Below are positions 1-33,101 of a DNA stretch of 33,101 nt, piece by piece. Where the stretch lies: positions 1-33,101 of the forward strand of contig JAQUJJ010000028.1 in the NCBI GenBank assembly GCA_028681035.1, read 5' to 3'. The position numbers and the translations under genes are program-made. Below the pieces are notes generated by a model. It saw only the letters and a list, made by a program, of their open reading frames with translations. It was not told where the DNA came from and ran no database searches. This DNA is from Candidatus Cloacimonadota bacterium. Lineage in GTDB: Bacteria > Cloacimonadota > Cloacimonadia > Cloacimonadales > Cloacimonadaceae. The first letter of the stretch is position 1; every line of letters starts with the position of its first letter.

Positions 1-1043
1 AACAGCTAAAAAGTGATGTAATCAAACAAATCAAAGATGCCCCTGGTTTGATAAATTTGGATACATCCACCCGCAGTGGCAGCGCTGAATTAACCCTATA
101 CCCTAGAAGGGACAAGATGGCAGAAGTTGGAGCAACAGTATATGATATTGCCTTGGCATTACGTGCTTCGGTGGAGGGAATGGTCTCCACTCAATTTAGG
201 GATGCTGGCAATCAATATAATATTAAGCTCTCCTTGGATGAAGAAGCAGTGGATTCTCCAGATAAGATAATGAATCTGAGCATTGTGGTAAATGGACAGA
301 CATATCTGATTTCACAACTTGCTGAAGTAAGTTTTGCACCTGGTATAAACAAAATTACCCACAGAGATCGGTACAAAAGTATCCAATTCACAGCAGGTGT
401 AGCAAAGGGTGAAAATATGGGGAATGTGATTAATGGTATCAAAGACAGAATGGAAAGGGTAAAACTACCTACCGGATATCAAGTAATTTGGGGCGGCGAT
501 GCACAATTGTTAAGCGATACTGTAACAGATATGCTGCGCACCTTTATTCTGGCTTTACTCCTTACCTATATGTTGCTGGCTGCGATTCTAGAAAGCTTTG
601 CACAACCGTTCCTGATATTGGCTACAGTTCCTTTGGCTTTGATAGGTGTGGTATTTGCTTTGCTTGTAACAGGTCAAGCACTGAACATCTTCTCTATGAT
701 GGCAATCATAATGTTGGTTGGCATAGTGGTAAATAACGCTATACTATTGTTAGACTATGCTAATGTGAAGCGTAAAGATGGGATTAGTACCCATGATGCT
801 TTGTTAGAAGCGGGGAAAATGAAGCTTAAGCCGATTATAATGTCCACCCTTGCCATAATTATGGGTATGACGCCCATGGCTATTGGTATTGGCGGGTTCG
901 GTAAGGAATTCCGTCAATCCATGGGTGTGGTATCAATTGGCGGACTGATAGTTTCCACGTTTCTTACTCTGATTATTATCCCTGCGTTTTACTATCTAAC
1001 TACCAAGGATTTACATAAAACTACAGAACAACAAGAGATATAA
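1..1043 (+). CDS. RND-family efflux transporter, C-terminal part (5' truncated by window)
   Basis: This is the C-terminal ~347 residues of an inner-membrane RND (AcrB/MexB/MdtB-type) pump, which exports drugs or other compounds using the proton gradient together with a periplasmic adaptor and an outer-membrane channel. The frame stays open to the left edge (first full codon at base 3), so the gene begins outside the window; no internal start should be used. The visible part begins in the periplasmic porter/docking region, then shows the C-terminal transmembrane bundle from about base 540: hydrophobic segments around FILALLLTYMLLAAILES, the VPLALIGVVFALL stretch, the family-typical GIVVNNAILLLDYAN helix, and the final GGLIVSTFLTLIIIPAFYYL helix. 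The reading frame is intact to its stop. It is followed after 13 bases by the NifU-like gene, so the two may be co-transcribed. Substrate cannot be inferred. Confidence 0.93.
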   Translation, partial: QLKSDVIKQIKDAPGLINLDTSTRSGSAELTLYPRRDKMAEVGATVYDIALALRASVEGMVSTQFRDAGNQYNIKLSLDEEAVDSPDKIMNLSIVVNGQTYLISQLAEVSFAPGINKITHRDRYKSIQFTAGVAKGENMGNVINGIKDRMERVKLPTGYQVIWGGDAQLLSDTVTDMLRTFILALLLTYMLLAAILESFAQPFLILATVPLALIGVVFALLVTGQALNIFSMMAIIMLVGIVVNNAILLLDYANVKRKDGISTHDALLEAGKMKLKPIIMSTLAIIMGMTPMAIGIGGFGKEFRQSMGVVSIGGLIVSTFLTLIIIPAFYYLTTKDLHKTTEQQEI

Positions 1044-1056
1044 AGAGGTAAAGAAA

Positions 1057-1287
1057 ATGGCAATCGAAAGAGAAAAACTCGAATCCGTATTGGATAAAAT
1101 CCGTCCCGCCATCCAAGCAGATGGTGGAGATGTAGAACTAATCAATATCCGCGAAGACAATGTTGTAGAAGTACGCCTCAAAGGTGCTTGCAATGGCTGC
1201 CCGATGGCGACTCTCACCTTGAAAGCGGGTATCGAACGCATTGTAAAAGAAGAAATCCCCGAAGTTGTGGAAGTTATATCTGTATAG
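1057..1287 (+). CDS. NifU-like C-terminal (NFU) domain Fe-S cluster scaffold/carrier
   Basis: A 76-residue protein consisting only of an NFU domain. Such proteins hold a 4Fe-4S or 2Fe-2S cluster, usually across a dimer, and deliver it to apo-enzymes in the cytoplasm. The diagnostic features are visible: the N-terminal helix with IRPAIQADGGDVEL, and the paired cluster cysteines in CNGCPM (Cys45 and Cys48), followed by the TLKAGIERIVKEEIPEV helix. The length matches stand-alone NFU proteins, and there is no IscU-like N-terminal domain. The start is supported by an AAGAGGT ribosome-binding site just upstream. It lies 13 bases after the RND pump gene and directly before a strong terminator, so it is probably the last gene of that transcript. 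Identity as an NFU domain protein is confident; the specific client is unknown. Confidence 0.93.
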   Translation: MAIEREKLESVLDKIRPAIQADGGDVELINIREDNVVEVRLKGACNGCPMATLTLKAGIERIVKEEIPEVVEVISV

Positions 1288-1328
1288 CTATTCACAGATG
1301 TCAGCTTGGCTGTTAAAAGCTAGAACAC

Positions 1329-1368
1329 AATACCCGGGGTGGATGTCAAATCCACCCCTTTTGGTATT
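1329..1368 (+). terminator. Rho-independent terminator after the RND/NFU genes
   Basis: A perfect 9-bp GC-rich stem, GGGGTGGAT (1336-1344) with ATCCACCCC (1350-1358), closes a 5-base loop and is followed by four T. Flanking AATACC (1329-1334) and GGTATT (1363-1368) can extend the hairpin past the T run. The position fits the end of the RND-NFU transcript. Confidence 0.8.
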
Positions 1369-1428
1369 AAATGGTTTCCGTATATCTACAATATCCACAA
1401 ACACTTTCAAGTATGTGAAAGAAAGAGA

Positions 1429-1457
1429 TTGACAAAATACGCCCCTATCCATAGATT
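1429..1457 (+). promoter_or_regulatory. Candidate sigma-70-type promoter for the OmpA-like gene
   Basis: A perfect TTGACA (1429-1434) is followed after 17 bases by TAGATT (1452-1457), a 4/6 match to the -10 consensus. Transcription from here would give a leader of roughly 155 bases before the ATG at 1621, preceded by an AAAAGGAT ribosome-binding site. The rest of the 1288-1620 gap holds the terminator and nothing else I could recognise. Confidence 0.45.
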
Positions 1458-1620
1458 AATTCTTGTGGCAGATAGTGAGATTATTCTGTAGTATATGTAA
1501 GAGATGTTTACACGCTGTATGGTGTTTTCTTTGCGGTTTATCTGAAAGTAAGCTCCGTTTAGGATTAGCCTCTAACAGCGATAAATAGTTGATAATAAAC
1601 AGTAAGAAAAGGATGTTATT

Positions 1621-3150
1621 ATGAAGACAAAGACAATGGTTGTGATTCTAATGATGGTACTGTGCTACAGTATTGTTAGCGCAGTATATACCAGTCCAGG
1701 ATGGACCTATGGGTTTGAGATTGGAGCCGCTAGAGGCGATAATGCTGGTGCCGCTGAAAACTTTGGTCCCTTAGGAAGGGTTCATGCTCAACTAGACATT
1801 TTTAAGTTTATGAGTGTTCGCGCAGGCTTTGGTTACACCCAATTGCATGCTACAAAGCATTCCCCTGAAGCGTATTCTACTCAAACATTAATGGCAGACT
1901 ACAGAGTAGTTATACAGCCGCTTAGAGATGCCAAGTTCTCTCCGTTCATTTATGCTGGTGTCGGGGCTTCCAAAGAGCTTAAAGACAATCAAGCAGATAT
2001 TATCCCCTTAGCTCCTTTTGGTATTGGATTTCAAACCAAGATTAGAAAGGGAACACTGCTAGAAGTATCTACCGGCTATTCTTTGGCTAATTCTGATGCG
2101 CTTGACAGTAGAGCTAGAGCAAACGATGACATGAACAGATTTACCGATAGAAAACAAGACGGTTTCTTCAGCTTAACAGTCGGTCTTTCCTTCTTTAATG
2201 ATGATGAAGCACCTGCTCCTGCACCACTCCCCCCTGTTGTAGTGGTTACTCCTAAGCCCACACCTCCACCAGTAGTTGTTGCACCTCCAGTAGTTGTTAC
2301 TCCCCCACCAGTTGTTGTTACTCCGCCTCCAGTGGTGGTTACTCCTCCTGTAGTGGTTGATGTTAATCTTGATACTGATGGCGATGGCTTAACCGATTTA
2401 GATGAGATTAATAAATACAAAACTGATCCCATGAAGGCTGACACCGACGGCGAAGGTCTGAACGATTACGTGGAAGTTATGCAATACAAGACTAATCCCC
2501 TAAATCCTGATACCGACGGCGAGGGTCTGAACGATTACGTGGAAGTTATGCAATACAAAACTAATCCTCTTAATCCTGATACCGACGGCGAAGGTCTGAA
2601 CGATTATGTGGAAGTTATGCAATACAAGACTAACCCGCTTAATCCTGATACCGATGGCGACAAACTGACTGACTATGAAGAAGTTATGCAGTATAAAACC
2701 GATCCATTAGTGATGGATACAGATAAGGGCAGCGTCGATGATGGCACAGAAGTGAAAGATGGTAAAGACCCGCTTGATCCCAAAGACGATGTTTTTAAAT
2801 TAACAGAGGGATCTACGTTCGCATTGGAAGGAGTTCTCTTTGAAACCAATAAAGCCACCATCTTGCCCGCTTCCAGTGTAATTCTTGAACAAGCCTATAC
2901 TGCTCTTACTAATAACCCGGATGTGAAGGTTGTTATTGTAGGTCATACCGATAGTGTCGGTTCAGAAACCAGTAACCAATCTCTTTCTCAAAGACGTGCA
3001 GATTCCGTTAAGAACTGGTTAGTGACAAGGGGTATTAGTGCAGACCGCATGAAAACTCTTGGTAAAGGTGAATTATCACCCCGTGCTACTAACGATACTC
3101 CCGCAGGACGCACATTGAACCGTCGCATAGAGTTTGAAGTAGAGAAATAA
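1621..3150 (+). CDS. OmpA-family outer-membrane protein with thrombospondin type 3-like repeats
   Basis: A 509-residue envelope protein likely to link the outer membrane to peptidoglycan. Order of parts: signal peptide (about 1-22, hydrophobic VVILMMVLCYSIVSA); an N-terminal beta-barrel-like domain (about 23-200, aromatic/glycine alternation); a Pro/Val-rich linker of PPVVV repeats (about 205-245); acidic DTDGDGLTD-type repeats resembling calcium-binding thrombospondin type 3 repeats (about 251-390); and a C-terminal OmpA/MotB peptidoglycan-binding domain (about 395-509) with the typical VGHTDSVG, SQRRADSVKNWL and NRRIEF motifs. Three central repeats (2440-2646) are nearly identical at DNA level, unlike their neighbours, so repeat number may vary between strains. 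It is a single-gene transcription unit bracketed by a promoter candidate and a terminator. Domain assignment is strong; no porin activity can be claimed from sequence. Confidence 0.93.
   Translation: MKTKTMVVILMMVLCYSIVSAVYTSPGWTYGFEIGAARGDNAGAAENFGPLGRVHAQLDIFKFMSVRAGFGYTQLHATKHSPEAYSTQTLMADYRVVIQPLRDAKFSPFIYAGVGASKELKDNQADIIPLAPFGIGFQTKIRKGTLLEVSTGYSLANSDALDSRARANDDMNRFTDRKQDGFFSLTVGLSFFNDDEAPAPAPLPPVVVVTPKPTPPPVVVAPPVVVTPPPVVVTPPPVVVTPPVVVDVNLDTDGDGLTDLDEINKYKTDPMKADTDGEGLNDYVEVMQYKTNPLNPDTDGEGLNDYVEVMQYKTNPLNPDTDGEGLNDYVEVMQYKTNPLNPDTDGDKLTDYEEVMQYKTDPLVMDTDKGSVDDGTEVKDGKDPLDPKDDVFKLTEGSTFALEGVLFETNKATILPASSVILEQAYTALTNNPDVKVVIVGHTDSVGSETSNQSLSQRRADSVKNWLVTRGISADRMKTLGKGELSPRATNDTPAGRTLNRRIEFEVEK
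2440..2646 (+). repeat. Three tandem 69-bp repeats inside the OmpA-like gene
   Basis: Units 2440-2508, 2509-2577 and 2578-2646 differ at only a few third-codon or wobble positions and each encodes a 23-residue repeat starting DTDGEGLNDY. Flanking units at 2371-2439 and 2647-2715 code for related but diverged repeats. 69 bp is a multiple of three, so copy changes keep the frame. Confidence 0.95.
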
Positions 3151-3186
3151 ACTAAGAATAAGACAAACAAATAATTAACCTAATAT

Positions 3187-3224
3187 GCCGGAGGAGAGAA
3201 TGTTTCTCCTCCGGCTTTGCTTTA
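3187..3224 (+). terminator. Rho-independent terminator after the OmpA-like gene
   Basis: An 11-bp perfect stem, GCCGGAGGAGA (3187-3197) with TCTCCTCCGGC (3205-3215), closes a 7-base loop and is followed by TTTGCTTT. It lies 36 bases after the stop codon. Confidence 0.85.
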
Positions 3225-3260
3225 TAGTGATAACGGTATTTACATAAACCTACCACTTAA

Positions 3261-3345
3261 CTTGCTTGCTGCAATTTCAGGAGATTCTGAGGTGATCCCC
3301 ATGTAATTCCCACGTCGCCACGAGGGAATCACGTGGGAAGTGCCA
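3261..3345. repeat. Palindromic element, partial copy of the element at 17691-17800
   Basis: It starts CTTGCTTGCTGCAATTTCAG and contains GAGGTGATCCCCATG and a 9-bp inverted repeat, TTCCCACGT (3307-3315) with ACGTGGGAA (3331-3339). The opening words, the GATCCCC core and the following hairpin recur in the intact element at 17691-17800, but the matching right arm is missing here. No coding potential. Confidence 0.5.
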
Positions 3346-3467
3346 GCGCAAAACTTGGGGCTATAGCAAGAGATCAACCAGATGGCTTATAGTGTTTTAC
3401 AATAAGTTATGGTTCATGTTCATTTATGGTGGGTAAGGAGACTTGATCACCAAAAATGTAAAAGAGA

Positions 3468-3551
3468 AGTCCCAGCGGGACAAAAGGTATTAGCGACGGG
3501 TTTTAACCCGGCGACAATGGAGAAAAAGAAAATTGCTAGTCCCAGCGGGAC
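3468..3551. repeat. Pair of REP-like hairpin repeats
   Basis: The 14-mer AGTCCCAGCGGGAC occurs twice (3468-3481 and 3538-3551); each copy forms a GTCCC/GGGAC stem. Between them is a further perfect hairpin, CGGGTT-TT-AACCCG (3497-3510). The pattern suits short extragenic palindromes. Nothing indicates coding. Confidence 0.6.
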
Positions 3552-3616
3552 GACAGATGTAGTCATATATGTTTGTAAGTATTAACGCAAAGAAAAAGCC
3601 ACCTGTCACCCCGTTT

Positions 3617-3797
3617 TTATTGAATCTTTATGACTTGCTGTCTTCCAATAGTGAGTTATTATGGTGGAAAAGGGATAGTCACCCCGTAGACTTCGAGTCT
3701 GACTCATTGTTATCCCTTCCACCAACCTTAAAGGTCTTAGAGTAACTTGGCACAAGATGTCTTAAACAAATGGAAGACTAAGGGTTGGATTCAATAA
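3617..3797 (+). ncRNA. Candidate IS110-type bridge RNA (structured leader of truncated transposase)
   Basis: This 181-base stretch lies directly upstream of an IS110 transposase fragment, where IS110-group elements encode their bridge RNA. It folds in nested order. Outer stem: TTATTGAATC (3617-3626) with GATTCAATAA (3788-3797), 10 bp perfect. Second stem: GTCTTCCA (3640-3647) with TGGAAGAC (3771-3778). Third stem: 3663-3677 with 3711-3723 (GGTGG/CCACC, then AGGGATA/TATCCCT). The third stem closes a 33-base internal loop holding an AGACT-TCG-AGTCT hairpin (3688-3700). A second open region (3724-3770) contains a small CTTG-GCA-CAAG hairpin. Size and architecture resemble known bridge RNAs (about 170-180 bases, two loops). 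Seen: the pairings. Known: the location rule. Inferred: bridge-RNA identity. Confidence 0.6.
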
Positions 3798-3813
3798 TAA
3801 CTGGAGGTAAAAA

Positions 3814-3921
3814 ATGAAGACAAGTCTTTACCTTGGCATTGATGTCAGCAAGGGATACGCTGATTTTTGCCTATTAAACGCCGCACGGAAAGTAGTCGGT
3901 AAACCGTTTCTGCGAAAGTAA
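3814..3921 (+). pseudogene. IS110-family transposase, N-terminal fragment of 35 codons
   Basis: The ATG is preceded by a good GGAGGT ribosome-binding site. The short product opens MKTSLYLGIDVSKGYADF, the start of the RuvC-like DEDD transposase domain of IS110 elements; the first catalytic Asp is in GIDVSK (Asp10). After LLNAARKVVGKPFLRK the frame meets a stop and the following DNA carries no further transposase sequence in any frame. A complete protein would have several hundred residues, so this is a remnant left by an internal deletion that removed the rest of the gene. The non-coding leader upstream is retained and structured. IS110 identity is confident from the short but characteristic motif; there is no activity in cis. 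Confidence 0.75.
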
Positions 3922-4107
3922 CGAGCTAACTTACGGTGTAGTCCATTGGGCTGCATAAGTTAGAGCTAATAGCAAAACAATAAAAACCCAATCGACTCCA
4001 CACTATCATACACATCTTGAGCTACCAATGGAACAATTGGAGATTCCTCTTGACATTTAAGGGAGCGTAAATGACAAGGAGCATTAGTATAAAGTGAAGG
4101 AAAATAG
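3922..4107. other. Non-coding junction between IS110 remnant and prfB
   Basis: It contains one hairpin, CTAACTTA (about 3926-3933) with TAAGTTAG (about 3956-3963), possibly the other end of the deleted element, and otherwise no feature I recognise. A TTGACA occurs at 4050-4055 and TAGTAT/TATAAA at about 4085-4093, but their spacing is too long for a normal promoter pair. GTGAAGGA just before 4108 can act as the ribosome-binding site of prfB. Confidence 0.4.
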
Positions 4108-5224
4108 ATGGAATACGCAGATTACAAAAAAACAGCTAGCGAACTGATAGATCAAATCTCTGAAATACGGAGGTTACTTTGATCCAGAACCGAAACATAT
4201 ATTAGTTTCAGAACTTGAACTTCAAACGAACGAACCCGGCTTTTGGAATGACCAACAAACCGCCAAGAAAATCAGCAAACGGCTTAGCCAAATCCGTGAA
4301 GATATTAATCATATAGCTAAATTGGATAATGTTCGTGAAGAACTGGAGACTTATATCAGCTTTTTGGATGATGATTTCCAAGATTCGTTGTTTGAAGAAG
4401 CGATAGACAACTTAGATCGTATTAAGACCTTTATCGAGAAAGCTGAGATTGAATGCTATTTGAATGACAAATACGACCACAACGATGCACTCTTCACCAT
4501 CCATGCCGGTGCAGGCGGAACTGAGGCACAGGATTGGGCTGAAATGCTGCTCCGCATGTATATGCACTGGGCTGAAGATAATAAATACACATTTACCGTA
4601 ATAGATTCCCTCCCCGGAGAAGAAGCAGGATTGAAAAGCGTTAGCGTAGAAGTGGGTGGAAACTTTGCCTATGGCATGCTGAAAAGCGAAATCGGCATAC
4701 ATCGCTTGGTACGGATGAGTCCCTTTAACTCCCAAGGTAAACGTCAGACTTCGTTTGCGTCCGTGTTTGTTTATCCTGAGTTTGATGATGATATCGAAGT
4801 AGAAATAGATACAAAAGACTTAAAAATAGATACTTATCGTGCCAGCGGCGCAGGTGGACAGCATGTTAATACTACAGACAGTGCCGTACGCATTACACAT
4901 TTGCCTACCAATATTGTAGTTAGCTGCCAAAATGAACGTTCCCAAACTCAGAATAAAGACAAAGCTATGGCAATCCTGAAAAGCAGGCTGTATCAGTATT
5001 ATGAAGAACAGCGAGATGCCGAAAAAAGGAAAGTTGATAGCAGCAAGACCGAAATAGGATGGGGTAACCAGATCCGCAGCTATGTTTTCCAGCCCTACCA
5101 GATGGTTAAAGACCACAGGACAAACCACGAAAGCGGGCAGGTTGATAAAGTGATGAATGGAGACCTAGATGGCTTTATTTATGCCTGGCTGAAGTATGCG
5201 GCAAGCCTGAGGATTAATGGCTAA
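4108..5224 (+). CDS. prfB: Peptide chain release factor 2 with programmed +1 frameshift
   Basis: RF2 recognises UGA and UAA stop codons on the ribosome and triggers peptide release. Translation begins at ATG 4108 and runs 24 codons to an in-frame TGA at 4180-4182; a +1 shift on CTT (4177-4179) continues at GAT 4181 to the stop at 5222-5224, giving 371 residues. The joined protein is colinear with known RF2: the SPF anticodon-mimic tripeptide lies at 204-206 and GGQ (in GAGGQHVNTT) at 249-251, one residue from the E. coli positions. The internal TTG at 4322 is not a real start, since the upstream shifted frame encodes conserved RF2 sequence (PGFWNDQQTAKKISKRL). RF2 levels should be autoregulated through the frameshift. 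The uppS gene overlaps its end by 8 bases. Confidence 0.96.
4168..4183 (+). promoter_or_regulatory. RF2 programmed frameshift site
   Basis: The sequence CGG AGG TTA CTT TGA has every part of the conserved RF2 recoding signal: an internal Shine-Dalgarno-like CGGAGG (4168-4173), a 3-base spacer, the slippery CTT (4177-4179) and an in-frame TGA (4180-4182) followed by T. Low RF2 leaves the TGA unread and favours the shift into the full-length frame. Confidence 0.95.
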
Positions 5225-5960
5225 GCAGAGCTATAAAGACCTATTGCCGCAGTTAATAAAAGAACGTTTGCCCAAGCATATTGGGATTATTATGGACGGA
5301 AATGGCAGATGGGCAAAGCTGCATAATAGACCCCATCTTTTCGGGCATCGTGCCGGAGCAAAATCTATCAAAGAAGTTGTAGAATTGGGCGTTGAGCTTG
5401 GCATACCGTATTTGACCTTCTATACTTTTTCCACAGAAAACTGGAGCCGCCCTGCCGAGGAAGTGAAAGGTTTGTTGAAAATGCTGAAGGAACGCTTAAT
5501 TGTAGAAGTTCCAGAGCTTTATAAACAAAACATATATGTGCAATTCATTGGCACGGACGAAGGACTTGATCCCGATTACTGGAAAGAAGTTCAGTCTATT
5601 GCTGCAAAAACACATACAAATACAGGGATGGTGCTGAATATTGCCTTTAATTATGGAGGCAGGGTGGAAGTTATAGAAGGGATAAAAAAGCTGGTTGCAG
5701 AAAAAACCCCTGATGAGATTTCTAAGCTTAATATCGAGTTATTCAGCGAATACCTTTATACCAAAGGGCAACCTGATCCGGATTTGATAATCCGCAGCAG
5801 CGGAGAAATGCGCTTATCTAATTTCCTCTTGTGGCAATCGGCATATTCAGAACTATACATCACCGAAACCTTGTGGCCTGATTTTAATAAAGGTGAAATG
5901 ATGAAAGCTTTGTTAGACTACCAGAAAAGAAATAGAAGATTTGGAGGAAGAAAGAAATGA
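5217..5960 (+). CDS. uppS: Isoprenyl transferase (undecaprenyl diphosphate synthase)
   Basis: A 247-residue cis-prenyltransferase. It extends farnesyl diphosphate with isopentenyl diphosphate units to undecaprenyl diphosphate, the lipid carrier for peptidoglycan and O-antigen-like glycans. All family signatures are visible: GIIMDGNGRWAK with the catalytic Asp27, GHRAGAKSIKEV, TFYTFSTENWSRP, LNIAFNYGGR, and the C-terminal PDPDLIIRSSGEMRLSNFLL and SELYITETLWPDF. The length is normal. The start codon overlaps the prfB end by 8 bases and its stop overlaps the cdsA start by 4 bases (ATGA), so translation is probably coupled. The pairing with cdsA is widespread in bacteria. The lipid made here would serve the glycan genes further downstream. 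Confidence 0.96.
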   Translation: MAKQSYKDLLPQLIKERLPKHIGIIMDGNGRWAKLHNRPHLFGHRAGAKSIKEVVELGVELGIPYLTFYTFSTENWSRPAEEVKGLLKMLKERLIVEVPELYKQNIYVQFIGTDEGLDPDYWKEVQSIAAKTHTNTGMVLNIAFNYGGRVEVIEGIKKLVAEKTPDEISKLNIELFSEYLYTKGQPDPDLIIRSSGEMRLSNFLLWQSAYSELYITETLWPDFNKGEMMKALLDYQKRNRRFGGRKK

Positions 5961-6751
5961 CGGAGGTGCGAACTCGTGTTCTGATGTCACTCATACTTGT
6001 TCCTCTCGCATTGTACGCATTTTATTGTGGAGGCATCCCCTTAATCATCCTCTTCGGAATAGTTGCGTCACTTGGTTCTATAGAATTTGTAACGATGCTG
6101 AGAAAAGCAGGTATTAGCATCCCATATTATTGGAGTGCAGTAAGTTTTATAACATACCTAGCTATGGTTTTATCCAATAAAATAGACATGCCGATCCTGT
6201 GGTTGATTGTGTTTATAGCTTTTGTAGAAGCATTACTCAACTGGAACACTGAGAAATCTGTCCCACGAGTTTTTGCAACTCTATTCGGCTTGATATACAC
6301 ATCTTTATTCCCCGCGATGATAACGAGGATAGGACTTTCAAATCCAGATAAGAATATTTTGCTTGCCTTAATTCTAATGATCTGGATAGTTGACACAAGT
6401 GCGTACTTTATTGGCATGAAGTATGGCAAAAAGCGTAATATAACGGCAGTTAGTCCACGCAAATCCCTAGCTGGTTTTGTTGCTGGCGGGCTTGCACCTT
6501 GGGTTATTGTGGTTATCTTATGGATTAGTAAAGTGGATTTACTGCCAATGAGCCATGTTGTTTTAATTGCTATTGCAGCAGGTTTCATTGGACAAATAGG
6601 TGATCTGGCAGAATCTATGCTAAAAAGGTTCTGCGGTGTTAAGGACAGTTCGAATCTGATCCCCGGTCACGGGGGCATATTAGATCGTTCTGATAGTATC
6701 CTGCTTGCAGGTTCATTTTTATATTGTGCTCTGATATTATTACAAAAGTGA
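5957..6751 (+). CDS. cdsA: Phosphatidate cytidylyltransferase (CDP-diglyceride synthase)
   Basis: A 264-residue integral membrane enzyme that converts phosphatidic acid and CTP to CDP-diacylglycerol, the precursor of all bacterial phospholipids. About seven to eight hydrophobic segments span the protein, beginning with VLMSLILVPLALYAFY. The family signature near the C-terminus is complete: VSPRKSLAGFVAGG, GQIGDLAESMLKR, then KDSSNLIPGHGGILDRSDSI, which carries the metal/nucleotide-binding acidic residues. The start overlaps uppS by 4 bases in an ATGA junction, and the next gene begins 10 bases after the stop. The length is typical and no defects are seen. Confidence 0.95.
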   Translation: MTEVRTRVLMSLILVPLALYAFYCGGIPLIILFGIVASLGSIEFVTMLRKAGISIPYYWSAVSFITYLAMVLSNKIDMPILWLIVFIAFVEALLNWNTEKSVPRVFATLFGLIYTSLFPAMITRIGLSNPDKNILLALILMIWIVDTSAYFIGMKYGKKRNITAVSPRKSLAGFVAGGLAPWVIVVILWISKVDLLPMSHVVLIAIAAGFIGQIGDLAESMLKRFCGVKDSSNLIPGHGGILDRSDSILLAGSFLYCALILLQK

Positions 6752-6761
6752 GGTAAATACG

Positions 6762-8504
6762 ATGAAAAAAGCACTAACAACAGTACTTATGCTTGTGGCT
6801 TTGACCTTTGTTTTCGGTCAAACAATCCTTTATTACTGGAATTTTAACGCTGGCTCTCCAGCAACTGACCAAACGTGGGCGCAACCCATCGCTGCTACCC
6901 AAGGCAATGCTAATCTTACATTTACAACTACAGAAGCCTTTTCCTTTGGCGGCACCTTGTTCAATGGTGTTGATGGTGAAGTAATTGGCGGTAGCTTTGC
7001 ACCAAGAGGTGGAGTAGATAACGTTAATAATGGAAGCTATTTTACAATAATGGCTTCCACCGTAGGTTTTGACAACATTTCTATATCCTACCCTACTCGT
7101 AAAACAGGTACAGGCTTCACAACTCAGGAAGTGAAATATACCACTGATGGAACTACTTGGATTAGCAAAGAAACCGTAAGCTTAAGCACATTTGCCAACA
7201 ATTGGGTAGAATCCCAGATGGTTAATGTGGATTTCAATAGTATTCCTGCGACTGCAAATAACCCCAACTTTGGTATTCGCGTGGTGTTGGATGGATGTAC
7301 TTCAGCATCTGGTAATAACCGCATAGACAATATCCGCATTAGCGGTGCTCTTCAAGGTGGCGTGGCTACTCCTATCTTCGATCCAGCAGGTGGTTATTTT
7401 GCCCAACCAGTTAATGTAGCTATGACTACCACTACTCCCAATGCCACTATCCGCTATACTACAAACGGATCAGAACCTACAGAAACTTCAACTCTCTATA
7501 CCACACCCATAAATATTACAACAACCACAACCCTAAAAGCAAAAGGCTTTGCTGCGGGTATGGTAACCAGCGTAACTGCAACTGCAACTTATAGCTTTGC
7601 TACAGTCGTAAGCGACCTTACTGAACTTAGACAAATGCCTGTAGGCGATGCTGTTTACTTTCTCCCTAGTCCGGCTATTTTGACATGGAAACAGAGCAAC
7701 CATAAATATGTTCAGGATGCTGGTGCTGGTATCTACGTGTATGATACTGCTGGTGTAATACCCCAAGCTCCTTACGAAATTGGTGATGCTATTTCTGGTT
7801 TAACTGGTAAGTTGGTGCTTTACTTTGAAACATTGGAATTCGTACCTGTATCCAATCCCGGTCCGCCAACTTCTAGCGGAAACGATATTGTCATTCCAAC
7901 TGTTACCGTAGCTCAGTTAAATTCTGATATTGGCATTAACATGTACCAATCCCGTTTGGTTCGCATTAACCAAACTCATTTTGACGCCCCAAGCGGAAAC
8001 TTCCCTACAGATGCATCTTTAACTTACGGGATATCTGATGATACTGGCTCTATGAGCTTTAGAACAGGTTTCTGGGATGCTAATTACATGGGAACACCAA
8101 TGCCAATCGGTACTTTCAATATGCTTGGCATAATTGCCCATTTCCAATCCACCGCCCAGATTACTTCTCGTAGTTTGGCAGACCTTAATGCCGGCTCAGC
8201 TAATGATGACGAGTTTGTAACCCCAGCAGGAGCTACCTTGATTGGTAACTATCCTAACCCCTTCAATCCTAATACCAATATTAGTTTCTCATTAGATAAA
8301 GCTGCTCCAGCTCAAGTAACTATTTACAACCAGAAAGGACAAACTGTAAAGAGCTTTGATATGCCAATCGCAAAACAAGGCGTTACAACTTTGGACTGGA
8401 ATGGTACTGATAATTCCGGTAATTCCGTTTCCAGCGGTGTTTATTACTTCCGCTTAAAATCTGGAAGCTACAGCAGCACCAAGAAAATGGTACTGATGAA
8501 GTAG
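6762..8504 (+). CDS. Secreted multidomain protein with FlgD-like C-terminal sorting tail
   Basis: A 580-residue exported protein. A signal peptide (MKKALTTVLMLVALTFVFGQ) precedes an N-terminal beta-rich domain (about 21-200). About residues 203-282 resemble a chitobiase/beta-hexosaminidase C-terminal type domain (ATIRYTTNGSEPTETSTLY, LKAKGFAAGM). Residues about 283-480 look like an OB-fold region (YVQDAGAGIYVYD, then VRINQTHF). The C-terminal ~85 residues are the FlgD-like/type IX-type tail with GNYPNPFNPNTNISFSL, a LDWNGTDNSGNSVSSGVYYF core and a final KKMVLMK. Proteins with this tail in FCB bacteria are usually surface-attached or released. No catalytic motif was recognised. It starts 10 bases after cdsA with a GAGGT ribosome-binding site, so it may share the transcript. 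Confidence 0.88.
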   Translation: MKKALTTVLMLVALTFVFGQTILYYWNFNAGSPATDQTWAQPIAATQGNANLTFTTTEAFSFGGTLFNGVDGEVIGGSFAPRGGVDNVNNGSYFTIMASTVGFDNISISYPTRKTGTGFTTQEVKYTTDGTTWISKETVSLSTFANNWVESQMVNVDFNSIPATANNPNFGIRVVLDGCTSASGNNRIDNIRISGALQGGVATPIFDPAGGYFAQPVNVAMTTTTPNATIRYTTNGSEPTETSTLYTTPINITTTTTLKAKGFAAGMVTSVTATATYSFATVVSDLTELRQMPVGDAVYFLPSPAILTWKQSNHKYVQDAGAGIYVYDTAGVIPQAPYEIGDAISGLTGKLVLYFETLEFVPVSNPGPPTSSGNDIVIPTVTVAQLNSDIGINMYQSRLVRINQTHFDAPSGNFPTDASLTYGISDDTGSMSFRTGFWDANYMGTPMPIGTFNMLGIIAHFQSTAQITSRSLADLNAGSANDDEFVTPAGATLIGNYPNPFNPNTNISFSLDKAAPAQVTIYNQKGQTVKSFDMPIAKQGVTTLDWNGTDNSGNSVSSGVYYFRLKSGSYSSTKKMVLMK

Positions 8505-8505
8505 T

Positions 8506-9408
8506 TTGAACTTACGAAGCCATCTATTCTGCCTGATTGCGATCGTAATATGGTCAACCCTCGAGGTCACAGGAAAGTTGGTTGGAGTAGGGATAAACCC
8601 TTATACTCTAACCGCTTGGAGATTTGTGATCGGTGGTGTGATCCTGTTACCCTTCGCACTACGGCAAGTAAGAAGAGATAAGCTTAAAATATCAAGCAGC
8701 AGCATACTACACATAGCTAGTTTGGGAATCCTGAATGTATGTGTTAGTATGCTGCTTTTACAATTATCCATATTTTATGGCAAAGCATCTCTCACCGCGG
8801 TAATAGTAAGCATGAATCCCCTTTTTGTTACTGGCTTTGCCATGCTGCTACTAAGAGAGAAACTGAGTCGCTTACAGATATTGAGCCTGGGCGTGGGTCT
8901 TTTAGGGCTATTGTTAATCGTTTTCAGCGAGCGGGATTTCGCCAGTAGTTCTTATCTGAATCTCCCGGTGGGAGTAATCTTTGCAATTTTGGCTTCGCTA
9001 ACTTTCGGGCTATGGACGGTACTCACTAAATCTGCCATTGTCAAGTATGGCAATATCTTCACGAATGCACTATCGTTCTTAGTTGGTGGATTTATCTTGA
9101 TGCTGATTAATGTGGTTATCGGAAAACCTGCTGCTTTCAGCTTTACTCTGCGTAATCTGCTATTAATAAGTTACTTGGGGCTGTTCATTACCGGAATTGC
9201 GTATCTGCTGTATTTTGACGCTATGAAAGCAATCTCTGCAAGCGTTGCTTCTGCATACTTCTTTCTAAAACCAGCTCTAGCCACACTGTTAGCTTACTTT
9301 GTCTTAAAGGAAACTCTCAGTTGGGGACAGCTTGCGGGTATCGTCCTTATTGTGTTTAGCCTGGGGCGCAGCTTTTTCCTGAATATCAAGCATCCAAGCT
9401 CTATTTAA
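8506..9408 (+). CDS. EamA/DMT-superfamily transporter
   Basis: A 300-residue inner-membrane protein with about ten hydrophobic helices in two similar halves, the EamA (drug/metabolite transporter) arrangement. Half one contains IVIWSTLEVTGKLVG, LTAWRFVIGGVILLPF and AVIVSMNPLFVTGFAMLLLREKLS; half two repeats the pattern with AYFFLKPALATLLAYFVLKE. Family members export metabolites, amino acids or sugars; the substrate cannot be predicted. The start is TTG at 8506, one base after the previous stop; an in-frame TGA at 8497 blocks any earlier start, and the first helix follows immediately, so TTG is well supported despite a weak ribosome-binding site. The last 8 bases overlap tail-to-tail with the flippase gene on the opposite strand. 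Confidence 0.9.
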   Translation: MNLRSHLFCLIAIVIWSTLEVTGKLVGVGINPYTLTAWRFVIGGVILLPFALRQVRRDKLKISSSSILHIASLGILNVCVSMLLLQLSIFYGKASLTAVIVSMNPLFVTGFAMLLLREKLSRLQILSLGVGLLGLLLIVFSERDFASSSYLNLPVGVIFAILASLTFGLWTVLTKSAIVKYGNIFTNALSFLVGGFILMLINVVIGKPAAFSFTLRNLLLISYLGLFITGIAYLLYFDAMKAISASVASAYFFLKPALATLLAYFVLKETLSWGQLAGIVLIVFSLGRSFFLNIKHPSSI

Positions 9409-10741
9409 CTCTCTTAATACGGTCTTTACCCTGCTTTAGGTAGGCTAAACTTAGGCTCCAAAGTTCATGCCAATCTTGCCTGCCCGGCACTAAATGGGCA
9501 AGCATCCTTCCTTTTGTATGCCGCTGTTCGTAGATAATTATCGCCACAAACCAAAACATGTAAGCAATACTTGTGGCTAATGCTGCACCATAGATTCCCA
9601 TTAGCGGAATTAGTAGAATGTTCAGTGCGATGTTTAAACCCAAAGCAATGGCTGGCAGGATGATGCTGATTATAGGAAAGCCCTTGCTGTTAAGATAATT
9701 ATTAAAAAGTGAGCCGAAGCTTAGCCCGTAACTTGCTGGTATCAACCACAGATATGTATAGTAAACAGGAACGAATTGCACGCCGAACATCGTGGCTAGA
9801 ATGAAGCGTCCGCAGATTAGAAAACCTATATTTGCCGCAGATAACAAAACAAAAAACACCATCAGCATTTTCTTCATCATTATCCATTTGGCAACCTCAC
9901 TTTCTGTGTCTGAAAGCTTTACCAGAAGCAATACTCCCACCATATTCGAAGCTATTTGCAACAAATCAACTATATGAGCTGCAATTGAATATATCCCCAC
10001 ATCACTGAAACCCAGCATACGCCGTACAATAATAATATCAGCCCGCAGAAGAAATATAATAAACAAACTGGATAAGAAAACTCTAAAACCAAAGCTATAG
10101 GAATGAATAATAAAGTTCAGATCGAAATTCTGTAGCCAGTTCCCCCACTTATTCTGGTAGATAAGATAAACTATACAGAAAACCAGAGAAATCAAGCTTG
10201 CCCCAAGTACGATGGCAATTCGATCTCCGCCTGATAAAAAGAAGTAAGCTCCGATGAGTATTACTAGACTTATCGCTGTATTCATCAGATAAGCGATTGA
10301 ATTTGCGAAGATTTTATCCATCCCCATATACAAGCCCTGCAATTGCATGAAGGCTTTGGTCATTGTCATAAACAGGATAAACATCGCCATGATTAAGGGG
10401 TTAAAATCGTAACCCAGGATTCCATTCCAGAAACTATTAAAGCCCAATCCCAGGGCAAGCAAAACAAGAGTTTCAATCACAAAGCTGATTATTGTCCAAG
10501 CATACATGCTCACAGTTTTATCTGGATGTTTCCGTATCAGGTATGGGTAGCTGCGGTTAAGTCCAAAATCCATGACCAACCAGATAAACCCACCCAAGGT
10601 TATGATATAGCTAAGTTTACCCTTTAGCTCTACTCCAAGGTATCTTGCTGTTATCAAACTGATAAGAAAAGTTAAGATAAGCACGATAATCCGGAATCCA
10701 CCACTCATGATGATATTCTTTTTAAGATTTATGGCAGACAT
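9401..10741 (-). CDS. Polysaccharide flippase (Wzx/MATE-like, oligosaccharide translocase)
   Basis: A 446-residue membrane protein with about 12-14 transmembrane segments. It resembles Wzx-type lipid-linked oligosaccharide flippases of the MVF/MATE superfamily: opening INLKKNIIMSGGFRIIVLIL, the TARYLGVELKGKLSYIITLG segment, charged loops such as FLLRADIIIVRRMLG and FSDVGIYSIAAHIVDL, and a C-terminal GIYGAALATSIAYMFWF. It would move undecaprenyl-linked glycan repeats from the cytoplasmic to the periplasmic face, which fits the glycosyltransferase run starting 780 bases upstream on the other strand. AGGGGAG lies about 12 bases before the ATG. A TATAAT is also present immediately before the start, so the leader could be very short; alternatively Met12 is the start. 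Confidence 0.88.
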   Translation of the reverse strand: MSAINLKKNIIMSGGFRIIVLILTFLISLITARYLGVELKGKLSYIITLGGFIWLVMDFGLNRSYPYLIRKHPDKTVSMYAWTIISFVIETLVLLALGLGFNSFWNGILGYDFNPLIMAMFILFMTMTKAFMQLQGLYMGMDKIFANSIAYLMNTAISLVILIGAYFFLSGGDRIAIVLGASLISLVFCIVYLIYQNKWGNWLQNFDLNFIIHSYSFGFRVFLSSLFIIFLLRADIIIVRRMLGFSDVGIYSIAAHIVDLLQIASNMVGVLLLVKLSDTESEVAKWIMMKKMLMVFFVLLSAANIGFLICGRFILATMFGVQFVPVYYTYLWLIPASYGLSFGSLFNNYLNSKGFPIISIILPAIALGLNIALNILLIPLMGIYGAALATSIAYMFWFVAIIIYEQRHTKGRMLAHLVPGRQDWHELWSLSLAYLKQGKDRIKRVK

Positions 10742-10925
10742 ATATTATACATGCTCCCCTAAGCAAAGCATCATGTAATATGTGTGTGTGATAGTGATGT
10801 TAATAATCATGCTACAGGTTTTTTAGCCTGTGCTTAAGTGTCAACTCAAATTGTTTTACAGCCCCGCAAGTGAGAGTTCCACACTGATGATAGAATCCTG
10901 TCAATTTAGCAGCATATCTGTGGTG
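10742..10925. other. Upstream region of flippase with short hairpin
   Basis: No gene is present. A hairpin, ACAGG-loop-CCTGT with a T-rich loop, lies at about 10813-10831 in a context similar to REP-like palindromes. On the minus strand a TATAAT sits just before the flippase ATG, but no matching -35 was found at normal spacing. Confidence 0.35.
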
Positions 10926-11010
10926 CCTTGCTTGAATTGTCCTATCATTGCCCACCTAATGCCCACCTCAAGGGCAATGAGTGGGCAATGATAGGACAAT
11001 TCAAGCAAGG
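10926..11010. repeat. Perfect 30-bp inverted repeat (85-bp palindromic element)
   Basis: The left arm 10926-10955 (starting CCTTGCTTGAATTGTCC) is the exact reverse complement of the right arm 10981-11010. The 25-base loop contains a further TGCCC/GGGCA stem. As RNA or cruciform DNA this would be one of the most stable structures in the window. The outer CCTTGCTTGAA / CAAGG ends resemble those of the 17691-17800 element. Confidence 0.9.
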
Positions 11011-11017
11011 AAGGACA

Positions 11018-11122
11018 GTTTGACTTACAATTACGCTGCGAGAAGTTTGACTTACAATTACGCTGCGGCGAGCTTTGTGCACAACCAACCATGCTATAAC
11101 ACAGCGTAATTGTGAGTTAAAC
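11018..11122. repeat. Hairpin element with conserved ends GTTTGACTTA...TGAGTTAAAC
   Basis: The left arm GTTTGACTTACAATTACGCTG is present twice (from 11018 and from about 11045). The right arm, CAGCGTAATTG (11102-11112) followed by TGAGTTAAAC, pairs perfectly over 11 bp with CAATTACGCTG in either left arm (11028-11038 or 11055-11065). ATGCTATAACACAGCG before the right arm recurs in the elements at 32457-32539 and about 32706-32790. The duplicated left arm is unique to this copy. Confidence 0.8.
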
Positions 11123-11225
11123 GTATCGCCCTCTATTTTGCTGTTGCTAACCGCTGATTTACTAAAAACATGACCAATTCTATTGAACAGTCTTTAGATG
11201 GTTTAGCTCGCACGCAATAAAAGAG

Positions 11226-11458
11226 CAGGCATCCCCCCATTTTTTAAAAAGCAATATTTGGAGTAAAATTGATTGAATAGGAACACGGATTTAGCAGATT
11301 AAACGGATTAACACGGATATCATAACAAAGGGTACAAACTATAATCGATGAATTAGCAAATAATCTGTTAGAATATTACAGATTTCTCTAAAAGAATCCG
11401 TGCAAATCCGCTCTATCCGTCTCATCCGTGTAACTATTAATTTTTGGGGGGATGCCTG
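11226..11458. mobile_element. MITE-like element, 233 bp, with 14-bp terminal inverted repeats
   Basis: The ends CAGGCATCCCCCCA (11226-11239) and TGGGGGGATGCCTG (11445-11458) are perfect inverted repeats. Immediately outside lies a direct repeat CAATAAAAGAG (11215-11225 and 11459-11469), or 12 bp GCAATAAAAGAG if one shared G is counted, which looks like a target-site duplication. Inside, arms rich in CACGGAT (about 11282-11320) and ATCCGTG (about 11393-11433) form a second, imperfect long stem. There is no open frame of note, so a transposase would have to act in trans. Confidence 0.75.
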
Positions 11459-11519
11459 CAATAAAAGAGATATTGACAGAATTCGCTCTCTAAGGTTTAG
11501 GATTCGCTGGTAAATTGAA

Positions 11520-12680
11520 ATGAAAAAACTATTGATCATCACGGATATGTATCCTAACGAGCGTAATCCTATCGCCGGGATATTTGTGCGCCTACAGGTT
11601 TTGGAACTTAGCAAGCTCTATGATGTGAGAGTGCTAGCCAGCCACTTCCCCGCGCGTCCCACCTGCCAGAAGTCCCTTGATGAAGGAATACCCCTCTGCT
11701 ACGTCCAATTCCCGATGAGCCGACGTTTCTTTCCGCTCACTGTGTGGCACTATCGCAAACATCTTATTCCTCGCCTAATCGAGATTCTGCAGGATTGGCA
11801 GCCCGATATCATCCACGTGCATGATTGCCGCCACATTCCCGAGCTTTGGGCATTGTCGCCCATCCTGAAAGATTATCGCGGGATAAAAGTCCTCAGCGTC
11901 CACAACATCAAAACCTTAGCAGAAAGAGCCGGAAACCTCATCACCAGAGTGTTCTATGCTGCCACCTTGAAACGTGCATACCAAACTTGGGATCATGTAT
12001 TCTTTGTGAACGAAAGCCTACGCGAGCGCATGCAGAGCGTAGTATCACATAGCAAAAGCAGCAACCTTGGCAATGCTCTCAGCCCTCATCAAAGCGTGAT
12101 AAACCCATATTCCGAAGACCTGAAAAGCTGGCTAAAAGACGATAGCTACAAGATATTCAGCGTTGGCAACTTATTCCCCACCAAGGGATTTGACTTATTG
12201 CTTCGAGCAGTGAAAATACTTAGCGAGGAAGGACGCAATCTGCAACTCGTCATAGTAGGCGATGGACAGGAACGCAAATCTTTGCTTGCCCTTCGTGACA
12301 CGCTGAAACTAGATAAAACTGTACGTATCGATTCCGCTCAGCCAAACTCCTCAGTTCGTTCGTCTTATGCTTTGTTCGATTCCTTTGTTCTGCCCAGTTA
12401 TAGCGAAAGCTTTGGCATCGTCTATCTGGAAGCTCTGGATGCTGGATTACCCATCATTGGTGTGAAAGGACAGGGCATGCACGGCATTTTAACCGATGGC
12501 AAGCATGGCTTGTTTTGCGAACCAAGGGACGTCCAAGATATCTGCCGCAATATCCGCCGCCTTATGGATGAGCCTGAACTGGCAAGCCTTACCGCCACCC
12601 ACGGCAGAGAACTGGTGCAAAAAGATTATCGCATGGAAAACCTGATCCGTAGGATAACTGACATATATGAAAAGTACTGA
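11520..12680 (+). CDS. Glycosyltransferase, GT4 family (GT-B fold)
   Basis: A 386-residue cytoplasmic GT-B enzyme that likely adds a sugar from a nucleotide donor to a lipid-linked or LPS-type glycan. The N-terminal half starts KKLLIITDMYPNERNPIAGI and contains PDIIHVHDCRHIPELW. The C-terminal donor-binding half begins near FSVGNLFPTKGFDLLLRAV and includes LVIVGDGQERKSLL and the EX7E motif in SYSESFGIVYLEALDAGLP. The length is normal. It is the first of four overlapping transferase genes; the next begins 14 bases before its stop. The ATG has no clear ribosome-binding site; TTGACA lies at 11473-11478 just after the MITE-like element, with a poor -10. Donor and acceptor are unknown. Confidence 0.9.
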   Translation: MKKLLIITDMYPNERNPIAGIFVRLQVLELSKLYDVRVLASHFPARPTCQKSLDEGIPLCYVQFPMSRRFFPLTVWHYRKHLIPRLIEILQDWQPDIIHVHDCRHIPELWALSPILKDYRGIKVLSVHNIKTLAERAGNLITRVFYAATLKRAYQTWDHVFFVNESLRERMQSVVSHSKSSNLGNALSPHQSVINPYSEDLKSWLKDDSYKIFSVGNLFPTKGFDLLLRAVKILSEEGRNLQLVIVGDGQERKSLLALRDTLKLDKTVRIDSAQPNSSVRSSYALFDSFVLPSYSESFGIVYLEALDAGLPIIGVKGQGMHGILTDGKHGLFCEPRDVQDICRNIRRLMDEPELASLTATHGRELVQKDYRMENLIRRITDIYEKY

Positions 12681-13938
12681 AAACAAACTGCTGATGATTG
12701 TAAACGAGTTTCCTCCCATCGGGGAAAGCGGAGTCCAGCGCCCTCTGAAACACCTGAAGTATATCAGTAGAGCCGGTTGGAAGTGCTTTGTGATTACGCC
12801 TGCAAAGCCCACTAAGAGCGTTTTTGATCACAGCTTGCTGGATGAAATACCCCGTTCCGCATCCATTTATCGCACGTTCAGCTTAGGCTTCGGAGGAAGG
12901 TCAGTAAACGCTTTTGCAGATATCAAACACGTCACAAAGTGCAGTGTCTCTTTCGCCAAAAAAGCTGCATGGAAAGTGCTTAATCTGCTCAACTCCATCC
13001 TCTTCCCCATCGACAAACAAATCGGATGGGTACCCTTTGCCTATTTCAAAGCTTTGTCTTTGATTCGCCTGCATGGTATCCGAAATATCTATATCACCGC
13101 TTTCCCTTTTTCCGCCTTTCTCGTAGGTACCATGCTAAAACGCAAGCTGGGCAACAAGATCACTTGGGTGGCAGACTATCGAGATGCCTGGCAGTTTGAG
13201 CCTTTATTAAAAGAGACCGCCTTGCCCTTCCGCTTTCGCATGATCCAACACCAAGACCTACATGTTCTCCAAAGCTGCGACCACGCCGTATTCCCCACCA
13301 AGCACATTCACGAGCTATATCTGCACAAGTATCCGTGGCTGAAATCCAAAAGCGTAACCATCACCAATGGCTATGACGAAGATGATTTTACCGAACTCAT
13401 AGCTAAGAGCCACGATAACTTTACCGTCTTTTTTATGGGTAAGATATATCACCAGCAGCGCAGTAATCCCCTGCCTTTCATCGAAGCTATAGAAAGCTCC
13501 TCCATTAAAGATATGCACTTTGTCCACGCTGGCAGCGTTTCCCGTGATATGAAACCCCTGTTGGAACAACATCCCAGCTATACTTTCGAAGGCTATAAAA
13601 GCCACCGTGCCGCACTTCAAAATGCTTTGAGTGCCGATGTTAATCTCATCGTGTTGAATGACGACGCTGCTTCTGAAGGCGTCTATACCGGCAAACTATT
13701 TGAGCTGCTCCGTATCGGCAAACCCATCCTCGCATTGGGACCAAAACGTGGCTTGGTAAAAGACCTACTTGCCCAAAACGGAGCAGGGGAATACGCTTGG
13801 ATAGGGAGCAAGGAAGAGATTGTTTCCGCTTTCAAACGTTTGCGCACAAACCCGCAGAAATATTACAGCCGACCAGATAGCTATGAGAGGTTTTCCCGTG
13901 AAAAGCTCGCTCAGGCATTGATGAGCCTCTATGAATGA
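12667..13938 (+). CDS. Glycosyltransferase, GT4-like
   Basis: A 423-residue probable GT-B glycosyltransferase. It opens LLMIVNEFPPIGESGVQRPL with the glycine-containing acceptor-side loop common in GT4 enzymes, followed by WVADYRDAWQFEP and VTITNGYDEDDF at the domain junction. The C-terminal half shows FMGKIYHQQRSNP and DDAASEGVYTGKLFELLRIG, which stands where the donor-binding Glu and phosphate-binding residues lie in relatives (GVYTGKLFE). The start lies inside the end of the preceding gene by 14 bases and the next gene begins 8 bases before its stop, so translation is likely coupled. It probably acts on the same surface glycan as its neighbours. The exact sugar is not predictable. Confidence 0.85.
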   Translation: MKSTENKLLMIVNEFPPIGESGVQRPLKHLKYISRAGWKCFVITPAKPTKSVFDHSLLDEIPRSASIYRTFSLGFGGRSVNAFADIKHVTKCSVSFAKKAAWKVLNLLNSILFPIDKQIGWVPFAYFKALSLIRLHGIRNIYITAFPFSAFLVGTMLKRKLGNKITWVADYRDAWQFEPLLKETALPFRFRMIQHQDLHVLQSCDHAVFPTKHIHELYLHKYPWLKSKSVTITNGYDEDDFTELIAKSHDNFTVFFMGKIYHQQRSNPLPFIEAIESSSIKDMHFVHAGSVSRDMKPLLEQHPSYTFEGYKSHRAALQNALSADVNLIVLNDDAASEGVYTGKLFELLRIGKPILALGPKRGLVKDLLAQNGAGEYAWIGSKEEIVSAFKRLRTNPQKYYSRPDSYERFSREKLAQALMSLYE

Positions 13939-15016
13939 ACTGCGCTCTATGATCAAAATACCGCTGATGCTGCTCACTTGGGTGATATATCGCTTCAGGC
14001 GCATGACAGCTCCAATACAAACCAAAGAACCCAAAAAGATACTGGTTTTGTATCTCTCCGGTATGGGTGATATCCTTTGCGCCAGCCCCTTTTTAACCAA
14101 ACTAAGAGAACGTTTCCCATGCGCGAGAATCGATGGCTGCCTACCCGCGGGATTTGTTAAATTGCAGCGGGATTTCTTTCTGTTTGACGGCTACATTGCT
14201 CATCGCAGATATGCGGACACGCTCAGGCACATCAACAGCGAAAGCTATGATCTGATTGTTATCCCCGGTTGGTTGATGCGCAATTCTGTGCTTGCCCTGC
14301 TTTCCAACGCAGGTTCCATCATCGGCTACATCAATGATCTCAGCTTTACAAACCGCTATCTGAATAGCTTTTCGCTGGAAGAAGTCGGGCTGAATATCCA
14401 GCCCTCCCGCCAGGACATGCGCAGCTCCCATCTTAGCGAACGGGCAAACCTCATCCTCTCACACTATGGTGCTGAACCCGTTCAAGCGGATGAAGTAATC
14501 ATAAAGCGGCAAGCCAAAGCACAAAACTATGCTGTAATCCATGCCGGTGCCAGATTTGAGGGCAGAAGATGGTCTGAAAGCCGATTTGCGGAGCTGATTA
14601 GCTATCTTTTAGATGGAGGGTTGTGCGCTGAAGTTCACCTGATCGGTGATGCCACGGACAGCCTAATCAACCAACACATCATGGAAATGGTAAAGAGCGA
14701 CAAAGTGTCAGACAATGCTGGCAAGATTGACCTCTATCAAAGCAATACCCTGATCTCCGCTTCAAAGCTGTTTGTGGGTAACGATTCAGGCCCAATGCAC
14801 ATCGCAGCACTATGCGGAGTTCCCACTCTAGGCTTGTTAGGTCCAAACTTCCCTCACATCAGCGGGCCGCTCGGTAATAAATCGTATTATGCCTGGCACA
14901 AATTTCCTTGTACCGGCTGCAACCAACGCGGCTGCGCCTATGAATACAGATGCATAAAGTCTATCACTACTACGGAAGCAATCGCAAAAATAAACTCTTT
15001 ATTGACGGATAAATGA
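13931..15016 (+). CDS. Glycosyltransferase family 9 (heptosyltransferase-type)
   Basis: A 361-residue GT9 enzyme of the ADP-heptose:LPS heptosyltransferase family, which builds the inner core of lipopolysaccharide. Visible family features: ILVLYLSGMGDILCASPFL, the nucleotide-site entry with GMGD; the AVIHAGARFEGRRWSESRF stretch at the start of the C-terminal half; and the diagnostic LFVGNDSGPMHIAALCGVP followed by TLGLLGPNFPHISGP. A cysteine cluster near the C-terminus (FPCTGCNQRGCAYEYRCIKS) is common in GT9 proteins. It overlaps the genes on both sides by 8 and 4 bases. Its presence supports a Gram-negative envelope with LPS-like core sugar, although GT9 members can use other sugars. Confidence 0.9.
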   Translation: MNELRSMIKIPLMLLTWVIYRFRRMTAPIQTKEPKKILVLYLSGMGDILCASPFLTKLRERFPCARIDGCLPAGFVKLQRDFFLFDGYIAHRRYADTLRHINSESYDLIVIPGWLMRNSVLALLSNAGSIIGYINDLSFTNRYLNSFSLEEVGLNIQPSRQDMRSSHLSERANLILSHYGAEPVQADEVIIKRQAKAQNYAVIHAGARFEGRRWSESRFAELISYLLDGGLCAEVHLIGDATDSLINQHIMEMVKSDKVSDNAGKIDLYQSNTLISASKLFVGNDSGPMHIAALCGVPTLGLLGPNFPHISGPLGNKSYYAWHKFPCTGCNQRGCAYEYRCIKSITTTEAIAKINSLLTDK

Positions 15017-16167
15017 AAGAACTTAAAATACTGAACATCGTAACTAGGCTAAACATCGGCGGCGTCTCCATCCATGTGGTGCAGATATCCCAGATGTTCA
15101 ACAGCGGTAGATACCGTTCCACAGTACTTTACGGAGATGTGGAGGACAACGAAAAAGATATGCTCTATCTGGCGAAGGAATATGATTTCCCCATGATCAA
15201 CCTCCCCTCGATGGGCAGATCAATCAACCCACTGGAAGATTTCCTGCTGATATGGAAAGTCTATAAGGTGATCAAAGACCTGAAGCCGGATATCGTGCAC
15301 ACTCATACCGCCAAAGCCGGTTTCGTGGGCAGAACCGCTGCTTGGCTGGCACGAACTCCGATAATCCTACACACCTTCCACGGCAACAATTTCAGCGGGT
15401 ATTTCGGCAAACTGATGAGCACCTTTTCCGTGAATGTAGAGCGGCTAATGGCACGCATCAGCACGCGCATCATTGCAATCAGCGAACAACAGAGGGATGA
15501 GTTAATCCGCTTTCGCATATGCCCCAAAGCCAAAACCCGCATCATCCATCTGGGCTTCGATTTTTCCCTGATTACACATTCAGACACCGATATTGGAGTC
15601 TTCAAATCCGAATTTTGCATCCCAGCTCATCATAAGCTGATAGCCTTCGTAGGCAGATTGACCGCTATCAAAAACCCCTACCAGTTTATTAAAGTTGCAT
15701 CCGCTGTACTGGAGGAACGTAAAGATGTTGTTTTTGCCTTTGTGGGCGATGGCGAAATGAACGAGGAGCTTAAAAAAGAAGTGCGCCGCCTTGGGCATCA
15801 GGAAAACATCATATTCACCGGCTTCGTAAAAGATCTGAAACCCCTGTATGCTGATATGGACATCCTGCTTCTGACATCACTCAACGAAGGCACACCAGTA
15901 GCGATCATCGAAGCGATGGCAAACCACCGCCTCGTAGTTGCCGCCAAGGTGGGTGGCATCCCCAATATGATCTCCCACTCCCACAGCGGTTTCCTCTTCC
16001 CTTCAGAGGACACGGACAGCTTTGTTAATACCATAGTATCCATTCTGGACAATCCCGCTGATTACCTTGATATCGCCGCACACGCATATCAAAAGATAAC
16101 TCGCGACTATTCCACAGAGCGGCTTAGAGGCGAGATGGAAACCCTTTTCGCCGAACTTGAATGCTGA
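15013..16167 (+). CDS. Glycosyltransferase, GT4 family
   Basis: A 384-residue GT-B glycosyltransferase. The N-terminus ILNIVTRLNIGGVSIHVVQI holds the acceptor-side glycine loop. KPDIVHTHTAKAGFVGRTAA follows, a motif common in capsule and exopolysaccharide transferases such as those initiating or extending polysaccharide repeats. In the C-terminal half are AFVGRLTAIKNPYQFIKVA, AFVGDGEMNEELKKEV and the EX7E motif in LNEGTPVAIIEAMANHR. It starts within the last 4 bases of the GT9 gene (ATGA overlap), ending the four-gene overlapping run. The predicted product acts on an undecaprenyl-linked or LPS-core acceptor; specificity is unknown. Confidence 0.9.
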   Translation: MKELKILNIVTRLNIGGVSIHVVQISQMFNSGRYRSTVLYGDVEDNEKDMLYLAKEYDFPMINLPSMGRSINPLEDFLLIWKVYKVIKDLKPDIVHTHTAKAGFVGRTAAWLARTPIILHTFHGNNFSGYFGKLMSTFSVNVERLMARISTRIIAISEQQRDELIRFRICPKAKTRIIHLGFDFSLITHSDTDIGVFKSEFCIPAHHKLIAFVGRLTAIKNPYQFIKVASAVLEERKDVVFAFVGDGEMNEELKKEVRRLGHQENIIFTGFVKDLKPLYADMDILLLTSLNEGTPVAIIEAMANHRLVVAAKVGGIPNMISHSHSGFLFPSEDTDSFVNTIVSILDNPADYLDIAAHAYQKITRDYSTERLRGEMETLFAELEC

Positions 16168-16195
16168 AGAGCTGCCCCTTCTTCCTTGTACATAA

Positions 16196-16522
16196 ACAAT
16201 AACAGCCCAAGCTAAGGGAAACATCAAGAAGAGAACCAGCTTATCAAATCCAGTTTCGAAAATGGGGAGAGTGTTGTTATTCTTCGTTTTTGTGTTGACA
16301 GGATTGCTTAGTTCAATTCTTTTGATAAGAGAAATGTTATACATGCTTGCATTGTGTGCTCAGATAGTTGTTTATCTTTTAGAAATAAATGGTTTGTTTA
16401 GTCAAATTAGCGACACCCATATTTCCTTTACTGTTTCAGCAGCTTATCTTGTGGCAATGATATATTCATCCAATGTTGCATTTAAGAATAGCATTTCCGG
16501 TTTGTGTAAACCGATTAGATAG
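16196..16522 (+). pseudogene. Remnant of a membrane protein, possibly a glycosyltransferase C-terminus
   Basis: The open frame begins after a stop at 16193 and has no ribosome-binding site before its first ATG at 16262. The translated tail contains two hydrophobic segments (GRVLLFFVFVLTGLLSSILL and MLALCAQIVVYLLEINGL) and ends with KNSISGLCKPIR. It lies between a glycosyltransferase and a sugar-nucleotide dehydrogenase, so a decayed C-terminal part of a membrane glycosyltransferase or glycan-modifying protein is a reasonable guess. I do not recognise a domain with certainty. If instead translated from 16262 it would be an 86-residue hydrophobic protein. Upstream bases 16168-16195 hold nothing recognisable. 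Confidence 0.35.
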
Positions 16523-16540
16523 TTAAAGGAGTTCCCTCTT

Positions 16541-17569
16541 ATGAAAAAAGTACGCATTGGTATCATCGGTTGTGGTAGAATTTCCAAAAACCACCTAGAT
16601 GCTGTATCACAAATACCAGAAGCTGATTTTGTGGCTGCTGCGGATATATTGCCAGATAAGCTGCAAGCCGTTTCTGAACAACATGGCATAAAGAGTCTCT
16701 ACACGGATTACCTGGAGATGCTAGAGAAAGAGAATCTTGATTTGGTATCTATTTGCACTCCCAGTGGCATGCACCCACAAATGGGTATTGATGTAGCCAA
16801 TCACAAGGTAAATGTGCTTACAGAAAAACCGATGGCGATTAACATAGAAAGCGCAGATAAGCTTATAAAAGCTTGCGACGATAACAAAGTTAAGCTATTT
16901 GTAGTAAAGCAAAACCGCCTCAACGCCACCATGCAGATGTTAAAACGGGCAATTGATAAAGACCGTTTCGGCAAAATCTTCCTCGCCCAATCCAACGTAT
17001 TCTGGCAGCGTCCCCAAGCTTACTACGATGCCGAAAAATGGCGTGGTACCTGGGAATTCGATGGTGGTGCTTTTATGAACCAAGCCAGCCACTATGTTGA
17101 TGCCATACACTGGCTTCTAGGCAACGTGGATAGCGTGATGGCATACACTGCCACTCAAGCCAGACATATTGAGGCAGAAGATACCGGTTGCGCCATTCTT
17201 CACTTCCGTAGTGGCATCATCGCCTCCATGAACGTTACGATGCTAACCTATCCAAAGAACTTTGAGGGATCCATCACCATCATTGGCGAAAAGGGAATCG
17301 TTAAAGTAGGCGGCGTTGCCGTGAATAAGATTGAAAAATGGGAATTCGAAGAATACGATGATGACGACCGTATTGCCTTAGAAACTAACTATCAACCCCC
17401 AAACATATATGGCTTTGGGCACAATCCCTATTACCGCAACGTGGTGGATGTGCTGTTAAACAAGGGTGTTCCCGCTACTGACGGACGTGATGGACGCAAA
17501 TCTGTGGAGATTATCCAAGCAATATACCGCTCTGCAAAGACTGGTAAAAGGGTATCCCTACCGCTGTAA
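16541..17569 (+). CDS. Gfo/Idh/MocA-family sugar-nucleotide dehydrogenase, WlbA/WbpB-like
   Basis: A 342-residue NAD(H)-dependent oxidoreductase. The N-terminal Rossmann fold shows RIGIIGCGRISKNHLDAV (GxGxxA/S type), the catalytic-lysine motif is TEKPMAIN (Lys96), and the C-terminal domain carries the conserved His in MNQASHYVDAIHWLLG (His184, Asp187). The combination VVKQNRLN, YYDAEKWRGTWEFDGGAFMN and the following NQ..HY pattern is typical of WlbA/WbpB, which oxidise UDP-GlcNAc uronic acid at C3 in the route to diacetamido-uronic sugars of O-antigens. A GGAG ribosome-binding site precedes the ATG. The associated aminotransferase and acetyltransferase genes are not in the window, so the pathway is inferred from sequence alone. 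Confidence 0.87.
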   Translation: MKKVRIGIIGCGRISKNHLDAVSQIPEADFVAAADILPDKLQAVSEQHGIKSLYTDYLEMLEKENLDLVSICTPSGMHPQMGIDVANHKVNVLTEKPMAINIESADKLIKACDDNKVKLFVVKQNRLNATMQMLKRAIDKDRFGKIFLAQSNVFWQRPQAYYDAEKWRGTWEFDGGAFMNQASHYVDAIHWLLGNVDSVMAYTATQARHIEAEDTGCAILHFRSGIIASMNVTMLTYPKNFEGSITIIGEKGIVKVGGVAVNKIEKWEFEEYDDDDRIALETNYQPPNIYGFGHNPYYRNVVDVLLNKGVPATDGRDGRKSVEIIQAIYRSAKTGKRVSLPL

Positions 17570-17596
17570 TCATAAATCTACATATATTTACAATCA

Positions 17597-17630
17597 AGGG
17601 ACACTGGTTATGCTGGTGTTCCTTTTTCTT
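17597..17630 (+). terminator. Rho-independent terminator after the dehydrogenase
   Basis: An 11-bp stem containing G-T pairs (AGGGACACTGG with CTGGTGTTCCT) closes a short TTATG loop and runs into a TTTTTCTTT tract. It lies about 27 bases after the stop codon at 17569. Confidence 0.7.
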
Positions 17631-17690
17631 TATAATTAACAATTTCCAGCTCTTCAAATCAATCATCAAGCTCATCCCTTCCTTATAATG

Positions 17691-17800
17691 CCCTTGCTTG
17701 AAAATCAGGTGATACATTGGCAATTTCCAGGCGATCCCCAGGTCGTCACGTGGGAATCACCTGGGATTTACGTGTGGATTACCTGAAATTGCAGCAAGGG
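17691..17800. repeat. 110-bp nested palindromic element
   Basis: Three nested arms are visible: CCCTTGCT (17691-17698) with AGCAAGGG (17793-17800); GCAATTTCCAGG (17720-17731) with CCTGAAATTGC (17782-17792), one bulged base; and CCCAGGT (17737-17743) with ACCTGGG (17759-17765). A partial relative lies at 3261-3345. The gap 17570-18017 holds this element, a terminator, a REP-like hairpin and a promoter candidate. Confidence 0.75.
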
Positions 17801-17830
17801 AGCAATACAAATTCGAGTAGATATAGTACC

Positions 17831-17880
17831 GTAATGGCACTCGCCTCAAGTGCCAACAGTCGAGGCGACTGTGATTACAT
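17831..17880. repeat. REP-like palindrome (copy shared with 32833-32857)
   Basis: The core ACAGTCGAGGCGACTGTGAT at 17856-17875 is itself a hairpin (ACAGTCG/CGACTGT). It also pairs with upstream CGCCTC (about 17842-17847), and outer GTAAT/ATTAC ends close the structure. The same core with the following TACA occurs at 32833-32857. Confidence 0.7.
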
Positions 17881-17962
17881 TATTAATTCTTAACTCCACC
17901 CTGAATGTTGACCAAACACTACAATTATCTTAAAACCATTCTGAGATATATCAAGAAACATC

Positions 17963-18012
17963 TTGACAGAACCTTAATATATTTTATGTTGACCTTAAGA
18001 TTGTTAAGGAGG
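17963..18012 (+). promoter_or_regulatory. Promoter and possible operator/SD hairpin of the DUF2089 operon
   Basis: TTGACA (17963-17968) and TATGTT (17985-17990) are separated by 16 bases. Just downstream, CCTTAA (17993-17998) and TTAAGG (18004-18009) form an inverted repeat around a 5-base spacer; its right half overlaps the ribosome-binding site AAGGAGG (18007-18012). The palindrome could be a protein-binding operator near the transcription start, or an RNA hairpin that hides the ribosome-binding site. Confidence 0.5.
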
Positions 18013-18017
18013 TTTAG

Positions 18018-18377
18018 ATGATTTTATCGTCTTGCCCAATCTGCAAGCATGAATTGAAGATTAAGGAAGCTAGCTGTGAACGCTGCGGCATCAGCTATAA
18101 AGGCAATTTTGAAACCAGTTGGCTGGCAGCGTTTAGCGAGAACCAGCTTGAGTTTATCAAGCTCTTTATCTTAGTTCAGGGAAACTTGAAAGAGATTCAG
18201 CAACAGCTTGGCATTTCGTACCCCACCGTAAAAAGCCGTTTGGCGGATATAATCCGTTTAATCACCAAGAAAGAACCCAATAAAGACAAGGTTGGCGATG
18301 TATTAGCCGATTTGGAAGAGGGTTTTATCAGCGTGGAAGAAGCAATAAACATGATTAATACAAGGAGAACAAAATGA
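18018..18377 (+). CDS. DUF2089-type zinc-ribbon / helix-turn-helix protein
   Basis: A 119-residue cytoplasmic protein, a likely DNA-binding regulator. The N-terminus has a zinc ribbon with Cys6, Cys9, Cys20 and Cys23 (CPIC...CERC). A helix-turn-helix follows in about residues 35-85 (LKEIQQQLGISYPTVKSRLA), resembling sigma-factor region 4 or DUF2089 proteins. The last ~25 residues (VLADLEEGFISVEEAINMIN) form a short SHOCT-like helical hairpin that is also found at the end of the next gene's product. The ribosome-binding site AAGGAGG is excellent. The start of the downstream gene overlaps its stop by 4 bases. Similar DUF2089-DUF4097 pairs are seen in many bacteria, often linked to envelope stress; autoregulation through the palindrome at 17993-18009 is inference. 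Confidence 0.82.
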   Translation: MILSSCPICKHELKIKEASCERCGISYKGNFETSWLAAFSENQLEFIKLFILVQGNLKEIQQQLGISYPTVKSRLADIIRLITKKEPNKDKVGDVLADLEEGFISVEEAINMINTRRTK

Positions 18378-19801
18378 GCAAAATGAAACTACAGCAGATT
18401 CTGGCTTATGAAGGAATCACCAAAATCAAAATCGAAAATAACTTGGCACCACTTACTGTGGAAGCCTCACCCCACGGAAAGGTTGAGCTTATCGGGGAGC
18501 TTGATCTTCAGCAACCTTTTGAGGAGTTTTCCTGGGAAGACTGCCTAAATACCTCTTTTAAGAATGGAGTATTAAGCATTGTTTTAGATGAAGTAGATGG
18601 GATGGAATCGCGCTTCTTCTCAAACAACCAATCTTTTATCAAAATCCTGGTTCCTGCCGAACCTGAATTGAAGGTGGAGATGGAAAATCTGCCTGTATCG
18701 TTTTCAGGAATCGCAAATGCCCTGGTGGTAAGTAGCGAAAATGCCCCTATCCGCATTCAGGATTGCAACGGCAACAAACGACTTGAGAACGAAAATGGAC
18801 CCGTAAGCATTAAGCAATGTGAGGGCGATTTACATGTGGAGATGGAGAATGGACCGCTCTCTGCCGAAGCTATCAGCGGAGACACACTGTACATCGAATC
18901 TGAGAATGGTGCTATTAAGATTCGCGAAGCTTGTTTCCCGAAAGTAGATATCACCAGCGAAAATGGCGTGATTGGGTATGAAACCTTATTTGTGGAGGAT
19001 GCAAGCATAGATATTACCACAGAGAATGGCGTGATTCACTTTGTGCTGCCTGAAGATATGGATTATGAGCTGCGTGCCCAAACCGAACAGGGAAAAATCA
19101 AATCCCGATTGGAACAGCCTTTTACCCAAGAGGATGATGTTTATATCCTTAAAAACGGCGAAGGAAGAACAAAAATAAACATCCACACCGAAAACGGTCT
19201 TATTAAAATAGGCGAAGCCGACAGCATCAATATAGAATTTCTTAAGGCTAAAATCGAGCTTTTAAAAGATAGCCTCGCTAAAGTTTCCACTGCCGAAGAA
19301 ATGGAAAAAGCAAAGCAACATTTTGCCAATGTAAGCAGCTACATTAGCGCACGCATAGCCAATATTAAAGAAGAAAACGTGAAAGAAACCATAGATGCCA
19401 ACCTTGCGAAAGTGAAAGCACTCATTGATAACTTTGACTTCCAGAGCGCAAAGGATAAGACTCTTGGCGAAATAAACGAATACACTGCCAAGATTAACGA
19501 GGAACTCCAGAAAGCTCAGGAAGAATTACGGAAGAACTTCGAAAAAATCGGCACTAAATTCCAAGAAACCTTCCAATCTGCCAAACAAAACCACGGCTTT
19601 AAGATAGATGGATTGGGCGATTATATTAATAAAGTTATCAATTCCTCCCTCATCAAGCCTTATCTGGGCGGAGAGATGAAAAACAAAGAAAAAGAAGAAG
19701 TGGCAGATCGCAGCCGCTTGAAGATACTGGATATGCTGGAAGCGGGGAAAATAACCGCAGAAGAAGCAGAACGTTTACTGAAAGCCATTGGGCAAGAATA
19801 A
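18374..19801 (+). CDS. DUF4097-type beta-roll protein with coiled coil and SHOCT-like C-terminus
   Basis: A 475-residue protein without signal peptide or transmembrane helix. Residues about 100-285 hold a run of short repeats of the form S/T-E-N-G-x-I (SSENAPIRI, ENENGPVSI, EMENGPLSA, ESENGAIKI, TSENGVIGY, TTENGVIHF, HTENGLIKI), expected to build a beta-roll as in DUF4097 adhesin-like domains. Residues about 290-420 are charged and helical, a probable coiled coil (KINEELQKAQEELRKNFEKI). The end (RLKILDMLEAGKITAEEAER) matches the SHOCT-like hairpin found in LiaX/YvlB-type proteins and in its operon partner. LiaX of Enterococcus, with related architecture, senses cell-envelope damage; a similar role here is a hypothesis. 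The 4-base overlap with the DUF2089 gene implies co-expression. Confidence 0.8.
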   Translation: MSKMKLQQILAYEGITKIKIENNLAPLTVEASPHGKVELIGELDLQQPFEEFSWEDCLNTSFKNGVLSIVLDEVDGMESRFFSNNQSFIKILVPAEPELKVEMENLPVSFSGIANALVVSSENAPIRIQDCNGNKRLENENGPVSIKQCEGDLHVEMENGPLSAEAISGDTLYIESENGAIKIREACFPKVDITSENGVIGYETLFVEDASIDITTENGVIHFVLPEDMDYELRAQTEQGKIKSRLEQPFTQEDDVYILKNGEGRTKINIHTENGLIKIGEADSINIEFLKAKIELLKDSLAKVSTAEEMEKAKQHFANVSSYISARIANIKEENVKETIDANLAKVKALIDNFDFQSAKDKTLGEINEYTAKINEELQKAQEELRKNFEKIGTKFQETFQSAKQNHGFKIDGLGDYINKVINSSLIKPYLGGEMKNKEKEEVADRSRLKILDMLEAGKITAEEAERLLKAIGQE

Positions 19802-19858
19802 GCCCGGACGATGCAGTTTATCAAAGAAGCATGGGATAATACCTGAAAGCACTGTGTT

Positions 19859-19924
19859 TTGGAGTTCAAAGAGCCACTCCTATCTATTTACTTACCTATA
19901 ATTTACAGGCTCTTTGGACTCCAA
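19859..19924. terminator. Large bidirectional-type hairpin between convergent genes
   Basis: The arms 19859-19875 (TTGGAGTTCAAAGAGCC) and 19908-19924 (GGCTCTTTGGACTCCAA) pair over 17 bp with a single G-T pair, around a 32-base loop. It lies between the DUF4097 gene and the converging beta-barrel gene. There is no strong T run, so it may be a terminator, mRNA stabiliser or extragenic palindrome. Confidence 0.5.
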
Positions 19925-20016
19925 GATACAAGAGCTTGAGTCGCTGAAGACCATATCGCCTGCAAAGATAGTAACAATTCTTAATTGTATCGGCGACATG
20001 AACTCCAGAACCACTT

Positions 20017-20742
20017 TCAATGTGGGTAGCGAAACCATGGCTTCATTTTTGTATGAAGTCCTCTGTGCTTAACTATTCGCTGCTTTGGCAAATTTAACCC
20101 TATGTATGTGCGCCGCTGCTTGCCAATCGGGATGTCGGGTAAATCGAATCTAGTGAAATCTTGCATATAGCGAACGTCCACCCTAATTTTAGAACCATGT
20201 AAGCCTATATTAACCATAAATCCTGGTGTAATGGCTTTAAATGAGTCTTTCACGTTCATAGGTTCCAGCTTAGTCGATGAAATGTAGTTAAGCCATTTGC
20301 TTACACGAGCGTAGTGTACAACATCGCCGTAGAACCCAACACCTAGGAAGCTTGTTTGGTGATATTGTGTTCTGGGGAATACTATTTCACCCCCTGCAAT
20401 TATACGTGTGGAGATTGTGCTTAACCTTAGCTTCATATCCATCACATAAGGATAGGGATGCTCCACATACCTGCTGGAAGAATAAACCTGTTCACTGATA
20501 CCTGTTCGCAAGCGAACGCGTTTGATGGGTGTATAAATAAAATTCGCCCCAAATCCCCCGCATTGTCCAAACTTCCAGTAATCTCCTGAATTGCAATCCT
20601 TGGCTATTCCAAGACCCCCGTTTAACTCGTAGTCCCAGTTATATTTTTCCCAAGAATAAGGCGTAGCTATAGGCTGCTCTTTGGCTTCGCAAAGCCCCAC
20701 ACTCACAATCACGAAACATACAGCGATATAGAAACATTTCAT
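20017..20742 (-). CDS. Hypothetical exported protein, probable outer-membrane beta-barrel
   Basis: A 241-residue protein I do not recognise by family. An N-terminal signal peptide is clear (MKCFYIAVCFVIVSVGLCEA). The remainder has alternating hydrophobic and polar residues, many Tyr/Phe/Gly and turn-like segments (GGFGANFIYTPIKRVRLRTG, FLGVGFYGDVVHYARVSKWL, GFMVNIGLHGSKIRVDVRYM), the pattern of an 8-to-10-strand outer-membrane barrel similar to OmpA-like or PorT-like small barrels of FCB bacteria. It ends in a basic tail (KQRIVKHRGLHTKMKPWFRY), which is unusual for a barrel. AGGAG lies 7 bases before the ATG. It converges with the DUF4097 gene and appears to be monocistronic. The beta-barrel call is inference. 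Confidence 0.7.
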   Translation of the reverse strand: MKCFYIAVCFVIVSVGLCEAKEQPIATPYSWEKYNWDYELNGGLGIAKDCNSGDYWKFGQCGGFGANFIYTPIKRVRLRTGISEQVYSSSRYVEHPYPYVMDMKLRLSTISTRIIAGGEIVFPRTQYHQTSFLGVGFYGDVVHYARVSKWLNYISSTKLEPMNVKDSFKAITPGFMVNIGLHGSKIRVDVRYMQDFTRFDLPDIPIGKQRRTYIGLNLPKQRIVKHRGLHTKMKPWFRYPH

Positions 20743-20884
20743 TGTCGATCTCCTGAAGAGCTGCTTACATTAACTGTTTCTTTGTCTAGAAGTTTATTCT
20801 TAGCAAATCCTAGTTAAACACAGGTGCATAGGGGACAATATCGAAAAGCACTATCAATGCTATTCGTGAAATTGGAAAATATGT

Positions 20885-21219
20885 AAAAATAAACTGCAAA
20901 TCTGTCCCAAAATCTCAGATTTGTCCCCCTTACATTATAGAAGCTTGATTTTGTTCTTTGATGTATATAGAGTGTTTATGTGTATATGTGCTGGCGAGCT
21001 GGGGTACTGGTGTGCTAAAGTGTCGAGAGGTCTTGAGGGCGAGGGGATGAGATGTATATGTATTTGTTGTCGGTGCTTTCGGTGTTCTCTGTGGTGAACG
21101 GTTGGTTTCTGGAATGCTGAAGTACTGGTGTGCTGGCGTGTTGGTGGTTCGATGAGCCGAGAGCTGGTTTGTTTGTCGTCTCGGTGCTTTCGTTGTTCTC
21201 GGTGGTAAGCGTTGTGGTG
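20885..21219 (+). repeat. Long repeated leader upstream of tRNA-Pro(CGG), inverted copy at 27897-28136
   Basis: From AAAAATAAACTGCAAATCTG to GTTGTGGTG this stretch matches the reverse complement of 27897-28136. Shared blocks include CAAATCTGTCCCAAAATCTC, GTTTATGTGTATATGTGCTG and GTGTCGAGAGGTCTTGAGG. This copy is longer because the final TCGGTGCTTTCGGTGTTCTC block occurs twice (about 21070 and 21180). The GT-rich middle is a degenerate array of CTGGTGTG-like words. No coding potential was accepted here. Together with the tRNA promoter it fills the gap 20743-21289; 20743-20884 holds nothing else recognisable. Confidence 0.8.
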
Positions 21220-21246
21220 ATATGGAAGGGATAAAAACAAAAGTTG

Positions 21247-21275
21247 TTGACAGAAACAGCTCAAAAGGAAATTTG
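21247..21275 (+). promoter_or_regulatory. Candidate promoter of tRNA-Pro(CGG)
   Basis: TTGACA at 21247-21252 lies about 40 bases before the mature tRNA; the -10 at 17-18 bases spacing (AATTTG) is weak. The same TTGACAGAAA word lies in front of the minus-strand tRNA-Pro(TGG), at about 27850-27859, which supports function. Confidence 0.4.
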
Positions 21276-21289
21276 ACGTTTCATGCGGT

Positions 21290-21366
21290 CGGGATGTAGC
21301 GCAGTCCGGTAGCGCGCTCGGTTCGGGACCGAGAGGCCGGAAGTTCAAATCTTCTCATCCCGACCA
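21290..21366 (+). tRNA. tRNA-Pro, anticodon CGG
   Basis: The cloverleaf is complete: acceptor CGGGATG (21290-21296) with CATCCCG (21356-21362), anticodon stem CTCGG/CCGAG around loop TTCGGGA giving CGG, T arm GGAAG-TTCAAAT-CTTCT with one G-T pair, discriminator A and encoded CCA (21364-21366). It lies 34 bases before the ABC exporter genes. Confidence 0.95.
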
Positions 21367-21400
21367 GTTCTTTGTTCAAACAATCATGAGGTGTTTACAC

Positions 21401-23158
21401 ATGGCAGAGCCAAAACAGAAGTTCTCATATTATCTGAAGCTCCTTTTTCCATTCATAAAAAAGGACTTGGGATTGCTGTTTTTTGGTTTATTTGCCATGC
21501 TTGTAACCTCAGGTCTCCGGCTGCTTCATCCCCTTATTCTGGCACGTATAATAGATCATAGCATCCCGGATAAAAACATGCCAGAGATGTATAAGTACGG
21601 CATGTATTTTGTGGTGGTGGTGCTACTTTCGGGACTTTTGTCTTACCTGCAGATTGTGCTGCTTTCCCGGCTGGGGATAAAGATAATTACTAAGTTTAAG
21701 GGTGATGTGTTTCGCCATCTTCTAAAGCTCCCTATTCCCTGGTTCAACAAGCAACCCGTTGGCGAGCTGATTGCACGTGTGGAAAGCGATAGTGAACGCG
21801 TGAAAGCCTTGTTCTCAGACCTGTCGATAACCATCATTGGTAATGTGATGTTCTTTGTTGGTGTGTTTACCGTGTTGTTTATCAGGGATTGGCAGATTAC
21901 TATTTACATCATGCCGGCGGTTATCGTATCCATTATCGCGTATAGCTTTTTGATTAAATACCTGTCTAAGTTCTATCGCCAGATTCGTGAACGCTATGCC
22001 AATATTACCGCCAAGATAACTGACTTTGTACAGGGAATGCAGATAATACAGGCACTAAACAAGCAAGATAAAGTAATAGAGGAACTAACTGCTGCATCGG
22101 CAGCTAAGAAGGCACTGGAGACACGCACTTCGTTTATTGAATACGGCTCTCAGACCATATTCATGTTTGTAACCAATGTGTTGTTTGTGATAATCATCAT
22201 CTGGATATCCGCACCTAAGATTATTGCTGGTATGGTCACCATCGGAACATTGATTGTCTTCATCCAATACATCTATCAGATGATATGGCCATTAATGCAC
22301 ATATCAGAGAATGTGATGCAGATTCAGCGTTCCTTTGTATCGCTAAAGCGGATTCTGGAGCTTACCGGGCTTCCCACAGAAGAAGATGAGTTCACTGGCA
22401 CCACTATGCCAGTATTCGATAAGGAGATACGCTTTGAGAATGTGTGGTTTGCCTATAAAGATGAAGAATGGGTGCTGAAGGATGTAAGTTTCAGCATACC
22501 TAAAGGAAAGAAGATTGCCTTGGTGGGTGCTTCCGGTAGCGGCAAGACAACCTCTGTAAGCTTGCTTTGTGGCTTTTACCCAGTGCAAAGAGGCAGGATA
22601 ACCGTAGATGGCATTCCCTTAACTGAGCTGGAGTTTCGGGCTTGGCGAACTAAGATAGGGCTAATCCTTCAAGATATCTTTCTCTTTCCGGGAAGCATAC
22701 TGGAAAACGTGCGGGTTTACAACGACAACGTAAGCGAAAAACAAGTAAAAGAAGCCGTATCTATAGTGCAGTTAGACGACTTTATAGAAGCGCTGCCTAT
22801 GGGCTTGGATTCTGAACTTTCCGAGCGTGGGCAGAACATCTCACAGGGAGAAAAGCAGCTAATCAGCTTTGCCAGAGCTTTGGCTTTTAATTCTGAGATT
22901 ATCGTTATGGACGAAGCAACCGCCTCCATAGATCCGCAGACGGAAGCCAAGATACAGCGTACTATGCATAAAGTATTTGCGGATAAAACTGCGGTGGTGG
23001 TTGCTCATCGCTTAACCTCTGTGCTGGATGCTGACGAAATACTGTTCTTCAACGCAGGAGAAATCACAGCAAGAGGAACCCATCGTGAACTGATGAAAAG
23101 CTCAGACGATTACTGCAAACTGGTACGGTTGCAGCTCTTGCAACAGGATGAAGCATGA
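21401..23158 (+). CDS. ABC exporter half-transporter, subunit with canonical ATPase site
   Basis: A 585-residue fused membrane-ATPase protein (six transmembrane helices in about residues 15-320, nucleotide-binding domain after 340). Walker A is GASGSGKTT (about 375-383), signature ISQGEKQ (about 480-486, deviating from LSGGQ), Walker B VMDEATASID with catalytic Glu505, and switch His in VVAHRL. ATG 21401 is preferred over ATG 21386 because GAGGTG (21388-21393), the likely ribosome-binding site, overlaps the earlier codon and is correctly spaced from the second. The next gene overlaps by 4 bases and encodes the partner. Such pairs export lipids, drugs or peptides; the substrate is unknown. Confidence 0.93.
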   Translation: MAEPKQKFSYYLKLLFPFIKKDLGLLFFGLFAMLVTSGLRLLHPLILARIIDHSIPDKNMPEMYKYGMYFVVVVLLSGLLSYLQIVLLSRLGIKIITKFKGDVFRHLLKLPIPWFNKQPVGELIARVESDSERVKALFSDLSITIIGNVMFFVGVFTVLFIRDWQITIYIMPAVIVSIIAYSFLIKYLSKFYRQIRERYANITAKITDFVQGMQIIQALNKQDKVIEELTAASAAKKALETRTSFIEYGSQTIFMFVTNVLFVIIIIWISAPKIIAGMVTIGTLIVFIQYIYQMIWPLMHISENVMQIQRSFVSLKRILELTGLPTEEDEFTGTTMPVFDKEIRFENVWFAYKDEEWVLKDVSFSIPKGKKIALVGASGSGKTTSVSLLCGFYPVQRGRITVDGIPLTELEFRAWRTKIGLILQDIFLFPGSILENVRVYNDNVSEKQVKEAVSIVQLDDFIEALPMGLDSELSERGQNISQGEKQLISFARALAFNSEIIVMDEATASIDPQTEAKIQRTMHKVFADKTAVVVAHRLTSVLDADEILFFNAGEITARGTHRELMKSSDDYCKLVRLQLLQQDEA

Positions 23159-24912
23159 ACCAAAACGTGAAATGGATTATCGAGCAGTGGAAGAAGCAGA
23201 AACTCTTTATCGTTCTGATGGTCGTGTTTACCCTTGCCTCATCTGCCGTATCCATCGCTTATCCTTGGGCATTTAAGCTATTGATAGACCTGTTAAAAGA
23301 CATCTTGCTAAGTCCCGATAAATACCCCACCCCTATGAAGGAAGTAAACCGCATTATCATGCTGTTCCTTGCGATTGGTATAGCACAGCTCGTATCGGGC
23401 TTTTATCCTGCCATCAGAGGTTGGGTAAACATCCGCTTTGAGCATAGCTTGCGAGTGTTTTATTTCAAGCATCTCACCCGCAAGGACTTTACCTTCTTCC
23501 AGAAATACAGAACCGGCGATATTGTAACTCGCTTAACAGATGATTTATCAGATTACCCAAAGATTAGCTGGTTCTTATGCAGCGGTATCTTTCGTGCCTT
23601 CAATTCCTTCTCTATGATCGCCTTTTCGCTAATCGTGATGTTTAGCATAAACACCAGGCTTACCTTCTTGTCAATCGCTCCGTTGCCATTAATGATGGTG
23701 GTGTTCTACTTCACCTCAGACAAACTGTATGCGAACTTTAACCGCAACCAGCAAGCTATTTCGGCGATTAATAACCAGCTTGAGATGAGCTTCTCTGGGA
23801 TCAGAATCGTGAAGAGCTTTGTTAGTGAAGAGAAGTATAATCGCTTCTTTGATACTGCTTTGGCACTGCGTTTCAAGACCGAAATGAGCATGGTGAAGCT
23901 GAATGCCATTCTCTCCCTGATCTGGCAGTATATAGATTACTTCGCGCAGATTGGTGTGATTATCTTTGGCGGATACATGGCGGTGAAAGGGCAGATAACC
24001 GTGGGTACGTTTTTCTTGTTTTACACCTACTTATCCATGATGATTTATCCGCTGATAGACTTGCCACAGTTATTCCTCTCTGGTAAGCAGGCATTTGTGA
24101 ATATAGACCGTCTGGAAGACATGAAGAACTACCCCACCTTTAACGATAAGCTTGATAAAGGGACGGAGGTAAGCGACTTCTCGTCTTTAAGCTTTGAACA
24201 GGTCTGCTGCCACTATCATGACAAACCGACTCCAGTATTAAAAGACTGCTCATTTACTGTTAGTAAGGGCGAGCGCATGCTTATCCTTGGGGCAACTGGA
24301 AGCGGGAAAACCTCTGTAGCAAACATGGTACTTGGACTCTTGCAACCCAAGCAGGGTGTTATCAAAGTGAACGGAATTGATATTACTGAATTGGATATCA
24401 AATCACTTCGGGATGTAATAGCTTACGTTCCACAAGAACCATTGCTATTTGGGGGAACTGTCAAGGACAACATCTTATTTGCCGTTGGTACTGCCCCCGA
24501 GGACGAATATCTTTGCGCCGTGCAGACTTCACAATTGGAAAGCGAAATAGCCGGTTTCCCCGACAAGCACGATACCTTGGTTGGCAACCGAGGTTTAGGT
24601 GTATCGGGCGGGCAGAAACAACGCATAACCATTGCCCGAGCGCTCATTAAAAGACCTCAGCTACTTATTCTGGACGATATCACCGCCAGTCTGGATGCAG
24701 AGAATGAAGAGAAGCTATGGCAGAGCATTGATGCAAACTATCCTGGAATAGCGGCGATAGTGATCTCACACCGGCTTTCCACTCTCCGTTACGTGAATAC
24801 AGTGCTGTTTATAGATTCACAGGGTAATAGCCATAAAGGCACACATGACGAGCTGGTGTTCAGCAACCCCGAATATCATGACTTCCTGCACGAGCATTTA
24901 AAGCAAAGCTAA
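23155..24912 (+). CDS. ABC exporter half-transporter, subunit with degenerate ATPase site
   Basis: A 585-residue partner of the preceding gene, with the same order of transmembrane domain and ATPase. Walker A is GATGSGKTS (379-387) and the signature is canonical VSGGQKQR (from residue 483), but Walker B reads LLILDDITASLD, with Asp508 where the catalytic Glu is expected; switch His is in VISHRL. Thus this protein supplies the good signature motif to the partner's canonical site, while its own Walker motifs face the partner's ISQGE, forming a degenerate site. That arrangement is the hallmark of heterodimeric exporters such as TM287/288. Start and stop of the two genes overlap in ATGA, so equal synthesis is likely. 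Confidence 0.93.
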   Translation: MNQNVKWIIEQWKKQKLFIVLMVVFTLASSAVSIAYPWAFKLLIDLLKDILLSPDKYPTPMKEVNRIIMLFLAIGIAQLVSGFYPAIRGWVNIRFEHSLRVFYFKHLTRKDFTFFQKYRTGDIVTRLTDDLSDYPKISWFLCSGIFRAFNSFSMIAFSLIVMFSINTRLTFLSIAPLPLMMVVFYFTSDKLYANFNRNQQAISAINNQLEMSFSGIRIVKSFVSEEKYNRFFDTALALRFKTEMSMVKLNAILSLIWQYIDYFAQIGVIIFGGYMAVKGQITVGTFFLFYTYLSMMIYPLIDLPQLFLSGKQAFVNIDRLEDMKNYPTFNDKLDKGTEVSDFSSLSFEQVCCHYHDKPTPVLKDCSFTVSKGERMLILGATGSGKTSVANMVLGLLQPKQGVIKVNGIDITELDIKSLRDVIAYVPQEPLLFGGTVKDNILFAVGTAPEDEYLCAVQTSQLESEIAGFPDKHDTLVGNRGLGVSGGQKQRITIARALIKRPQLLILDDITASLDAENEEKLWQSIDANYPGIAAIVISHRLSTLRYVNTVLFIDSQGNSHKGTHDELVFSNPEYHDFLHEHLKQS

Positions 24913-24913
24913 A

Positions 24914-26593
24914 CTAATTGAGATAAAACCACCTAAGGTCAACATGCAGCGATAGCGGCGCAGGATATGCTCCATAGATAGTGCTTGATAGTGCATTCTG
25001 CAAACCCACACGCAATTCGAAGTAGCGGTCTATATTGAATCCACCCCAAATATCCAAAGCCGTAGAGGCTTCTAAAAGAATAGGATTAAGCGCATCAGCA
25101 GAATAGTAACCGGAATGCCCGCTTACACCAAAGCCAGCTATAAGTGAATTGTTATAGGGTAAGTGGTAAAAAAGGTTTTGAGTGCTTTGAAAGCGGAATT
25201 CAGGGCTTTCGCACATGTTATTCTCCGCATTTGTCCACACCCAATAAGGCTTAGCTTGCAGTTCCCAATTGCGCCATTGTGAGGAAACATCCATAGCCAG
25301 TCTTACGAAGAGTTGTTCATCTTTTTTATTCAAGTAAGTTGTAATGGCACGTTGCTTAATACCCTTGCTGCCAACAGCTAAGAGAGTGGATACTCCCTTC
25401 CATTCGTAGCGCATGTAAGCTGCTGCTTCGTGGGTGGTAGATTGGTCTAACAAATCTAATTCACCGCCGCTAACAAAGATATCCTCTGCCCTGAGCGAAT
25501 AGTTGTCAGCACCTAAGATTGCCTTGCCATACACGCCGATAAAAGAATCCCACACAGGCGAACTAATATCTGTAAATATCCTTCCTCTATCCCAATCCAG
25601 ATAGTCTGCCTTGAAGCTAAAACCTGCCTTAACATAGCTATCCCAAGCGAAGGAGAGCTTATCTTTGTAGCTCTCTTGATCGAAGCTGCCGGTTGCACGG
25701 TAGTTACTATTTTGCCAGGCATGTTCATAAGCAGCGCAGTAACGCCAAATCCCCACGTTCCTGCGGTGAGCGATGCTAAGCTGAGTAGTTTTACTCTCCA
25801 GCCCTTTGGCAAAGCTGTAATAGCTTGCCTGCTCCTTGCTATTCAGAATCTTTATCTCAGCAAGCGGATGGATAAGCGCAGCATATACTTGTTTCATATC
25901 ATGGGTTAGTTTAAAGTTAGTTGTCTGCCAATAAACTGGCAGCAGGTCATTCATCGCAATATCCTTAGCCCAGGATGCGTATTCAGCCTCAACTGTAAAT
26001 AGACCCCTTTTTGCGCTAAGATAATGCTTCATGGAAGTCTCGGCGGCTATAATATCCGTCCACGAACCATTCTGCACCAATAAATCACCCTGATAACCTG
26101 CACCCGGAAAGCCTAATAAATCCCCTTTGCGGAAGTTGACCCGCGCAAAGCGATGTTCAAAATCCCCAATCCCGCCATGGATGGAAGATAAAGTCGCGGG
26201 GTAGGGATAGTTCAGCACCCCATAATTTATGCTTCCTGTGGCATCAATAGGGGCATAGAAACTGCTGTACATGCCTTGATAAAGTGAGCCTGAAAAAGCT
26301 GTTGCTAGTTGCTCGAAGCCATGGCGGTAGGGCATGGAAACGCCCGATCTGCCAATAAACATATAGCCTGCATGATAGATATCCCCAAAGTCCGATTGCA
26401 AGGGAATGGAGCTAAACACAGCAGCGGTAGGGTTGCCACGATGGGCATCTAACCAAGCTTCGATATCTGCTTTGCTTAGCGTTGCATGTGTAACACTTAG
26501 CGAATCAGCTTTAATAGATAGACTGTCCACCTGCGCAAACAGAACGCCACAGAGAATAAATAGTATTACAACCAGCCATGTTCGCGATAGCAT
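24914..26593 (-). CDS. Putative outer-membrane porin-like beta-barrel protein
   Basis: A 559-residue exported protein. A signal peptide (LVVILFILCGVLFAQ) is followed by a Ser-rich stretch (about 22-45), then by a long beta-rich region full of aromatic residues in alternating pattern up to an aromatic end (SLHVDLRWFYLN), typical for outer-membrane barrels whose C-terminal strand is read by the assembly machinery. No TonB box or plug domain was recognised, so a porin or barrel of unknown substrate is more likely than a TonB receptor. Its first 28 bases overlap the end of the SDR gene; GGAG lies 8 bases before the ATG, inside the SDR coding sequence. It converges on the ABC exporter with 1 base between the stops. 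Confidence 0.75.
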   Translation of the reverse strand: MLSRTWLVVILFILCGVLFAQVDSLSIKADSLSVTHATLSKADIEAWLDAHRGNPTAAVFSSIPLQSDFGDIYHAGYMFIGRSGVSMPYRHGFEQLATAFSGSLYQGMYSSFYAPIDATGSINYGVLNYPYPATLSSIHGGIGDFEHRFARVNFRKGDLLGFPGAGYQGDLLVQNGSWTDIIAAETSMKHYLSAKRGLFTVEAEYASWAKDIAMNDLLPVYWQTTNFKLTHDMKQVYAALIHPLAEIKILNSKEQASYYSFAKGLESKTTQLSIAHRRNVGIWRYCAAYEHAWQNSNYRATGSFDQESYKDKLSFAWDSYVKAGFSFKADYLDWDRGRIFTDISSPVWDSFIGVYGKAILGADNYSLRAEDIFVSGGELDLLDQSTTHEAAAYMRYEWKGVSTLLAVGSKGIKQRAITTYLNKKDEQLFVRLAMDVSSQWRNWELQAKPYWVWTNAENNMCESPEFRFQSTQNLFYHLPYNNSLIAGFGVSGHSGYYSADALNPILLEASTALDIWGGFNIDRYFELRVGLQNALSSTIYGAYPAPLSLHVDLRWFYLN

Positions 26594-27537
26594 TTAGCAG
26601 TCTCCATAATATGTTTCTCCAAATTAGGTTTGGGATTCCAGCCCAGGATTCTTATTGCTTTTTCAGGATCGGCAAGCCAACCCTCAGCCATGATTTCTTT
26701 CATTTTATCTTTGTTCACGATTGTTGCCACGTGCATAGTTTTGCCCCAGGCATCACCAATATGGAAGGCAAGTCTGGCAATAAAAGATGGGATAGTTATA
26801 TGCAAAGGCTTCTTGTTAAGTGCCTTGGCTATAGAGCTTTGAATCTCGCATTGTTTGTACACCCTGCCATCAGTGGCAAAGAAGATTTCTCCATAAGCAG
26901 CTTTATTTTTCAGGCATAAGCCAATAAAAGCAGCCAGTTCGCTTACGTGAATCATATTTAGCAGCTTATCTTGCTTGCCAATGTTGAAGCTAAAACCTTT
27001 ATTTACCATCTTGAATAGCGCCAGGAAATCCTTATCTCCACTGCCATACACAGAACAGGGACGGATGATGGTATAAGGCTTGGTGCAGCTCTGGCGAATT
27101 AACATTTCCGCGGCGAGTTTGCTTTTTCCATAGCTGGTAAGCGGAGCTGGAGCATCGCTTTCTTTCACGGGAATATTGCCATAACTGGGACGCGAAGCAG
27201 CTTGTGAACTGATGTAGATAAGCTGGATGGGTTGGTTCATGATACTAACGGCCAAAACCACGTTGCTTGTGACTTCCACATTCACATCCATCATCTCATC
27301 GTGATCCAGCGCTTTAGTTTTCCCGGCGTTATGAATTAGCACATCTACGCCCGTTAAAGCTAAAGACAGTGCCGTAATATCCGAATATTTGAGAGTTTTA
27401 GTGCTTACAAAATTGCTTAACAATCTGGCTGCTTCCGCCGAACGAACCAGAGCGAGCACTTCATGCCCTTCAGATTGGAAGTGAGAAATTAGGTTGCTAC
27501 CTACAAAGCCATTTGCACCAGTGATCGCTATCTTCAT
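26566..27537 (-). CDS. NAD(P)-dependent epimerase/dehydratase, extended SDR family
   Basis: A 323-residue extended short-chain dehydrogenase. The N-terminal cofactor motif is ITGANGFVGSNL (GxxGFxG, residues 7-13), and the catalytic pair sits in SYGKSKLAAEML (Tyr136 and Lys140), with Ser upstream in YISSQAASR. The substrate-side motif RPCSVYGSGDKDFL is that of sugar-nucleotide epimerases, NAD-dependent sterol or dihydroflavonol reductase-like enzymes. The substrate cannot be assigned. It ends with a 28-base overlap into the barrel gene, and its leader carries the 8-bp tandem array at 27556-27627. The ribosome-binding site is only GGGG. The location near tRNA genes gives no functional hint. Confidence 0.88.
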   Translation of the reverse strand: MKIAITGANGFVGSNLISHFQSEGHEVLALVRSAEAARLLSNFVSTKTLKYSDITALSLALTGVDVLIHNAGKTKALDHDEMMDVNVEVTSNVVLAVSIMNQPIQLIYISSQAASRPSYGNIPVKESDAPAPLTSYGKSKLAAEMLIRQSCTKPYTIIRPCSVYGSGDKDFLALFKMVNKGFSFNIGKQDKLLNMIHVSELAAFIGLCLKNKAAYGEIFFATDGRVYKQCEIQSSIAKALNKKPLHITIPSFIARLAFHIGDAWGKTMHVATIVNKDKMKEIMAEGWLADPEKAIRILGWNPKPNLEKHIMETAKCYREHGWL

Positions 27538-27555
27538 CCCAACCCCTTTTGCTTA

Positions 27556-27627
27556 CAGGTTAACAGGTTAACGAGTTAGCGAGTTAGCAGGTTAACCCGT
27601 TAACCCTCTAACCTGTTAACTTGTTAA
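27556..27627. repeat. Nine tandem 8-bp units of CAGGTTAA type
   Basis: The stretch can be tiled as nine 8-mers: CAGGTTAA twice, CGAGTTAG twice, CAGGTTAA, then CCCGTTAA, CCCTCTAA, CCTGTTAA and CTTGTTAA. Because GTTAAC is palindromic, the array can fold on itself in several registers. It lies between tRNA-Val and the SDR start, and so may serve as terminator or spacer. Confidence 0.8.
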
Positions 27628-27640
27628 CCAATAATAATAA

Positions 27641-27716
27641 TGGTGGGCGTTAAGGGACTCGAACCCCCGACATCTTGCGTGTAAAGCAAGCGCTCTCCCA
27701 ACTGAGCTAAACGCCC
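27641..27716 (-). tRNA. tRNA-Val, anticodon TAC
   Basis: On the minus strand: acceptor GGGCGTT with AACGCCC, D arm GCTCAGTTGGGAGAGC, anticodon stem CTTGC/GCAAG around loop TTTACAC giving TAC, T arm GGGGG-TTCGAGT-CCCTT with one G-T pair, and encoded CCA. It lies 22 bases downstream of tRNA-Pro(TGG), so the two are probably one transcript. Confidence 0.95.
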
Positions 27717-27738
27717 ACACCACTATATAAATCTTTAC

Positions 27739-27816
<78 letters not shown>

Positions 27817-27896
27817 CAGTTGCATCCAAGAACTTTTAAGGGGGATTTCTGTCAATAACTTTCGGTTTTTTTTCTTTCAGCAGGATTGGAATCCTG

Positions 27897-28136
27897 CTCT
27901 ACACCACAGCGCTCCAACTCTCACCACCGAGAACACCGAAAGCACCGAGACAACAAACACATCTTCCTCTCGACCTCAAGACCTCTCGACACTCCAGCAC
28001 TCCAACACACCAGTACCCCAGCACTCCAGCACATATACACATAAACACTCTATACACTCATCAAAGAACTTTTATTGCTTCTATAGTGTAAGGAGGACAA
28101 ATCTGAGATTTTGGGACAGATTTGGGATTTATTTTT
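27897..28136 (-). repeat. Long repeated leader upstream of tRNA-Pro(TGG), inverted copy of 20885-21219
   Basis: Read on the minus strand this carries the same blocks in the same order as the copy before tRNA-Pro(CGG), including CAAATCTGTCCCAAAATCTC, GTTTATGTGTATATGTGCTG, GTGTCGAGAGGTCTTGAGG and GGTGCTTTCGGTGTTCTCGG. A local hairpin AGCAGGATT/AATCCTGCT lies next to it at about 27880-27899. The rest of the 27817-28324 gap (28137-28324) shows nothing recognisable. Confidence 0.8.
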
Positions 28137-28324
28137 GTGTTTCTTAAAAAAGCCTAACATCATATATGTTTAATTGGTTGATATAATTAAGATTATTGCT
28201 TAGAGGATACAGGATGTATATGCTATTCAGCAGTTCCAAAGATTTCATTTGCTTCTTTAGTCCTTAAATGCCAGTAGATAACTTCGATAATAATACCAAT
28301 GTGTCATCATAATTACTGAGTTTG

Positions 28325-28915
28325 TTAATATTCTAAATACGTTTTCAATGCTTCATCGATTTTCTTAAATAAAACGTTTTGCATATATGTTCCCCAGCCT
28401 GCTGTCAGGAGAGTTGGCCAAAAAACAAACAAGCCTATACCTACTCCTGCCGCTTTATCCATCCAGGTAGCTCCTCCAATTTCAGTAATCAGATCGTTTC
28501 CTTCTGAATAGATTTTCACGGACGCAGCTATATCAAGCCCGAGGACTTTTTTATACCATGAGGGTGGCTTCCTACCTTGGACAATGATCTCTCCTGGGTG
28601 TTCAAATATCTGAGTTTCAAGATCTTCTGCTCGAAACAACTTCATAACAGTAGTTGCTGCACCATTCAATCTACCAGCTCTACCACTGTAAGTTCTTTTT
28701 GTTAATGATCCGGTTTCAGTACTTGCTTGATTCTCAAAATTCTGATTAGATATAATATTCCCGAGAGCTTGACCACATTCTTCACAAAATTTCGTGCTGG
28801 GATTATTCGAATGTCCGCAATTTGAACACTGAAGCTGTTGGCTGAATTGATGACCACACTTATTACAGAATCGTGAATCATCTGCGATTGATGAATTACA
28901 TTTAGGGCAGTTCAT
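28325..28915 (-). CDS. Double zinc-ribbon protein of unknown function
   Basis: A 196-residue protein with two N-terminal zinc ribbons: Cys3, Cys6, Cys17, Cys20 and Cys30, Cys33, Cys44, Cys47. A polar linker (about 50-85) leads into a C-terminal region I cannot assign, with FEHPGEIIVQGRKPPSWYKK, YSEGNDLITEIGGATWMDKA and a hydrophobic stretch AGVGIGLFVFWPTLLTAGWG that may be one membrane-associated helix. The cysteine positions are identical to those of the next gene upstream (28988-29497), so the two N-termini are paralogous although the C-termini differ. An AGGAGG ribosome-binding site stands 4 bases before the ATG. The 72-base gap to its neighbour suggests one transcript. A partner-binding or adaptor role for the ribbons is inference. 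Confidence 0.8.
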   Translation of the reverse strand: MNCPKCNSSIADDSRFCNKCGHQFSQQLQCSNCGHSNNPSTKFCEECGQALGNIISNQNFENQASTETGSLTKRTYSGRAGRLNGAATTVMKLFRAEDLETQIFEHPGEIIVQGRKPPSWYKKVLGLDIAASVKIYSEGNDLITEIGGATWMDKAAGVGIGLFVFWPTLLTAGWGTYMQNVLFKKIDEALKTYLEY

Positions 28916-28987
28916 ATTGCCTCCTATTTAGGCTAATAAATTTTTGAAAATGCTGGCATCTTACTGATGGAGATTTATCTCCTTTAA

Positions 28988-29497
28988 TCAATAACCAGAG
29001 GTTAGATAAAACAAAACTGCAGCGATAAGAAAGAATATAATTGCGATTATCCAACTTGCAGATACACTCAAGCCTAGTGGATTCCGAATAGCTTGTTTAG
29101 CTAATTTTCTTGCTTCCTCGTAATCACCTCTACTATTAGCTTTGCTTGCTTCGCTACACTTAATAAGTGACAACACTCCGAAAATGGCAGGAACGATAGT
29201 CAAAGTGAATGTACCTAAGATGATTAGCAATATGGCTACCCAATATGGTGGCTTTACATATTCATGAGAACGAAATTCCGCAGAGTCACTATATGAAGGA
29301 GTTGCTGCAAACTGGGATACTTCGCTATGAAGATCAATTGTCTCCAGTATAGATCCGCATTCTCCACAGTATTTTGCACCAAGTTTGTTAACATGACCAC
29401 AGTTTCTACACTTCTGGTTCTCAGCAACATGCGAGCCACACTGATTACAGAACTTTGCATTATCAGATAGATTAGCATAACAATTCTTGCATTTCAT
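28988..29497 (-). CDS. Zinc-ribbon membrane protein with CD225/dispanin-like domain
   Basis: A 169-residue protein. Residues 1-50 hold two zinc ribbons (Cys3/6/17/20 and Cys30/33/44/47). After a linker come two hydrophobic segments, PPYWVAILLIILGTFTLTIV with the following PAIFGVLSLIKCSEA, and WIIAIIFFLIAAVLFYLTSG near the C-terminus. Between them, SKANSRGDYEEARKLAKQAI has the small-residue, Gly-Asp and Ala pattern of the CD225/dispanin (interferon-induced transmembrane-like) family. The ribbons would face the cytoplasm. An AGGGAG ribosome-binding site precedes the start. It is probably co-transcribed with the zinc-ribbon gene that follows it on the minus strand. The function of bacterial zinc-ribbon/CD225 proteins is largely unknown. 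Confidence 0.8.
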   Translation of the reverse strand: MKCKNCYANLSDNAKFCNQCGSHVAENQKCRNCGHVNKLGAKYCGECGSILETIDLHSEVSQFAATPSYSDSAEFRSHEYVKPPYWVAILLIILGTFTLTIVPAIFGVLSLIKCSEASKANSRGDYEEARKLAKQAIRNPLGLSVSASWIIAIIFFLIAAVLFYLTSGY

Positions 29498-29869
29498 AAT
29501 TCTCCCTTGCTTGTTACCTCAAACTGGTTTTAACACCCTCTCATGTCCTGATGAAAAGGATTACTCATCATTTCCGTTTATTGCATATTAGTTGAATCCT
29601 AAATATTGGTGTAAATTCCATCTCATAGTTTCTGAAGTTTCTCGAGAGCATTTTAAGCCCTCGTCTCTTACACTCTATCTAAAGTCAAACGGCAAATCGT
29701 ACTATTTAACACCTCATTATTCCAGTCAAGCATTATTTCAGTAAAAGCTATCTTATTGCTACGGGAAAAAGCTCTATCTTGGCAATAAAATTAAAAAAGG
29801 CAATAGAGCATAAATCATCTTATTCATCTGTGCTACTTATTTAGATATGCTAGCCTTAGAAGACACATC
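29498..29869 (-). promoter_or_regulatory. Intergenic gap with candidate promoter for the zinc-ribbon genes
   Basis: On the minus strand TTGACT (29729-29724) and AATAGT (29706-29701) are 17 bases apart, a plausible but weak promoter that would leave a leader of about 200 bases. Nothing else recognisable was seen in this 372-base gap. Confidence 0.3.
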
Positions 29870-30979
29870 CTATGGTTTCTGTTCCAGAAGATCAATGATT
29901 ATACACTTAATCCTGGGTAACTCAACGTCCAACTCGTGTACTACGTTCTTCAATTGTGATAAATTTGTTTTTAGTATGTTCAAAGCTTTCCAGTTCTCTT
30001 CCAGCTCATTAAAATCATAAGTATAGTCAAGGTGCTCGTTCTCTTCTTCGGATATTGCAACTCTCTCTTCTCCCAATTCTATTAAATCTTTGCTTTTTGA
30101 CTTATTGATAAGTGCTGTATCATATATCAAGATGGTATCTATCAGTTTCAAGAATATTGGGCGTGTTGGTTTTGAAAAATATACGTATTTGTCGGCACTT
30201 TTTTTTAGCAAGTCCATTTCCGTATATGATGGTGTAACCTTACGAAGAGTGTATATCAAAAGACTGTCAGCAATATTGGGGGAAAAATTACTTAAGGCAT
30301 CATCAATTAACTTCTTCTGAGTCTCATCAAGGTTTTCCATGGGAATTGCTGGCAAAAACTCTATCATTAAGGATATGTCTGTCTTGGTGCTGAAACAAAT
30401 GGCTTGCAATACTCTGTCGCTAATTGTTTCTTGTGAATTAAGATAACTAATTCCGCTAGCTTTATATCTTTGAACATTGTCACGAAGTGCCTCAGATAAA
30501 CAAAACTCTACAAGATGCTGCTTCTTTCCATTAGCATAAAACCAATCTTGATGCTTTCCTATAAAATTATCTACTTTTTCGTACTGCCCATTTTTGATCC
30601 ACTTTGATATTTTACCTCTACTAGGCTGAAGAGCTTTATATCCAAAGAAGACGATTAAAAGCAGGATAGTAACAATAACTAAGCATGAAATGGGTTTTTT
30701 ATCTTTTACAACGGTTTTACTGCTTTCATATAAGTCGCCTGCTCCAAACTGGTTATCAAAGCCAGCAAGTCCATCTTGGTCGTATAAGGTGCGTTTGTCC
30801 TTGTCGCTTAAGGTTTCGTATGCTTCGTTTGCTTCTTCGAACTTCTCTTCTGCTGCTTTGTTACCTGGATTTTTATCCGGATGAAACTGCAATGCAAGCT
30901 TGAAGTATGCTTTCTTTATAGTTGCGACATCGGCATCTTTTCCTACTCCGAGGACTTCATAGTAATCACGCTTTGCCAT
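29870..30979 (-). CDS. Membrane-anchored J-domain (DnaJ-like) protein
   Basis: A 369-residue protein. Residues 1-70 are a complete J-domain ([23 protein letters not shown] motif at 33-35, [27 protein letters not shown]), which would stimulate the ATPase of an Hsp70 (DnaK) partner. There is no Gly/Phe region, zinc-finger or DnaJ C-terminal domain, so it is a specialised J-protein rather than DnaJ itself. A single transmembrane helix follows (about 95-114, [20 protein letters not shown]), and residues 120-369 form a helical, charged domain I do not recognise, containing [20 protein letters not shown]. With the J-domain in the cytoplasm, the large C-terminal part would be periplasmic if the helix spans once. 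An AGGAG ribosome-binding site precedes ATG. It is transcribed toward the two zinc-ribbon genes. Confidence 0.87.
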
Positions 30980-31002
30980 TCATATCTCCTAAGGATATGC
31001 AA

Positions 31003-31031
31003 TACTTTTAGGTGAATCGCTTTTGTCAAAC
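31003..31031 (-). promoter_or_regulatory. Candidate promoter for the J-domain gene
   Basis: On the minus strand a perfect TTGACA (31031-31026) is followed after 17 bases by AGTATT (31008-31003), a 3/6 match to the -10 consensus, ending 24 bases before the ATG. Confidence 0.4.
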
Positions 31032-31168
31032 GTTTTGTTAAATAATCTAAAGCACCTGATACAATTGATTGATATTTTAAGATGCTTCATATCGCCCACG
31101 AAATCCTTAAACCTTAATCACAGATCGTGCTCATAACAAGTAACGTCATGAAGAGGTGCGCTTCCGTT

Positions 31169-32224
31169 TCATAGCTTTTTCCTTTTGGCAGCCACATGTT
31201 TGGTGGCTTGATTCAGGTTTTCAAAATACTTTGCTTCGGCTTCATTTTCCTTTTCAATCCGGCGTTTTTGTTCATAAGCTTGATAGTGTGTCTCAGCCTG
31301 TTCTTTTGCCTCTTGGTGCGAGATACTTCCGGAGCCTTCCATGATGGGCAGCTCATTATCAGTCAGGAACTTAGTTAGATATCCATCCCAATCTGCCGTT
31401 AGTAGCTCTTGTTTCCGCAGTACTTTCAATTCTTCCTGTTCCAAAAAAATATTTGCAATGCGGTTCAGGATATCTATCTCGGTGGCATCCATATAGTTTT
31501 TGGCGGTGCTTACGTCGGTTTTGCGTACAATGCTGCATTTCCAGTTGGTAAGCCCCATATTGGCTTGTTCTGCATTGGCGCGGGTGGCAATCAATTCGGC
31601 AGTGGTTTTCCCTGTGGCGGCATAATGCATTTTGTTTTGCATGGTGGCGAAAAACGTTTTTGCGGTATCGCTTTGGGGATCATAATCCGTTGCCAGAGAG
31701 AATATTTCTCTTACTCTTAGGTAGGCTCTTTTTTCACTGGCGCGGATATCTCTGATGCGTGCCAGCAATTCATCGAAGTAATCAATATAGGCATTGTTAC
31801 CCTTCAAGCGTTCATCATCCAGGACAAAGCCTTTTTCTACATATTCACGTAAGCGTTCTGTAGCCCATTGGCGGAATTGAACTCCTCTAACAGAGCGAAC
31901 ACGATAGCCAATAGCCAATATCATTTCCAAATTATAGAAATCAACATTCCGGTTAACTGTCCTATTCGCTTCAGTTTGAACTATTCGATAGTTTCGAATA
32001 GTTGCCTCAGAGTTTAATTCTCCATCAGCATAGATCTGACCAATATGATAGTTTATGGTATTCACACCCACTTTGTACAACTCGGAGATTTGTTTTTGGC
32101 TTAACCAGACAGATTCTTCCCCTTGGATTACTTCCAGAATTATTTTGTTATCTTCGGTGGTGAATAATATGATTTTATGTTCAGGTGCCGCAGTGTCTTG
32201 TGCTACAATGTGTTTTGTATTCAT
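31169..32224 (-). CDS. RhuM-family protein
   Basis: A 351-residue protein of the RhuM family, found on mobile and accessory DNA of many bacteria, with no settled molecular role. The N-terminal part (about 15-120) shows the family pattern VWLSQKQISELYKVGVNTIN, which resembles a winged-helix or phage-antirepressor-like domain, then the hallmark FYNLEMILAIGYRVRSVRG and FRQWATERLREYVEKGF. The C-terminal half is helical and charged, ending KHVAAKRKKL. ATG 32224 is chosen because the GGGAGGA ribosome-binding site lies within codons that would follow the earlier ATG 32236. It sits alone between the J-domain gene and a repeat-rich stretch, consistent with horizontally mobile DNA. Annotations of this family as dehydrogenase should be disregarded. 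Confidence 0.88.
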   Translation of the reverse strand: MNTKHIVAQDTAAPEHKIILFTTEDNKIILEVIQGEESVWLSQKQISELYKVGVNTINYHIGQIYADGELNSEATIRNYRIVQTEANRTVNRNVDFYNLEMILAIGYRVRSVRGVQFRQWATERLREYVEKGFVLDDERLKGNNAYIDYFDELLARIRDIRASEKRAYLRVREIFSLATDYDPQSDTAKTFFATMQNKMHYAATGKTTAELIATRANAEQANMGLTNWKCSIVRKTDVSTAKNYMDATEIDILNRIANIFLEQEELKVLRKQELLTADWDGYLTKFLTDNELPIMEGSGSISHQEAKEQAETHYQAYEQKRRIEKENEAEAKYFENLNQATKHVAAKRKKL

Positions 32225-32344
32225 ATTTCCTCCCATAATCGCCCGATCTGCACTAGATTTTTATTTCAGCTTCTATCGCTTTGTAGAATTTACAATTTCA
32301 CAAGTGTATAAAGCAAGGGTTTATTGTCAACTTCAAAATCCGGG

Positions 32345-32848
32345 TTTTTTTTGACTTATATAATCGGCGACTGTATTTACGGATAAAAGCACACTTGCTA
32401 TGCACATCGCCGATTTATGAGTTAAAAAAAGGTATGGATATCGTTGCCATGTTAATGTTTAACTCACAAGACGCTGTGTTATAGCATAGCATAGCCTGGC
32501 TTGTTATAGAAATTGCTCGCAGCGTCTTGTAAGTCAAACTTCAATTTTACCCGTTTGTAACCGAAGCCGCCACGGGTGCGCACAGTCGAGGCGACTGTTT
32601 TTTTTGACTTATATAATCGGCGACTGTATTTACGGATAAAAGCACACTTGCTATGCACATCGCCGATTTATGAGTTAAAAATAAGGTATGGGTATCGTTG
32701 CCATGTTAATGTTAACTCACAAGACGCTGTGTTCAAATAGCATAGTCTGGCTTGTCATAGAATTTGCTCGCAGCGTCTTGTAAGTCAAACTTCAATTTTG
32801 CCCGTTTGTAACCGAAGCCGCCACGGGTGCGCACAGTCGAGGCGACTG
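32345..32848. repeat. Tandem duplication of a ~253-bp block of hairpins
   Basis: Unit 1 (32345-32597) and unit 2 (32598-32848) both begin with eight T and TTGACTTATATAATCGGCGA, and differ only by scattered substitutions and small indels. Each unit contains hairpin A (GACTTATATAATCGGCGACT...TCGCCGATTTATGAGTTAA, 32351-32425 in unit 1), hairpin B (CACAAGACGCTG...CAGCGTCTTGTAAG, 32457-32539 in unit 1) and a REP-like GCACAGTCGAGGCGACTG end. No accepted gene lies in 32225-33101. Confidence 0.92.
32457..32539. repeat. Hairpin B (relative of 11018-11122, varied stem)
   Basis: CAAGACGCTG (32467-32476) pairs with CAGCGTCTTG (32520-32529). The flanks GTTTAACTCA and TAAGTCAAAC, and the internal TGTTATAGCAT, match the element at 11018-11122 read in reverse, but the stem bases beside the CGCTG core differ in both arms. 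A second copy lies in unit 2 at about 32706-32790. Confidence 0.8.
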
Positions 32849-32857
32849 TGATTACAC
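32833..32857. repeat. REP-like palindrome, second copy
   Basis: The same 23 bases as at 17856-17878 (ACAGTCGAGGCGACTGTGAT plus TAC) at the end of the duplicated block; a truncated copy ends unit 1 at 32597. Confidence 0.75.
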
Positions 32858-32906
32858 TATAGTTGGCATATTTTTAGTCTGGAGTCGTTAACACCCATAT
32901 TATTCT

Positions 32907-33101
32907 AAGCTTATCAATTGAACCCCAGTTCGGCTGTAGCGCAGGAAGCCGATGCCTAATGCGTGTGTGATAAGCTAGTGTCTCGTCAATCATCAAATGT
33001 CGGATAAAGCCTTTTCAGCTTTACCCGTGAGTCTTTGGTCGTAAACTGCCAATTAATACTGCTATTTCGTTTGTTCCTATCATCAACCCAATGACTCACT
33101 T
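32907..33101. other. Unidentified structured non-coding stretch at window edge
   Basis: Several pairings occur in order: AGCTTATCA (32908-32916) with TGATAAGCT (32968-32976), enclosing TCGGCT (32930-32935) with AGCCGA (32947-32952); TAAAGC (33005-33010) with GCTTTA (33018-33023); and GTGAGTC (33027-33033) with GACTCAC (33093-33099). It may be the non-coding leader of a further element beginning beyond the window. I could not identify it. Confidence 0.3.

Follow-up and report, generated by a model that had tools for sequence, protein, structure and literature searches.

The window analysed here, a stretch of 33,101 nucleotides, lies on a contig that is Cloacimonadota-like: its CdsA (5957-6748) has 73% identity with the CdsA of HGW-Cloacimonetes-3 (L001) and 68% with that of UBA5553 (L002). 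Between a gene for an OmpA-like protein (1621-3150) and prfB (4108-5224) lie a leader and an open frame of 35 codons, which a sequence-only reading had described as an orphan IS110 leader beside a transposase stub; both are where that reading placed them, and 32 of the 35 codons align with IS110 transposases. The neighbourhood holds further features. Two REP-like repeats (3453-3486 and 3523-3556), with the palindrome GTCCCAGCGGGAC, are found just upstream of the element, and sequence similar to them flanks the L145 site in genome G010. Within prfB, an in-frame TGA (4180-4182) follows CTT and is preceded by GGAGG, an arrangement that looks like the known programmed frameshift of prfB, and the protein encoded at 6762-8504 carries a type IX secretion sorting tail (TIGR04183, 41.9 bits). 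The features of the element and its edges are as follows.

3605 to 3611, plus strand: left half of the target, GTCACCC, followed by the core CG at 3612 to 3613; together these form the insertion edge
3614 to 3813, plus strand: left end of an IS110-group element, comprising the bridge-RNA gene and transposase leader (200 bases from the edge to the ATG)
3617 to 3626 with 3788 to 3797: 10-bp stem, present in the window
3630 to 3659, plus strand: 5' stem-loop of the bridge RNA, arms 3630 to 3637 and 3652 to 3659, from the consensus of six leaders
3664 to 3722, plus strand: target-binding hairpin, both outer helices paired in 6/6 aligned leaders
3664 to 3668 and 3672 to 3678 with 3710 to 3716 and 3718 to 3722: 5+7-bp stem, formed in 6/6 aligned leaders
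3678 to 3687, plus strand: left target guide GTCACCCCGT, identical to the insertion-edge bases 3605 to 3614
3701 to 3709, plus strand: predicted right target guide GACTCATTG, which predicts the right target CA-ATGAGTC
3723 to 3787, plus strand: donor-binding hairpin, from the consensus of three full-length leaders
3737 to 3746, plus strand: left donor guide TTAGAGTAAC, the same in the L039 leader
3803 to 3807, plus strand: ribosome-binding-like GGAGG before the ATG, judged from the sequence
3814 to 3921, plus strand: transposase stub of 35 codons, ATG at 3814 and stop at 3919 to 3921
3911 to 4039, no strand assigned: sequence after the break, origin not recognised, without a right end of the element

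Codons 1-32 of the stub align with IS110 transposases, after which three residues (LRK) and the stop come from foreign sequence. Since the stub alone scores 13.6 bits against the Pfam model, under the cut-off of 29, its identity depends on its homologues. Among the matches listed (120 of 1018 transposase relatives), the stub agrees at 32/32 residues with the intact Cloacimonas transposase P0004, which its source assigns to Candidatus Cloacimonas sp., while P0005 and P0006 differ from the stub by a single residue. Having 35 codons in place of a complete transposase, the window copy is not an autonomous IS110 element and, as no right end was found, does not have the two ends that mobilisation in trans would need. 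A search of the leader against 124 genomes of the phylum gave matches in 38 genomes at E <= 0.1, mostly over short stretches, and four genomes stood out at E < 1e-11, namely G010 (84% identity), G040 (89% over 124 bases), G043 (72%) and G044 (75%). The window leader is 84% identical over 264 bases to L039 in G010, where it precedes an intact transposase of 469 amino acids, and a homologous leader precedes an intact transposase of 464 amino acids at L041 in G043; intact relatives with the same leader, to which the sequence-only reading had appealed, thus exist. The L039, L041 and P0004 transposases all exceed the cut-offs for PF01548 (the N-terminal DEDD domain) and the C-terminal PF02371, and the layout is that of the IS110 group, with about 200 bases before the gene and short right ends that measure approximately 45 bases from stop to tip in L039 and 65 in L041. 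The leader had no match in plasmids or phages, neither the exact pattern of the stub nor that of the target hairpin was found in viral contigs, the L039 transposase likewise had no match in viral contigs, and plasmid relatives of the transposase are distant (1660 records, all below 60% identity).

A covariance model, R1, was built on the 5' half of six leaders, the window and five from G010, G040, G043 and G044. R1 gave 16 matches at E <= 0.1 in 6 of the 124 genomes, and 12 of these are genuine left ends, all in G010, G040, G043 and G044, a result that is partly by construction because five of the six model leaders come from the genomes matched. The four matches left out are two antisense matches to a near-palindromic hairpin (G010 and G043) and one weak match each in G056 and G121. 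Two left ends, G044:C62 and G043:C152, were new from this model, and a left-tip pattern recovered 12 tips in three of the four genomes. The window, itself among the model's leaders, scores 123.2 bits at 3614-3728; the minus strand at 3658-3800 also matches R1 (29.5 bits), owing to the nearly palindromic target hairpin.

The strand at 3617-3810 has a folding energy of -59.4 kcal/mol, compared with -43.1 (sd 4.2) in shuffled sequences (z -3.87; 0/200 shuffles as good). The order of elements in the leader is 5' stem-loop, target hairpin and donor hairpin; the stem that closes the structure is well formed in the window and in L039 but poorly formed in L041. For the 5' stem-loop, 93.8% of cells are paired across the six leaders. 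Over 24 pairs in six leaders, standard pairs fill 97.9% of the 144 cells, compared with at most 52.1% when partners are slid by 1-3 columns, and of the 57 full-length consensus pairs the window forms 55, L039 54 and L041 44. The minimum-energy fold of the window (-62.1) is unlike the consensus fold (-44.8). Three nested perfect stems had been proposed from the sequence, and all three are present in the window; the 5+7-bp stem recurs in all six leaders, but the 8-bp stem (GTCTTCCA with TGGAAGAC) has both arms in neither full-length relative, L039 nor L041, and for this reason probably does not belong to the functional fold. Comparison with covariance models, likewise put forward in that reading, gave a divided answer: Rfam at gathering thresholds returned no match over the leader, whereas the model built from the relatives and the window does match. 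Given that match, that an intact relative exists and that the paired bases are largely kept in homologous leaders, as the sequence-only reading would have them, we believe that the bridge-RNA reading stands. Covariation is modest, with 2/24 pairs altered on both sides, a number that 31/500 shuffles also reach, and the argument for a bridge RNA therefore rests on the match between guides and flanks.

The insertion edge (3605-3613) was located by alignment of ten left ends, and the 10-mer GTCACCCCGT occurs in the window at positions 3605 and 3678 and nowhere else. The flank bases that match the leader's own loop differ from allele to allele: GTCACCC-CG in the window, GCCGTCC-CT in G040, AAGAGTT-CA in G043, GCCGTGC-CG in G044 and TCGCCCA-CA in G010. 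When each of these five leader alleles is paired with its own flank, 42/45 positions match, and the true pairing alone of 120 reaches this number (mean 21.2); here a single flank (L042) represents six G044 sites, and the guide-flank register of L039 is one base longer than that of the other alleles. The right guide of the window was assigned by its position relative to G040, G044 and G010, where the segment matches the right flank. In reverse complement, the right guide agrees with the right flank at 7/7 positions in G040, 7/7 in G044, 5/7 in G010 and 4/7 in G043, a total of 23/28 over four alleles that is tied by one other pairing of 24 and is weaker than the left-guide test; the G044 right target was taken from empty and truncated sites, and the ends of the G040 element lie on different contigs. 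The target-loop guides of the lineage thus match both sides of the insertion site. In the donor loop, L041 carries AAGAGTAAC where the window and L039 carry TTAGAGTAAC, and the right-end tips of L039 and L041 are TAGAGTAAC, which is common to the left donor guide; no right donor guide was recognised in the leaders of the lineage. The two loops that the sequence-only reading had named as target- and donor-recognition regions (about 3678-3710 and 3724-3770) do contain the target and donor guides. Sites in G044 that resemble REP sequences also resemble the G044 target, with 23 matches at 1-2 mismatches and none exact (reversed control, 1). With up to 2 mismatches allowed, the predicted full target of the window guides is not enriched across the 124 phylum genomes, having 67 matches in 48 genomes compared with 63 for the reversed pattern.

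At the other side of the element, the DNA match between the stub and the L041 transposase gene ends at 3910, and similarity to the L001 sequence upstream of prfB starts at 4040. The right-end tip was not found in the window, where the sole near match is the donor guide itself (3738-3747), nor was the 21-base right-end pattern with up to 3 mismatches. The predicted right target was not found after the stub, the best match to CAATGAGTC in 3896-4110 being 6/9, a value reached by 924/1000 shuffles. Because transposase similarity ends at 3910 and both the right end and right target are absent, most of the enzyme gene and the right end appear to have been deleted. A comparison of 3905-4075 with the 124 genomes returned 27 at E <= 0.1 (best E 7e-4) and revealed no empty site. 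Past the break, an imperfect hairpin (GTAGTCCATTGGGCT ... CCCAATCGACT) occupies 3932-4005; one of the 124 genomes, G009, has two clear copies (L171 and L172) whose stems are altered yet still pair, and the folding of the window hairpin is unexceptional (19/200 shuffles as good).

Could the window copy instead be a short, MITE-like non-autonomous element that retains both ends and is moved in trans by an intact relative? The bases AAAGTAACG at 3915-3923, just past the break, are faintly like the right-end tip TAGAGTAACA. However, the best match to ATAGAGTAAC is 7/10, which 1646/2000 shuffles reach and which is therefore at chance level, the 21-base pattern is missing from the window as described above, and no second left end of the lineage was found there; we regard such an element as extremely improbable. 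It is also very unlikely that the left end was wrongly joined to another sequence during assembly. Contigs of the relatives do break inside the element at 4 of 11 sites (G040:C44, G044:C47, G043:C18 and G043:C152), but beyond the join the contig continues into prfB, is L001-like from 4040 and goes on with uppS and cdsA as in L001, and the terminator of the OmpA gene before the leader resembles, by eye, the same place in L001.

Based on these observations, we consider it likely that a complete IS110 element was inserted here and later lost its enzyme and right end, and that the remnant is immobile on its own, most likely inert, and the product of a recent deletion. First, a complete IS110-group element would have inserted at GTCACCC-CG guided by its own bridge RNA, a step proposed by analogy with IS621. 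A later deletion, starting at approximately codon 33 of the transposase, would then have removed the rest of the element up to and including its right end; the right target half was probably lost with it. The remnant would thus consist of the left end, its bridge-RNA gene intact, and a stub of 32 transposase codons. The sequence-only reading offered a very recent deletion as one of two explanations, and this fits the 32/32 residues common to the stub and P0004, on which we base the view that the deletion was probably recent; that view draws on 32 residues of one protein. A recent deletion would explain why the bridge RNA looks intact, with no function needed.

The second explanation offered in that reading was that the RNA has been retained for use in trans, such that a recombinase encoded by an intact copy elsewhere in the genome would load the transcript of the orphan gene and so gain a further target. 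The bridge RNA is complete, with both loops in addition to 55 of its 57 consensus pairs, a close intact transposase (P0004) exists, and for IS621 a bridge RNA works when supplied in trans (PMC11208160). On the other hand, the intact RNA is explained by recency alone, and four right ends found in the relatives have a TTGAC(A/T) box ahead of the tip; the same pattern gave five further matches, which are unrelated. In IS621 the bridge-RNA promoter is created when the right and left ends join, and its -35 box is contributed by the right end (PMC11208158). The right end and its -35-like box are gone from the window copy, and a scan for one promoter type picked up no promoter-like site on the plus strand of 3151-4120 and a single one on the minus strand. 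The orphan RNA is thus unlikely to be expressed, and we do not favour its retention as a guide, which we would judge improbable to a high degree. The window copy is therefore best seen as the well-preserved remains of an element of known type and not as a new system.

Left ends in the relatives suggest how other orphan leaders might arise. Counted by site there are 11 in four genomes, of which 2 have an intact transposase, 4 lie at contig ends and 5 are cut inside the leader. All five leader-internal cuts are in G044 (L042, L071, L072, L073 and L127), where they make up 5/6 left ends. In L042, L072 and L073 the leader is cut at an internal CA, and the right target half, CTGG(A/C)AC, follows directly; a closely similar empty site, L165, continues with the same sequence downstream. 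L042 and L073 have their downstream sequence in common and may not be independent but copies of a single insertion that was duplicated, and in two of the five truncated leaders (C74 and C62) the end does not fall at the right target. Among eight internal CA sites compared with the left junction, the two used score 10 and 8 of 18 and the other six score 4-5; the two used sites were scored by hand before a script ranked all eight. In G043, the left end at two sites (C25 and C152) abuts the copy of the target inside the guide, GGAGTTCA, giving a tandem of 74 bases in which a left end comes right after the guide-internal target copy (L041:1740-1880 and L122:1-125). These two sites have similar flanks, and their fusions could have arisen from slippage between 8-base direct repeats. 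Both patterns, that of G044 and that of G043, would be expected from a recombinase that acted at a wrong core.

We tentatively suggest, as a plausible reading that falls short of being the probable one, that the bridge recombinase itself makes orphan leaders by mistaking an internal CA site similar to the left junction (left target, core and left end) for the true one and recombining it with the right junction, so that a cut left end would remain between the two target halves. If this is true, excision in the IS110 group would be guided by the bridge RNA, a point called unclear in the IS621 structure paper (PMC11208158). The truncated G044 leaders would thus offer a sequence-level handle on RNA-guided excision, which that paper leaves open, and we regard this idea as the most interesting lead from the analysis. 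Extending the same origin to the window itself seems very doubtful: three of the five truncated G044 leaders join an internal CA straight to the right half of the target, but the window break falls within the coding region, the sequence beyond it has no predicted right target (the chance-level 6/9 match given above), and the deletion does not bear the G044 signature.

The work adds to a little-studied phylum an IS110 lineage whose target guides can be read from sequence, and demonstrates that comparison of guide with flank is a way to decode a bridge-RNA remnant. In a partial literature search, the sole match for an orphan or solo bridge RNA was PMC11208160, for bridge RNA in trans; equally partial searches found no such remnant among the titles listed for IS110 MITEs, non-autonomous or solo elements and aberrant excision, and no match for IS110 in Cloacimonadota. 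In the ISEc21 seekRNA system (Siddiquee et al., 2024, PMC11187229), as in our lineage, an upstream non-coding RNA matches both target strands; compared with that system, the lineage described here is known from sequence alone. Compared with the two IS621 papers (Durrant et al., 2024, PMC11208160; Hiraizumi et al., 2024, PMC11208158), our lineage differs from IS621, which has the core CT, in its own core, which is CN on the left side (CG, CT or CA) but CA on the right side, and in its transposases of 464-469 amino acids, and the window copy differs in having neither enzyme nor right end. In other respects the likeness to those published descriptions is close. As in IS621, a long left end encodes a structured RNA with a 5' stem-loop and target and donor loops, the left guide comprises 7 bases plus the core, and the target loop has the two-guide anatomy of left and right guides that Durrant et al. 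describe; REP-like targets (in G044), a transposase with PF01548 and PF02371, and a short right end with a -35-like box complete the resemblance.
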